Assembly: GCA_021927905.1 (NCBI GenBank)
Contig: BLLK01000052.1
Span: 312,501-376,500 of the forward strand
Direction of reading: 5' to 3'
Length of the DNA stretch: 64,000 nucleotides
From: Chaetoceros tenuissimus
Taxonomy: Eukaryota > Bacillariophyta > Thalassiosirophyceae > Chaetocerotales > Chaetocerotaceae
Shown here: piece after piece, positions 1 to 64,000 of the stretch
Layout of the letters: every line of letters begins with the position of its first letter
How positions within the stretch are numbered: position 1 is the first letter of the stretch
Made by a program: the position numbers and the translations under genes
Notes under the pieces: generated by a model
What the model saw: only the letters and a program-made list of their open reading frames with translations
Database searches by the model: none
Told to the model about the DNA's origin: nothing

Positions 1-398
1 TTGAGTGCAAAGTACTTTTTAGCTTGTGAAGAATCATTTTCCTCTACAGATTGCTTGATATGCTTGGAACTGGAAAAGCAACCGCAAAAGATGCTTGAAG
101 CAATGTGAGACGAAGACTCCTTCTTGAGTTTCCGAGTAACTCGATATATGTTGGAAATGGAACCAAGGCCAATCACTGCATCTTTATTGTAATAGTTCCA
201 TACATTCTTTCTTCCAATATCTCGATCTTGAATGTAGCGATTTTCAAAGCGTTTCAATTCACCTTTAGGAGACTCATCTGGTCCACAGCCGCAAGTTTTA
301 GATTTCGGATCTTTTGCACGAATCTCGCAACATGATTTGTAACTTGTAGTGCTATGAATTGAAGCAGGTATGGTGCTTCCTCTACTTTTAGCACTCAT
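1..398 (-). CDS. Protein kinase, N-terminal part (runs off the left edge)
   Basis: Read on the minus strand, an ATG at 398 opens a frame that stays open to base 1 (about 132 codons). The first 65 residues are polar and hold a small Cys/Gly cluster (CGCG). A kinase N-lobe then follows: a glycine-rich loop reading GLGSISNIYRV at about residues 75-85, a low-complexity Ser/Cys insert, and YFAL plus a codon starting AA at the window edge, where the beta-3 lysine (ALK) should be. The order loop, strand, Y-F-A-L-K fits CAMK-like or other Ser/Thr kinases of diatoms. Most of the catalytic domain lies outside the window, so the subfamily and activity cannot be judged. Confidence 0.75.
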   Translation of the reverse strand, partial: MSAKSRGSTIPASIHSTTSYKSCCEIRAKDPKSKTCGCGPDESPKGELKRFENRYIQDRDIGRKNVWNYYNKDAVIGLGSISNIYRVTRKLKKESSSHIASSIFCGCFSSSKHIKQSVEENDSSQAKKYFAL

Positions 399-746
399 TT
401 TTAATTGTACTTGTAGTATATATCTCACTATTTTATTTTATAGATGTGGGTCAACTGTTAATAATTGAAAACATTTGTAGATTCAAATGAATACAAATGA
501 ATGGTGAAGGGAGAATCTTCTCGATTCTCGAAGAAAAATGTGAAAGAATGTTTAGGGTTCTCATCAACGCAAAGATGACGTCATCCACGTCAACTTACTT
601 ACAAGACACGAAACGAAAAGTATCTTTTCTTTCGTATCTTTCACACATTGGCATATCCCTTACATCTTCTTTCATCTGTCCTTTTCTTTTGGGTAGATAC
701 CTAACAAACATTAATGCAAAGAAGTGTAAAGCCAGATAAATCAACC
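399..746. other. Intergenic, shared upstream region of two divergent genes
   Basis: AT-rich spacer between the kinase (minus) and the membrane protein gene (plus). It probably holds both promoters. I see no clear TATA box, repeat or RNA gene. Confidence 0.4.
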
Positions 747-1388
747 ATGAGTGAACAAGACCGTTTAATGTCAGGAATAGCAGCAGATGTCGATTTGCAA
801 AGAGTAGGATCGGCCTTATTATCCAAGATTCTCAAAACACGTCTTCAACGTAAAGCTAGATCGATCATTACATCTTGTTTGGAATTTCTCTTGACAGATT
901 TATCCATTGTGTATACAGCAGTGGGATATGAAGTACATAATGGGTTCACAAAATATCTCATGTTATTCAGTGTCGGTATGGCAGCCGTGTATGTAGTGAC
1001 ACTTGCGTTATTTCTATACATTCATGCTAGATGCTATGCTCCAAAGAAGGAAACTGCTCCGGATGCAGATGTGGAAGAAGCCTATGCAAAATCGAATACG
1101 GCACCGCCTTTTGTTGATGGTCTCATTGAACTCAAATATCCATTTAAATTCCGAGGTAAAGGTGTACTGTGGATGCTTCCGTACTTTGCATGGGCTGCAG
1201 GTGTATTTGTGGTATTGCTCATTGGGCTCTCTCTTTTACTTGTCAAAGATGAAGTTTCGAAGACGACAATGTCTGGTTTGGGAGCAGGGGCTTTACTCAT
1301 GTATCAGATCACCAGTGACTTTTCCGAGTATTGGGTATTGGCTCACAATCAACATGAAATTCAAGATGATCCTAGTCATATTGCATAG
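747..1388 (+). CDS. Multi-pass membrane protein of unknown function
   Basis: 213 codons from the ATG at 747 (MSEQDRL). An in-frame ATG at 714 would add 11 polar residues and is less likely. The chain has about four hydrophobic stretches: a weak one near residues 50-65 and strong ones near 75-97, 145-167 and 175-190. A cytosolic-looking loop rich in Lys, Glu and Pro separates the second and third. The last 20 residues are polar. I recognise no family signature, and no intron is needed. Possibly an endoplasmic reticulum or plasma-membrane protein; its function is unknown. Confidence 0.7.
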   Translation: MSEQDRLMSGIAADVDLQRVGSALLSKILKTRLQRKARSIITSCLEFLLTDLSIVYTAVGYEVHNGFTKYLMLFSVGMAAVYVVTLALFLYIHARCYAPKKETAPDADVEEAYAKSNTAPPFVDGLIELKYPFKFRGKGVLWMLPYFAWAAGVFVVLLIGLSLLLVKDEVSKTTMSGLGAGALLMYQITSDFSEYWVLAHNQHEIQDDPSHIA

Positions 1389-2289
1389 TTTGACAACACA
1401 AACACAATCTTTCAAATAGTCGCTATTGATTGCAAATAATTTACAAACCAGAACTTTAAAGCTCGCTGATTTTTGTTGTTTTAAAAAAGAAACTATGAAT
1501 TGAAAATGCATTTCATAGGATTGTAGACGATGTAAATGCAAAAGTAACGTACACTTTTAGAGCTTAGCTAGCTACTAATATCACATCCCCAATATGATTC
1601 CCCGAGTAGACTTGCTTAGCTTTCGAATCCACCACTTTAATCAACGGCTATCCCCAACAGATTCAGCTACTATCCCCAATTATAATAGTTGTAATGCAGT
1701 ACTTCTTTCCTTTGTTTTCTCAAAAATGATTTGTCTTGGAGCTACAGTCTAATAGATAATAACTCCCCAAGTTGTTTTAGAGCCAAGGCAATCTTGTACT
1801 TCCATAGCATCACATATCGTCCCTCTTCGAACATTTGTTGCTCTTTTAATTTATCGGCTCTAACTTTGATATCCATGAGTTTGATTGAAAAAAGACACTC
1901 GACTAGCTCTGATCTTTCTAGTCAATGCGAAAGATTAAACAAATGTATTTTTTAAAATTGCATATTATCTATAATTCATTGATAGTTTGCTCTCACCTTA
2001 CGCGATGTTCCTTCTTTTGAAAATTATAAAGCAACATTATGTTCAAGTGATGATTGCACAATCCAACTAAAACTTTAATTCCATCCATCGAAAATCATCT
2101 TTATAATGTCATTTTGTCCTAGAAATGTCATGCCCCATAAGTAAAAATGGTCTTACTTGAAGTTCTGTTGTCTACTCATGCATCTATTCTGCAAATCATC
2201 AAATCATCATCACAGTTCTTGCAGAGGGAACGCTACATAATAGATTGAAGAACATCGCCATTCTTTCAATCAAAGAATATGGAAGAAAC
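1389..2289. other. Intergenic, mostly featureless
   Basis: About 900 bases between two plus-strand genes. It contains a palindromic TAGCTAGCTA at 1565-1574 and one short minus-strand frame, described separately. Otherwise I see nothing in it. Confidence 0.4.
1742..1876 (-). pseudogene. Possible TPR-like fragment (44 codons)
   Basis: A minus-strand frame starts MDIKVRADKLKEQ and continues with an amphipathic stretch (EEGRYVMLWKYKIALAL) that resembles the first TPR helix pair of co-chaperone proteins, then stops. The frame is open about 18 codons further upstream and is preceded by TTGACTAG, a possible splice acceptor, so this could be a terminal exon. No matching first exon was found. It may be a remnant or chance; low confidence. 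Confidence 0.22.
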
Positions 2290-2613
2290 ATGAAGGCACT
2301 ACTAATACCAATTTCTTTGGCAGTTCAGGCTACATCGCTGGATCCATCAAAATTGAGTGGATGGCAACTGCGAAGGTAAGTCTTATGTAATGTGGAGTAA
2401 ATCTTGTTTGAAATGTAAATAGTCAGTGGTACTCTTTTTTGCTTCATCATATGTTTACTAATAGAAACTCCCTCTCACTTTATTGTTAGCTATTTGAAGG
2501 TTCTCAAAGATATCGAAATAGAACTTCATGAGAAAGAAGAGGCGAAACGAGACAGCTGTATTTCGAATAGGTTTCCAATTCAACGAGAAATAGAATTGAT
2601 ATGTCAGCCTTGA
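2290..2613 (+). CDS. Small two-exon gene, putative secreted 69-aa protein
   Basis: Exon 1 (2290-2375) starts MKALLIPISLAVQATS, which looks like a signal peptide. It ends at a textbook donor (CGAAG/GTAAGT). The 114-bp intron (2376-2489) ends with a TTTACTAAT branch-like sequence, a pyrimidine run and TATTGTTAG. Exon 2 (2490-2613) continues the frame (phase 2) for 40 codons to TGA, giving a basic/acidic helical segment (LKVLKDIEIELHEKEEAKR). Neither exon is long enough to stand out alone; the support is good splice sites plus frame agreement. No family recognised. Confidence 0.42.
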
Positions 2614-2718
2614 ATGAACCTTTTAAGGGTAACTTGCGATGCTCTAATTCCCGAGACACTCTGTACAATAACATGTAACATAAAAGAATGCAAATAGTCA
2701 TAAATATTTCTTTACAGT

Positions 2719-5700
2719 TTATCGATTGTAAACAGAAATCTGATAATCAATTTCATCTAGCGAAGTATCACAGCTAGACTCACTGATATAATTTGGATTC
2801 GTATAATCAATTGTATTGGAGAAATCATGATCTTCCCCATCTTGTCGTATTAAATCTTTGGTGATATTCAATAGCATACTACTATCATCAAATACTGATT
2901 TGGTAACATTAGTCATGTTTGTTTCATTTTGCATAGTTGTAGTGTCATTTGAAATGTATTCTACTTCAACTGCTTCATTGCAAGATTCGTCAAATGGAAG
3001 ATCTTCGTCTTCTTCTTCGATATGAGATATTCTAACTGCTGATGCAGTAGATGTATTCAAACTGTCTTCCTTTGAAGTGTCGACATCATCTGTTTGACCG
3101 CATACCATGTCTGAAAAGTTTGTAAGAGGCTTACTCAAAAATGATGGCTTGGGATACTGGCATCCGTCCTCCAACAAATTAGTTTGATCTGCATTGGAAT
3201 GATCGAGAGTTGTCTGATCAAAGATTGAATTGTCCATATCCATATCGAGTTCACTTGTTGTACTATTCATACTCTGATTTGTTTCTGGTGAAAGAGGTAT
3301 GACATGAACACGAGTTTTCAAGTCGCCCTTCCCATCAATAGAGATATTTTCTTCATCCATGGATGTATCAATAATCTCTAAACTATCACTACAATCATCA
3401 TATTGGTCATTGCCATGATCTACCGATGGTGACATGGAAGCAGGATCTGTATCTGCGGTTTGATTCACACACATTGGACTAGCTTCTACATCACTTGAAC
3501 GATTGGCAAGGAGAGCTTCCTTGATTGCCTCTGTCCCCCGCAAATGCTTTCTATTTCCATCATTGAGACTTGAACCAGACGTATCCGCATCGGAACTCAT
3601 AATCTTTCGAGCTAGGTCTTGAGCTATCGACAAATTTCTACCATTATCCTCTTCTTCGATGGATACATTGGACTTTGGAGATTCTACAGTTGGCTCGAAC
3701 TCTTTGTTCTTCCTTGCTCTTCTTTCCGCAATAATTCTATGAGCATTACTTACAGCAGAAGATGTAGCACTTGTGGTAGAATCTGATCTAGCAGAAGATA
3801 CATCTGAGAAAGCATCAGCACAATGGTTTCGAAATGTTTTTGGATCATTCGATTGTTGATCAGCATCAAACATTTCCTCTGCTTCTTTGTAGGTAATTCG
3901 AGGTTTCATCTTTGGTGATACAGGTGCGCTAGCCTCGAAAAAGGATGATTCTAGTGGTGTCCCTTGTGGGTCAAATAACATTTCACCAACATTTCTTAAA
4001 GAAGCATGACGATTTGCATGTACTGGTGTAGATTGAGAAGTAATTAAATCTCTAATATGACCTGGTCGTTGCTCTGGAGATTGTTCTGGACTCTCCATTT
4101 TGCTTGGTGAGTTTTGATAGGAAGCTGAATTCTCTAGTGCATGCTTGGAGACTTCATTTTGTCGAATAGGAGAAAGATCATCTGTAATGAAACTATCAAC
4201 AGCAGGTTCAGGTTCATCATAATTATCCTCAACAATGAAGCTGTCTACAACAGGTTCTGGTTCGTCATCTTGATCTTCAAATTCGAGGCTTTCTTCATAT
4301 TCATCATCAGGTCCTTCTTCATTGAGTAGTGATGAAGCCACTGATACAGAATCATTAAGCACTTCTTGCATTGGTAATATTTTCTCATCAATGTCCTCAG
4401 TAGGATTCTCTACTGTAATATCTTGCGAAGAAGCATTCAAACTATCATCCTTAGAGGTATTTTGAGTTGATCTTATGATCACAGGAGGTAGTGGAGGAAT
4501 ATCTTCTTCATCAAGTTGCTGAGGCATTGTTTGCTGAGGAATTTGTCTAGGAGGTGGTGGAGGAGGAGGCAAAATCTCATCACGATCTATATCTTCTTTC
4601 AACTTCATCCCATTTCCCGTCTTTGCATTTTCTTTCAAAGGCATAATTGGTTTCATCGGACTTTCATCAAAAACAGTTTCTTCAACTACAGGCTGGATAC
4701 GATTCTCGTTCTCTTCTTTTACTGGTAAAGGTTCTTTTGGTTCTGACATAGATGCCTTAGGTTTGACAATTGGAATCTTTACAATAGCTTCTTTTCGAGA
4801 CTTTGCTTTCATTAATAAATCTCTATCAATTCTTCTAGAGCGAATGCAGTAATCACCAATTGATGAACCCTCTTTCTTAGCGGAAGGTTTTGCAGTTTCA
4901 GCTTGCACTTTAAGTGAGGGTAATGGCGCGTTTGGTCTATCAGCTGTAGAATTCGAATCATGAATTTGATTTCTTCTTTGTCTACGCTTATGAATAAGTT
5001 TCTTCATTAGATGCGCCTTCATCTTGCCTGAAGTTGGTGTATTTGGTCTCTCCGCTTGAGACACTTCTGCTTGCTTCTTCTTCGAAATAGTATTTGAAAC
5101 AGATTTCTTTGCATTCATATTCACTTCCACCTCATTCATGGTAGGATCTGCATCAATAGAACCTGGTGTTCCACGAGTGGAAGGTGAATCAACTTCATCC
5201 CTATTTGGAGTCTTGACTCCCCATTTCCGAGTCACTTGTCCATCTTGTGCTTTCTTTTGAGCTGCAACCAATTCACTAGGCATTTTATTCTGCATACGAT
5301 TCATCATTCTCGCCCTTCTCGCAAATGCTTTCTGCTTATCATTTTCCAACTTACTTTGTAGAGTATTCTTTTGCTTTGGCATCGTAACTACAATCTGACC
5401 ATGTTTAGGAGACGCAACTCCAGATTCTCCAGTGGAAACTTTGTCTTCATTCTTGACATCAGATGAATTACTATGATTCAATGGATTGGAATCGCCTTGT
5501 ACAGAGGAAGATGGGGTACTCATGTGTGAATAAAACATTTGATTGGAAATATTCTGTTCTTGACTAGCATAACTTCCAGCAACTGCTCCATCTCCACTAC
5601 TTGCTACAGAAGTATACGCACTATTGTAACTATTGGGTGTCGGCGGCTGTGCTCCCAATCGTGCTGGAGTATGATTTGCCATGGGTGTCAATACTGATAT

Positions 5701-7059
5701 AGAATCATCATCTTTTTCCGACTGTCGTTCAGAAGATGCACAACTTGAATCTTCTTGTTGAGAAGTATGTGCATACTTTTGCATATTATGTCGTTTAATA
5801 GAGGATGGAGGCATAGGATAAGTATATCTTGGCGATTGTTGCTGTTTCTGTTTCCAAGACTGCCCATTTGCTGCAGAACTAAATGCTTTGATTCTATCAC
5901 TGATTTTGGAACGATTCGGAGTTCGCTTTATGAGATGCTGCGATGTTTCTTGCTGTAGTGTATTGTTCGCATTAGAAATTTCATTCTCAGGCTGGCTTGA
6001 AACACTATTAACACTCGCAACACTATTATCCATTAGTTCATCCATCGGCATTTCTTCCGCTTCTTCCTGCACAGTCTTTACCTGTTCCTCCACTTTCTTT
6101 TCAACCTTTTTCAAAGACACAGATTGAAATGCATTCACTCGTCTCGGAGACATGGAAACCGCATTCCGACTATAAACAGAATTGCCAGTATTCTTCTCAA
6201 AGGTTTGCAAATTCACCAAACCAATTTTTCCAACCTTTCGAGGTGACATGGACAATGCATTCCTTCCTTTATTTGTATTCTCTACAGGAAAAGATGACAC
6301 AGAAGCATTTCCATTATTTGCTATAGACTCTGATCCATCTCGTTGAAACTTGGACCCTAATGCAAGTTTCTTCGGAGACATACTCACTGCATTACGATTC
6401 CATTTCGTCTGAATCTTATTATCTTGTTCTTCACCTTCATCCTTTATCTTATTTTCTTCTACAGCATGTCTCGGCGGAGTAGTCATGGCCTGCACCAAGG
6501 CAAGGGTATGAGGCGCCCTTGTGATTGGTTTCAATTTACTCCGAAATTTCCAAGAAGGTGAACTGACAGTTATAGGCGATGAGCGAGGTATAGGACTTGT
6601 CCTTCCTAAATTCTGTATATAATTATTCTTGAATGAATTCTTGTGATGAGGCTTTTCCTTTTTGACTTCTTGTTTTGGTTCTTCTGGTGTGACGGGTACC
6701 GACTGTTCCGAGGTAGTCATTGGAGTACTGCTAGAAGTAGTAGCTGCTGCCAATGTACCTTTTCGTAAATCACTAAGGTTCCATTCGGCGACGTCTGTCC
6801 CTTCATCATCTTGTTTTTCATCTTTAGCCGTTCGTCTTCTCCATACATTGATGGCCATGGCATTTGTCTCCTCTTCATAACTCGAGTGACTCTTGGGTGT
6901 GTTGCTTTGCGTACTCGAAGTTACTTCTGTATTTTTTCTCTTTGTAAAAGCAGAAGGAGGCGTGACTGCTTTATTGTAGCCAATGTTATGAATGGAGCTT
7001 CGTTCCGCTTCAAGGTTCATGGCTCGAATGCGATCCTTGATGCTCATTGGCTTGTTCAT
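2719..7059 (-). CDS. 1446-aa Ser/Thr-rich disordered protein with repeated RNA(V/L)SMSP motif
   Basis: One long uninterrupted frame, start MNKPMSIKDRIRAMN. It is rich in Ser, Asn, Glu, Asp and Gln, with no globular domain I recognise. Three near-identical short motifs occur in the first quarter: RNAVSMSPKK, RNALSMSPRK and RNAVSMSPRR. The N-terminal DRIRAMN is echoed later by DRIKAFS. There is a basic segment around residues 570-610 (KQKAFARRARMMNRMQNK), a polyproline run (seven P) near residue 830, a repeated EPEPxVDSFI pair, and an acidic C-terminal third. Many SP/TP sites suggest a phosphoregulated scaffold, perhaps cytoskeletal or cell-cycle linked; that is inference. It is convergent with the small spliced gene at 2290-2613. 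Confidence 0.85.
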   Translation of the reverse strand: MNKPMSIKDRIRAMNLEAERSSIHNIGYNKAVTPPSAFTKRKNTEVTSSTQSNTPKSHSSYEEETNAMAINVWRRRTAKDEKQDDEGTDVAEWNLSDLRKGTLAAATTSSSTPMTTSEQSVPVTPEEPKQEVKKEKPHHKNSFKNNYIQNLGRTSPIPRSSPITVSSPSWKFRSKLKPITRAPHTLALVQAMTTPPRHAVEENKIKDEGEEQDNKIQTKWNRNAVSMSPKKLALGSKFQRDGSESIANNGNASVSSFPVENTNKGRNALSMSPRKVGKIGLVNLQTFEKNTGNSVYSRNAVSMSPRRVNAFQSVSLKKVEKKVEEQVKTVQEEAEEMPMDELMDNSVASVNSVSSQPENEISNANNTLQQETSQHLIKRTPNRSKISDRIKAFSSAANGQSWKQKQQQSPRYTYPMPPSSIKRHNMQKYAHTSQQEDSSCASSERQSEKDDDSISVLTPMANHTPARLGAQPPTPNSYNSAYTSVASSGDGAVAGSYASQEQNISNQMFYSHMSTPSSSVQGDSNPLNHSNSSDVKNEDKVSTGESGVASPKHGQIVVTMPKQKNTLQSKLENDKQKAFARRARMMNRMQNKMPSELVAAQKKAQDGQVTRKWGVKTPNRDEVDSPSTRGTPGSIDADPTMNEVEVNMNAKKSVSNTISKKKQAEVSQAERPNTPTSGKMKAHLMKKLIHKRRQRRNQIHDSNSTADRPNAPLPSLKVQAETAKPSAKKEGSSIGDYCIRSRRIDRDLLMKAKSRKEAIVKIPIVKPKASMSEPKEPLPVKEENENRIQPVVEETVFDESPMKPIMPLKENAKTGNGMKLKEDIDRDEILPPPPPPPRQIPQQTMPQQLDEEDIPPLPPVIIRSTQNTSKDDSLNASSQDITVENPTEDIDEKILPMQEVLNDSVSVASSLLNEEGPDDEYEESLEFEDQDDEPEPVVDSFIVEDNYDEPEPAVDSFITDDLSPIRQNEVSKHALENSASYQNSPSKMESPEQSPEQRPGHIRDLITSQSTPVHANRHASLRNVGEMLFDPQGTPLESSFFEASAPVSPKMKPRITYKEAEEMFDADQQSNDPKTFRNHCADAFSDVSSARSDSTTSATSSAVSNAHRIIAERRARKNKEFEPTVESPKSNVSIEEEDNGRNLSIAQDLARKIMSSDADTSGSSLNDGNRKHLRGTEAIKEALLANRSSDVEASPMCVNQTADTDPASMSPSVDHGNDQYDDCSDSLEIIDTSMDEENISIDGKGDLKTRVHVIPLSPETNQSMNSTTSELDMDMDNSIFDQTTLDHSNADQTNLLEDGCQYPKPSFLSKPLTNFSDMVCGQTDDVDTSKEDSLNTSTASAVRISHIEEEDEDLPFDESCNEAVEVEYISNDTTTMQNETNMTNVTKSVFDDSSMLLNITKDLIRQDGEDHDFSNTIDYTNPNYISESSCDTSLDEIDYQISVYNR

Positions 7060-8180
7060 CCTTTTATGTTTTTGTTGCCCTAGGTTGAGTGATGAAAATA
7101 TAAATATATATGTCGAAAGCAGTCAAAGAAGAATCCTTTTTTGAAAGAGGACTTTTTCTATCTCTGTTATGAGGCTGCAATGATTGGTTTACTTAGATGT
7201 CTAGATCAACTGCACATGTAAAATCATAAACTGATTATGTTGAATTGATACTACAAGTTATGCAATGAGAGCACAGTGCACCGTCAAAGTTGCTCTTCTG
7301 TTGCAAAAAGAGTCTTGCAAAACCATTCTTGCGACCAAGAATAATTTCATGATAATATTGGCTAAATTGGTAGGATTCTCTCATTTTTCTAATTTTGAGA
7401 TACGTATGACTGAATGATATGAAAGAATGAATAAAGATATTCTAGAATGAACTCATTACGTTCTCATAGTTCTGATTAATATAGAAGCTATGCACGAAGG
7501 GAATCTTTAAATGCAATAGAATACACAAAAGAAGAATATGGAAGATAAAGGAAGAGAACTTCCGTAATCAATCCCGTGAATATTAAATAAGCCAGTACAG
7601 TCAGCTCTACGATCCATATACCTACCGTTCGCGGCAAGAAGTGCTAACCCAAATTTATTTTATATTGTGTAGATTTTTTACTGTTGATTACAGCACTATA
7701 TTGAATAAGCACAAGGTGCAATTGCTCTTGGGAAGGTTGTGTGTGGCTCAAATTTTGGCTTTTAGCACAAAATGGAAGAAAAATCACCCATTTCCTGATA
7801 CGGCGAGCGATTGAAAACCAATAAAAAGTATAGTCATTGTTATAGTTACGTAGCTAGCTTTATAAAATGAACCTGTTATGTAGCTACGTACAAGCAAGTA
7901 CCAAATACTAACCCAACACGGTCAACTGTGAAAAAACGCTGGTAGGGTATATGCATCTGAAAGAATATGGAAAAAGGTATATGGATCGTAGAGCTGACTG
8001 TATTGTCTGTCTGTCCCCTCGTTTATAAGATGAATTCAGACTGAATGAAAGATTAATGTTTATATACTCTTTAAAAATAATAGCAGACAGCATTCACAAC
8101 TTTAGATTTAAATTCCTAGCTAGAGTGTATCAAAAAGTGAAGAAAAGAATATGCATTTGTAAGGTCAAAGTATATTCGGA
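7060..8180. other. Intergenic region hosting an inverted-repeat element
   Basis: About 1.1 kb between two minus-strand genes. The left 530 bases look featureless; 7594-8004 is an inverted-repeat element (separate entry). TAGCTAGC occurs at 7853-7860. Confidence 0.5.
7594..8004. mobile_element. 411-bp MITE-like element with 30-bp terminal inverted repeats
   Basis: The arms at 7594-7623 and 7975-8004 are reverse complements over 30 bases with one mismatch (for example TCAGCTCTACGATCCATATA against its complement). The homology stops sharply at both inner and outer edges. The inside is AT-rich, non-coding and has no transposase frame. I do not see a clear target-site duplication. This fits a short non-autonomous DNA element or a fold-back repeat; no second copy is present in this window. 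Confidence 0.55.
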
Positions 8181-9596
8181 CTACGATGTTGTCGAAGTGC
8201 TATTTCGATCTGCTGGATGTTCCGCAGCAGCTAGATACTGTTTGACGGCATCCACATAATCATTGACAATCTTTGACATTTGACTCGTAGTAAATGATAC
8301 ACCATTTGACGATTCTTGTTCAATCTCCTGCATGATTTGATCGTACAAATCATCTTCCTCACCATCTACTTCTTTGTTTTCATGTTGGACAATGGCGATA
8401 TCAATCAAGCATCGATTGCTGTCAGCAAGAATTAATGGTGTCTCTTCAGTAATTTCTTCTTCGCTTGAAGATATTTCAACGTCATAATTGTCTGTAATGA
8501 TTGCCTTCAAAGCTGCTAGTTTTGATACAATGGGATAGTGTTTGGTAATGATTCGTACTTCAAACCAAAGGTATAATCCCAAGAGATATAAGCCTTTTAG
8601 TAAATACGAAGCTCCATACATTTTGTCTGAAATAATACTCAGAACAGCATAATAGAAATTGTCAATACCAAATGAGAAAAATAGAAACAACACAAACACA
8701 AATGCTTGCATAGCAATGTCTTTTGTTGCTTCAAAATGAGTGCGACTTGTTTCTGTTAGATGTGGCTGAACTTCGAGATTGGTCATTGTCGGAGCTAAAC
8801 GAGAACGCTGATTGATTTCCTGTTCATCTCGAAATGTTTTAAAGATAATGAGAAACATTACCAATATTCCTAATAGAAATGCTCCTTCTACCAGTGGTAT
8901 AAACAATGAAACACCGGCGAAAGAGTTGTCCTGAGAATTGACCGAACATATTCCATAAAAATGGTTAGGTCCAACAGTTCCATTCCTGAATAAAGCATCA
9001 TAGTATCCAATTGCAATGAAAACAATTATTGTGTAAGTAAAAGCTTCAGTGAATGGCGAAATCTGCGCAACTCCGTAATATAGCCTAAGTAGAAAGTAAA
9101 CGCACAGCCACACACAACCTATCATATAAACTGTGTAGGAAAAGACATCAAGGAAACTTTGGACATGACAACCATAAGAAACATTGTTTTCGCTAGCTTC
9201 ATGCTCTGTTAAGATATCTCTCATATTACCATTGATGCCGGCTACAACATAATCTCCATTTATCACCATGCATGAAAAGACTAAAAAACGCATGATCCGA
9301 TAGTAAGTAGGTTGCTCCGTTTCTTTCTCGAGATATTTCTTTCTAGAAATTAGAATTAATAACAGGACATTGCATATAATAGATACTGCACTAGCTACAG
9401 TATATACAATAACTGTTCTTGATGCGTCAACCACATTCTCATCATCATGTTGATCTACTAGAATTCTGAACAAGCTTGGGTCGGAATCGTACAGCATGAT
9501 AGATAATTCGGCATCTTGATGAGTTCTCATAGTTTTATGTGGTAAATAGGTCCTGCACGCCTGCACGAGAGATAAACAGTGAACAGTGGAACCCAT
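8181..9596 (-). CDS. Seven-transmembrane receptor-like protein
   Basis: 471 codons from the ATG at 9596; a second ATG at 9530 (MRTHQDAE) is an equally plausible start. Hydrophobic segments: VIVYTVASAVSIICNVLLL, a second after YYRIMR, a third around YTVYMIGCVWLCVYFLL, a fourth (YTIIVFIAIGYY), a fifth (FIPLVEGAFLLGILVMFLI), a sixth (FVFVLFLFFSF) and a seventh (LLKGLYLLGLYLWFEV). A cytosolic loop lies between 5 and 6, and the tail is acidic. The layout is GPCR-like, but no class motif is obvious. A broken paralogue lies at 31670-33416 on the other strand. No intron is required. Confidence 0.75.
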   Translation of the reverse strand: MGSTVHCLSLVQACRTYLPHKTMRTHQDAELSIMLYDSDPSLFRILVDQHDDENVVDASRTVIVYTVASAVSIICNVLLLILISRKKYLEKETEQPTYYRIMRFLVFSCMVINGDYVVAGINGNMRDILTEHEASENNVSYGCHVQSFLDVFSYTVYMIGCVWLCVYFLLRLYYGVAQISPFTEAFTYTIIVFIAIGYYDALFRNGTVGPNHFYGICSVNSQDNSFAGVSLFIPLVEGAFLLGILVMFLIIFKTFRDEQEINQRSRLAPTMTNLEVQPHLTETSRTHFEATKDIAMQAFVFVLFLFFSFGIDNFYYAVLSIISDKMYGASYLLKGLYLLGLYLWFEVRIITKHYPIVSKLAALKAIITDNYDVEISSSEEEITEETPLILADSNRCLIDIAIVQHENKEVDGEEDDLYDQIMQEIEQESSNGVSFTTSQMSKIVNDYVDAVKQYLAAAEHPADRNSTSTTS

Positions 9597-9896
9597 CAAA
9601 AACACCTCTGTTCTCTCCCCTTCCTCCTTCCTCTCTATTATTTAATCTCTCTCAATCTGTACGTATGTACCGTAGCAGAAGTCGTTATCGTGTTCCGGGA
9701 TGGCTACTGTTGTCCTCTTCCGTCTGTCCTTCAGCGGTGACACTTTTGGATGAATGAAATGATAGATGAGCGGTCTGTGCGTGTGTTTACTATTGATAAT
9801 AGTGAGATAGACATCATCTTGAACGAAATTATAGACTTTTTCTGCGTGCTTTAAGCATATTGCTGTTGAAATAGTTTTCTCTAATAGCCAACAAAA
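9597..9896. other. Divergent promoter region
   Basis: 300 bases between the 7TM gene (minus) and the MYND gene (plus). It contains short CT-rich tracts (9610-9655). No distinct element recognised. Confidence 0.35.
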
Positions 9897-11679
9897 ATGG
9901 GACTTGAAAATGCTGAACTCATTGATGAAATGTTCTTTGCTTTTGAAGATAATGTCAAAGCGCCAGTGAAACAACCAAAGATGCTAGGGAATCTTTTGCA
10001 CGATGATATCCGAAACACATCTCTTATCGAAGGCGCATCTATGAATTATGCATCTCTTTATAGAATGGATAAAATGGCAAAACAGCAAAAGCTACATAAA
10101 ATTGGAAATAAACAGATTAAAAAAGCAATCACAAATATCTCAAACGGGAATTATGGAGTACAAGTTCATTACGTAAGAGGAAAAGGGCTTGGTACTGGTT
10201 CTCAGGATTTTACAGGCCTGGGCTCTACTGAGAACGTGTTTCAAAACAGTAATGATTTGAATGAACAAGGTTTGCTTTTTACTCTCGAACTTTCTCCTGA
10301 AGATGAACAAGTATTAGCAAAAGGCAAGAAATCTGAATTGCACAAAACATTTGCTCTTTTGATTACAACCAATGTTCCTAAATTTCCAGGAGACAAAGTT
10401 GCGGTAACTTTCAGTCAAGTATATCAGACACCGGCCATCATCGAGTCTATTTCAAGAGAAACAATGTATGAATTGAATCTAAGAGTTTTGCATCATGTTG
10501 TAAGAGGTCATGGCTTGCAAATTGCTAAACTCGGAGAAGGCAAAGCATTAGACATTTTATGTGCATTGTGTAGTACGTTTCTTCCTGAGAACTGGAGGAA
10601 AAAGAATGCTATTCAAAATGCAAAAGATGCAGCCATTACAGGTATTGATATTGCTATGGCATGCAATACTCTATCTCAGTATGATCTCGCTCAAATGATT
10701 GCGAAGCTTGGTGAATTATATGAGGCCACAGGGGACATAGAAATGGCTGCTGATCTTTATAGCGACAATGCTACATTCTATTGTAAAGGTTCTTCTAAAA
10801 ATGATCGACGCTTGGCAGATTTTCAAATCATCAACTTCTACAATGCTGGATTGGCATTTAGAAATACCAAGCAGTTGACAAAGGCTGAGGAACACTTTAT
10901 TCAAGCGTGGCACTTTAGCTACAGTTTGAACGGGTCTGTTGGAGATCATATCCTCACTTCAACATTGATTGTGTACTTTCTTCGCGAAGTAAAACAGAGT
11001 GGTAGTAGAACTACTTCTTATCATGTCGATACTCCAGACAAGAGACTGAATTTGATACTTGGATCTTTACTCCAGGTTGCAGGCATTTCTAATTTTAATG
11101 AATCTGTCCAAAAAATGATTGACAATGGTGATCCTCGTACTCTCAAAAGTGAACTCCGCAGTAGAAGATGTGCCATTGATGCATTGTACAAACTTGCGAC
11201 AGTTCCTACTGTTGAAGCTTTCCGCAAAGCAATTGTCGACACTTGTGCGCTCACAACGATTACCTCCACTGTAGTTGGTACTGAATCTGATCCTGATGGT
11301 TCAGGACAACGTAATGACCATACAAATTCTATGAAGAACATGATGGACAGTAGAAATACACATTGGGATAAAGACACTGGTAAGAAGAAGGCGGTTCCAT
11401 ACCATTGCTCGCAATGCAGAGTTCTAGAGTCTTCAACAGGTGGGAAACTTCGAATGTGTGCATGCAAGACAGTGTATTATTGGTAAGTACTTCATTTGGT
11501 ACTGGTGAAAATGAATTACTGTCGCATCTAACATACCACCATTGTTAAACAGTGGAGTTGAATGTCAAAAGGCACATTTCAAGACTCATAAAATGTATTG
11601 CTCTGCATTTCTCGCAAAGAAAGAAAAGAGAAAGGAGGCAGAAAAGTCCAAACAGATGAGCAACCAAAGTAAAGAGTAA
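9897..11679 (+). CDS. TPR-like/MYND zinc-finger protein
   Basis: Two exons (9897-11482 and 11553-11679; 70-bp intron with GTAAGT donor and AAACAG acceptor), 570 aa. Splicing is supported by the protein: it completes a MYND finger. The ligands are HCSQC in exon 1, CACK-TVYYC across the junction, then GVECQKAHFKTHKMYC in exon 2, matching C-x2-C...C-x-C...YC-x3-C-x7-H-x3-C. The middle (residues about 180-400) is helical with TPR-like pieces (AQMIAKLGELYEATGDIEMA; AGLAFRNTKQLTKAEEHF). Diatoms carry many MYND/TPR proteins, usually thought to be protein-interaction or SMYD-like factors. The frame after the TAA stop still looks coding (separate entry). Confidence 0.82.
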
Positions 11680-11949
11680 GGAAAAGAAGATATTGTGAGA
11701 ATTCCCCAGGCTGTCCTAGAAGCTGTGCGCAATGCAAGTGCAAGTGACAATATTGATGAAGATTCCCCTTTGGTCAAAGGAAAGGCAGATGCATGTGATG
11801 TTTTGAGATGTCTAGGTAATCACAATAATATCGATCACGAATTTCGCAGACGAGTAGTGTAGTTGGAAACAAAAGAGAACGGGATTCAGGCAATGAAAGC
11901 GCTTGGAGGCATGGTTTCTGTCTTGGCCTACCAATGCATTAAAAATTGA
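11680..11949 (+). pseudogene. In-frame former C-terminus of the MYND protein
   Basis: Directly after the TAA at 11677 the same frame reads on for 60 sense codons (GKEDIVRIPQAVLEAV...FRRRVV), meets TAG at 11860, and continues for 28 more codons (KALGGMVSVLAYQCIKN) to TGA at 11947. The composition is protein-like (helical, no low complexity). I infer that the ancestral gene was about 90 codons longer and has gained two stops, or that stop read-through occurs. Confidence 0.5.
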
Positions 11950-12231
11950 TAAATATCTTTTGAAGAAATAATAATAATGCAAAAAAAAGTAAAATCAAAA
12001 TTATTGAGATTGTCTTAGGTAGCTATCGTGTATCTTATTCGGCTACTTCCCCTTATTTTATTCGGAGTACTGATCATCGCATAAAGCGTCATTGTATTCT
12101 CGTACACATACACACACACCCAGCACAACACCCAGCACAAACAAAGCAAAAAGCACGTTGGGCTCACTTCAAATTTTTTATGTCTACTTCTTAACTTGAC
12201 TCCTTACCTAGTTCTACGCAAAAGAAGCAAA
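11950..12231. other. Intergenic spacer
   Basis: AT-rich, with a short CA-repeat stretch at 12107-12118 (ACACATACACACACAC). Probably the 3' end of one gene and promoter of the next; nothing else seen. Confidence 0.35.
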
Positions 12232-13551
12232 ATGAATACTACAACGAGGATATCATGTATATTCATCATCATCTTCTTTCTATCTTTTGCAGAGTTACGC
12301 AAAAGTTCGAAATGGATGAAGAATTATATCTCGTTCTCCTCCCCTCAATGGTCCTCGTCAACATTAATGCAATACCAGCAGCAGAGTGCTTCAAATTGTA
12401 GCAAACACAGCAGTAATTGCACTTCTTCTACCAAAACACAAAACGAAGAACAAATAGAAACTTTAGCAAATTTAGACGTACTGACGCAACTTCAAATTCT
12501 AACTCGAGGAAATGAAACCCTCAACTGTCCTGAGCCATTGATACCTTACAAGAACAAAATTGTTCCTATCAATCAAACAGAGCAAAGATTCATCCCTAGA
12601 ATATTGCATTTATCCATGAAGTCAAAATGTATCCCTAGAGATATCCAAGAATACATTGATCGCTGGAGTGAGAAATTGCCAAACTATTCCATATTTTTAC
12701 ACGATGATGAAAGCGTGAAAAAAGTGATTGAAGAATCATTTAAGGATTTTCCGAATCTAGAACGAGCCATGAATTGTGTTTTTTACAAAGGAGCAATGAC
12801 AGTGGATGTTTGGAGGTAAGTTTTCTTTAACTCAGCGACTCTTAAAGTTATGAATGCGCCTTATACACTTTACTTCTCTCATTACAAAAGGATTTTAATA
12901 TTGTACAAACATGGAGGGGTCTATTCTGACATAGATAACTACCCAGGAGACGACATGAAGGAAGACATGATTCCCTATAATGTTACTGGATTTACTTTTT
13001 CTGATGTATGGAAACGGCCGAGTCAATGGTTCATGGCTTTTGAACCTCGCCATCCATTAATGTATCTGACAATGAAGCAAATTATTCTCAACGTTTTATC
13101 TTTGGAGAATGTGTATAATCCTCCTCTAGTCTTTAGTACTGGTCCAGGTGCACTGAACGACGCGTATCAAGTCTTTATGTCCAATGATGATGCTCAAGAT
13201 AAGTATGCAAGGGGATACCATAAAGGAGCATTTGGGCACTGGATGTTTAAAGAGTCATGGTCAAAAGCAAAAGAAGGAGATCCATTGATAAACATTGGTG
13301 GATGGCAAGGGAATCATAGTTGGGGTGATTTGGTAGAAGGACCTAATGGCACCAACATTACAAGACGAGAAAGAATTGCAGCTGCCACAGGAATGATACA
13401 TCACAGAAAAGAACGAAATAAAAACAGGCGTAGACGAAAATCCTGTGCACAAGTACTAAAGGAGATTGATGAAAAGAATAGACAAGATTTGCACTTTTAC
13501 GATAAAAACGGAAATAATAGGTTTGGAGTGACAACAAGGCATGCTTCTTAA
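12232..13551 (+). CDS. GT32-like glycosyltransferase (DXD sugar-binding type), membrane-anchored
   Basis: Two exons (12232-12815 and 12891-13551), 75-bp intron with GTAAGT donor and TTACAAAAG acceptor; 414 aa. Start chosen at the ATG opening MNTTTRISCIFIIIFFLSF, a signal anchor. Splicing joins VDVWR to ILILYKHGGVYSDIDNYPG, the family hallmark (R..iLy.hGGvY.D.D) in which the D-x-D binds the metal and nucleotide sugar. Upstream, RFIPRILHLSMKSK matches the usual N-terminal block (IPk.iH). Family knowledge: OCH1/GT32 mannosyl- or hexosyltransferases of the Golgi. Substrate unknown. The tail is basic (RKERNKNRRRRK). Confidence 0.85.
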
Positions 13552-13615
13552 TAAAGCTCTTGCTCATAAACAAAATAGGTATTGTAATTTTAAAATGGAA
13601 TATTGACAATAGCTA

Positions 13616-16600
13616 CTAGGATACAGTGGCAGATGGCATCTTCATGACAAGCTCATCCACTAGCGAGATGCATTTTGAAGTTTGCTGATCTGATTTTGTA
13701 AATATATCACCATCATTTGGCGTTGCTGGAGTTCTAGTTGCTGATTGACTTTTGCAATTAATGCTTTCAGAGAGAACTCGTCCCATGTCATGATAGCATC
13801 GATCACATACTCGAGAAGGGACATTTATCCCAATATCAGGCACAGCAATGCGTTGAGTGGAGCAAGGAGCGCAGACTAAACTTCCACAAGCTCGACAGTT
13901 ATGTCTGTCCCTTGCCTCTTGGGCTTCACTGTCTGAAGTACTGGCCCATGTGAACTTACTTGCGCAACAACTACAAGTCATTGCTTCCGAGAATCCAGTC
14001 CACTCTGGTAATGATTTTCTAGCGCAGCGTACTGATTTACATTCAAGTAGTGCCTCGTAATAATTCTTCGACATGTGATCGTTGAGCATATTTCCAGCAA
14101 GAGAGATTCTTCGAAGCTCTCTGAATGCCTTTGGTACTTGAGTAGCTTTGTAAGCTCCACGATGAGTATAAATATGGACAATTTTACCAGGGATAAACAT
14201 GCGAGGTAATGGTGTCTCTTCAAGAAAGATTGGATTCGCACTTGGACTATTGTCTTCTACAGTCTCCTTTGTTATTACTGTTTCTGATTCCTTTTTTGTC
14301 GTTTTAGGCTTTGAAGGTTGGGGTTCGTCAAAAGGGACATCTTCATCAAAAGGGACCCAGCTACCTAACGACTTATCACATGAAATCTCATTCTTGTTCT
14401 CGTCATCCACTACACTTTCGTCGTCACTGTGTTCAATCAAAGATTCTTCCGCTTCGTAGAAACAATCACCTTCAAAGAACAGTGTAGACTCAGAATCATC
14501 TATTTGATCTTGATCAGTTTCATCGTCCAAGTTACTTTCGTCGTATCTAATATGGAGAGGAATAGGTGTTTCTGTATCCTGATCTTCACTTTGATCTTTG
14601 ATAGGTGCCTTACATGAACCTGAAGCAAATGACTTTAACTTCTTCCCTCCTTTCTTGATCTTTTGCTTAATCTTCTTTCCTTTGGCTTTCACTTTTTTAT
14701 AAACTTTGACGGATGGATTACTTGCATGAATGAGGGAAAACCCATTCCTTAACTTTGGTGCCCATGCTGTTTTTGCTCGTTCCGTGATAGCCATAAGATC
14801 ATCGTTTAGATGAGCTTTGACCCAAGTTTCTCGAATGTAAAGTAAATGCTTTAGCAATGCTCGAATACTTGTTGGGGTTAAACGTGGAATAATATCATCG
14901 TGCAAGACACAATTAGTTACATAGCTTTGTGCATAATCTGCTAGCTTTGCATCTACACATGCTGGGCTACCATAGCTGTAGACTCTCATGACTTCTTCAT
15001 CTTTCATAAATTCTTTAGACAAGTTGAACTCGAAATGACGCTTTACAAGAGCTCCAAGTAGAGCAGCAACACTCCCTCCTAATGAATGCTATATGAGAAG
15101 TTTGAAATGTGAGAAAATATACACACAGTCAAATGTTTTAAAGAGCATAAGTAGACTTACCCCAGTCAAACGAATTCTATATCCTTGACGCGCTAGCAAA
15201 AGGATTGCATCAATATTTTCACGAAACAAATTATAGGCAGCACCGGCCATACCGCAAAGAGCAAGACCCTGACCTTTTGATATTGGAGTCCAGTCGTCAT
15301 CATTCATTTCTGCTTTACTCTGAGTTCTATGCACTCCATCCATTTCGTTATCAGGAAATTGGACAGGCATTGCACGAATATCTGTGACAACATCGTTTAT
15401 AGATGCAGTTCCTCGAATTGCAAAGCAAGCAATCTTTTGCTCGGAATGTATGAACAGTGCACTGGCCGGTTTATCCGCTACCTGTCCTCCCCAAGTTCCA
15501 TCATCTTGCTTTAAGTGTGCATAAAGAAGCCTCCAACCTTGTTGTGCAGCAAGGATCTGCATGTCTACCTCGCTTGTCGCGTAGATGAAATTTAGAGCAA
15601 GTGGTGCATAGAAAATAAGTGAGGATAAAAGACCATCTGTGACTGCAGTACATACAGGCTCGAAAGGTAATTGACTTGGTATGGAATGATTTGCTTTGCT
15701 TTTGTTATCCTTCGTATCCCCATCGTCAAGTAGATTTTCTTCCGTTTCAATGGTTGGATCATAATTATCAGTCTCGTCTACTAATATATTGGCAAATATT
15801 TTTGGTTCTTCTCCTTCTAATCCTTCTTTACTATCGTTGTCACTCGATGCTTGATGGAATCCTTCCAGAGAAGACTTTGATTCTTTTCTCTTGAGACTCT
15901 TAGACATAATCATAGCCTCATTGTCATGTTTGAGTGAATGAATACGATGTTCTCTTTCAGGATCTACCCCTCTCAGTGCTCGATGTTGTGCTAAAGCATA
16001 AAAGATGGCAGCACTCAGTTCATGAACACTCAGAGGCCAAACTTTCTTATTGATGCCAGTCACTTTACACAGTAAATCAGCAGCTGCCATGAACTCTTTC
16101 CTCAAAATCAAGCCATAGACACCCTTGAGTCCATGCTTCCTTAACACATCCAAGGTCTCAACAGTCATGGTAGCTTGTGCTCCTAAAGGAATCGATTTTG
16201 CCATATGGATAGCAGCTTTGGTCAATCTTGCAGCCCGATCTTCAACAGTATCAACACCCGTTTCAAAATAAGGAGTTAAATTCTTTCCTTTACTTTTGCC
16301 ATTCAATCCATCTTCTAAATAATCTCTACATCTCGCCATCCGCCATGCAATCCGTTCCGCCAAATTCTGTGACTCCAAAACCTGTTTGCAAGGAGCACAA
16401 ACTCGTTCCGGTACATCTGGAGAATATCCTAAATGTGGTAACCGATGTGACCAACGCGAATGAGCTTGACAATACGATCTACCACATAATCTACAATGAT
16501 GCCTCAGTGTCGCTCCAAATTTCCTCCTACATGCATAACACGAATTAGCATTCTCCCATGGTGGCTTTTGTATAGGTTGCGGTAACAATTTCCGTGCTTG

Positions 16601-17506
16601 ATCAAATTCATCCTCTTCTTCCAATTCCTCTTGACTGCTAGTATCTTCTTTGATAGTATCATCCTTTTGAGTCAAATAATCACATGTCCGCCACTCTTTG
16701 ACCAATTGTCGATCTACCCAAGATAAACTACTAAATGGCGGTAATAACAATCGTTGTTTATCCCATTCATCCTCCCAAGCTGGTCCATTGGGTATTTCCT
16801 TTCTCACCAAGGCATCGTCTCCGACTTGATCATCATGTTCCTCCTCACAATCATTATTTTGTAGTAGCATACCTTCTTTCCAAAGTAAATTACCATGTTG
16901 ATCCCTAATCCCTTCTTCCCTAATCACACTGCGATCATAACCACCCATTTTATTCCCAACTTCAGTATTTTGCAAATAAAATTTTCCAAAGAGTTTACTC
17001 TCCGAATACGATATTTTAGTATAATGATATGCCTTATATGCTGAGGCGGAAATGAGTTCTTGTGCGAGGGGAGGTAATATTTGTGTTGTGATGTTTTGCA
17101 TTGTTGATAATTGTTTTTGAATCGAGTCGGTGATTATTTTGGTAGTTTGAGATGTGACTGATGCAGTTTTTGAAGATATAGCCGTCGTTTCTTGAGATTT
17201 GATTTCGTTTCTGAGAGTTATTTGTTCTTCGTTTTCTTTTATAGGAACGTCATTCTCTTTGCTCTTCTTTTCGTGATTATTAGAAGCTGTTTCTATGTTT
17301 CCTCTCGGGGGACTGTACCAAGAAGAAGGGGGAGGAACAATCTTGACGGAATCATCGACAGAGTCAGCAAGACTCTTGACTTCCTGATGAGTACAAGAAG
17401 AAGCAGAAGAAGAGACTTTAATGTTTGTAGGAACTGCAGAGAAGGTATCATCATCAAGAACATCGGCTGCCATTCTCGTCTCTTTGCTTTGAGTTGTTTC
17501 TGTCAT
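13616..17506 (-). CDS. Class-3 (diacylglycerol-lipase-like) lipase flanked by two FYVE fingers
   Basis: Two exons (17506-15161 and 15088-13616), 72-bp intron with GTAAGT donor and CATATAG acceptor, 1272 aa. The splice restores the nucleophile elbow: ...RIRLTG joins HSLGGSVAALLGAL, giving GHSLGG at about residue 782. Other lipase marks are SYGSPACVD, HDDIIPRL (acid region) and, later, LNDHMSKNYYEALL, like the His region of DAG lipases. FYVE 1 (about 322-375) has CYACRRKF, RHHCRLCG and CAPCK; FYVE 2 (about 1150-1205) has CSCCASKF, RHNCRACG and CDRC. The N-terminus and a region after the lipase Ser are acidic and disordered. Likely acts on lipids at endosomal PI3P membranes (inference). Confidence 0.88.
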
Positions 17507-18211
17507 TTTATGTGTTCAATGATGATTCAAGATATTTTTCGTAGCTATTAAGTATATGCAATGTATTGTTCTTGATTGAGTCAACTTGAAGAAATTCTTT
17601 TATAAAATTTCAATAGCTTGTTCCAAGAATTCTCAATTATATATGAAGCTGTAGCTAGCTAGCTACAAGATGTGTTCTTTCTCCTGTTCAAACGCAACTT
17701 GTTCAAAAACTGAATCTTTCTATTCTTTCTAAATAGATGCTTTATAGATTAACTAGGTTTGATGAACAGAAATAGAGTTGCATGTATACATAGGACCATG
17801 AACTATGATGATCATGAATGCTTTGATGATGAGTGACGAAAAAAGTGCCAAGAATTCTGTTCCGATAAATGGCCTGTCATGACGTCAATCATGTCAAAGA
17901 TGAAATTGATTCTCAGCATTGGTGTAGGATATTGGAGGTCAGGCAAAATATCGCACTATATATCTCTACAAATTAGGTGACATTAGCGCTATAATGTGAA
18001 AAAAAGAAAAAAAGAAAAAAAGAAAAAAAGAAAAAAAGAATCTCTGTAATTATAAAAAATGAATAATATCTTTATAATTGTTGGAACATATCAGGTTTAA
18101 ACTATGCATGAGGAAAGAATTTCGAAAATCTGTGAAATTTCATTTGATGTAATATCGTTCTATATCTTATTGATAGCTTAATTCGGTCTGTAAAATCCAG
18201 TCATCATTTCT
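17507..18211. other. Intergenic, contains an octamer microsatellite
   Basis: About 700 AT-rich bases. It has a GCTAGCTAGCTA palindrome at 17654-17665 and a simple repeat at 17998-18040. Nothing coding recognised. Confidence 0.4.
17998..18040. repeat. (GAAAAAAA) octamer microsatellite, five units
   Basis: G occurs at 17998, 18006, 18014, 18022, 18030 and 18038 with seven A between each: five perfect 8-bp units. Confidence 0.95.
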
Positions 18212-19022
18212 TCAATTGTTCATGCTCAATCTTCGTTTCATTCCTTTGAAGAGCTTCTTCATTTTTTCATTAGATGAAGTTCTTGCTACTACTGGAGGAT
18301 TATCGCTCAAAGATCGGTTACTTAAATATAGTTTACTGAAGGAAGAGGTTGATTGATCAAGGCTCTCATTCAAAATATCTACATCAATCATGTCATATTC
18401 ATTACAGTCGTAATGATCAAAGGACGACAAAGACATGTGAGGAGAGGCCGTCTCTCCTTCTTCAGTTTTTAACTGAGGCGTCTTCTTTTTGTCATGAATC
18501 TCTCTTTTCATGGCTCGTTTCTTTGCTTCCTTTTTCAATTCTTGTGTATCTTTCTTCTTGTTGCTGTATTCAAGTTCTGTTTGCTTCTTTTTGGATGGAA
18601 AAATGGAAGGACCTATTTCATAATCATCAAAATCAGAAGAATTATCCAAATCTTCTCGCAGGTAGTAGTTGATATCCTTAAGTTCTCCTGAACGTAGAGA
18701 AAATTCATGTGGTTTATGATGCATCTGTTGTTTTGGGTGTTCTTGTTTTGTTGCCTGTTTTTTCTTCACATCCTTCTTACTACCGGAAATGCGTTCTACA
18801 TGTTTTGCAGTTGACCTATAATGAATAAAATAAATGTGAGGCAGGCAATTGTATGGTCTATGTGAGTTTATCAATGAGATTGAATTCCTCTTGCTTGGCG
18901 ATGTCAAGATCCTTTCTTGAATCCTCCTGCAAGCAATACCAAAAAACAGGTGGCGACTTTTCAACTTCGAGACAAACTTACATTGTTCTACTTTCTCTGA
19001 TATTATTTGATTGAGTCACCAT
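18212..19022 (-). CDS. Basic/acidic disordered protein, unknown function
   Basis: Best read as two exons: 19022-18982 (MVTQSNNIRESRTM) and 18926-18212, with a 55-bp intron (GTAAGT...TTGCAG), 251 aa. A frame starting inside the intron (MKSRHLFFG) is also open but has a less natural start. The protein is Lys-rich in the middle (KKEAKKRAMKREIHDKKK, likely a nuclear signal and a charged helix), acidic after it, and ends in a basic tail (KLFKGMKRRLSMNN). A second intron near the pyrimidine-rich tract at 18810-18835 cannot be excluded. No family recognised. Confidence 0.6.
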
Positions 19023-19413
19023 TTCTTTTGTTTACGAGTACTTCTTCGAACCGAATATTATGTATCCTCTCTTTCGAATTGTAGTAGACTACGAGATATT
19101 CTAGCCGTCTTCCTATTTCCTCGATGATTGATCCATTTACTGTTCCTGACATCTAGCGGAATGTCATTCAAAAAACGATAAATGAATCACTTCGAGGTTG
19201 TCAAGAGTGAACTTCCCCTCTGCGTTCCTATGACATAAGAATCTCCGGCTTCTCATGATGTCATTGATTTCACGTGGTTCCTCAAACCCGCCTGACCTTT
19301 GAACGACTTTTTACTTTCCCACTTTATGACATTTCATTTGATAGAAGTCATTTTTAAAGTGATTCAAATGACACAGAAAATGTATAGTTCACAATTGTAT
19401 TGAAAATTACTGT
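19023..19413. other. Divergent promoter region
   Basis: About 390 bases between a minus-strand and a plus-strand gene. Nothing specific seen. Confidence 0.35.
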
Positions 19414-20111
19414 ATGAAGAATTTAAATCCGGAAGAACGCTGCAGGAGATATTTTGATACATTACGTTCCTCCGCAGCAACATATAGGCGAGCTCTAGAT
19501 ACCTTTTTCATCTACGAAGTTCAATTTGTTGAAATTTGTGCATGCATTACTATGGAAGCTGTATCGTATGAACAGAGAGAGAACAATTTCACAAATGTAA
19601 GTAGCGAATGTAAATTGAAAATAATACTAGCTAGCGTACTAGCGAACTAGCTGGCTTTATGCTGGTGCCCATTGCATATCTGACTACTGCTTCATTTCAG
19701 TTCCTACTGTTGTCTTCAATATATTAACTATTTTCTACATAGCTATTTCGAAAGCATCACGAGCTTTACTTAGAAAGAAGGGAAAATGCTACTGGAGTAT
19801 CATCAAGATCGATTACACGAAGAAAGAAATTATCCATGTCTTCACATGAACCAGGAATGGTGGTAGAGATTGATTACGTTTATCTGTCCAAGGAAGAAAG
19901 CAATTCTACCATCCACGATGAAATTCTTCTTTACTATCTACAAGCACACCATTGCGACAATCACCACCAGAGAAGTGCACTTCCTTTTGCAACAGGGTAC
20001 TCGAAAGAAATATTAGCGACAAAAATATCCATCGTTCTCGTAATTTTTTCCACAAATTCTTTTTCCATGAAAGAAAAGAGAAGTAGACTGGATATTCCTA
20101 TGAAAATATGA
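19414..20111 (+). CDS. Two-exon gene, 183-aa protein of unknown function
   Basis: Exon 1 (19414-19596) starts MKNLNPEERCRRYFD and ends at ACAAAT/GTAAGT. Exon 2 (19743-20111) follows TTTTCTACATAG in phase 0; the other nearby AG (19699-19700) would run into a stop at once. The joined chain is charged and helical at first, with RSITRRKKLSMSS (basophilic phosphorylation-like site) in the middle and a short hydrophobic stretch (ISIVLVIFSTNSF) near the end. The intron is 146 bp. No domain recognised. Confidence 0.55.
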
Positions 20112-20543
20112 AATCAAAGCACACAAAGGCAAGCAATGAAAATATATTTCAAAAGATATTCCGAGGCCTGAAGGAACACTTGTGTGGAAAGATATTTCGA
20201 GGAGTCAAGAGAAACATGTCGAAACTATTGCGTCATTATTGCATTGCGTGTTTTTCTTCATTAACGACAAGTAAACAATAAGTAGAAGATATCTACAGAG
20301 GACAATGTAAATACTAAATAGAAGATCTCTATAGATATTGAATCCGCATATCATCAACATGTATAAGACTGAATGCGAGCGTCGTTTTGTTCAAAATCTC
20401 TTTATAGTTTTCTCCACCTATAAATTTACCCCTGGCTAAAAAAAATTCTTTTCCAATGAATATTGTAAATCCTCCCGTCATCCACACATCCTAATTCCTC
20501 CTTTTATTCAATCACAGTATTTTGCACTAAACACATAAACTCT
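20112..20543. other. Intergenic, convergent 3' ends
   Basis: About 430 AT-rich bases between convergent genes. Nothing seen. Confidence 0.35.
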
Positions 20544-20969
20544 CTACTGAGCCTTTTTAAGTTCCTGCAACAAAGATTCAATTTTATCCTGTCCATACAC
20601 AAAAGAATAAGCACCAAATCCAGTCAAAGCACCCATGAATACACCAGGAATCTTTCCTCTCCTCAAACCAACAACAGTCGTCACAACGGCAGAGGTACCA
20701 GCTACAATCTCCGTTCCATAATATTGCCTTCGTTCATAAGCCTGTACACCTCTTTCCAAACCATATCTTAGTTGAGCTACAAGAGGACGGACTCTTGAAG
20801 CCACCATAGATTCAGTAGCAGTCTTTTGTGTTTGAAGTGATGCCAAGAAGGAATTGGTGGAGGATACACTTTTAGAGATTATAGAGTGCAGGTCAAAGTC
20901 GATTTCTTGGAGTTTTGACATGTCGATTTTTGGCATTTCCATTTTTGGCTTTTCTTCCTTGTCTGACAT
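20544..20969 (-). CDS. Small membrane protein, possibly MICOS Mic26/27 (ApoO)-like
   Basis: 141 aa, single exon. The charged N-terminus has repeated MPKIDMSK-type residues, then a helical region (FLASLQTQKTATESMVASRVRPL), then a Gly-rich pair of membrane segments (GTEIVAGTSAVVTTVVG and GVFMGALTGFGAYSFVYG) separated by LRRGKIP. The basic turn between two Gly-rich helices and the terminal YG resemble MICOS Mic26/Mic27 inner-membrane proteins of mitochondria. The match is by general layout only; it could be another small organelle membrane protein. Confidence 0.55.
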   Translation of the reverse strand: MSDKEEKPKMEMPKIDMSKLQEIDFDLHSIISKSVSSTNSFLASLQTQKTATESMVASRVRPLVAQLRYGLERGVQAYERRQYYGTEIVAGTSAVVTTVVGLRRGKIPGVFMGALTGFGAYSFVYGQDKIESLLQELKKAQ

Positions 20970-21327
20970 TTTTATATTTTTGGTATATGTAAGTTTATTC
21001 TTTTGAAATTGATTCTAGTCTAGGGGTAGAGATCTTCCAAAAAGTATTTATTTCAATGCAATTCTTATGTAACATTCCTTGGTTTGTAATTCGTTGGCTA
21101 CACATCACTTTTTATAAATGGCCTAAAATGGCCTCAAAGACTTCGCCGAAATTTGGCGCGAAAGGTTGAGAAGCTCGATCTTTTGCACAATGATGAGAGC
21201 CATTCAAAAGCAACAAAGGACAACAGATAAAAACATACGAGTAAGATACGAGTACATGCTATGCTATTTGAATTTCCTAGCCGAGTATCTATTGTATTAA
21301 TATAAATTATATCACACGTCTACAGCA
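20970..21327. other. Divergent promoter region
   Basis: About 360 bases. A GGCGCGAAA box-like sequence occurs at 21154-21162. Nothing else recognised. Confidence 0.35.
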
Positions 21328-22539
21328 ATGAATTCATCAGATGAGAGGCTGAGACTATTCCAAGAAATAATTCATCATCAACCATCACCCATTGATCTCT
21401 TACCCGATCAAGTTGAAGCTTATATTTTCAACAATGTACCTCCAAAACAATGTGGAAAGGTACTCAAAGATTTAGGATACATATTACCTCTAATCAAGTA
21501 TGATAATAAAGAAATGACGGCTGTGGATGAGTTTACCGGTGAAAAGAGGTATAAATGGGCTTTGTTGGGTCATTTACGACGAGTCAGACGGGTCAAGAAA
21601 TGTATAGATGCCAGTGCAGTAACATCACCACCGAAAAAGAAACAAAAAGGATCGAACGATTCTTCTATTGAATTGCAAGTATTAGTCGGATCTGTAGAAC
21701 ACGTTGATGCAATTTTTGCAGAACCTAGTGTAGATCCAGAAACAAGAGATAAATTGCAAAATCTCATGAATGCCAATGAGCTCAAGCTTGAAAAACGTAT
21801 GTTACCTGGTAGACTTGCCAAATCACAGGAAGAATTACATGAATGGAATAGTCGATATGATGGACAAGGATGGTGGCCAACTCTCTTTTTTGAGAAACAG
21901 TCAAGTGAATTCAAAGAAAAGGAGATGGAAATCAGTATAGAGGAAGAATATTCCATATTCAAAACATTTCTACAAGCAGCTATACAAGATGCGAAACAAT
22001 ATCATTCCTTACTCAAGCAAAATGTATATAAAGGATGTGGAGCTATCGTTGTAGATCCAGAATCAAATAGAATAGTTTCATCATCGTTTGATGAATTTAA
22101 TGCAAAGGTACAAGAAGAAGTAAATAGAACTGGGAAATCTATAGAATATGTTCAAAATCTTTTATTGGGGAATCCACTCAATACTCCAGTTATGTTGGCG
22201 ATTCAAGGAGTGAGTAGGATAGAACGAAATGCAGCATCTGGACTCGGAATGGATAGTAATTTATTCAAAAATGGACAATATTTATGTACTGGATACGATG
22301 TATACCTTACAAAAGAACCAGGTGTCTTTGAATCCATGTCATTGGTTCATTCAAGGGTTCGACGGGTCATTTTTGGTGTGAGCAATATGGAAGATGGTGG
22401 TTTAGGTGGAACAGGGAATACTACATCGGTACATTGTCTTCCTGGAACCAATCATAGATATCGTGCATTTCGGTTATTAGAAAGTGACAATAGTGACTTG
22501 TGGAATAAATGCAAGAAGCTCTGTACGTTATTCTACTAA
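21328..22539 (+). CDS. TAD3: tRNA-specific adenosine deaminase regulatory subunit Tad3/ADAT3-like
   Basis: 403 aa, single exon. Tad3 pairs with Tad2 to convert A34 to inosine in tRNA anticodons. The C-terminal deaminase fold is recognisable: PVMLAIQGV (Tad3 has V where active deaminases have Glu), YLCTGYDVYLTKEP, MSLVHSRVRRVIFG, and GGLGGTG...LPGTNHRYRAFR. The N-terminal half carries a basic PPKKKQK run (possible nuclear signal) and the GWWPTLFFE block typical of ADAT3. Oddity: the residues that hold zinc in ADAT3 are absent. The His before A/P-V is Thr (NTPVM), and the P-C-x-x-C motif reads PGVFE. Family assignment is strong; zinc binding is doubtful. Confidence 0.87.
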   Translation: MNSSDERLRLFQEIIHHQPSPIDLLPDQVEAYIFNNVPPKQCGKVLKDLGYILPLIKYDNKEMTAVDEFTGEKRYKWALLGHLRRVRRVKKCIDASAVTSPPKKKQKGSNDSSIELQVLVGSVEHVDAIFAEPSVDPETRDKLQNLMNANELKLEKRMLPGRLAKSQEELHEWNSRYDGQGWWPTLFFEKQSSEFKEKEMEISIEEEYSIFKTFLQAAIQDAKQYHSLLKQNVYKGCGAIVVDPESNRIVSSSFDEFNAKVQEEVNRTGKSIEYVQNLLLGNPLNTPVMLAIQGVSRIERNAASGLGMDSNLFKNGQYLCTGYDVYLTKEPGVFESMSLVHSRVRRVIFGVSNMEDGGLGGTGNTTSVHCLPGTNHRYRAFRLLESDNSDLWNKCKKLCTLFY

Positions 22540-22695
22540 AACTTGACAAGAAGAAGGTTGGAGAAACAACAAACAAGAATAGGTGGAAACATTAACTTTG
22601 CCTCATCATTCGAAGATGCAGTCTGATTTCAAATAGATTACAAGGAGATTAAGTTTCAAAATACGGCGCTTTATGCAAAGTCGGTTAATTCATAG

Positions 22696-23037
22696 ATGAA
22701 ATCTGGCAAACTTCGAAAAACTAAACCATACAAGCAAGCAAGAAACCGAACCAAGAGAAATGGAGTTATATCAATTGTATTGTAAATATTGAATCAAAGA
22801 GACCTCCGATCTACAACGATCTTCGAAATTTTTTAAACATACAGACATTCTCATCGAAAAGGATCCTTTGATGAAACAATTGCAGATATGGAGCATCCAG
22901 AGAAACATCCACTATTTGAAACTTACCAAGCACGTAAGAGCTATCACCATAAAGAGATAGCTCTTACGGAAGTTGTATTAAAAGCAGCTCCATTTGTCGA
23001 CCGTCCTACCAATTCTGTGAAGAACGTGAAAAAATAG
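22696..23037 (+). CDS. Small two-exon gene, basic 92-aa protein
   Basis: Exon 1 (22696-22781) encodes a very basic start (MKSGKLRKTKPYKQARNRTK). The 63-bp intron (22782-22844; GTAAAT...ACATACAG) joins in phase 2 to exon 2 (22845-23037), which reads HSHRKGSFDETIADMEHPEK and ends NSVKNVKK. Both exons have normal amino-acid use and the frames agree. The Lys/Arg-rich N-terminus suggests RNA or nucleolar binding (inference). It lies about 150 bases after the TAD3 stop, same strand. No family recognised. Confidence 0.48.
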
Positions 23038-23633
23038 CCAACCATCACAAAATACGTTTTTGAATCTAATCGTTTCCTCTATCATTCATTCTTGTTGCTG
23101 CTATTTTTATTCTCTTTTTCTATTTTCCCTGTGTTACAAAAATAAAATACATGTGATAAACCCTTGAAATACCTGAGCAGAGCCACCTATCGTCATAAAA
23201 TAAACAGGGTTTCAACGTTTTGCACGTTTATTTAAGGAATGATATAGGTACTACCTACGAATGTTTCCACTACTTCCCACAATACCGTAGGTCGATCCTG
23301 CCGTACGTACCTTATTATTATTATTTTCAAGCGTTGAGAGAAAAGTGAAACAAAAATTCAGAATTCGATTTCTATCAGTTTCTACAAATTCTTCATATGC
23401 TATAATATAACGTATGTGCATGAAAGTCTAGTTAGAGTGATAGCAACATAGGAAATGTAATAGAACATCCAATAACGGTAAGATACCGTCTGAATTCATG
23501 GTTCTGCTGCAATGACCCGTCAAATGGCCTGTCTGTCTTCTCTAGTCGGAAAACTTAGCGAAAAGTGAAAAGGGAGAACCTTCTTCAAGATACCAGAAGA
23601 TACCATCAGAAACTCATAGTACATAAATTAAAG
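23038..23633. other. Intergenic
   Basis: About 600 AT-rich bases before the cupin gene, including a region rich in short direct repeats of TAC/GTA (23240-23310). The frame could extend to an ATG at 23565. Nothing else seen. Confidence 0.35.
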
Positions 23634-24281
23634 ATGAATACTAGTACCAAGATCTTCTTTGCAACCATTGCCATTGCAGTGTTCATAGCAAGACTCATCC
23701 CTGATCCTGAAAGAACAAGCCATGGTTTTGGTGATCTATTTCACGCTACGCATGATCCTTTAGCTGCTCAGATGCGTATCTTACCCGGTGCTGATGAATA
23801 TCACTTCACGGTAGTTGAAACGCAAGGTGAACATTGCCATGGAGATTTTGATTCCAATCCTTGTGCTCCTCCTTATCACTATCATACAATTCAAGAAGAA
23901 ACGTTTGAGGTAAAGAAGGGAGCCATAAAATTCAGACTGAATGATGAAATGATTACTCTACGTAAAGGTGACAAGCCAATCACAGTAGAAAGAGGTCAAC
24001 ACCATACTTTTATCAAAGAAGGCAATGATGATCTCGAAGTAGAAATCACTCTCCGTCCTAATCCAGGTCGCAATGGACAAAGATTCTTTCCTAACTTGTT
24101 TGGAACCCTACGTGATAAGCCGAGTTTGCCTCAAGTTCTTTACATCTTTTGCGTCAATGGAGTCAGACTTGCCGATATTCCATATGTCATTCATGAATTT
24201 ATGTGTTACACTACTAGAGCTGTTGCTCCTCTATTGGGATACAGACATGAATATCCAGAATATGCATGGAAAGAAGAATAG
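23634..24281 (+). CDS. Membrane-anchored cupin-domain protein
   Basis: 215 aa from ATG 23634; an in-frame ATG at 23565 adds 23 residues. The chosen start puts a signal anchor first (KIFFATIAIAVFIARLI). A cupin barrel follows: motif 1 is HYHTIQEETFEVKKG (H-x-H-x4-E-x6-G) and motif 2 centres on KPITVERGQHHTFIKEG, giving a typical His/His/Glu metal site. The C-terminus has a second hydrophobic stretch (VLYIFCVNGVRLADIP) and ends in a charged tail. Cupins include dioxygenases, isomerases and sugar-binding proteins; the substrate cannot be told from sequence. Confidence 0.78.
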   Translation: MNTSTKIFFATIAIAVFIARLIPDPERTSHGFGDLFHATHDPLAAQMRILPGADEYHFTVVETQGEHCHGDFDSNPCAPPYHYHTIQEETFEVKKGAIKFRLNDEMITLRKGDKPITVERGQHHTFIKEGNDDLEVEITLRPNPGRNGQRFFPNLFGTLRDKPSLPQVLYIFCVNGVRLADIPYVIHEFMCYTTRAVAPLLGYRHEYPEYAWKEE

Positions 24282-24985
24282 GCATCAACGAACAGAGGGA
24301 AAAACAATTCTGATGCCCTTTCCTCTGTCCTTGTCATCTACTATAATTCTATTGCCTCATGCAAATAAATCATATATATTATTCATATCTAAATTTGAAT
24401 CTTGAAACTTTTTCAACTTCTCTTTTTTCTATTCTAAGTAATAATTGACGAGTTGTTTTCGTAGATTTACCATTACTAAAAGGTTCGCAAAAAAGCGCGC
24501 CAAAACTTTGACACGAGGCTTCTCATTCTGCTCTTCGCATACACAAAAAAACTCAACAATACTTTTTCAAGCAGAACTCATTCTTCAAAGAATCCATTAC
24601 ATCCGTTCTTCGAAAATAGCTGCTGAAACTACTGCCAAACATGGACCCCCTAGAGGAAGATTTTGGGAATATTCTCCCTCTTGGTTTAATAATAGAGAAA
24701 ATGAAGACGCATTTCATGAATTCAACACATTTACAAGATCATCTCAAAACAATTTTTATGGTTCTGACGATGATTGAAACTGTTACGAAGATTAACGGCA
24801 AATAATACGTCAGTCCGTAATCCGTCAACAACAATACCTAGAAAATCCTAAACTAAAATTCATTCACACCTCCATTGGAGTCCTCATCGCTCTTTGAGCG
24901 ATGAGGACTACACACACACACACATATAGAAAAAGTATCGGAACCCTATGCATCTTCAATCTATTACAAACAAAAACATTATTAA
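24282..24985. other. Intergenic with a possible small gene or exon
   Basis: About 700 bases between two plus-strand genes. At 24445-24777 a frame without an early ATG encodes a basic start and a natural-looking end (GPPRGRFWEYSPSWF...YGSDDD). A different frame from ATG 24641 to 24805 encodes 54 aa (MDPLEEDFGNILPLG). They overlap, so at most one is real; the first could be a terminal exon without a visible first exon. A CA repeat lies at 24911-24924. Confidence 0.3.
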
Positions 24986-26312
24986 ATGAATTCACTACTA
25001 CAATCAGACAAGTCAAACTTGGTAACAGTAGCTCTTGCATCACTGGCACTGGTAATTGGCGTCGAGGCAGCACTCGAAATGATTTTATCCAAAGCTGAAC
25101 GAAGACTAGGCTTCTTCACATCTGGAGTCAAAACTACAAAATCTATGCATTTGAAAAAAGATTCTGTTCTTGAAATTGTACCTGCCGATAAAATATATAA
25201 AGAGAACCAGTTAGATATCCTTCAAAAATGTTTGAACGATGGAGGACCTCATGGAAGATTTCTCAATGAACGACATGGTTATACACACTTCACGATTGAC
25301 AGTGTTGAGAATGGTCCAAGTCGTAAAGGATTGATTGTCATCTGTCATGGGTTAGGAGAAAATACAAATGATATTCAAGATTATGCTCAAGCATTGGTCC
25401 AAAATGGTTATGCTGTCCTCCGCTATGATTACTATGGACATGGATATTCTTGTGCCGACAGAGATTATTTGTCGCTCACATATGATGTCGATACATTGAT
25501 TGATCAACTTGAAGATGTTTTGACTTTTGTATTTGATGAAACTAAGGAGAAGCTTGTAGCTATTGGTGGACTCTCGACTGGAGGTTTACTTTCCATCAAG
25601 GCAAAGGAACGATGGCTTGAGAATCCATCGGATCCTCGTTTTGAGGTGGAAAAGATTATTCTAATGACTCCAGCAATCTTTGCAAACAAGGTATGTCGGA
25701 ACTGTAATATTGCTTCTGATTAATTTGTTTTGGTATTGTCTTTTTTATTGACTTTGCGTCTCTTTAAACTTTTCATAGCCCTTCCTTGCCAAAATTGCGG
25801 ACTTTTTTCCAAGATCTTTTCTTTTTATGCTCCAACATTCCAAGACTATGCAATATATTGCTGGAAACACATTTATTACTGCATTAAAAGATGCTTACGG
25901 CTACGATTTGGATACACATCAAAGTGTAGATGCTAGCGAACAAGCAAAGGAAGTGCATTTGGCCGAACGACTTTTGGGTAGAGTCAAGGGCATAAAAGGC
26001 AATGAAAACTTTCTAATGTCTATATTGAATATAAGCTCGTATGCACTGAATCATAAATTGATGAAGAGCCATTTTGAATCCTTTGGAAATTTACTGAGAA
26101 ACGATGATCAACTTGAGGTATTGTATTTGTGGGGCACTCTTGATTCCAGTGTTCCTTTTGAAAAGTTTCATCAGAATATCCATGATTTAGATCATGAGTA
26201 TAGTAAGCGTTTGACCTTTTGTCCATTGCAGCATTTGGGGCATAAATTGTTTCAAGAGGATCGTAAAGAACAAACCATGACTGATAGAGTCATTGCGTTC
26301 ATGGCAAAGTGA
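24986..26312 (+). CDS. Alpha/beta hydrolase, monoacylglycerol-lipase-like
   Basis: Two exons (24986-25690 and 25779-26312), 88-bp intron (GTATGT...TTCATAG), phase 0, 412 aa. An N-terminal membrane segment (LVTVALASLALVIGVEAAL) is followed by the hydrolase fold: VICHGLGENTNDIQDYAQAL (HGxG oxyanion loop), YDYYGHGYS, the nucleophile elbow GLSTGG, and the likely acid and base in LWGTLDSSVPFEKF and LQHLGHKLF. This order matches the serine aminopeptidase S33/monoglyceride lipase group. Likely acts on lipid esters at a membrane; substrate unproven. The splice reading KPFLAKIADFFPR is supported by frame and by the fold continuing. Confidence 0.85.
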
Positions 26313-26531
26313 GGTGCATATTGAAAATGGGAAACGATAAGCATAAATCAATTTACTAATGAAATGTTGGTTGTTGATTTTCATTATTTCGCAATGACCT
26401 TGGCTATTTCGTTCCAATTGACACTTGTCAGAAAAGGAAGGTCATCGCCAAAATCTGAAAACGCAAAACGCAACATTTCTTCTCTTTTCAACTTTGTACA
26501 AATTCAATCATTACATATCATTACCTCAACA

Positions 26532-28004
26532 ATGGGAGCTCCATCATTGAATGCAAATAATAACATCAAAGACAAGGAGAACGACAAGTATTCATCGACC
26601 AGCTCGCATGAGTCAGCAGTCTTTGTACGAGTCCGACCATTGCATGACACATCTCAAGCCATCCTTCCTGACCTCGTCATGGAATCTCAACTCTCTTCTT
26701 CTCCCAAGCAAATGCAATTTGCAGCCATTCAAAGTTCATCGAATAATGGATCCATAACCGGCTTTGACGGAATATTTGGAACACAAGAGACGAATGCGTC
26801 AGTCTATCAACATGCATTACAACCTAAACTGAATACAACAATTCAAGGAGGAACGACATCCTTTTTCTGTTATGGATACACGGGTGCTGGTAAAACACAC
26901 ACAACATTGGGATACAATGACGAACAGGGAGTGTTTCAATTAGCTTCGTGTGATTTATTACATAGAATCAAGGAATACAATGAGTCGAGTAAGGAGGAAC
27001 CTTTGATGATTCAGGCTTCGGCCATTGAAGTTTACAATGATGCCGTGTATGATTTATTAGCTGATAAAGTGGAATGTTCATTACGGAAGAATAAATTGGG
27101 TCAGTTACTAGTACGTGGTCCAACTAAAAAGCATGAATTTACAAAAGAAGAGGCAGACATGAATGGCTTTGATTTTTCCATTGTGACGATGAAATTGACC
27201 TCGATAAAGATAGATTCGGAAAAAGATTTGGAAATTGTACAAGCGACTGTTGCAAAACATCGAAATGTAGGTTCTTCCTCGATTCATGATCAGAGTAGTC
27301 GAAGTCATGCTGTTTTGAGATTAGATGTGGTGAATCAATCGTATTTGCATTTGACTAATGAGTTGGAAGAGTTTGAGTCTATCAAACCTTCTGTACAAAC
27401 TGCCTATGATAAGAAACGGACCTATAAGCTTCGACAAAAGGTAGTTGAACTTGAGAGACGTATCGATGAAGCAAATGAAAAGATTGATAATCTCATGATA
27501 ACACAGCGAAAGAAGAAATCTCCGTTTGGAGGAAGATTGCTATTGGTGGACTTGGCTGGTGCTGATAGTGATGATCGTTCTATTGGAGAGAAAGGGACCT
27601 CTTTACGAGAGAAACAAGAGTCTACAGCTATTAATAAATCACTTTTGGCATTGAAGGAATGTGTTCGTGAGCTCACAACGAGTAATTCTTCGAATAGAAT
27701 GCAAGGAAAGATGAAATTACCATATCGGAATTCCAATTTGACAAGACTTTTGGAAGAAGTATTGACTCCTATACCTAATCGGAATAGTTGTAGTGTAATG
27801 CTTGTCAATATTGGTCCAGAGGAAAGTATGAAGAAGAAAACCATCTATTCCTTGCGTTATGGTGAAATGTATTCTATGAAAAAGAGTATGGTAGGGAAGA
27901 AAGCCTCGGGGATAAGAAATGGTAGTAGTAATAGGCAATCATTGAAAGCCATGATGAAGGAAAAGAGACTTCAAATGCAGAAAGAACAGCAAGTATGTAT
28001 TTAG
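26532..28004 (+). CDS. Short kinesin motor protein
   Basis: 490 aa from ATG 26532 (MGAPSLN); the frame is open to an ATG at 26364 but that part looks like upstream sequence. Kinesin marks in order: VFVRVRPLHDT, the P-loop GYTGAGKTHTT, SSRSHAVLRLDV (switch I), LLVDLAGADS (switch II), NKSLLALKECV, and LPYRNSNLTRLLEE. The protein ends about 30 residues after the motor core, with no long coiled-coil stalk, so it is motor only or a non-processive type. A possible donor (GTATGT, 27993) just before the stop leaves open an extra exon, but the next acceptors give only about 20 codons. Confidence 0.85.
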   Translation: MGAPSLNANNNIKDKENDKYSSTSSHESAVFVRVRPLHDTSQAILPDLVMESQLSSSPKQMQFAAIQSSSNNGSITGFDGIFGTQETNASVYQHALQPKLNTTIQGGTTSFFCYGYTGAGKTHTTLGYNDEQGVFQLASCDLLHRIKEYNESSKEEPLMIQASAIEVYNDAVYDLLADKVECSLRKNKLGQLLVRGPTKKHEFTKEEADMNGFDFSIVTMKLTSIKIDSEKDLEIVQATVAKHRNVGSSSIHDQSSRSHAVLRLDVVNQSYLHLTNELEEFESIKPSVQTAYDKKRTYKLRQKVVELERRIDEANEKIDNLMITQRKKKSPFGGRLLLVDLAGADSDDRSIGEKGTSLREKQESTAINKSLLALKECVRELTTSNSSNRMQGKMKLPYRNSNLTRLLEEVLTPIPNRNSCSVMLVNIGPEESMKKKTIYSLRYGEMYSMKKSMVGKKASGIRNGSSNRQSLKAMMKEKRLQMQKEQQVCI

Positions 28005-28066
28005 GAAAAGCTGAAATTGTATCTATCGATGAGGTTCAGCATGTAATTATCATTGACGTAATGTTA

Positions 28067-28126
28067 CTTTATACAGCAGACATGGGTTCAAATTATCTTT
28101 ATACAGCAGATATGGGTTCAGATTAT
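28067..28126 (+). repeat. 30-bp tandem duplication downstream of the kinesin gene
   Basis: Two head-to-tail copies (28067-28096 and 28097-28126) of CTTTATACAGCAGAYATGGG plus TTCARATTAT, 28 of 30 identical. In one frame they encode LYTADMGSxY twice, but that frame has no good start or splice link, so it is treated as non-coding. Confidence 0.85.
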
Positions 28127-28204
28127 CTTGGATTGTTACTTTTATTAACTAGATTAGATTATTATCGCCATGTGTGCATCCTCTCTACAAACTTTCGCAT
28201 TTTC

Positions 28205-29059
28205 TTATGATTTAGTTAGCTTTGTTTCAATGTCAACTTGATAGTTATTGTACGGAAGAGCAATTCTAAATCCAATCTTTTCATAGACACTACGACCAAA
28301 CTTTGAGGCCTGAAGATTTGCAGTGCAGCAACCTTTTTGTTGACCTGCTTCAGCTGCTGCCCAACACATTTGCGTGCCAATCCCTCTCCTGCGGTATTTG
28401 CTATCCACAGTTACCCAGTAAATTCCAGCAATAGTACCTGTTACAATCAAAGCCGACGTGGCTATTGGCTTTCCATTAAGCTTCCCTAAGAAATAGGTTA
28501 CACCAGGTTGTTGCAGAGTTGACATTGTTGTGATTTGTCGGCTGAATCCATCAGGCATACCAAAGGCGACATCTGCAATTCCAGAAAAATCATCCAAATC
28601 AGATTCGGTTTTGACCTTGACAATTTCGAAAGCTGGCAATTGAGGTGGTACTGCTGCCGATGATATTGGATGGAGGATCATCCCAGGATGAGGCGGAGCA
28701 AGCGTTAGTCCTCGATTATTCGCCACTTTATCGACCATTGGATCTACACCTTCTCGAACACATATTAGTCCTGGGATATTCTTTTCCGTGAAATATTGAA
28801 TTGCTCTATCGACAGCCCCTTGTGGATCAATAAGTGGCCGCGTCACAAATGCAACATTGAATAGTGGTACGGATAGACCTGCGCATACAAGGAGCATGTC
28901 ATCCTCCTTCTCATCACGATGGATGTCGCTTTTGGAAGAAGCAGAAACGATCACCTCCCATGATTCAAAGTAATTTTCGTCTGCTTGCTGGAGAATTTGA
29001 TCGCTTATGCATATATCTTGATTGTCGTTAGCCATATTGTGCGCATTATGTACTTCCAC
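28205..29059 (-). CDS. GNAT-family acetyltransferase
   Basis: 284 aa, single exon. The C-terminal third has the GNAT core: GTIAGIYWVTVDSKYRRRGI leading into GTQMCWAAAEAG, where R-R-R-G-I-G-T is the acetyl-CoA pyrophosphate loop (Q/R-x-x-G-x-G/A). The last strand and helix are LQASKFGRSVYEKIGF. The N-terminal half has a second, weaker acyl-transfer-like layout (VDRAIQYFTEKNIPGLICV), so the protein may contain two related domains. Substrate unknown. It faces the kinesin gene tail to tail. Confidence 0.85.
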   Translation of the reverse strand: MEVHNAHNMANDNQDICISDQILQQADENYFESWEVIVSASSKSDIHRDEKEDDMLLVCAGLSVPLFNVAFVTRPLIDPQGAVDRAIQYFTEKNIPGLICVREGVDPMVDKVANNRGLTLAPPHPGMILHPISSAAVPPQLPAFEIVKVKTESDLDDFSGIADVAFGMPDGFSRQITTMSTLQQPGVTYFLGKLNGKPIATSALIVTGTIAGIYWVTVDSKYRRRGIGTQMCWAAAEAGQQKGCCTANLQASKFGRSVYEKIGFRIALPYNNYQVDIETKLTKS

Positions 29060-29610
29060 TATTAATATTTTTGTTTAAATTCATCAAGTTGGATGCTTTT
29101 TACATAACCTTTAGATGCTTATCAAAATAGTTTTTATGCGTAAAACGTAATGGTCACTGTGTAATGAACAAAAGATACACATTGACGTTAGGGTTCTCAA
29201 AATCTACCAACCTAAATGTGAGATTTTCTCACTCTCCTCTGAAGTTAGTCTATTGTCCACATTAATAAGTAATAGTAGGAATTTCCTAGTATGAGAAGGT
29301 AATGGTTTGGTTAGAATATGAGCAGAATACTCTCTGATTTTTGCGTTGCCCCTTTTTATTTGAGTCCGAGCGAGCTTCGAGGGAGTGATTGCGAAACCAA
29401 TGACAGGCAAAGGAAAGAAGAGATGGGACTGACTCAATAAAGAGTGTCTGTACTGATCTACAGCATCATCACAACGCAAACGACGTAACAACTTTTTTCA
29501 TTCATAGTTTGATTTTACAACTGTATTGCATCTCTGCTTACCTTCTGTAATGATATGAATAGTAGCCTACATGTGACCCAATCCCTCTTTTCACCTTAAA
29601 AAGTAAAAGG
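29060..29610. other. Divergent promoter region
   Basis: About 550 bases between GNAT (minus) and PIG-H (plus). A 95-codon minus-strand frame here has no recognisable content and is not called. Nothing else seen. Confidence 0.35.
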
Positions 29611-30237
29611 ATGAACTGTCCCTCACCAATCAATAAAGTTTATTCAGTGACTTCCAAACATGCAAAACCAAGCTTTGTAAAAACGACAATTTTAAGCACC
29701 CTTTTGGATCTACTGATTGTCGCGTTGGCACCGGCATTGTTCAAATTGATATCATATGAAGTTATTCAAGATAATATGAATATAGTCCAGAGTCTAGTGT
29801 ATATATTAGGCATATCGAAAATCAGCAAAACGTTCCATCATTCCAATACGAAAAATATATGTCAAGTTCGTTTCCTTCCTTTTGGAGTGCAATTGGAAGA
29901 ATTTCATTCTCAAAAGCATACTACAAACAAGCAAGAATTATCAATAGAGGATTGCAGTAGAGTTCAGTTTATCCCTCGAGAAGAAATAATAGACGTGATC
30001 GTAGTAGAAATGGTGTTGAGTTACAAAGTCTATTCCATGGTGGCATTTCGAGTGAATCAAGAAACGGCATGTGCAGCTCATGATCAACAAAGGAAAAGCT
30101 ATAAACAAAGGCGAAAAGAAGCATCTTTGATACCAGCTTTTGATCCTTTTTTAGTAGAAATGACTTATGAAGAGTGCATGTCTTTGTGGAGTACGATGAA
30201 GAAAGATTTTGATAATGCTTATTGTAGTAACTCGTGA
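29611..30237 (+). CDS. PIGH: PIG-H, subunit of GPI N-acetylglucosaminyltransferase
   Basis: 208 aa, single exon. The middle carries the PIG-H domain: VRFLPFGVQLEEF (the usual e-s-l-l...G-v-Q block) followed by VQFIPREEIIDVIVVEMVLS and YKVYSMVAFRV. The N-terminal third has two hydrophobic stretches (TTILSTLLDLLIVALAPALF; NIVQSLVYILGI) that fit the membrane hairpin of this family. PIG-H works with PIG-A on the cytosolic face of the ER in the first step of GPI-anchor synthesis. The C-terminal tail (EMTYEECMSLWSTMKKDF) is extra. It converges with the CREST-like gene. Confidence 0.8.
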   Translation: MNCPSPINKVYSVTSKHAKPSFVKTTILSTLLDLLIVALAPALFKLISYEVIQDNMNIVQSLVYILGISKISKTFHHSNTKNICQVRFLPFGVQLEEFHSQKHTTNKQELSIEDCSRVQFIPREEIIDVIVVEMVLSYKVYSMVAFRVNQETACAAHDQQRKSYKQRRKEASLIPAFDPFLVEMTYEECMSLWSTMKKDFDNAYCSNS

Positions 30238-30349
30238 TTTCAACCATGAACATAAATTATAAAGTACATCACTTGCTTTATGATTTACATTACTTTACTA
30301 TTGCTTCAAGTTTCAGAATGGCATTAGGTATTTGTACAGCTGGTAGTGT

Positions 30350-31200
30350 TTATGTGCATTTTGTTTTTTGGATTGGCTCATTGGAAATGCCAATGAATGA
30401 TTTCACAGTATCAAACGTACTCCACGAATTCGTTCTCTTGACTTGTTCCTTTCCATAATCACCAAGAATAAAAGTATGATAGATTTGAATCGCTGTCAAA
30501 TTCAAAGGAAAGCAATGCCACAAGTTATGATAAAAGATCCAACTATCTCTATCGTATGCTTCTTGTGCATCTTGCGCATTGATGAAACAAAAACCTGCAA
30601 ATGACGCAGCAGCCAGTTGCAGTATAAAGTTTGACGGTCTGCAATGCTTGTACAACTATAAAATATGTGCGTAAAATCAGTGAGTTACAACTAGATTCAT
30701 GAGATTCATCAATGACATATAATTCAGTACCCTAGTTTACTTACATCAATGATTCTCCAGAAATAAAGAACAAACATGATAGATGCTGAAAATTTATCAA
30801 TCACATGAGCAGGAGATTGAAGAGTCATGCTCATGTAGTCCGCCCAGAACGACAATGGACCTAGACCAAAGATAAAATGTAAGAAATTTTGAAAGAACAA
30901 ACCTACACATAAAAATGAATTAACATATATCCTCGTACCTTGAGCAAATATAAGCCAACATGCAAATAGTGTATATGGAAAATTACTCTTTTCTTGCCAT
31001 TTAGGTCTTAGCATCAACATGACAACTCCACCAAATGAAAAAGAGAGACACAATGCACCAAATAACGGATCGAGCTTTAGTGATTCATCATTATGGAAAT
31101 TAGTCTTGTCCCTCCATAGCCAATGGACGATACATTCCCTCACTTCCTGATCGACAGTGTTGCTCTCTGAAAAGAGATCTATACATTCTGAAAGGTGCAT
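30350..31200 (-). CDS. Seven-transmembrane CREST/ceramidase-like membrane protein
   Basis: Two exons (31200-30745 and 30655-30350), 89-bp intron (GTAAGT...TTTTATAG), phase 0, 253 aa from ATG 31200; an upstream ATG at 31314 is possible. About six or seven membrane segments. Features recalling the CREST superfamily (alkaline ceramidase, PAQR, Per1): an early Ser/Asp region (WADYMSMTL...VIDKFSASIMF) and a late H-x3-H (FYHNLWHCF). This superfamily uses those residues as a zinc hydrolase site. Assignment is by motif layout only. A further 36-bp in-frame GT..AG stretch at about 30904-30939 could be a very short intron or coding. Confidence 0.65.
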
Positions 31201-31314
31201 TGTTGATTTCTTTGCAATGTTCTTTTCAATTGAACAGTGTTGCCGTGGAAAAGTTTGCAGTTTCGCAATCGTAAAAAGAAAGAGAAAGTGCAGCCGAGCA
31301 GTCGTCGTCAACAA

Positions 31315-31669
31315 AATATCTACCCTTTAGGGATTATGAAAAAGAGATTAATTTTATGTATTGGCCAAATGAAGGTTTTATAAAAAAATGAAAACTTCAA
31401 AGATTGAAAATTCTATATCAGCTATATTTAATATAATTAATCATTTGAATATGTTTTATTGTGTTTTGCTCAACTGAAAAAAAGGTTGAAAATATTCGAG
31501 AGACTAAATTCATCTTTTGACAGAGGCGCAAATCTTTGTACGACATGTAACATACCTGGCTAGTATGATATTAATGCCTGGCCTTAATCCACTTAGTAGT
31601 GGTGGTAGCTTTAGATACGTAGATTGAAACCTCCTCTTGCATATCTAACCAAAGCATAAATTACTTTCA
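31315..31669. other. Intergenic
   Basis: About 350 very AT-rich bases upstream of the broken 7TM copy. Nothing seen. Confidence 0.35.
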
Positions 31670-33416
31670 ATGACTTCTACTACTTTTCAACAGATCTACA
31701 CACAAGATAGTCTAGACGACAAGAGTAATGATGTGAAAGATCGACGAGGACTAGACAGAAGCGATCAAAACTTGGTACTAGTGTCTATCGCTCATAGTTC
31801 CTACAATATCTATTTTAGGACTATGTAACTTCCTTTTAGTATTTCTTATCTCTAAAAAAAGGAATAGTGATGAAGAATCAAATCAACCAATCTATCATCG
31901 AATCATGTGTGCTGTGGCAATCACTACAAGTTTTATAGTGGGAAACTATCTTGTTGTTGCTGCTGTTGATGGTAGTATGGAGCGAAGATATACTAACGAT
32001 GAAATTAAAATGGGAAGCGAAACTACAGACATATCTTTCGGATGTTACATGGAAAGTTTTGTTGATTACGTTTTCTTTTTCATATATACATACGAAAGCT
32101 TGTGGTTATGCATTTACTTTCTACTGTGGTTATACTATGGAGTAGTCAATATTTCGCCATTTTCTGAAGTTTCAGTTTGTACAGCTATTGTTCTTTTCGG
32201 AATTGGAACCTATTTATATTCATTAATGAATGGTATTGTTGCTCCTTTTCCATATTATGGAATCCTCTGTCAAGTGGTCGCTGATACGGACTCTACTTTT
32301 TTGACAATGATTAACATGTGGATTATTTGCTGCAGCAATATTAACAATGTTTCTCATTGTCATTAAAACATTTCGTGAGGAACAGCTTCTTAATCAGCAA
32401 CTGATTGAAGCAGAAATAAGTCAATCACAGCATTCAGAAAAAAAGAACAAGTCAAAGAACGTTCGAAGCGACAAAAGATATCACCATGCAAGCTCTTGTG
32501 CTTGTTTTGTTCCTTTTTCTTTCGTTTGGTTTAAATGTTTTGGACGAATTGATATTTTACAGGCAAAAACACTTTTTTTGGTCACCAATTACTTACTTTT
32601 AGGTGCTTATCTTTTGGGATTGTACCTCTGGTTTGAAATCAGAAATATCAAGAAACAGTATCCGAATATATCCAACAAAAGAGCAATGAAGTCTATCTTC
32701 ATGCGAGGTGGACATATTGAAGCATCCTCATACCTGCAGCTACAAACAGAAGAAACACTATTGATGCCCGATAAAAACGATGCCTCATTGATATGACTGT
32801 TGTGGAAGATGAGCTCTGCAACGATCTAATTCATAATTTGGATGAGATTGATCGCCAAGCAAAGCTCAAAGAAGAAGCTGAAGCAAGAAGAAAGCGTGAA
32901 GAGGAAGCAAAACGACAGAAACTCGAAGAAGAGAACATGCTAATGTTTGGAGGAGGATACGCAAATATTTCTGATATGACAGACTTTCAAGGAATCATGG
33001 GAGCGCACTTTGGCAACTTAGATGAGGAGCTTGCCATCCGCAAACATAATCATTACAACAAGAAGTCTAGAAAGATCAATGTCCCTATTCAAGATCGATA
33101 CGGAAGCATAGATCCATCTACATTTCGAAGAGATTATGCAGCAGAAGAAGCAGTTGAGAATGCATCTGCAAATAATGAGCCAATCCAAGAAGTTAGGGAT
33201 GAGAGGAAGTTATGTGAAATTCAGGAAGAAGAAGAGGATGAAGATGATGCTGACGCTGAGCAAGACAATACAGAAACCACTTCTGACAATCAATTGCAAG
33301 CAAACCTTGGAAACGTTGCTACTCGAGGCAGGAGACAGCAATCTGGAAATAATAGCTTTGTTTCGGACCTTACATCAATAACGACGTTGCGTTTTGATCA
33401 ATGCATCTTTATTTAA
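31670..33416 (+). pseudogene. Broken paralogue of the 7TM receptor-like gene
   Basis: Protein-level similarity to the intact gene at 8181-9596 runs through this stretch but changes frame at least five times (near 31785, 32320, 32455, 32560 and 32790). Matching blocks include QPIYHRIM (intact QPTYYRIM), VDGSM (NGNM), LCIYFLLWLYYGVVNISPF (LCVYFLLRLYYGVAQISPF), IVIKTFREEQ (IIFKTFRDEQ), FEATKDI and LGLYLWFEI. The final block, open at 32793-33416, is a charged tail with a coiled-coil start (AEARRKREEEAKRQKLEEE), longer than in the intact gene. No single splice scheme mends it, so it is called a pseudogene; the tail frame alone is 207 codons and may be mis-annotated as a gene. Confidence 0.8.
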
Positions 33417-33647
33417 AATATATTTCAATTTATGTTTATTGGAATATTTACCTCCGCTTTCTTATGAAAAAGAGTCAGTTAAAATGAAGCTGACGACGGT
33501 CAGACGAAGATGACATTCTCTACCATTTTTCATTTCATCACACACAGCCACACTCAATACACATTGTTGTGATATAATCATACGAGTAAATCTATAGCTA
33601 TATGATAATATTCGTACTGAATCATTACATTGTAAATCAAAAAGACA

Positions 33648-35294
33648 ATGCCGAGGAAACGGAATAGAATCGCGAATGTTTCATCAGCTTCTAGTTATAC
33701 TGGCACTAGAGGAGGAGAGGACAGCAATGATAACATGAGCAGTAGCATTCCTACTACTTCTAGCAACGCCGAGATGACATCAGTTAGTAGACGAAGCAAA
33801 AAGAAATCACTTTTCTTCAAAGTAGTTGTGATATGTTTCATTCCATTACTAGCTCTTGTACATATGTTTAGTACAAACACTGAGAAATCGAGAGTATCGG
33901 AATTGGTAAATGAATTGACACATCCATCTCCTCAAGAAAAGGAGATAGATCATTCTGCAGCTTATTCTAGTAACGATAGTCCTGCAGAGTCAAAGCATAA
34001 CGGAGATGCACTAGTTCCAGCTTCAGCAGAGCAACAAGGAAAACGACCCGAAAAGTGTACTCATGACGAATTACTCAAAATTAGACATCAACTGCCACCT
34101 GAACTTTGTATACTGAATCTTGAAAGGGACACTCCCTATTTGCACCAATGTTCATTGACAATTGCTACAAAATGCCCTAAAGCAACGTGGCTTGAAGAAT
34201 ACTATCAAGAAATGCAAAGAGCTACTTTGAATAATCCAAAGCAATTTGTAGGAATATCTGTTGGATGTAATAAAGGCTTTGATGCTATACACACGTTACG
34301 AATGGGAACATACAATGATCAAATAAGTAAGGCTGATTGGAAAGTAGCTATGGAGTCCAAAAGTGGTACTTTACATCATTCGGTATGTAGACAAGATTCA
34401 GCGAGTGATATGTTTACTATATTACCAGCATTTCAAAACAAATCTGCTACTAGGCCTGTAGGAGAAATGCATTGTGTAGAACCCATGCCCAAAACCTTTG
34501 ATAGTTTGGAATATTCTTCTCGACATTTGAACTATAATAAATACGGATTTCATGTCACGAATGCGGCTATATCCAAAGAGAGTGGCATCATGTATTTTCC
34601 ATCCAATACAGATGAAAATTCCGGTGTTGAGAATCAAGGATTAGCAACTTGTACAGAAGAGCACATGTCAAAAGAAGATAGAGAGAAAAAGTGTAAACCT
34701 GTCAATGTATATTCGCTCAAGGATTTTGTAGAACAAAAAGTACAGAGCAAAGGACCCATCCATATTTTGAGCATTGATGTCGAAGGGTTTGACTGCGATG
34801 TTTTATACGGTGCTGGAAAGGAAGTTTTGCGACGAGTCGAATATTTAGAGTTTGAGTACAACTGGATGGGATCTTGGGCCAAAGTTCATTTAATAGATGT
34901 AGTTGAAACGCTGGATGAGACGGGTTTCACTTGTTACTGGGCTGGTATAGATATGTTATGGAGAATTACAGATTGCTGGCAGTCATTTTATGATATTCAT
35001 GCATGGTCGAATGTAGCATGTGTCAATCGCAATACAGTTCCGGATCTAGCAAACAAAATGGAAGAGAAATTTCAAGCTTCAATGCAGAAACAAAAGCCAA
35101 AGCAATGGTATTGGCAAGGAATTACTGGTGAAAATGGAGTTCATTATCCAGCACGACCAGTCATCATGATGGCTCGAGCAAAGCATGGGAAGCATGAATT
35201 GATGTCCAAGGATTTAGACAAGATGACTCAACGCTATTTCGCCAAGAAAGAAACAAAGAAGAAGAAACATGTAAAAGGTAGAAAGAAGAAGTAG
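33648..35294 (+). CDS. FkbM-family SAM-dependent methyltransferase, type II membrane protein
   Basis: 548 aa, single exon. A basic, Ser-rich cytosolic head is followed by one signal anchor (FFKVVVICFIPLLALVHMF), a disordered stem, and a lumenal domain. The methyltransferase part has FVGISVGCNKGFDAIHTLRM (variant SAM loop), MHCVEPMPKTFDSL (acidic residue after strand 2), AISKESGIMYF, and the FkbM hallmark LSIDVEGFDCDVLYGAGKEV with YLEFEYNWMG after it. The C-terminus is Lys-rich. FkbM enzymes O-methylate sugars and small molecules; in diatoms these anchored forms may modify Golgi glycans (inference). Confidence 0.85.
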   Translation: MPRKRNRIANVSSASSYTGTRGGEDSNDNMSSSIPTTSSNAEMTSVSRRSKKKSLFFKVVVICFIPLLALVHMFSTNTEKSRVSELVNELTHPSPQEKEIDHSAAYSSNDSPAESKHNGDALVPASAEQQGKRPEKCTHDELLKIRHQLPPELCILNLERDTPYLHQCSLTIATKCPKATWLEEYYQEMQRATLNNPKQFVGISVGCNKGFDAIHTLRMGTYNDQISKADWKVAMESKSGTLHHSVCRQDSASDMFTILPAFQNKSATRPVGEMHCVEPMPKTFDSLEYSSRHLNYNKYGFHVTNAAISKESGIMYFPSNTDENSGVENQGLATCTEEHMSKEDREKKCKPVNVYSLKDFVEQKVQSKGPIHILSIDVEGFDCDVLYGAGKEVLRRVEYLEFEYNWMGSWAKVHLIDVVETLDETGFTCYWAGIDMLWRITDCWQSFYDIHAWSNVACVNRNTVPDLANKMEEKFQASMQKQKPKQWYWQGITGENGVHYPARPVIMMARAKHGKHELMSKDLDKMTQRYFAKKETKKKKHVKGRKKK

Positions 35295-35554
35295 CTTTTT
35301 TAGAAAATCTGTCTAAATCTGTCTACTAATCATATTTAAGCTATTTTACTCAAAAAATGAATTGACATTCAGAAAGTGGCCTTTTTTGACATGAAATAAG
35401 TCGTGAGATGCCAGAATTTTTTAAACGCGACGTTCATTTTCTCGAAGTTTCTTGAAGCAAGCGATAGCGCTTGAAGATATTACACATAAGTTGTGTTCAT
35501 CTCTGTTCATCTTTCTTTAGTTGAAACGAATTCATATCTTCTTACGATCTGAAA
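35295..35554. other. Intergenic
   Basis: 260 bases, AT-rich; nothing seen. Confidence 0.3.
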
Positions 35555-36853
35555 TTGACCATGAGGCTCAAGTATTCTCCATTTGACAAGAGTCCAGAGA
35601 GAGGCATCTCTTTACAAGAGGCAGATGACCAGCAGCCTTCAAGTTCTGCAGAAGTAGAAGGACATCAAGAACATACCTCCTCTAGTTCTAATACGGCTCA
35701 GAATTTAACAGCAAACGAAACAACCCAAGGGCAGACTCTTCTCGTTCTTAACTTACCACAAGATGAAGATTCTTCCATGAGCAATTTGACTGTGTCTACT
35801 AATGGTATCGTGAGCACTGGCAATGATACATCTCTTCATGCTTCACAGATCTCCTGCTCTTTGTCGACTCTCTTTACAAAAGAAAATGAAGTTGCTTCAA
35901 ATGAAAATGATGATATCAGTGTTGCAAGCCAAGTCTCTGATGGGGATCTAGTCATTATCAGTCCTTCACGTGCTTCTTCTAAAGCTCGCTCTACAGAACC
36001 TAGAGAAATGATTGATACTGACAGTATTTCCACATCGAAAAAGGACTTCAGTCCATCTACTTTGCAAGCTATTGGTCAGAGTCTCATCGTAGAAGATGAA
36101 GAAAGTACAGTCTGCTCTGAGAAAGTGAAAGAATCTACAGAAGAAAAATGGTCGGAAGAGCAATTGCAAGCTGCAAAAGAAATTTTTCCATTCCTTGAAT
36201 CGAACCAAAAACCAAAGAAACGATATCCACTACCACCTTTGCCTTCCAGTGAGGAATATGATTTTGATCTTGTAATTTCTCAAGAGGAAAAGGACCTATC
36301 GGAGAAATTCCTTTCAGATGAGTTTATTTGTCATCTATGCAATGGTCCTGTTGTAGGTGCAGCAATGTATAGCTGTTCCTGTAACAAGTGTGCTTGTATC
36401 ATGTGTATTGAGAAAGAATCTAATACTGAAAAGATGACTCTAGAGGTTGGTCAACACAAATGTGATTCTTGTCTCACATCTATATCTTCAATTCCTTGTG
36501 CAGCGATGGATAAAGCGATCTTGACTGTAATTTCTGTCATGGATACTTTGTCTTCTCAACACGACAATGTGGATATTGAAATTGTGAAATCTTTTCAAGC
36601 TAGATACTATGCACGTTTGAGAGAATGGTATAAAGAAGCAGTAAGAAGAAATCACGAAATGGATCACGAAGAAGAGCTTGAGAAGATGAAACTTTTGAAT
36701 GAATATGCCAAGTATGAAAGTGATCATTTCAAACGATTGGAAGAGGAAGAAACCAAGACTTTGAAAGATGCTTTTGTGGATTCTACTTTTTTGGTCGGAG
36801 CTATGGTTGCTCCAATTATCGTTTTCGGGGTCAGAGCAATTCTTCGAAAGTGA
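35555..36853 (+). CDS. RING-like zinc-finger protein with C-terminal membrane anchor
   Basis: 432 aa, single exon. The first 240 residues are Ser/Glu-rich and disordered. A cysteine cluster follows at about 265-320: FICHLCNGPV, CSCNKCACIMCIEK, then KCDSCLTSIS and IPC, giving C-x2-C, C-x-C-x2-C-x-C-x2-C, C-x2-C and C, like the RING of TRAF-type or U-box-like ligases. A charged coiled coil (EEELEKMKLLNEYAKYESDH) leads to a C-terminal membrane helix (FLVGAMVAPIIVFGVRAIL). Possible organelle-anchored E3 ligase (inference). The last 27 codons and the 3' flank are duplicated at 38006. Confidence 0.72.
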   Translation: MTMRLKYSPFDKSPERGISLQEADDQQPSSSAEVEGHQEHTSSSSNTAQNLTANETTQGQTLLVLNLPQDEDSSMSNLTVSTNGIVSTGNDTSLHASQISCSLSTLFTKENEVASNENDDISVASQVSDGDLVIISPSRASSKARSTEPREMIDTDSISTSKKDFSPSTLQAIGQSLIVEDEESTVCSEKVKESTEEKWSEEQLQAAKEIFPFLESNQKPKKRYPLPPLPSSEEYDFDLVISQEEKDLSEKFLSDEFICHLCNGPVVGAAMYSCSCNKCACIMCIEKESNTEKMTLEVGQHKCDSCLTSISSIPCAAMDKAILTVISVMDTLSSQHDNVDIEIVKSFQARYYARLREWYKEAVRRNHEMDHEEELEKMKLLNEYAKYESDHFKRLEEEETKTLKDAFVDSTFLVGAMVAPIIVFGVRAILRK

Positions 36854-37315
36854 TTTCGAGAACTAAACATTAATATTAAATACATGGCGTTACGGTAAAT
36901 TGAAACTGCCTATATCGGAATTGTTTTTGAAACTTCGTATAGATTAGATTTTTTTGGATTATAGTAGCAACACTATTCTATTATTAATTCTTTGTTCTTT
37001 GTTTTGCATTACGAAGGTTTGAAAGTATTGCAGAGCTTCCTACTTGGAAGTTGCATATATACGTACGATAAAGAAAAGCCTTCTAATCGAAATAAATGAA
37101 AATGCATGAAACCCTTCTCATGAAGCCACTTACAAAACGAAATCATTGCAACAATTATCAAACGTAATTAAAATCAACACAATTTACTATAACAGAAAGT
37201 TTCTTATATTCAATTCATATTTTAATTCTTATCTCATTATTCCTACAAAATTGCACGTCATAGCTAGCTATGACTAAACACCACAAAAGAAGAAGTGAAA
37301 TTGGGTGCCTGCTGG
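36854..37315. other. Intergenic part of unit A
   Basis: AT-rich. Contains ATGAAAATGCATGAAACCCT at 37097-37116, also present at unit B's right flank (39339), and TAGCTAGCTA at 37261. Nothing coding. Confidence 0.4.
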
Positions 37316-37774
37316 CTACTCTTCGAAAACGTTACTCAAATTATAATTCGTAGATAACCCGTCTCTGCTGCAGTCTTTATTCATTTCTTGGATTAATAAA
37401 TCCAATTCAAGATCTCCGTGCGTGCCATTAAGTCTCTCTTCTTCCTTCTCAAAATGCTGATTATTCATTTCGTAGTGATTAGTAATGTTGTGAACTGACG
37501 GCGCGTAATGGTTAAACAACAAAGAGTGTGAAGATTCAAGAGTAGAAGGAATTCTTCTTCCTTCCAAAAAGGCATTACGTAGTTCAACGGATCTAGAGGA
37601 TGATGATGTTTTGCTTCTTCTTGCATTCTCACGAATCATAGATGATTCATTGAATAAATTGTGAGTTCGTCCTCTCGAGTGTATCACCATATCCATACCA
37701 TCATCATTAGACAGTGCTGATACTGCATGGCTAGTTCGAGTAATGTTAGTTCTTTTGTTCTTTTGAATATTCAT
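37316..37774 (-). CDS. Small paralogue pair, copy A; unknown function
   Basis: 152 aa, single exon, start MNIQKNKRTNITRTS. Polar and probably disordered, with a basic N-terminus, a Ser run, EGRRIPSTLE, HYAPSVHNITNHYEMNNQ, and an acidic helical end (LELDLLIQEMNKDCSRD...NVFEE). Copy B at 39580-40020 shares MNIQ(K/R)NKRT, ESSMI, EGRRIP, APSVH(N/E)ITNH, LDLLIQ, DKDCSR-like and N(V)F(E/D)E blocks, so both frames have been kept under constraint. No known domain. Confidence 0.68.
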   Translation of the reverse strand: MNIQKNKRTNITRTSHAVSALSNDDGMDMVIHSRGRTHNLFNESSMIRENARRSKTSSSSRSVELRNAFLEGRRIPSTLESSHSLLFNHYAPSVHNITNHYEMNNQHFEKEEERLNGTHGDLELDLLIQEMNKDCSRDGLSTNYNLSNVFEE

Positions 37775-38005
37775 ACTCTTAGTATTGATTCGAGTTTATG
37801 TTTCTCGCTTCATTCCCTAATTGAGAAAGATGAGGTAAATCTCTTTTTTCTTTGATTTTGCGTTCTCACATTGCTGTTTTCGATGTTTTTAGTGATGACG
37901 CGTATCTTTTTATAGAGAATAGCGGTCGGACTATCTCAACGGACGGAGAAAAGCCGATATCCAAAGGAACTGCACAACCGGATCCTCAATGAACTATGAT
38001 GAAGA

Positions 38006-38086
38006 TTTTGTGGATTCTACTTTTTTGGTCGGAGCTATGGTTGCTCCAAGGTCAGAGCAATTCTTCGAAAGTGATTTCGAGAACTA
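38006..38086 (+). pseudogene. Duplicated 3' end of the RING-like gene
   Basis: Matches 36772-36869 nearly base for base through the stop region (TTCGAAAGTGATTTCGAGAA), with a small internal deletion. There is no start and no upstream domain, so it is a gene fragment left by the tandem duplication. Confidence 0.85.
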
Positions 38087-38313
38087 AAAATTTATAATAA
38101 GTATGTGGAATTATCGGTAGAACTTATACAGGGTAAAAATATCAGAATTATTTTTTGTGTTATAGTAGCACTAGCCTATTCTTCATTTGTGTAGAAAGAT
38201 TTGCCTGCGCATTCTAACTATCGGTAGTATTCTGTTGGCGTAACAACTTCCCACTAACAGAGGGTCAATCCTATATACGTACGACGTGGGAGAACCTTCT
38301 CATGAAAAGCCAC

Positions 38314-39321
38314 GGATGGGTTTCGAGATCAATGTACAAACTTCGCAAAAAAGTCTAAGACTTTTGACATCCGTTCAGAAGAGGGGCTTAAGTAATCCAA
38401 AAAAAAAGAAAGTACACTTTTTATCCCTGATATATAAGAAGGTATTCGTTTGCCATATCTTTTATACGTACACACAAACGGATGGATAAAAATGATTTTT
38501 CAATGCAGTTTTCATGTTCTACTAAATAATTGATGTAACATGAAAATTAAAAAGACGGTACATATTTCTACTATATTAAACTATTTCATTACAAGAACGA
38601 CAGGTAGATTGTTGTTTTCTCCCGGTGTAGACTGCATATTGCTACCCACACCTCACTTCAAGTTTCCTTAATAGATGTATAAAATGGAACCTTAAAAACC
38701 GGCAAAATCATCAATATTCCATTAGATTAAGTATCAAAGTAGAAGATTGTTGAGGATTTCGCATTTTTGAAATGTTTATGGTGTTGATTAAAGCATTTTC
38801 TTTCAAGTTTTTGTGTCATGTTGGTGGATTTCTGATCGACTTGTTCTATTGAATGATTGCTTCAAAACCTGCAGAATCTGCAAGTTTTTATTGGATGAAG
38901 TTAAAGTATAGGAATTTACACGAATTTGTGTATCAAAATGCGTTTATATAGGAAATAATTAGATTTTTGTTGAAGATGTTGTCTATTCTTCATGTCGTGT
39001 CGATGAAATTTCGACCGACTTGTTCTAATGTATGAAACCGTCAAAACCTGCGAAACCCTCAACATTCTATTAGAGAAAGTATCAAAGTAGAAGAATGTTG
39101 AGGGTTTCGCAGGTTTTGAAAGGTATATGGTGTTATTTGAAGCTGCTGAATTAGATGCAATTGTTGATTTATTTGTATGTAGTTTGTATGGAGCGTCGGT
39201 TGTGTTTTTCCACTTTTTGCCAAACAAGACTCAATCAGGCTAGTAGGTTTTCTTGCAAAAGGGCTTAAGTAAATTAATTACCAGTCCGATAGGGATTGTA
39301 CATTGATCTCGAAACCCATCC
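38314..39321. mobile_element. 1-kb non-coding element with 26-bp terminal inverted repeats
   Basis: The ends 38314-38339 and 39296-39321 are perfect reverse complements (GGATGGGTTTCGAGATCAAT plus GTACAA). Just inside, GGGGCTTAAGTAA (left) and TTACTTAAGCCC (right, reversed) also pair. The body holds about three diverged copies of one unit (GTATCAAAGTAGAAG..., GACTTGTTCTAWTG, AAAACCTGC) and a perfect hairpin. No transposase frame: a 103-codon minus frame inside (39227-38916) has no recognisable motif. It is absent from unit A, so it entered unit B after the duplication. Likely a non-autonomous DNA transposon or fold-back element. Confidence 0.7.
39041..39119. repeat. Perfect 28-bp hairpin inside the element
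   Basis: The arm 39041-39068 (TCAAAACCTGCGAAACCCTC plus AACATTCT) is the exact reverse complement of 39092-39119, with a 23-base loop. Diverged copies of the same hairpin lie near 38693-38773 and 38870-38910. Confidence 0.9.
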
Positions 39322-39579
39322 ACGTATGAAAGCTGATTTGAAAATGCATGAAACCCTTCTCATCACCAGCATGCCGTACAAATCGAAATCGAATGTAATT
39401 AAAGCAACAATATTACTAGTCATCTTACTGTGCCCCAAAATATCTGGCTGATACATACATATATTCAATTCATATCTACTTCTTATCTCATTATAATTAT
39501 TAAATTGCACTCCTTAGCTTGCTTCTATGTACTACTTCACACCACAAAAGAAAAAAAGTGGCTACCTACTTATGCCTGT

Positions 39580-40020
39580 CTATTCGTCAAAAACGTTATT
39601 CAAATTGAAACTCGTAAATCGTTCTGTATATTGTGAACCTAATCCTCTACTGCAGTCTTTATCTATTCCTTGGATTAACAGATCCAGTTGACGATCTCCG
39701 TAGACAGTTTCATTGAGTTTTTCTTCTTCTTTCTCGAGATGTTCACTATTGCTCATGTCATCGTGGTTCGTAATTTCATGAACAGATGGTGCTGTATGCC
39801 TTTCACTACCTTCGAGAAAATATGGAATCCTTCTTCCTTCCGATAAGATATTACTTCGTTCAGTGGATCTAGAAGAAGCTGACTGTTTGGTTCTTGCAGT
39901 CTCATGAATCATAGATGATTCATTGATGAAATTGATACGAGGATCATTGTAAGACAGAGTTCTTGCTGCTGCAAAGCTTGTTCCAGCAATTTTAGTTCTT
40001 TTATTCCTTTGAATATTCAT
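39580..40020 (-). CDS. Small paralogue pair, copy B; unknown function
   Basis: 146 aa, single exon, start MNIQRNKRTKIAGTS. Same block order as copy A (37316-37774) with ESSMIHETARTKQSASSRST, EGRRIPYFLEG, APSVHEITNHDDM, LDLLIQGIDKDCSRG and NLNNVFDE. It differs by indels in the Ser-rich and the His/Asn regions, but the frame is intact. Unknown, disordered; probably a lineage-specific gene. Confidence 0.68.
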   Translation of the reverse strand: MNIQRNKRTKIAGTSFAAARTLSYNDPRINFINESSMIHETARTKQSASSRSTERSNILSEGRRIPYFLEGSERHTAPSVHEITNHDDMSNSEHLEKEEEKLNETVYGDRQLDLLIQGIDKDCSRGLGSQYTERFTSFNLNNVFDE

Positions 40021-40368
40021 TCTCCTGATAATGATCCTATTTTATGTTTCTCACTTCATTCCTCCTTCTGATGAGAAAGATGAGGCAAATCCCTTTTTCT
40101 TTGTATGAAGGTTTTGGGCTCTCACGCGCAGCTGGTTTAGATATTTTTGGTGATGACGCGTATCTTTTTTAAGAGAAACGGCCGGACTATCTCAGCACAG
40201 ATAGACGGAGAAACTGCACAACCGGAACAAAAACCATGATGAAGGAATGGTGGTATCCAGACCTCGCCAGGAACATCAATAAACAAAATGAAGAGGACAC
40301 AAACAGAAGCCGTATCTTTTTTACAAACCCCTTCTCTCCATTTATCTTAAAAAGCAAAGAATATAACA
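40021..40368. other. Divergent promoter region at the end of unit B
   Basis: Between copy B (minus) and the ABC-F gene (plus). Carries the promoter block shared with unit A (GATGACGCGTATCTTTTT at 40152). Confidence 0.4.
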
Positions 40369-42120
40369 ATGAGTGCAGGTTCTCTAGCTGGATTCACATC
40401 ATCAGACTGTCAATATAATAAAAACACGTTGAACATTAATGATTTATCTCTAGCTCACGGAAGCCGAACCCTATTCAATAATGCATCTTTTTCAATAAAT
40501 CGAGGAGAAGTTTCAGGTCTGATTGGTATCAATGGTTCTGGTAAAACTTCTCTGAGTAGGATTCTTGCATCGAAAGAACTTCCAGGATTTCCTCAAAGCT
40601 TTACAGTCGAATATCTTGCAGCATCTGACGATGAAGAATTTTTAGCTGGCACTTATACCGAAGAGTACAGTGAAATTCTAGCTTTGAAGCCTGTGGACTA
40701 CATTAATCAAAGAGTCAAGTCAAGAACACAGCAGCTACAAGATAAAATTGATGAATTGGAAGGTCTTTTAGTTGATGAAGAGGTCGAAGAGAGTGGCATT
40801 GAGGCTATTTCGGAAGAGTTATCAGATTTATATGAAATTCAAGAATCTTTAGAAGAATCAACCAAGCGAGAAATGGATCGAGCTATAAGCAACTTGGGTT
40901 TAAATGATTACCTAGAAAAGTCTCTTGGGGACTTATCAAGTGGTTGGAGATACAAATGTAGGCTTGTGGCTGCATTTTTGGTCCATCCTGATTTATTGAT
41001 TATTGACGAACCTTCATTTTTAGATAGCGAGTCGACAGAATGGTTGATTTCTATGATCAAAAACATCACAAGAGCAAGTCAAGCAATGGTTCTTTTCATT
41101 TCGCATAAGGAAGCTTTACTAGACTCTCTTTGCGACTCTATCATATACATCAATGCATCAAATCACTCCATTACAACATATCACGTTGGATATTCTCAAT
41201 TTAGAGCAATTCACGAGAAGCAGATTGAAGGTGCTAACAAAACAATAGCTTCTACGACGGACGATATGGTCAAAGCAGAGAAATCACTGAAGCAACTAAA
41301 AGTACAAATGAAGAAACGAGAAAAGAATTTAAAGGCAACTACGAGTCAGAATTCCGATCAACGATTTATCAAGGGCAAGAATAAAGAAGCAAAGCAAAAG
41401 GCTGATAAGTCAGCAGCTTCGAGACTGAAGAAAGCAAAAGCTGCAGTAGATGATCTTGAATCGGTACGTAATGCAGCAAAGAAGGAAAAAGTAAAGTCTA
41501 TTCATATTAAAGGACAACCAATAGATCGAGTTGCAATTACGCTCGCATATGTTGGATTCAAATATGATGCCAATGATGAATTTCTATTTCAGAATGTAGA
41601 TGTCAGTGTAGAGCCACATGATAAGATTTTATTGAAAGGAAAGAATGGATGTGGAAAGTCTACACTAATCAGGCTCATCCTTGGGGAGCTGGAACCAGTT
41701 GAAGGATCTATAACGAAACATGGCAAATGCATATATTTTCCTCAAACAGCTCTAAGTTTACTGATTCGACAACATGGTAACTCAACCGCAATGGATTACT
41801 TGGGTGAAAACCTCACACAAACCGAAGCTAGACATCATCTTGGAGATTTTGGATTAGCTGGTGACTTATCTGTTCGAAGTGTCAACACACTATCTGCAGG
41901 TCAAAAGGTAAGATTGTGGTTGGCAAAGGAATGTTTGACGAATAAAACGCCAGCTATACTGATTCTTGATGAAATATCTGAAAATGTCGATATTGAAACC
42001 AGAGATTCGCTATTGGAGCTATTAGAGTCCTTTGATGGAGCATGTATTGCTATTTCTCATGATTCAGACTTTAGCAAATCATTAACTAACCAAATTTGGC
42101 ATAAGAGAAACCTTTCCTGA
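40369..42120 (+). CDS. ABC-F family ATPase (two nucleotide-binding domains, no membrane domain)
   Basis: 583 aa, single exon. NBD1: LIGINGSGKTSLSRIL (Walker A, about residues 55-70), LSSGWRYKCRLV (signature), LLIIDEPSFLD (Walker B), FISHKEALLD (switch His). A Lys/Glu-rich linker with a coiled coil (residues about 285-385) follows. NBD2: LLKGKNGCGKSTLIRLILG, LSAGQKVRLWLAKE, AILILDEISENVDIE and AISHDSDF. ABC-F proteins act on ribosomes or in translation control. The usual DEPTNHLD reads DEPSFLD in NBD1 and DEISENVD in NBD2, so this is a divergent member. No transit peptide is obvious. Confidence 0.88.
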   Translation: MSAGSLAGFTSSDCQYNKNTLNINDLSLAHGSRTLFNNASFSINRGEVSGLIGINGSGKTSLSRILASKELPGFPQSFTVEYLAASDDEEFLAGTYTEEYSEILALKPVDYINQRVKSRTQQLQDKIDELEGLLVDEEVEESGIEAISEELSDLYEIQESLEESTKREMDRAISNLGLNDYLEKSLGDLSSGWRYKCRLVAAFLVHPDLLIIDEPSFLDSESTEWLISMIKNITRASQAMVLFISHKEALLDSLCDSIIYINASNHSITTYHVGYSQFRAIHEKQIEGANKTIASTTDDMVKAEKSLKQLKVQMKKREKNLKATTSQNSDQRFIKGKNKEAKQKADKSAASRLKKAKAAVDDLESVRNAAKKEKVKSIHIKGQPIDRVAITLAYVGFKYDANDEFLFQNVDVSVEPHDKILLKGKNGCGKSTLIRLILGELEPVEGSITKHGKCIYFPQTALSLLIRQHGNSTAMDYLGENLTQTEARHHLGDFGLAGDLSVRSVNTLSAGQKVRLWLAKECLTNKTPAILILDEISENVDIETRDSLLELLESFDGACIAISHDSDFSKSLTNQIWHKRNLS

Positions 42121-42179
42121 TACCTCCTGAGGTCATAAGCTTTAAGTTAGTAGATCTAAGTATATCAAGATAAATCTTT

Positions 42180-42962
42180 TTTCTCATAAAAACCTTTTGC
42201 TGCAGCTCTGATCTCTTCAGACAATTCTTTGACAGGTAGGTATCGTTCATTTTAATAAATTCTCAATGCTGCATCACTGATACCATTCGCTTACGAATGA
42301 CATTGCCGAGTACTTTAGCATCCTCAAATGCCTACCCTATGCCTTGCCCTGTTGGTCTTACTGGATGAGGAGCATCTCCTACGTACACAAGGCCATCATA
42401 AGCCGACGCCCATGGCTTATCAAAATCTCGAACAAAAAGTTTATTCTCAATAATAATATCAGTATCTGCAATGATCTTTTTCCAAAATGGATAATCATCC
42501 ATTGATTAATGGATAATCATCCATTGATTCAAGTGCCCGCAACACTCGTTCCTTTGCATCTTCCGATGACTCAGCTTTGCCAAGAACTTCGTCCGATATA
42601 ATTGTCCAAGAAGATCCAGTTTGTTTTCCTGTTGAAAATATAGATGCAACTCCTTCAGATGTCGATCCTCTAAAATACAGAGCTTTACCTTTTGTAACAA
42701 TGTTAGGTGCCAATCCTCTCCATACAGATCTATTCTCCGAGATCAAAATATTTGGTTCCTTTGGAAGTAAATATCTTACTACTGAACCATCGCACGCAAC
42801 TAAGTATTTGGACCGAATTTGAATCGAGAAGTGTCATTTTGAAATGTGATCTCAAACCTGTGCGCTGAATTCTTTTGATTCAAGACTTTACAGCCAATCA
42901 AAGCACATTTGGCATTGAGTAATGGAATACATTCCTTCTCTTTATCGATATGGTTGAAAAAG
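42180..42962 (-). pseudogene. Truncated FAD-dependent monooxygenase (salicylate-hydroxylase-like)
   Basis: Minus-strand similarity runs across several frames. In order: FNHIDKEKECIPLLNAKCAL, KYLVACDGSVVR (the DG motif), WRGLAPN, YFRGSTSEGVASIFS, SSWTIISDEVLG, then KPWASAYDGLVYVGDAPHPV and RPTGQGIG (the GD motif) with TAG in place of the next residue, and AFEDAKVLGNVI. The first GxGxxG dinucleotide-binding region is missing. A 22-bp tandem duplication at about 42487-42530 (ATGGATAATCATCCATTGAT twice) shifts the frame; skipping one copy rejoins ESMDDYP to FWKKIIADTD. A further shift lies near 42815, and another stop follows. Host gene remnant. Confidence 0.82.
42487..42530. repeat. 22-bp perfect tandem duplication
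   Basis: ATGGATAATCATCCATTGAT plus TA occurs twice head to tail inside the monooxygenase remnant; typical of replication slippage. Confidence 0.9.
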
Positions 42963-43033
42963 ACTCACTTAGTACTCTGTTTTATCGAAGAAAAAATGAA
43001 TTATTTATATATTATACATTTATCCTGTAAACT

Positions 43034-43908
43034 CTATTTCTTTGATTGAATCTCTCCAATCTGCTTTAGAATATATGAATTGATTATTTTCTGCTCACTA
43101 ATGTTAGTGTATGGATTCGCAGACAAATATTGTGATGGTGTAACACCTATAGCATTTTCCCGATTCATTGCAGATATCTTATGTTCTTGTATATATTCTA
43201 CAATAGGTTCGAGTGATACATCTTCCGCAGACAAGGACATGAAGAGAGTATATTTCCTCATGATTCAAGTTCCGAATCCATTCATTGACCTGTTCATGTG
43301 TAGTGATCCTAGTATCATATTCGCCAAATGCAATCTTCTCAAAAGGAGATGCTTCAATTAATGCAGTTCCACGAACAATGCCATCTCCATGAACCGCATC
43401 CCAAGATGCAATCAATAGTTTCAAACGTTTGCAATTGTAAAACGCCTGCGTATGAACTTCCACACAAGATTGCGGAATATACATTGCTTCCAAAAAGGTA
43501 CAATTCTGAAACACATATCCATCGATAAACTTTAAATTCCTCGATAATTTCACAAAGACTGAACTTGTACATTTGTCAAATGCTCTCCATTCAATTCTCT
43601 CCACAGTGTCACTCATGATGATTCGTTGTACATTATCACAATTTGAAAATGTATATTCTGGAATGACTTTTACATTTGGTAATATAATAATTTGCTGCCA
43701 TGATTGTCGTTGTTGTAGTGTATATACCTTACAATAATGTAGTGAGTCCTTTGTATGTTCTGACTCCTGGACCTAGCTTTTGGATTTGTTGCCATTCCTT
43801 GTCGTCGATGATTAGTTTTCTGGTCTTTTGCAATTTCTTTAGTTTTTGAAAATCATTTTCTTTTGCCTGCTTTTCTAATAGTGCAAGAGTCTGTGGATTG
43901 ATTGGCAT
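43034..43908 (-). pseudogene. BspA-type leucine-rich repeat protein, frameshifted
   Basis: ATG at 43908 opens MPINPQTLALLEKQAKEND and KLGPGVRTYKGLTTL, the usual start of this diatom LRR family. A one-base shift near 43735 leads to QQIIILPNVKVIPEYTFSNC and MSDTVERIEWRAFDKC (LRR_5 repeats: IP..V..I...AF..C). The repeats run through YIPQSCVEVHTQAFYNCKRL. A second shift near 43245 leads to FMSLSAEDVSLEPIVEYIQ and the typical C-terminal block (GVTPSQYLSANPYTNIS). Only about three repeats remain. Two frame changes with otherwise conserved sequence mark a recent pseudogene; base-call errors are possible. Confidence 0.78.
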
Positions 43909-44276
43909 GCTTTAGAGGTAGTTTGCAAAGTAGGATCTGAACTTTTGATACGAAAACGAGCAGCAGTAAGCAGAGAACAAGAGGGAAGAAGATCTGAAAC
44001 TTGCTTACACATCTAAGACAAAATTACCTACTCTACAAAATAGTAGTGTGACTAATCTATCTCAAATTTGACTTTATTAGACTTGGCCTTCCTTCATTTC
44101 GTTCCCTTTCGGAAAAATAGAGAACGTGATTCAGAAGTCATTTGACATTTGTCACTTTTTTATGTTTATTATGTAGAGAAACGAAACGAAGATGTGCAGT
44201 GCTTTTTTTCAAAGCAAACCTGCTCCTGCCTTTATTACTTCATAAATAGGTGAAGATACTCACTTCCTACTTTACA
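43909..44276. other. Divergent promoter region
   Basis: About 370 bases between the LRR remnant and the sulfotransferase gene. Nothing specific seen. Confidence 0.35.
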
Positions 44277-45653
44277 ATGGATCCTTTAATGAAAAGAAAT
44301 AAAATCAAAAAGAGGTCATCGGTCCTTCTTTTCTCATCTGTCCTATTCGTAGCCGCGTCCCTCTTTTATTCTTCCAATGAATCTATTCGAATTCACTCCT
44401 CTCGTCATCTTCTATCCATCAATGAAGCAAATCAAAAAGCATCGCAATCAGCCTGGTGTCCAATCTCCCAATGCAACAACACGCCCATCTGCTCACCATG
44501 TAAACAACGTTACCTATTCATTCTCTCCACTAGTAGAGCCGGAAGCACGACTTTACTAGAAATGATGAATCAGTTACCATCTGTTAGAATCAGTGGAGAG
44601 AACTTTAACCTGATGTACAATCTCAAACAAATTTATAAAGATTACAAATTATTAAAAGACGATTCGAATAAATCCTGGGGAGCATTCTATCATGAAGTCA
44701 TACCGGAACAGTCCATGAGTTGTTCTTTGCAAAGTGTATTGAATGCATTGAATCCTGTACCTCTGGATGTGTTATCAAGGATGAATAGTGAACTGGCTTT
44801 GAAGTTTTATAATCAAGATATGATATTAGGTACTAAAATGGTGACTGTTCAAGAAGCGTTTTTAGATGAGGAACAGGATAAATCTTTGGAAGAGCTTGTT
44901 GCGGAGGCTACGGAGTTTTTCTCTCAAATGTTTCCATGTAGCAAGTTTATCGTCAATGTAAGATCAGATGTTTCTGCTCAAATTACAAGTCAGACCAATC
45001 TTGGATGGGATGATCGTGGTGAGGAGAGGTTGATGCTTGAAAATCAATTCTTGATGCAATTTGCAGAGAATATGGGAAACCAAGCAACTTTGATTGATAT
45101 GGCACAATGGAGAGAAAATGGAAATGTTTTGAATGATGTTGTTTCTTGGTTGGGATTTCAACAATGTCAGTTCTCGCAATTGTTGCATGCCAATGATCAT
45201 AGTGAAGGAGGGTATTCGGAAGATCAGACCGTGCTTAATTTGGGAAAGGAATGTCATTTTCCGAATCCAAAAGATGCTGCACAAATTGCAAATGCCATGG
45301 CTATGATAAGTAATGAACATGAAATGCAAAGACAAGAGTCTCAAGAGGATATGGTTGTAGTACAAGAAGAACAAGAAGAAGATAGTGTGGAAGTGGCGGA
45401 AGATAATCGTACCTTGAAAGGAGCATCGGCACGGACGCACGGTTTATTGGACATGATGAATAATGATTTGCAACATCGAAATGTGCAGCAAAATGATAGA
45501 ACTCTAGTAATGGAGAATGGAGGAATGACTGCAACTTCTAGAAATGCCTCGCCACAGAAAAAAGCTGTAGTGCAAGGAAGGCAAAGTAAGGAAGCTGCAT
45601 CCGCAATCTCATCGTACTTGGCTGCCATGAATAGAAATGCTGATGGCAACTAA
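44277..45653 (+). CDS. Sulfotransferase-family protein, type II membrane
   Basis: 458 aa from ATG 44277 (the frame extends to a GTG at 44250). A basic head and signal anchor (SSVLLFSSVLFVAASLFYSS) precede a CxxCxxxxxCxxC stretch (WCPISQCNNTPICSPCKQ). Then comes the 5'-phosphosulfate loop-like YLFILSTSRAGSTTLLEMMN, and later the 3'-phosphate site region KFIVNVRSDVSAQITSQ. The fold matches Golgi sulfotransferases that use PAPS. After about residue 330 the chain becomes Gln/Glu-rich and disordered (MQRQESQEDMVVVQEEQEED), a long unusual tail. Acceptor unknown. Confidence 0.78.
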   Translation: MDPLMKRNKIKKRSSVLLFSSVLFVAASLFYSSNESIRIHSSRHLLSINEANQKASQSAWCPISQCNNTPICSPCKQRYLFILSTSRAGSTTLLEMMNQLPSVRISGENFNLMYNLKQIYKDYKLLKDDSNKSWGAFYHEVIPEQSMSCSLQSVLNALNPVPLDVLSRMNSELALKFYNQDMILGTKMVTVQEAFLDEEQDKSLEELVAEATEFFSQMFPCSKFIVNVRSDVSAQITSQTNLGWDDRGEERLMLENQFLMQFAENMGNQATLIDMAQWRENGNVLNDVVSWLGFQQCQFSQLLHANDHSEGGYSEDQTVLNLGKECHFPNPKDAAQIANAMAMISNEHEMQRQESQEDMVVVQEEQEEDSVEVAEDNRTLKGASARTHGLLDMMNNDLQHRNVQQNDRTLVMENGGMTATSRNASPQKKAVVQGRQSKEAASAISSYLAAMNRNADGN

Positions 45654-45943
45654 ATGAAGTAGTCATAGGGGAATAAAATTTATAATTAATAAAAGATATA
45701 GTACACCGCAACAATTTGGAGAGGTAACTGCTTTGGTAGTACTAGTGGCCTTTCTTTTCATTTGATTTTTCCGAAACAAGAATGAGGCTATTTGACTCTT
45801 TCTCAATGACTTATGCATTTTTTCTTTTCCGCGCACCTCACTTTCTCAATTATTTGTGAGAAGCATATCCGATAAGATATACATCGCGTCAATTGCATTT
45901 ACTGCTCAAATTTATCAATGCATATACACATATGCACATTACA

Positions 45944-46465
45944 ATGAATTCATGCTTCTGCTTCTTCCCCATTGCAAATACTGGACCGGCTCTCGTTCAA
46001 CCTGACGAATGTAAAGTCATGATTTCGTACTATGGACACAAAAGTCGACAAGATGCACTAGATCTCACTTCCTATCTTGATCATAATGGACATCGCACCT
46101 TTTGTTCGCAAGTCTATGATGAAAATGCATCTTTAATTGATCGAGAAATCAATGAGATGGGAGTCAAGAATTGTGAATATTATGTTATATTGATGAATCA
46201 TGATTGGCAAACTTCCAAAGATTGTAGAGCGCAAGAAATGATAATACGAGATAGATTTGCAAGAGGAGAAGTGAAAGTGCTTTTAGTTTGGTATGATGAT
46301 TTTGACAAGGTTTTGGATGAAGAGGAAGAGATATTGTATTGGAAGCGATGGAAGTCGCAGCAATGCGTAGAAAATAGAGAACAGCAACAAAAGGATTGGA
46401 TGTCACGAATATCAGGATACCTCGATGAGCTTGAGGCTAAAGCTCCTTTGAAAGTGTATTTTTGA
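45944..46465 (+). CDS. TIR-domain protein
   Basis: 173 aa from ATG 45944 (an in-frame ATG at 45932 adds four residues). Nearly the whole protein is one TIR fold: CKVMISYYGHKSRQDALDLT (box 1, strand A), LDHNGHRTFCSQV (BB-loop region), INEMGVKNCEYYVILMNHDW (strand D), SKDCRAQEMIIRDRFA and KVLLVWYDDF. A Glu follows the conserved S/K-D-C as in NAD-cleaving TIR domains. The N-terminal 15 residues are Cys/Phe-rich. No other domain is attached. Possibly a signalling adaptor or NADase; inference only. Confidence 0.75.
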   Translation: MNSCFCFFPIANTGPALVQPDECKVMISYYGHKSRQDALDLTSYLDHNGHRTFCSQVYDENASLIDREINEMGVKNCEYYVILMNHDWQTSKDCRAQEMIIRDRFARGEVKVLLVWYDDFDKVLDEEEEILYWKRWKSQQCVENREQQQKDWMSRISGYLDELEAKAPLKVYF

Positions 46466-46841
46466 TTGATGAATATAGTATTAACCGTTGGAATGGAAAA
46501 GATTGGACAATTATAATAACAAAGACGATATCAGAAACCTTGGTGCGATAAAAATGAAAGACGAAGAAGATCTTACCTCATTTTCGTAGTAAGAAAGACG
46601 GCACGAGAAATTGGTGAAAATTGTTGACATTATCATGAATGAGCGATGCCACTTTTTACCTAGCAATTTTTGCCAAGCGCTCGCCAGATACTGTTGGTAT
46701 AGCCTATGCAGAATTTACTTTTGGGATAGAATCAACTTAATTGTTAAATATCAAAGCTTCTGGGACGTCATGCAATCTAAATAGAAGTTACTTTTGTAAC
46801 GTAGGTTTGCGTAAGATCTCGTGATCAATATCGATTTTCCT
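46466..46841. other. Intergenic
   Basis: A short open stretch at 46490-46590 (EWKRLDNYNNKDDIRNLGA...) looks protein-like but lacks a start or clear splice link. Nothing else. Confidence 0.3.
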
Positions 46842-47045
46842 GAGGATATTGGAGATGGTAAGTGTTGGGTCGAATACAATACCGAGGAAAGCGGGTGGGA
46901 TGGAGGAGACTGTATTGAATTCAACGAGAAGTATCCCAATTGAAAAGTGGATAATCCTTTTTGGATTGGAGATAATATGTGTGACGAAGAATACGATGGC
47001 TATAACACAAAAGAATGTGGTTATGATGGTGGAGATTGCCAATAA
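46842..47045 (+). pseudogene. Fragment with Notch-type (LNR) repeats
   Basis: 67 codons read EDIGDGKCWVEYNTEESGWD GGDC, then FNEKYPN, a TGA at 46941, and WIGDNMCDEEYDGYNTKEC with CGYDGGDCQ before TAA. Two LNR repeats (C...YNT..CG(W/Y)DGGDC) are clear. The first has Ser in place of its third Cys. With an internal stop and no start or signal peptide nearby, this is a remnant of a host LNR gene, common in diatoms. Confidence 0.75.
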
Positions 47046-47497
47046 TTTGAAATAATTCTATGCAGTCCAGCTTTTAATACACGTAAGAATTGTTTTAAAT
47101 CTTGCATAGTATTTTGTAGTAGCTTACAGCAGGTTTTGTTGAACATTCGTTGGCATAGATTGTTGTCATTTGCTCTTAATTGAAAAAGCAGAGAATTCAT
47201 CAATTATATAACGTTTGTTTTAAGGTTGATGAGAAATCTACTGAACTTTCATCAAGGCTCCTAACTCTTTTTGCGACGCAATTGTACAGTTTGATATTGA
47301 AACAATGACAATATATCCATGTTGGTTAGGGGGTGCTGACACGTACCAATCATATCTTTGTCGAAGTCGAAGATCAACCTTCACACATCAGCATCGCATC
47401 TCACCACAACTATGTAAGGTATACTACAACCATTTAGTTGCTGAATCTCCCACTATTATTTCAACTTATTCCAATTCAACTCCAGTTACAAAGAATC
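47046..47497. other. Intergenic
   Basis: About 450 bases before the thylakoid-lumen gene. The frame of that gene extends to 47438. Nothing else seen. Confidence 0.35.
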
Positions 47498-48184
47498 ATG
47501 AAGGCGGTTGTAATTCTAGTTCTGACTTTCTTGACTGGGAGTACATTTGCATTCAGTCCATCTTCTAGAAGATATGCTGGTGCTGAAAAGTCGTCAAGGA
47601 GTTTTTCTTTACTAGGTGATACAATGAATAAAAGAAATACAAAACTATTTGCAATTTCAAAGAATCAAAATGAAGAGTCTTTAGAAATGAATCGTCGATC
47701 TGCAGTCCAAGCACTCATTTCATCAGCAGTAATATTCTCATCCGTCCAACCAGCATCGGCAGCAGCCACCGACATTCAAAAAGTATTTACACAAATTGAA
47801 CAAGCACGAAAACAACTCGAACCAGTCCCAACACTCATCCAAGAAGAAAAATGGGATGCCGTACGAGCGATACTCATCACACCACCCTTATCCGACTGCT
47901 GGTCGAAAACTTCCAAACTCCTCAAGAATTACGCAGACGCCATTGGGGAATTACCAGATGGAGATGAATTTGCAGCTTTAGAATTAAAAGATGATGCAGA
48001 GTATCATTTGAGGTTTTTAGATATGGCGGTTTATAATAATGTTTTTAATCCCATCAAGACGGAGGGGGAGAGTGGTGCTACCAAGGAACTTGTCAGGAGT
48101 TATTATGAAGATCCTAAAAATGAGTATAATTCTTGTGTCAAGATTTTTGATGCGTTGGTTGATTTGAAGAATGGTTCGAATTGA
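47498..48184 (+). CDS. Thylakoid-lumen protein, PsbQ/Psb31-like four-helix type
   Basis: 228 aa from ATG 47498 (an upstream in-frame ATG at 47438 would mask the signal peptide). MKAVVILVLTFLTGSTFA then FSPSSRR is a signal peptide with Phe at the cleavage site, the diatom plastid-import signature. A second signal at about residues 65-92 (NRRSAVQALISSAVIFSS and PASAAA) is a twin-arginine-like lumen signal. The mature part is mostly helical (IQKVFTQIEQARKQLEPV; DALVDL) with conserved Trp/Cys (DCWSKTSKLLKNYADAIG), like PSII extrinsic subunits PsbQ' or Psb31. The exact subunit is not certain. Confidence 0.75.
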   Translation: MKAVVILVLTFLTGSTFAFSPSSRRYAGAEKSSRSFSLLGDTMNKRNTKLFAISKNQNEESLEMNRRSAVQALISSAVIFSSVQPASAAATDIQKVFTQIEQARKQLEPVPTLIQEEKWDAVRAILITPPLSDCWSKTSKLLKNYADAIGELPDGDEFAALELKDDAEYHLRFLDMAVYNNVFNPIKTEGESGATKELVRSYYEDPKNEYNSCVKIFDALVDLKNGSN

Positions 48185-48456
48185 GATGGAGATAAGTTTT
48201 GAAGATAGATATAAGCTAAAAAGGTGTTTTGATATGCAAATTATATAAAAGTTACGTAGTGAGATGTAGTCATGTATATGCGTAGAGAATCTTTTGAATA
48301 CATACGAAGATATGGAAATATGTACACATGTACTCGTAATATGAAAATAAATTGCAAATACTCGATTTCCGCTGAGATCAATTTGAAACGGAATATATGT
48401 AGATATGTAAACATGTAAGATGAAAAAGGAATGCAAATACTCAATTTCCGCTAAGA

Positions 48457-48810
48457 TCAAGTTCCGCTGATATCATTGCCTTTGCGGACTTGGCGGCTTT
48501 TGTAGCCTTGGAACGTTTTCTTGCTCATACCTCCTTCTTCCGCCCAAATCCAATTGTATCCTTTTGGAGGCTTGGAATAAAAAGTCAAGTCTGAAAACTC
48601 TGAAGAAGTGCATTCATCAAACTGCAAATCAACAAGCTCGATAATCTCTTCATCGGTACAGCTATTTGCAAAGCATTCAGGGGCCATTGCAATATTATAA
48701 TCTGGTACCAGTCCTTCCTCTACACACTCTTCTTTTCCATACGTGTCAAGAAAGATAATTCTTCCACCGAGAGAAGTACATGTTGCATTCCATTCCTGTA
48801 ACACTTCCAT
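48457..48810 (-). CDS. 3' exon of a cysteine-containing secreted-type protein (5' part not found)
   Basis: The frame starts at ATG 48810 (MEVLQEWNATCTSLG), but it is open a few codons upstream (EAY) and is preceded by GTTGTTTTTTCAG, a strong acceptor, so this is probably a terminal exon. It carries CFANSCTDEEIIELVD, FDECTSSEFSDLTFYSKPPK and a basic tail (SKKTFQGYKSRQVRKGN). AYMEVLQEWNATCTSLG aligns with AYMMDL...AWTELCESLD of the remnant at 49149-49796, where that block is preceded by a signal peptide and more cysteines. I find no matching first exon within about 300 bases. Confidence 0.5.
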   Translation of the reverse strand: MEVLQEWNATCTSLGGRIIFLDTYGKEECVEEGLVPDYNIAMAPECFANSCTDEEIIELVDLQFDECTSSEFSDLTFYSKPPKGYNWIWAEEGGMSKKTFQGYKSRQVRKGNDISGT

Positions 48811-49148
48811 ATATGCCTCTGAAAAAACAACTTCAATTTCTGTAAAATGTATATCTTAAAAAATGTGTCTTCGTCTTCTATTATTCAAGTTATTTCCTAT
48901 GCACATTGTAATATTTCTAAAATCTAAGTAGCGGAGATAATTATTCCTGCATGCCAAATAAAATAAATGTTACTACTTATTCATTAGTATGCATGACTAC
49001 GAGAAGCAATCCTTTTCCTACCCACAAAAGTAAACATGAAAATTAACGTTCAGCACTTTATTGTATTACTATCAGAAACGCACACTCTCCTACTTAGGTC
49101 ACTGCTTCAAAGAAGCCTAATTGATACCTTTCATTGCCTTTGCAACTT
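48811..49148. other. Intergenic
   Basis: AT-rich; should contain the 5' exon of the preceding gene if that gene is whole, but no signal-peptide exon is visible. Confidence 0.3.
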
Positions 49149-49796
49149 TCACTGCCTTTGATGCTTTGGAACGCTTTTCGCTCATGTTTCCATCTCCAGA
49201 CCAAACCTGCAATCCTTTGGTGTCTTGGAATAGAAAGTCATATCAGAAGGAGTGTAATCAAAGGTCGAGTCTGTGTTGCCATCATAGCTCTCCCAGACTT
49301 CATCATCAGAGCAAACATTTGGCCAACAGTCAGGTGCGTTGCGCAATAACATATCAGGTTCTCCTGCTGCAACAGCAGAATCTTTCCTGTCATAATCAGC
49401 GTAGACAAGTCTTGCATCAAGAGACTCGCATAGCTCAGTCCATGCCTACAAATCCATCATGTATGCAGGCGAGATGCCAAGACCAATGGTACAAAGTCTC
49501 GTATAGTCACCCTCTCCACAATCAATTGGACAATTTGCATGGTTAAAGATAGCCTGAACAATAGCAAGGTTTTCTTCATTTCCCATTACTGCTTCTGCAA
49601 TGGCAGCATCAGCAGCCAAGCATTCCTCGCTTACTTCTAGATCACGATGGTTCTAAGAAACCTTGGTTAGACCACGACGACGATTCTTCTTTTTCAAAAG
49701 CTCTGAGTTCTTTCCATCAGATTGCTGAAACATCGACAAATCTTCAAAGAAAGAAACAGCAGAAGTGGATGCAGCCAAAGAGAGCGATAGAATCAT
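49149..49796 (-). pseudogene. Broken secreted cysteine-rich protein gene
   Basis: ATG 49796 starts a signal peptide (MILSLSLAASTSAVSFFED). The frame then reads LKKKNRRRGLTKVS, TAG (49655), EVSEECLAADAAIAEAVMGN, CPIDCGEGDYTRLCTIGLGI, TAG (49448), AWTELCESLDARLVYADYD, CWPNVCSDDEVWESYDGN, DMTFYSKTPKDC, and TGA (49184). The frame is the same throughout, so three nonsense codons alone have broken it. It is a paralogue of the gene at 48457-48810 (shared TFYSK(T/P)PK and AYM blocks). Confidence 0.75.
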
Positions 49797-50041
49797 GGCT
49801 GGATAGGACCGCATGACGCATGTGCATGATTTTTAGTCCCATCTCAGACTTTCCACCAACTTGAAAGGGATAGTCAGTCCCATCTCTTTGTACACCTCGG
49901 AGCCAGCCATTTTTTCCAAAGAAAAAAACATGTGAAAAAAGATTTCTAATGCAACTCTCATTCATTGCCTCATCAGCTTCAGATACTAATCTCATCTGAA
50001 TAAAACATTTCATTGAAGCAATAAAATATAAACCTCTAAAA

Positions 50042-53000
50042 ATGACTGCAGAAGAAAGCATGCAGCCAGCGGACGGAGCAGCAACCGAAGAGCTCTATCA
50101 CACAAACCTGTTGAGACTTCAGGCAACTCAACTTCTCTCCGAGTCCATGTTGCCTCTTTCCTCTCACATTGGAATGTTACATAATGAAGTCAAATGGGCC
50201 AAGGAAGCATGGACATACATTGACAACATTAAAAGAGCCATTTCATCCATCAAATCGACAAACCTTTCACCCGATGAATTGAAATTCAAAGAGTCGGATA
50301 AATTTTGGACCAAACTTCATTCCGACAAGGCAAGAAAACACTTTGAAGAACAATCATGGGAATTTCCATTTCAAGGCGGTGAGAGTTTGAAAATGGCTCC
50401 TATTCATTCGTACGCTGCCAATGGTGCAGGATTGACTACTTCCATTGCCAATGCGAATACATTACCCACTCTCGATCTTGCTGTGTTGATGCCTGTCAAG
50501 AGTAAATTTGAAGAAGAAAATGATGATGGCTTCATTGGTGGTAAAGATTATTTGAATGGAAGATATTTTGATGTAAGTCTTTTATACAGTTTCTTGTTCT
50601 TTTCTTTTTTCTATCAGGGTCTCACCTCTTTTTCTGTTTCTAGAAACGAAATATTCTTGCAATTCATGTTGCCAAATTCTTGTCGCAAAAGAAGCAACGT
50701 AAAACTATAGGAGGAGTACACATTGTCAATGAAGTGGATGGAGACCATCGGAAAGTAGCAGTCATTTTGACTCCACCTGTAGATGATTCTGATACAGCTG
50801 AAAAGGGAGGTTCCAAAAAGAAGCGAAAAGTGGATACAGAACAAAAAAAGAAGAAGCGAAAAAAGACTCGTTTCAACGTGAGATTAGTGTTTGGAGTTCA
50901 ATTTGAAGGGGCTAGAGATAGTCCTGATACAAATACCGGATGGATGCCTTCTGCAAGATTGTTTCCAGACAGATGTAATAATAAAGTTGCAGAGGTCAAG
51001 GGGCAGAATACTACCAATGATGCAACTCCCATGTATAATAATTCTCTTGCGGCTGACTTGCATTTACTTTCCAACACGGATATTTTGTCGAGTGTTTCAA
51101 TTACTGCACTCAAGGCATTTTCAGAATCATGGAATTTGCTCAAGATTTGGTGTTTGCAACGAGGCTTCTTGAGGGGCAGTGATACCTTTACCGATATGAC
51201 ATTGGGTTTGTCACTTGCATACCTCTACAGAAGCAAAATGGTTAGTGCTAGAATGGATAGTGTCCAAGTCTTTACTGTATGGATGAAATTTATCAGTGAT
51301 CAAGATTGGCTAGGTGAAAAGGAACAGCGTAAAAAGAAGGGAAGTGAAGTGAATGAAGATACTATTCGTTACTCTAGTAGTATTGGATATCGTGATTTGA
51401 ATATTCGTGCTACCAGAGGAAAGAGATTCCGTGGAGGTGTTGTCATGCCAGAAGCAGACATGTCGGAAAAGGAAACCGTCGCACAATGTATTCAGAATCG
51501 TTTGTTTGCTTCAGATATCAAGCAAAAGATTAGTACATCTAATGAAAATGCTGAAATTCCAAAGAACTTGATGGAGAGCTTCAAAATGAGCACAGACTCT
51601 CCTATATTTCTTGATCCTTCCATGACCAATAACTACTTTGGCAATATTTCTCCTAGTTTCATCCGTGAAGTTCAAGCTGAGGCAAAGAAGGCTCTAGAGT
51701 GTATACATTTCCATAGAGATAATGGATCTGATGAGGCATCTGCTCATAGAATTGATCCATTTCGACAATTGTTTCTCGAACAGCTTCGATTCTACAAACG
51801 CTACGATGCTTACATCAGTTTCGACTTGAAGGATATCATTACTCCAAACCTCGATGAAAACAATAGTGGTGCATCGTTTTGGGGCAATGATGCACAAGAT
51901 AGAGGCAATTATGCTTCCATCGCGAATGGATTAGTTCAGGTTCTAAACATGGCTCTAGGTGACAGAGTATCTGCAATTCGAGTCTTGACCACTGGTAATG
52001 GAGATCCTTCGAGCAAAAACCATTTCGACAAAGATATGAGTACAAGTGTAATTGTTGGAAGTGACGAAATTCAAATGATTCCAATCAGGGTTTCCAATGA
52101 TTCGGTATTCAGTGGACTCGACCTCGATAATGTTTCTTCTCCTGTATCGGGTGAAAGTAGAATCACTCTCGGAGTTAAAATCAATAGAGAAAACTGCTAT
52201 AGGTTAGTAGATAGAGGTCCTCCAGCTAATGACACAAAGGCATCTCAAGATTTTGTTTCGCTCTGGGGAAAGAAAAAAGCTCAGTTGAGAAGATTCAAGG
52301 ACGGGGCCATTGTACATGCAGTTGTTTGGAGTGAAGATAGTCCAGTTATCGGTAATGATGCTGTATCTTTTGAAAATGATGAGACTATGGGTAGCATTGT
52401 AGAACGAATCATTCGTCACATCTTCCATGGACATTTTATTAAACAAGATGTTGTTAGTGAATCAACATTCAAGCTAAGGAACTTGTTGTCGCTAGTTGAG
52501 GGTGCAAAGGCTGAGTTGAAAGGTAAAGGTGTAATTGTGAACAGTTCAGAAGCAGCTCATAAGAGTATTATCTCAGCATATGAGAAACTTGCTTCATTTT
52601 TGAAGAAGAATAGTCAAATGGAAGAAGTTGGACTCAATCAAACTAGGTCAAAGCTTGGACTACCTTTGTCCATCGATGGCGTAGATCCTCTATCTCCTTC
52701 ATTGAGATACACATCGACCTTTCCACAAACACCTCATGCATTCCTAGGGACCACATTAAAGCCCGAAAAGCGTGTAGCTGGCGCTATTGCTAATGATCCA
52801 ATCCTAATGCAAATCAAGTTCGAGGCAAGTTCCAAGTGGCCAAATGATATGGCAGCTATGGGAGCAGCAAAATGTGCCATGCTAATGCAAATAGCCGAAG
52901 GTATTGAAGAATTGAAAGAGAAGGGAGACTCTACATGCGCACTTTTTGACGGACCTATAAATGTTACTCCTAATTATATTGATTTAGGATTCAGTGGATA

Positions 53001-54291
53001 TGTCTGGAGAATAGTCATTCGAGCAGAGCAAGAATTGCACATGCTTCAAAAGTTGAGAGATCCGTCTCCTGAAGCTGTAGAATTGCTTCATACTTTGATA
53101 AAAAATCACGTCACTCTATCTCAGCATCATTATACTATCCATAGTGTTACTTCAAAACATCCAGCTGCTGGCTACACCACACGTCTTCTCAATAGATGGA
53201 TCGCCTCGCACATGCTCTCAGGTCATGTTCCTCATGAAGCTGTTGAACTTATTGTGGCAAGTGTATTTAGCGATCCATCCCCTCTCGAGATTCCAAGTAC
53301 AGCTCAATGCGGTTTTGTCAGATGCCTCAAACTTCTTGCTGAACATGACTGGAGAAAGAATCCTTTGATTGTCGATCCAGAGGGACACATCAATTCAGAA
53401 GATCGACTTGAAATACTGAAACAATTTGAGGAGTTACGAGGAATTCAATTCGAAAAAGGTCCAGCTATTTTTATAATTTCTCCAAATGACAGTCAAGACA
53501 ATGGACTTTATAGACCTTCCTTTACAAGTCATACACCGGAACGTGTAGTCTTGTCTCGATTGAGCGCACTTGCAAAACGATCACACGACTTTTTAATTGC
53601 GAACCTCAAATCAAAGTCAATGACCAATAAAGATAGTTGGAGTAGTGTCTTTCAGACAAGCCCAAACTCCTTGAAATCCTACAGTGTCTTATTTCGTATC
53701 GACCAAAGTCTTTGCATTGACAAAGGATGCTCATCTACAGCAGGTTCCTTTGCAATCACCAAGGATAAGGATATGATTTCCACTCCATACAATAAAAGCA
53801 TGGAAAAGATTTCCGCTGGTCCAAAAGATCTTCGACTCAAGGCATACAAGAATATCCAACAAACTGATTCTCTTGTATTGAATTTCCAACCTATCAAATA
53901 TCTCATGCAACAACTCAAGTCACAATATGGAGAGTATGCTGTCTTCTTTTACAATGAGTATTGTCCAGATATTATTGCTATGCTATGGAGACCATCTGCG
54001 TTTGAGAGAATGGCATTCAGTGCCATGCATGCTGAATTTACTTCACCATTAGATCAGAATTGGGAGGCAAATGCGCTTGTAACTTCTAATGCAAGTGATA
54101 TTCTTAGAGCAATTCGAGGCACAATGTCGGATGTTCTTGTCGATGTAAAAGTCTTGGTTGATAAATCTCTTGATTTTGAAAGTAAGCTTGATGAAAAGGT
54201 TGATTCTGCTACTTCAACAAAGAAGAAAAGAAAAGCAAAAGCAGCAGAAGAAGAGGTGTCAGACTCCAGTAGTGAAGAAGATAGTGATTAA
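50042..54291 (+). CDS. UTP22: UTP22/NOL6 (Nrap) ribosome-biogenesis factor
   Basis: Two exons (50042-50572 and 50644-54291), 71-bp intron (GTAAGT...TTTCTAG), phase 0, 1392 aa, usual size for the family. Nrap domain 1: LPTLDLAVLMPVKSKFEE then KDYLNGRYFDKRNILAIHVA spans the junction, proving the splice. Later domains: LKAFSESWNLLKIWCLQRGF, IVERIIRHIFHGHFIK, HHYTIHSVTSKHPAAGYTTR, and RLLNRWIASHMLSGHVPHEA (poly(A)-polymerase-like OAS1 part). The family is a nucleotidyltransferase-fold scaffold of the small-subunit processome. A Lys-rich insert near residue 230 and an acidic Ser tail (EEEVSDSSSEEDSD) fit a nucleolar protein. Confidence 0.92.
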
Positions 54292-54366
54292 ACAGTATCA
54301 AAGATAGGTCAAATACAAATACATAGCCTTGATAATAATCTTACTATTAAACTAATTAACTTAACT

Positions 54367-55588
54367 CTAATATACATCACCCTTAAAAATAGCGGGACAA
54401 TACCACCCCCATTGAAATGGAGCCTTCATTTGATGAGTCTGTTTCCGTATCCTCATCTTTGCCCATTTATACTTGTAAAAGTTTTCCCTTTTGGTCCTTT
54501 GACTATGCTCCCATATTTTCCACGTATCCATGTTTAGATATTTGATTGGATATGGATGCGAATAGACATATGTTGCCATATCTAAATCTTCTATAGGCTT
54601 GATGGCCGTTCGCATCTCTGCCCTTTGTTGCGCAGTCAACTCATTCCCGACGTAATAGGCTAAATCTAAAGACATGAAATACAATTCACCAGCAGCATAT
54701 ATAGTTTGCGCAGAAACAGAAGGTCTTGGTGGTCCTCCATATATTCTCGTATTATAGGGCGCCGGTGGTAGTTCATCTCTAGTAAACTGTACCAAATTTG
54801 TTACAGACGTGACTGTATCATCATCGACCTTCATTACGTAATCAATACCATACTGATGACCAATCTGTGAAGCATACTTGAGCCATGTTGCCGATTTACC
54901 CTTCTCCATGTTTTCACGAATATTCAAATACGTACAATCAGGTTCACTATTTCCATAACTATCTTGTGTCAAAGTCAAAGGTTCCTCATCGTCATGATCG
55001 GGCGGTCGTTCACCCCATTTTCCACCTCCAATCACAAAGGTATAAATAATTTCACAGTCTTGAAACTCTTTTTCATGGTCGACTCTATACATGTATTCCT
55101 GTAACGAACACAAGTATTCTTCTTCAGGATTGACAAACGTGTTTCGAATGTATCCTCTACGATGATCATATTTGGATATACCCGATGTCGAGAATATTCC
55201 AATTAAAACTTTGGTCTTTCTTGCATTTGGAAATTGTCTCTGTACTGCATTATATATTGATTGAGTAGGATAAGATTGCAATTTATGCAAGTCAGCATAG
55301 GAAGTGTATGATTTTGTATACGGGTAGGTATCTGGAGAAGGTCGAGGTGAAAGTAACCTTTTGGAAATAGTAGTAAAGAAGAATAGACTTGTGAAGGAGA
55401 GGATGGCTAGTATGAATGTGATGGATGAATGACTCTTGTAGTAATTTCTTGTTGTTGCGAAACTACCTCGTCTTTTGAGTAGCAGCATCTTTGTTGCTGC
55501 TTGTCTATATGAAGGGAACAATAATCATTTGAATTATGAATATGATGGAGTAGTACCTTATGCTGTAGTCTGCTGTGTTGATTTTCAT
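54367..55588 (-). CDS. GT31 (beta-1,3-galactosyltransferase-like) gene 1
   Basis: Likely two exons: 55588-55557 (MKINTADYSIR) and 55504-54367, 52-bp intron (GTACTA...CATATAG), 389 aa; without splicing a start at 55521 is open. Signal anchor (ITFILAILSFTSLFFFTT) then catalytic domain: KVLIGIFSTSGISKYDHRRG, YIRNTF, IYTFVIGGG, YASQIGHQYGIDYVMKVDDD (DxD metal site), YGGPPRPSVSA, YAAGELYFMSLDLAYYVGNE, IEDLDMATYVYSHPYPIKYL. This matches Golgi GT31 enzymes (IR..F, DDD, ED). First of four copies in this cluster. Confidence 0.87.
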
Positions 55589-56061
55589 GTTGTGTGAATA
55601 GAATGTCATAGATCATAAAATGATAAAAGCAATAAAAGGATTAAAAATCTCCGAGGAAGAAATAATGACAAAACGACCTTTGCGTAAAACGTTTGGTATT
55701 GGAAGAATTATGAAGCAGATGTGATGCAAAACTGCTACAATATAACCAAGAATCTAAATCAAAACTCAAAGTAGTCCAAGAAATTGTATACTTGCTAAAG
55801 GAATCCGCATTTCATTTCATTTTTATAAAACCGTTCTAATAACGGCAGTCATTGACGGTTGTTTCAAATGTCAGTATGATGTATAATTCACGATGACCTC
55901 GGAAAATCTCCGATAATTCATGATGATGAAGGATGCCTACAACAGAACTTTGATGTTATTATTCATTACATAGGTATATCTCACGACCTTCCTTCCTAAA
56001 CTGTCTTTCATTAGACGCACTGCTTGTAAGCTACTACAACGAAAAGGAATCACATCACAAG
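55589..56061. other. Divergent promoter region of GT31 genes 1 and 2
   Basis: 473 AT-rich bases. CGGCAGTCATTGACGGTTGT at 55842-55861 recurs upstream of gene 3 (57350-57369, CGGCAGTCATTTACGGTTAT), so a shared upstream element came with the duplication. Confidence 0.5.
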
Positions 56062-57171
56062 ATGGCAGCCTTTCAATTATTTCCGAGGAGGAGAGATCAG
56101 ATAGTCGCGGCATCCTCAGCAGCAGCTAGTAACCACAACCAGAAGAAGAAACAAGTCTTGCTGATTATATGCAGTCTAGCACTAGCAATGTGCTTTATCA
56201 ACTCGGCTTCTAGTACGCTTGATCGACAACTTTCCAAAGGCTCTTTGCGAAGTCTTTTCAAGAAACAGCCTTCAAGACCGAAACGGACGAGATACTATAA
56301 TGTAGCACACAGATCTAAAATTCTAATTGGTATATTCTCCACATCGGGCATCGAGAAATATGATCATCGTCGAGAATACATTCGAGATACTTTTGTGAAT
56401 CCTGATGAGAAGCATTTGTGTTCGTTACAGGAATATATGCATAGAGTCGACAAGCACAAGAAAAACAAGATGGATTGTGAGATTATTTATACGTTTGTGA
56501 TTGGAGCAGGAGATTCAGATAGACCAACAGATCATGGCGATGATGAACCTTTGACGTTACCACATGATCAACAAGGAAACAGCGAGCCGGATTGTACATA
56601 TTTGAATATTCGTGAGAATATGGAAATAGGAAAATCTCCGACGTGGCTCAAGTACGCTTCACAGATTGGATATCAATATGGTATTGATTATGTGATGAAG
56701 GCTGATGATGATACAGCAATGACTGTAGAGCAATTGGTACAATTGGCGAGAGAAGAGCTACCGCCTGTGCCTTACAATACGAGAATATACGGAGGACCAC
56801 CGAGACCATCTCGTTCTGCAAATACCCATTATGCAGCAGGTGAATTGTATTTCATGTCTGTTGATTTAGCCTACTACGTAGGAAATGAATTGACTGCTCA
56901 GCAAAGAATAGACATGCGTACAGCAAAAAGACCTATAGAAGATTTGGATATGGGTACTTATGTCTATTCACACTCATATCCAATCAAATATATTAATTTG
57001 GATAGAATACGATTTTGGGCTCATAGTCATTGGACAAAAGAAGAGGAGAACTACAGGATGGAATGGAATAAACGCAGAACAGAAGAGGGCTTGCCACTTC
57101 AATCGGGTTCATCGTGTATCTTTGATTGGCATTTTTATTGTCATGGTGTTTTATCAGGTAGAGTGTTCTAG
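56062..57171 (+). CDS. GT31 (beta-1,3-galactosyltransferase-like) gene 2
   Basis: 369 aa, single exon. Start MAAFQLFPRRRDQIVAA; basic head then anchor (VLLIICSLALAMCFI). Catalytic blocks as in gene 1: KILIGIFSTSGIEKYDHRRE, YIRDTFVNP, CEIIYTFVIGAGDSDRPTDH, YGIDYVMKADDDTAMTVEQL, YGGPPRPSRSANTHYAAGEL, PIEDLDMGTYVYSHSYPIKY. Very close to gene 3 and the remnant at 59215; less close to gene 1. Confidence 0.88.
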   Translation: MAAFQLFPRRRDQIVAASSAAASNHNQKKKQVLLIICSLALAMCFINSASSTLDRQLSKGSLRSLFKKQPSRPKRTRYYNVAHRSKILIGIFSTSGIEKYDHRREYIRDTFVNPDEKHLCSLQEYMHRVDKHKKNKMDCEIIYTFVIGAGDSDRPTDHGDDEPLTLPHDQQGNSEPDCTYLNIRENMEIGKSPTWLKYASQIGYQYGIDYVMKADDDTAMTVEQLVQLAREELPPVPYNTRIYGGPPRPSRSANTHYAAGELYFMSVDLAYYVGNELTAQQRIDMRTAKRPIEDLDMGTYVYSHSYPIKYINLDRIRFWAHSHWTKEEENYRMEWNKRRTEEGLPLQSGSSCIFDWHFYCHGVLSGRVF

Positions 57172-57600
57172 CTAAACATAGCTGTTATAAACATGAACTT
57201 TTTGTTCATTTTTCTGAATATCTGCAAACAAAGGTAGAAATCTTGAGCACAACCAATTATCTAAATCAATACTCTAGATTTGAGAACGCATCATTTCAAT
57301 GTTCATAACTTAATCAGGGTTAGACAAATTTCATAAAAGTGTTCTTGTAACGGCAGTCATTTACGGTTATTGGAAATGTCATATAATGTTATTTCGTTCA
57401 CAAGATGAAAAAGTCAAAAAGGTCAGAAAGCCAATAAATTGTATACTGGATGACGAACAGAACTTTATTTCTTATCGATAAGCTCACACTTGCATTTGCT
57501 CGTCTACGTAATCTATCCCTTCCGAAATTCAAGAAATCTCTTTGCAAGCAGAGGAGTAAAGTCAATAGTACATCATAGCATTTCTGGCAGACAAGCTGCA
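57172..57600. other. Intergenic between GT31 genes 2 and 3
   Basis: About 430 bases. Holds the upstream element shared with gene 2 (57350-57369). The gene 3 frame is open to 57490, but the earliest ATG is 57601. Confidence 0.45.
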
Positions 57601-58710
57601 ATGAAAAGGATTGAAAAAATGCCACGCTTTCAATTATTTCAGAGAAAACACACCGGTGTTGCAGTAGACAACCAACGCAAAAAGAAACACGCCTTACTGA
57701 TGATGATATGCAGTCTAGCACTAGCAATGATGTACTCCTCCCTTTCCTCTACAGCTTCAACCTTCGATCGACAATTATCAAAAGGCTTTTTGCAACGTTT
57801 TTTGAAACAACCTTTTTCAAAACAACCCAGATATTATAATGTAGCTCACAGATCCAAAGTGCTAATTGGAATTTTCTCCACATCGGGCATCGAGAAATAT
57901 GATCATCGAAGAGAATACATTCGAGAAACATTTGTGAATTCTGCTGAAGAACATTTGTGTTCATTGAATGAATATTTGAATACCATTGAGTCCACAAGAG
58001 CAAATGCAGGGTGTGAGATAATTTATACGTTTGTAATTGGAGCAGGAGATTCAGATAGACCAACAGATCATGGCGATGACGAACCTCTGACTCTACCATA
58101 TGATCAACATGGAAAGAGTGAGCCTGACTGTACATATTTGAATATTCGAGAAAACATAGAACAAGGAAAATCGGCAACTTGGCTAAAGTACGCGTCACTA
58201 ATAGGTCGGCAATATGGTTTTGATTATGTAATGAAAGTTGATGACGATACAGTGTTGACTGTTCCACAATTGGTGCAGTTTACTAGAGAAGAGCTACCAC
58301 CAGTTCCTTATAATACGAGAATATATGGAGGACCACCAAGGCCATCTCGATCTGCAAACACTTTGTATGCAGCAGGCGAACTTTACTTCATGTCTTTAGA
58401 TTTGGCATATTATGTTGGAAATGAATTGACTGCTCAAGATAGGGTAGACATGCGTACAGCAAAGAGGCCAGTGGAAGATTTGGATATGGGTACTTATATA
58501 TATTCGCATCCCTATCCAATCAAATTTTTGAACATGTATAGAATGGGAATATGGACTCACGAGGGTAGAACAAAAGAAGAGGAGAACTACAGGATGGAAT
58601 GGAATACGCGTAGAATTGAAGAAGGCCTGCCTGTTCATCCTGATTCTCAATGTATGTTTGGTTGGAAGTTTTACTGTCCCCATATTCTTCCTGGAGGTGG
58701 ATCTTTGTAA
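57601..58710 (+). CDS. GT31 (beta-1,3-galactosyltransferase-like) gene 3
   Basis: 369 aa from ATG 57601; ATG 57619 (MPRFQLF) aligns with the gene 2 start. Anchor HALLMMICSLALAMMYSSL; catalytic blocks KVLIGIFSTSGIEKYDHRRE, YIRETFVNS, IYTFVIGAGDSDRPTDHGDD, YGFDYVMKVDDDTVLTVPQL, YGGPPRPSRSANTLYAAGEL and VEDLDMGTYIYSHPYPIKF. Small indel differences from gene 2 near EYLNTIESTRANAGCE. Intact. Confidence 0.88.
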   Translation: MKRIEKMPRFQLFQRKHTGVAVDNQRKKKHALLMMICSLALAMMYSSLSSTASTFDRQLSKGFLQRFLKQPFSKQPRYYNVAHRSKVLIGIFSTSGIEKYDHRREYIRETFVNSAEEHLCSLNEYLNTIESTRANAGCEIIYTFVIGAGDSDRPTDHGDDEPLTLPYDQHGKSEPDCTYLNIRENIEQGKSATWLKYASLIGRQYGFDYVMKVDDDTVLTVPQLVQFTREELPPVPYNTRIYGGPPRPSRSANTLYAAGELYFMSLDLAYYVGNELTAQDRVDMRTAKRPVEDLDMGTYIYSHPYPIKFLNMYRMGIWTHEGRTKEEENYRMEWNTRRIEEGLPVHPDSQCMFGWKFYCPHILPGGGSL

Positions 58711-59214
58711 AAAATCATTTGATAATAGAAAGAATAATTATGTGTAATTTTGATTGAGTTTTACATATTGTTACTCTCAATTGAAATTGTACACTTGATT
58801 TTCATCGGAATTTAAATCTAAAAATATCTCAATCTAAGAAGTGTCTAATCTAATGAAGCTCCCTACTTTATCGCCATAAAGTAAAAATACTAGAAAAGAA
58901 ATACATACCTATATTCGTACATGATACATGATACCTAATTCAAACTCATCTTACCGAATACACACCAATGACAAGGAAGTGAAAAATGAAAATTCACTTT
59001 CCCGCGACCAATCTGTCATCATTCTAAATTCGGTCATCGGATGATATTTTTATCTCTCCCGGAGAAATATTTCTCCGGCACGAAAACCAAAATAATGATA
59101 ATAATTCCAAATTATGATAAATAATACAAATACGATGCCTTGCCTCTCTATCTATTCATCGTCTACACCACCAGCAGAGGAGCAACTGTAGTATTTATAA
59201 ATAGATTCGAAAAG
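58711..59214. other. Intergenic
   Basis: About 500 AT-rich bases between GT31 gene 3 and the GT31 remnant. A short inverted repeat (GAGAAATATTTCTC) lies at 59062-59075. Nothing else. Confidence 0.35.
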
Positions 59215-60043
59215 ATGTCTAGTTTTGTATTATATCCTAGAAGTAGAAAAGAGAATGATATCATCAAATTCTCATATAAAATGAACAGGAGAAAACATGT
59301 CTCTGCTGATCATGATTTGTAGTCTAGCACTCGCAATGATGTACTCTTCTTCTCTTTCTTCATCCCATTCAGTTTCCTACCGTCAACTTTGAAGAGGCTC
59401 TCTTCGTCACTTATTCAAAATAGGGAAACAGAAAGCGAAACATAATTCCATCTACTACGATAGCATTTACTATGATGCGGTCCATCATGATGTCAGCAAT
59501 CCGATTGCAAAAAAGACAAAAGTTCTAATTGGAATATTCTCCGCATCTGGTATAGAGAAATATGATCATCGAAGAGAATATATTAGAGAAACAGCTGTCA
59601 ATCCCGAAGAAGAGCATTTGTGTTCGTTGCAGGAATACATGTACAGAGTCGACCATAACGAAAAAGGAATCGAAATAGACTGTGAAATCATTTATACGTT
59701 TGTGATTGGTGGTGCTAATGACTTTGAGAGACCAGAGGATCATGGCGATGACGAACCTTTGACTTTGACACAAGATAGACATGACAATAGTGAAGCTGAT
59801 TGTACGTATTTGAACATTAGAGAAAATATGGAAGAAGGCAAATTGGCAACGTGGTTCAAGTATGCTTCACAGATTGGATATCAGTATGGTATTGATTATG
59901 TCATGAAGGCTGACGATGATACAGTCCTTACTATTCCACAATTGGTACAATTTACAAGAGATGAACTTCCACCAGTACCTTACAAAACAACCACAAAAAA
60001 CAAGAAAAAATTCATTCACACACAACTATTGTTTGCAAGGTAG
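59215..60043 (+). pseudogene. GT31 gene 4, broken and 3'-truncated
   Basis: ATG 59215 starts MSSFVLYPRSRKEN, like MAAFQLFPRR of gene 2. A frame change near 59295 leads to LLIMICSLALAMM, then TGA (59390) stands where genes 2/3 have Ser in RQLSKG. After that the frame is long and sound: KVLIGIFSASGIEKYDHRRE, YIRETAVNPEEEHLC, IYTFVIGGANDFERPEDHGD, YGIDYVMKADDDTVLTIPQL. It stops matching at PPVPYKTTTKNKKK, so the second half (YGGPPRPS to the ED motif) is absent. A host-gene pseudogene by a frame change, one nonsense codon and a 3' loss. Confidence 0.85.
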
Positions 60044-60440
60044 ATGTCCCACTTTGCAATAAAAGCGACGACAAAAGATGATAAGATTATGAAATATTGA
60101 AGAATAGTAATAGAATGTCAAGTTAAACTTCAATTGATCGAATGATTTCAAAAGATTTTGTCTTGAATTTACTTCACCACTCGAGAGCAACCTTTGATTG
60201 CCGTCATTACAAATTACACTTAACCTCATTCAGGGCGAATAGACATAACTTTCGTCGAAAGCAACCTCCATTGCCGGCTATCCATTGATATCATCACCAA
60301 TAGTATGCGCCCACGGCCCAGAGCCTTGTCCAAGACCACCATCCGAGTATGAAAAATAAGAGTGAAGAGTACCTATACGTAGCTACAGACAATCAGATTC
60401 AGCTTCGATTACATTAGTAAAGGTGTATGCTTAATTATTT
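60044..60440. other. Spacer with decayed copies of the RCC1 gene's 3' end
   Basis: On the minus strand, 60237-60360 reads YSYFSYSDGGLGQGSGPWAH, then GDDINGxPAMEVAFDE with a stop in between, matching YSWGSSNYRGLGDGS...GNDINDGEGESARKVAFEW at the end of the RCC1 gene. A shorter third piece at 60165-60200 reads RQSKVALEW and a stop. So the 3' end was duplicated at least twice and has decayed. Confidence 0.7.
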
Positions 60441-63400
60441 TCACCACTCGAAAGCAACCTTTCTTGCCGACTCTCCCTCACCGTCATTAATATCGTTACC
60501 AATTACATCATACAACGATCCATCTCCGAGACCCCTATAATTGCTCGACCCCCAGGAATAAACAGAGTTATCAGACATCACTGCATAGCCATTGTATTGA
60601 TTAACATGTGCAGAGACAACAAAAGCATCATCAGGAATGGCCACATCTAGCTCAGTAGGATACAACACATTAGCTCCACCATTAGCAATACCGAGGGTAT
60701 AGTATTCATTCCTACCAAAGCACATTGGAACTCGATTTGCAACAAGACAAGTAGAGTAGTAGCCTGCATTGATGTCTGTGATTCCTCCAAGTGGTGATAC
60801 TGTACCTTCTTTCACAACTGGAGAAGCGGAATAATAAATTGAAGTAGTTGATCCAATTCCAAGCTGACCATAATAATTATATCCGATACATTTGGCGGTA
60901 TGATCAGCAAGTAGAGCACAAACATGTCGGTATCCCGAAATGAGTTTTGTGATTGTTTGATCCATTTCGTAAGATTTGCCATCCCAGCTTGTCGATCCTT
61001 TACAATGGACTTTATTTGGATCAATGTCGAATACTACACATGCAGCATATCTAGAAATAGTGATCATCTTCACTCCTGTAACAGGATCATTGTTCCAACC
61101 TAATTGATTGGAACTATTATCACCCCAGCAGTAGATTTTATCATCATTTTCATAGATGGCACAATAATTTCTGAATCCTACTACGATATCTGTAACACCT
61201 GTGAGAGGGGTACCATCTTGCTGTTTCACTTGGACTGCAGTCCTGCTGTCGGTGTTTGTTCCATCACCCAACTGTCCATAATTATTGCGGCCATAACAAT
61301 ATACTGAACCATCATCCATGAGAACACATGTGGACTCATTATCAGTGACAACCTTGACTGGAGACGCGGAAATATTAGAATAAGTCATGGTTATTGGTGT
61401 CCCAATTCTTGGCAATGTAAAATTGGGATTTCCTAGTAGCCCATAATTGTTGTTTCCGAAACATTGAACTTCAGAGGAATTAATAGCACATGCATGAGTG
61501 AATTTTGTCGAGAATTGCAACGGTGAGACAGATGGTGCAGCAGATACTGATGGTGCAACAGATACTGATGGTGCAGTAGATACTGATGGACTTTGTGTTT
61601 TACTCATCTAGAAATGCAATAAATGACCAGCATTAGCAATTATTCCAGACAGGTAAATCATGTTATTCAGTATCATGCCAACACGTACCTCAAATGAATA
61701 GCGAATGTCCCACTTATCAAGTACTTCATTCAATGTTCCATCTCGATACAAACGAACACGTTCAAATCTCTTCTCAGGATCGAAACCAACTTTCCAAGTT
61801 TTCTCGTTTTTGGTGTGTAAGATACTTCCATCCTTGTAAGCAAAATTGATAACGGAAACATCATTGGAGTCGCCACATGTGTCTAATGACAGTTGCCTGA
61901 AGGTTGTTCTGACACAAAATTCTCCTTCTGCTCTATCTGCAAGAGTTAGCTTATTAGTAGATGTGAACTTCCAAAGCTGCGAGTCATACGACCCGCATGG
62001 TCTTACATGAAGCTTCATATCATCAAATGCTGTAAGACACCAATCCTTATCTTGGCCAAATTTTTCAAACTTTGAAATAAGTTGGAATTCTTTGTCAACG
62101 ACTGCTGAAGGGGTAGACGAGGGTACAACAGATACACTTGGAACATTCGAAGGCTGTGCAGAAACACTTGGAGTCTGTGAAGGCTCAAGAGACAAAGAAG
62201 GTTGAGTCGAAGGTTCAGAAGAAACACTTGGATTTGTAGACGGCTTCAAAGATACAGTTGGTATATCTGAAGGGATAGAACTTGGTACAGAACTATATTC
62301 TGTTTGCTTGTACACTCGCACAATGCCCTCAAAGTATCCTCCTGTGCTTGATGGTTGATATCCTGGAGCTCCAATGATGATTGTATCTCCATTTGCACTC
62401 ATTGCTACACTTCTACCAGATTCCTCTCCAGAAGTTTGACCATCTACATCATAAGCTACTTGTTCCCAGAGAGTGTCGCGTGTAGCGTCTTTGTAGTTGA
62501 TTTGGAAAAGTTCACCTTGTCCTTGATAATAATGCTGATCACCAAGACCAGTCACATCATTTAGAGGTGATCCAACGAGTAGTCGAATTATGTTGCTTGC
62601 ATGATTTGGGTTGTAGGCATCCTTTTCGCTGAGGGCAATGTCATATCCGAAATTATCACCGACATAGTAACTGCCTTCATTGATACCTTCGCCTCGCTCA
62701 CCCATTAAGACTTGGCCCAATCTTTGCCATGGAACTTCTGCTGAATCGGTGTATTTTTGAACAGTAACAATACCCTTATCCGCAGCACCTACATCATCAT
62801 GATTTCTCGCTCCATAAGCAAATATTGTACCATCATAAGTAATGGCAAGACTAGAGCCCATATCACTGTCGTCCTGTCCTCCGGAGAAAGGTACCAAAGT
62901 AGATGAAGATCCAACTTGAAACCAGTAGACCTTGTTGTCTCCAGGAGCACTACAGACGAAGGAAGTTCCATCGCCAGAGATAGCAACTTTCCTCCCAATA
63001 TATGCTCTTGTTGTAATGTCAGCATTTGAGTATTGCTCGTTTACAGCCAAGTCAAAAGTAGGAGTGGAAAGAGAATCAGACGTAAGATCATAAATCTGAA
63101 CATTTCCCACATTAGGAATAGTATTACCATTCAATTCAGCATCAACATATGGAAGTCCTACAGCAAGGTTTGAACCGACGTAATCCAATGATACTTGTAA
63201 TGCTCCAAAGAAATACCCTCCTCCACCAACAGCATCGTTAGAGTAGACAACAGTAGCAGAAATGGACCAGCTGTTTTCTACAAGCTTGAAGATCTTGATT
63301 GTACTTTCAGCAGGTGTGTGGTCAGGACCTCGATTGGGTTTTGTATTTGCAATAGCGAGCGTCTTTCCGTCACCACTCAAAGCAATCTCAACATAAGCAT

Positions 63401-64000
63401 CTCTCTCAAAGATTGATCCTTCTCCTTCTTCGTTGATGGTATGGACTGTAGTCGGATTCAATTCGCCATTAGATCCATCTCCAAAGATCTTCACAACATA
63501 CTTGAAGGTATCATCTCCTTCATCATTTGTTGCTAGCAGGATTCCAGCTGTGACAACAACACTACCATCATTGTTACAAACTGTGCGACGGCCAAGACTA
63601 AGATCTATAAGAATAGAGTCTCCTGTGAGAGATGCAATCTCATGGAAACGAGCTTGTCCAATATCTTTGGTATAATTGTCAAAGGTAATATCACTGGAAA
63701 GTTTCCGAATTTGTTCAGTAGTTAATGAAGATTCACCCGCACTACTTTTTTCCAAAATAGTAGAATCGTGATGAACAGAACGATTATCTTTCACATTTAC
63801 AAGCTTCGCAGACCCAGCATCTGTATGATGAACGATGGAATCGTTAGGGGTGCTTCCTTCAAAATCCTTCACTAAAGATGTAGAAGAGGTAGAAAGAGAG
63901 GTCGAACCATGATGAACAGAACGAATATCTTTGACATTTACAAGCTTCGCAGACCCAGCATCTACATGATGAACGATGGAATCGTTAGGGGTGCTTCCTT
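60441..64000 (-). CDS. Secreted/surface multidomain protein: beta-propeller, PS linker, ricin-type lectin, RCC1 repeats (5' end beyond window)
   Basis: Two visible exons (64000-61689, open at the edge, and 61607-60441), 81-bp intron (GTACGT...TTTCTAG), phase 0; at least 1158 residues. Order: 47-residue repeats (GSTPNDSIVHH...VKDxRSVHH); a propeller (SGDGKTLAIANTKPNRG; SLDYVGSNLAVGLPY; ISGDGTSFVCSAPGDNKV; MSANGDTIIIGAPGYQP); a PS linker (PSDIPTVSLKPSTNPSVSSE and on); a ricin-type lectin (QDKDWCLTAFDD; LWKFTSTNKLTLAD; LSLDTCGDS); a second PS linker; and six RCC1-like repeats (CFGNNNYGLLGN; CYGRNNYGQLGDG; CWGDNSSNQLGW). Probably extracellular glycan-binding; inference. Confidence 0.85.
63730..64000 (-). 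repeat. In-frame 141-bp tandem repeat in the RCC1/propeller gene
   Basis: The same sequence recurs at a 141-base shift (for example GATGAACGATGGAATCGTTA at 63831 and 63972), i.e. 47 codons, with a few substitutions (HHTDAG/HHVDAG, KDNRS/KDIRS). The array continues past the right edge, so the copy number is unknown. Confidence 0.88.

What the first reader, a model, noticed from the sequence alone, without database searches (positions are those of the whole stretch)
21328..22539. Tad3/ADAT3-like subunit without any of the three zinc ligands
In the sequence the deaminase core of this otherwise clear ADAT3 reads NTPVM where family members have H-(A/P)-V, and KEPGVFES where they have EPCxxC. Yeast and animal Tad3 lack the catalytic Glu but keep the zinc-binding His and two Cys as a structural site. 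Loss of all three, with the surrounding fold (YLCTGYDVYLTKEP, MSLVHSRV, NHRYRAFR) intact, suggests a metal-free pseudo-subunit, or that Tad2 supplies everything.
Basis: partly seen in the sequence, partly recalled or inferred. Interest (0 to 1): 0.7.

Follow-up and report, generated by a model that had tools for sequence, protein, structure and literature searches.

The report
Diatom Tad3 without its zinc site
The helper half of the enzyme that makes inosine in transfer RNAs has, in this diatom, lost all three residues that usually hold its structural zinc, although its active partner looks normal, so nature may have built a zinc-free version of a part thought to need the metal.

Summary
ORF 21328-22539 (+) is an intact 403-aa Tad3/ADAT3 by sequence (mouse ADAT3 E 8.7e-17). 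At least six base changes separate it from His/Cys/Cys, so base error is unlikely. The genome (by its sizes Chaetoceros tenuissimus NIES-3715) showed no second Tad3 and a canonical Tad2. The residues by which other ADAT3s serve the Tad2 pocket and the tRNA are kept (His341, Asn375-His376). Nuclear tRNA-Ile was found only as five identical A34 genes (census incomplete), so inosine-34 is probably needed. Best reading: a working Tad2/Tad3 with one zinc, in Tad2. Published yeast work found the Tad3 metal critical for stability, so this is a surprising variant of a known kind. Metal content, activity and spread among diatoms are untested; no other diatom Tad3 could be reached. A Tad2 Arg / Tad3 Glu pair replacing the zinc is a bold, untested extension.

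The parts
21328..22539 (+). Tad3/ADAT3 homologue, 403 aa, single uninterrupted frame
21922..22536 (+). deaminase-fold (pseudo-catalytic) domain, residues 199-403
   Evidence: AlphaFold2 with 40 bacterial TadA: mean pLDDT 85, pTM 0.82; best PDB matches are TadA and mouse ADAT3
22183..22185 (+). Thr286 (ACT) in the zinc-ligand His column (yeast His216, mouse His223)
   Evidence: yeast and mouse numbering from PMC7713142 and PMC8216470
22189..22191 (+). Val288 in the catalytic Glu column, Val as in other ADAT3s
22321..22323 (+). Gly332 (GGT) in the first zinc Cys column
22330..22332 (+). Glu335 (GAA) in the second zinc Cys column
22348..22350 (+). His341, counterpart of the ADAT3 His that reaches into the ADAT2 pocket (T. 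brucei His300, mouse His298): kept
   Evidence: role from PMC9643335
22450..22455 (+). Asn375-His376, counterpart of Asn331-His332 in the T. brucei ADAT3 RNA-binding loop: kept
   Evidence: role from PMC9643335
22474..22536 (+). C-terminal tail, residues 383-403, ending KCKKLCTLFY; in yeast and mouse the tail caps the pseudo-site and gives the fourth zinc ligand
   Evidence: yeast and mouse role; role here inferred

Best explanation
This is the only Tad3 found in the diatom genome and, most likely, a working, metal-free pseudo-subunit. Tad2 carries the one catalytic zinc; Tad3 pairs with it, lends a His (His341) to the Tad2 pocket, holds the anticodon arm through its Asn-His loop and probably its N-terminal region, and lets the pair make inosine-34. 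The former zinc pocket is held by side chains instead of metal (Thr286, Phe334, Glu335). Shown: sequence, loss of the ligands, no second Tad3 found, canonical Tad2, A34 tRNA genes. Inferred: pairing, activity, lack of metal, what fills the pocket.
For: Homology to ADAT3; three ligands replaced in two alignments; no second Tad3 with the window protein, a T. brucei ADAT3 piece, PF00383 or PF14437 (control); Tad2 with HAE, EPCIMC and a KR-rich tail; His341 and Asn375-His376 kept; intact frame; five identical nuclear tRNA-Ile(AAU) genes and no near variant; confident deaminase-fold model of the C-terminal domain.
Against: In yeast, C322S/H216A Tad3 went insoluble and the authors call the metal critical for stability (PMC7713142, passages). 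The fold model was made with a TadA alignment, so its fold is partly built in, and it says nothing of metal; the full-length model failed (pLDDT 34). No expression, activity or close relative was at hand to show selection. Outside the zinc loop the protein also departs from columns shared by mouse and T. brucei (8 of 25). Nuclear tRNA-Arg(ACG) and Val(AAC) were not found with my patterns, so the need for inosine-34 may be smaller than usual.
Confidence: 0.66

Rival explanations
1. Tad3 still binds a metal through other residues: Glu335 plus tail cysteines Cys395/Cys399 or another His or Cys, a rewired site.
For: Glu can bind zinc (general knowledge); yeast and mouse use a C-terminal residue as fourth ligand; two Cys stand in the tail.
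Against: All three core ligand columns are changed, and Thr and Gly are not usual zinc ligands; a tail Cys would have to make the site almost alone.
Confidence: 0.1
2. Relaxed relic: the diatom needs little inosine-34, and Tad3 is decaying or kept only as a stabiliser or for another task.
For: No nuclear tRNA-Arg(ACG) or Val(AAC) found by pattern; Arg(TCG), Val(TAC), Thr(TGT) and Ala(TGC) genes are present; 12 of 33 columns shared by mouse and T. brucei are changed, 8 of them outside the zinc loop.
Against: Intact 403-codon frame; partner-facing His341 and Asn375-His376 kept; five tRNA-Ile(AAU) genes. The tRNA census is incomplete (63 of 2031 candidates scored).
Confidence: 0.14
3. Side paralogue: a canonical Tad3 exists but is missing from the assembly or cut by introns beyond recognition.
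For: Six-frame search without introns; only best candidates are scored.
Against: Assembly 41 Mb against a k-mer estimate of 39.7 Mb (PMC8613185); PF00383 gives six deaminase places, none a Tad3 by my reading; canonical Tad3 pieces match PF00383.
Confidence: 0.07
4. Sequence or assembly error.
For: None beyond the possibility.
Against: Three separate codons, at least six base changes, frame intact; Illumina plus Nanopore, 150-fold, if the organism is identified rightly.
Confidence: 0.02

Closest known systems
ADAT3/Tad3 of mouse (7nz7, 7nz9), yeast (7bv5), T. brucei (8aw3)
   Same: Same family by sequence; Val in the Glu column of yeast, mouse and T. brucei; the His for the partner's pocket is kept; the Asn-His of the RNA loop is kept as in mouse and T. 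brucei
   Different: Those keep His, Cys, Cys (with bound zinc in yeast and mouse); here Thr, Gly, Glu
T. brucei ADAT2/3 described as active with a single zinc (Spears 2011; paper not held; title and citing sentences seen only)
   Same: Idea that one zinc can suffice for the heterodimer
   Different: T. brucei ADAT3 has the ligands; [quoted passage not shown]
Broken C-terminal domain of E. coli cytidine deaminase (recalled, from no call)
   Same: A deaminase-fold domain without a zinc site serving an active one
   Different: Another family, fused in one chain
Bacterial TadA homodimer
   Same: Fold and motif positions
   Different: Both subunits catalytic; the 40 examined keep HAE and PCxxC (search partly selected for PCxxC)

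Membership tests
ADAT3/Tad3 | Sequence homology closest to ADAT3 among solved proteins | tested here: met
   The top five of 13 PDB sequences are ADAT3 chains (three mouse, T. brucei 8aw3_3 labelled 'Deaminase, putative', yeast), E 8.7e-17 to 6.5e-9
ADAT3/Tad3 | Catalytic Glu replaced, usually by Val | tested here: met
   Val288
ADAT3/Tad3 | Zinc ligands His and PCxxC kept ('rather conserved' in the 81 sequences of PMC7713142). A usual feature; I take homology and the partner-facing residues as what defines the family | tested here: not met
   Thr286, Gly332, Glu335
ADAT3/Tad3 | His that reaches into the ADAT2 pocket | tested here: met
   His341
ADAT3/Tad3 | Asn-His RNA-binding loop | tested here: met
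   Asn375-His376
ADAT3/Tad3 | N-terminal tRNA-binding domain | tested here: inconclusive
   About 198 residues precede the deaminase domain, but the five phmmer alignments shown start no earlier than residue 178 and the full-length model failed
ADAT3/Tad3 | Canonical ADAT2 partner in the genome | tested here: met
   G000:C27, about 143276-143872, L007
ADAT3/Tad3 | Heterodimer with ADAT2 and inosine-34 formation | not testable with these tools
   needs protein and tRNA
Pfam PF00383 (zinc-binding deaminase) | Score over the curated cut-off | tested here: not met
   No match at E<=1 for the whole protein or the domain; yeast and T. brucei Tad3 pieces score 40.3 and 32.4 bits against a cut-off of 25. 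NCBIfam's TadA model matches residues 324-379 at E 2.5e-6, far below its cut-off (27.4 of 150 bits)

The most novel reading that the evidence does not exclude
The zinc was replaced by an inter-subunit salt bridge. In yeast, Gln97 of Tad2, six residues after its second Cys, bonds the zinc-ligand His216 of Tad3; the same position of mouse and T. brucei ADAT3, and Met92 of S. aureus TadA, reaches into the partner's site. In this diatom that Tad2 position is Arg, and Tad3 has Glu335 in place of a zinc Cys: an Arg (Tad2) - Glu (Tad3) pair could hold the empty pocket and lock the heterodimer. Arg stands there in 0 of 79 readable bacterial TadA (80 loci, one not read) and in none of the human, mouse, T. 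brucei and yeast Tad2 (Leu, Leu, Tyr, Gln). No distance could be measured.
Probability: 0.18. Interest if true: 0.65.

Novelty: new variant of a known kind. Interest (0 to 1): 0.55.

Why it matters
The yeast and mouse ADAT heterodimers hold zinc in both halves although only one half is catalytic, and why the dead half keeps its metal is open: yeast mutants suggested it is hard to obtain a working Tad3 without it, while a T. brucei paper (title only) speaks of one zinc being enough. A natural ADAT3 with no core zinc ligand makes this directly testable and gives a starting point for one-metal tRNA deaminases. I found no printed report of a zinc-less ADAT3 in searches of an open-licence library (listings, and passages of six ADAT papers); subscription journals are mostly not held.

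Tried and rejected
Sequence error: rejected, at least six base changes in three codons. Second Tad3: searched with the window protein, a T. brucei piece, PF00383 and PF14437, none found. Reading the His column as Asn: rejected in two alignments. Relatives in viral contigs: one protein scan and two pattern scans gave none. The one genome-contig scan that ran was for TadA, none for Tad3. No collection of eukaryote genomes was at hand, so other diatoms could not be compared. Full-length structure from one sequence: pLDDT 34, not used. A domain model with TadA worked, but its coordinates are not given, so pocket distances could not be measured.

tRNA patterns. Arg(ACG): 13 places (control, pattern read backwards: 41), 13 of 13 scanned with ARAGORN, only the chloroplast gene is a tRNA. 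Ile(GAT): 40 places (control 36), 30 of 40 scanned, none a tRNA; this pattern also missed the mitochondrial tRNA-Ile(GAT) that ARAGORN names in L026, so it is not a sensitive test. Val(AAC): 0 places (control 6), but the pattern asks for G before GTTCGA and would miss a T-arm like that of the Val(TAC) gene. TAGR: 4 places (control 17), not scanned. One of 39 nuclear tRNA hits gave no ARAGORN call (L067).

Because of these I lowered the best reading from 0.68 to 0.66 and raised the relic rival from 0.12 to 0.14.

Full report
What is there. The frame 21328-22539 on the + strand is 403 codons, ATG to TAA, uninterrupted. phmmer against the PDB puts ADAT3 first: mouse 7nz9_B E 8.7e-17, T. brucei 8aw3_3 1.6e-12, yeast 7bv5_C 6.5e-9, then TadA. 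Pfam does not recognise it as a zinc deaminase, while the yeast and T. brucei Tad3 pieces pass PF00383 with 40.3 and 32.4 bits.

The zinc site. In yeast the ADAT3 zinc sits on His216, Cys254, Cys257 and the C-terminal Cys322; in mouse on His223, Cys289, Cys292 and Asp348 (PMC7713142 and PMC8216470, passages). Here the first three columns are Thr286, Gly332, Glu335. A separate alignment with 40 bacterial TadA, chosen by me from 80 fetched, gives the same columns. Those 40 carry HAE and PCxxC, but the search used the peptide TLEPCPMC among others, so PCxxC is partly selected for. The yeast paper calls HAX and PCXXC 'rather conserved' in its 81 sequences; of the 151 first collected, 125 were Ascomycetes.

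What is kept. The T. brucei tRNA complex shows that ADAT3 gives one His (T. brucei 300, mouse 298) to the ADAT2 pocket and has an RNA-binding loop with Asn331, His332 and His333 (PMC9643335, section 8 read, other passages seen). The window keeps the His (341) and Asn-His (375-376), with Arg third as in mouse. Of 14 columns identical in mouse, T. brucei and yeast within 317-353, 10 are kept and the 4 lost (two Cys, Met, Ala) lie in 330-338 (p 0.035, boundary set afterwards). In the 33 columns shared by mouse and T. brucei within 317-382, 21 are kept; 4 of the 12 lost lie in that loop and 8 outside it, mostly mild changes such as Val/Leu or Phe/Tyr. So the zinc loop is hit, but it is not the only part that diverged.

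The genome. G000 has 41,027,912 bases in 68 contigs; the largest contig seen has 4,456,483 bases, and two have 36,047 and 116,465. The Chaetoceros tenuissimus NIES-3715 paper gives 41.0 Mb, scaffolds up to 4.46 Mb, mitochondrion 36,047 and chloroplast 116,464 (PMC8613185, passages). I take that as the organism; the inference rests on these sizes. The window protein finds only itself; a T. brucei ADAT3 piece finds the window gene and Tad2. PF00383 gives 10 matches which I group into six places: Tad2 (C27), a bacterial-type TadA (C21), a RibD-like protein with a CRM domain (C48:1649753), a guanine-deaminase-like protein (C42; name by recall), a tandem dCMP-deaminase-like place (C54; name by recall) and a weak one (C48:2026666). 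None is a second Tad3 by my reading. The window gene itself is not found by PF00383.

The partner. Tad2 is canonical: RHAE, EPCIMC, and a C-terminal DKRKRK aligned to the KRKRK of T. brucei ADAT2.

The demand. The Rfam tRNA search scored 63 of 2031 candidates; 39 of the 63 are nuclear. ARAGORN names 38 of those 39; 6 of 39 have A34: five Ile(AAU) and one Ala(AGC), with a second, by my reading poorer, Ala(AGC) beside it. The tRNA-Ile sequence occurs five times, all identical, with no near variant, so AUC codons appear to rest on inosine-34; a strongly diverged tRNA-Ile(GAT) is not excluded, and my pattern for one missed the known mitochondrial gene. Against a large demand, nuclear Arg(ACG) and Val(AAC) were not found by my patterns; the census is incomplete. 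A chloroplast tRNA-Arg(ACG) fits the bacterial-type TadA.

The fold. Residues 199-403 with the 40 TadA give a confident model, pLDDT 85, pTM 0.82. Foldseek lists A. aeolicus TadA and mouse ADAT3 first; of the 50 rows shown mouse ADAT3 7nz7_B has the highest query-normalised TM-score, 0.62, at rmsd 4.9. The alignment was made of TadA, so this shows compatibility, not proof. The full-length single-sequence model failed.

How it probably works. Tad2 is the one-zinc catalyst; Tad3 is its mate and RNA guide. The metal that in yeast could not be removed without losing solubility (C322S/H216A) is here replaced by side chains. A sharper version: the Tad2 residue six after its second Cys, Gln97 in yeast, bonds the Tad3 zinc His; here it is Arg, seen there in 0 of 79 readable TadA and in none of four solved Tad2s, and could pair with Tad3 Glu335. 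That is inference; human and mouse Tad2 have an Arg one residue earlier.

Novelty. Searches of the open-licence library show no report of an ADAT3 without zinc ligands; I saw listings, passages of six ADAT papers (PMC7713142, PMC8216470, PMC9643335, PMC4810244, PMC6382703, PMC6751630), and whole sections of two (section 6 of PMC7713142, section 8 of PMC9643335). The T. brucei single-zinc paper is known to me here by title and citing sentences. I call this a new variant of a known kind.

Noticed in passing
L003 and L002 (G000:C54:2063669-2064684, - strand): Tandem dCMP-deaminase-like domains: one has HAE but PANESAK where the other has PCCECAK, so another deaminase domain in this genome has lost both zinc Cys.
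   Followed up: partly
L004 (G000:C48:1649753-1650199, - strand): RibD-like deaminase domain in one frame with a CRM (CRS1/YhbY) RNA-binding domain.
   Followed up: no
L012 (G000:C21:684803-685285, +) and L082 (chloroplast C68:74199-74227): Bacterial-type TadA with HAE and EPCPMC, likely for the chloroplast tRNA-Arg(ACG).
   Followed up: partly
G000 nuclear tRNA genes: Nuclear Arg(ACG) and Val(AAC) were not found by pattern; Arg(TCG), Val(TAC), Thr(TGT), Ala(TGC) are present. Possibly few A34 tRNAs; the census is incomplete.
   Followed up: partly
window 21586-21723 (residues 87-132 of the Tad3): Very weak NCBIfam match to HP0495_fam (E 0.048, 14.4 of 45 bits) in the N-terminal part; possibly chance.
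   Followed up: no
window 13616-17506, - strand: Two neighbouring frames with FYVE fingers, one with a class 3 lipase piece; perhaps one split gene.
   Followed up: no
window 40369-42120 (+); 50680-54291 (+): Protein with two ABC-ATPase stretches; Nrap/Utp22-like protein with five of six Nrap domains above their cut-offs.
   Followed up: no
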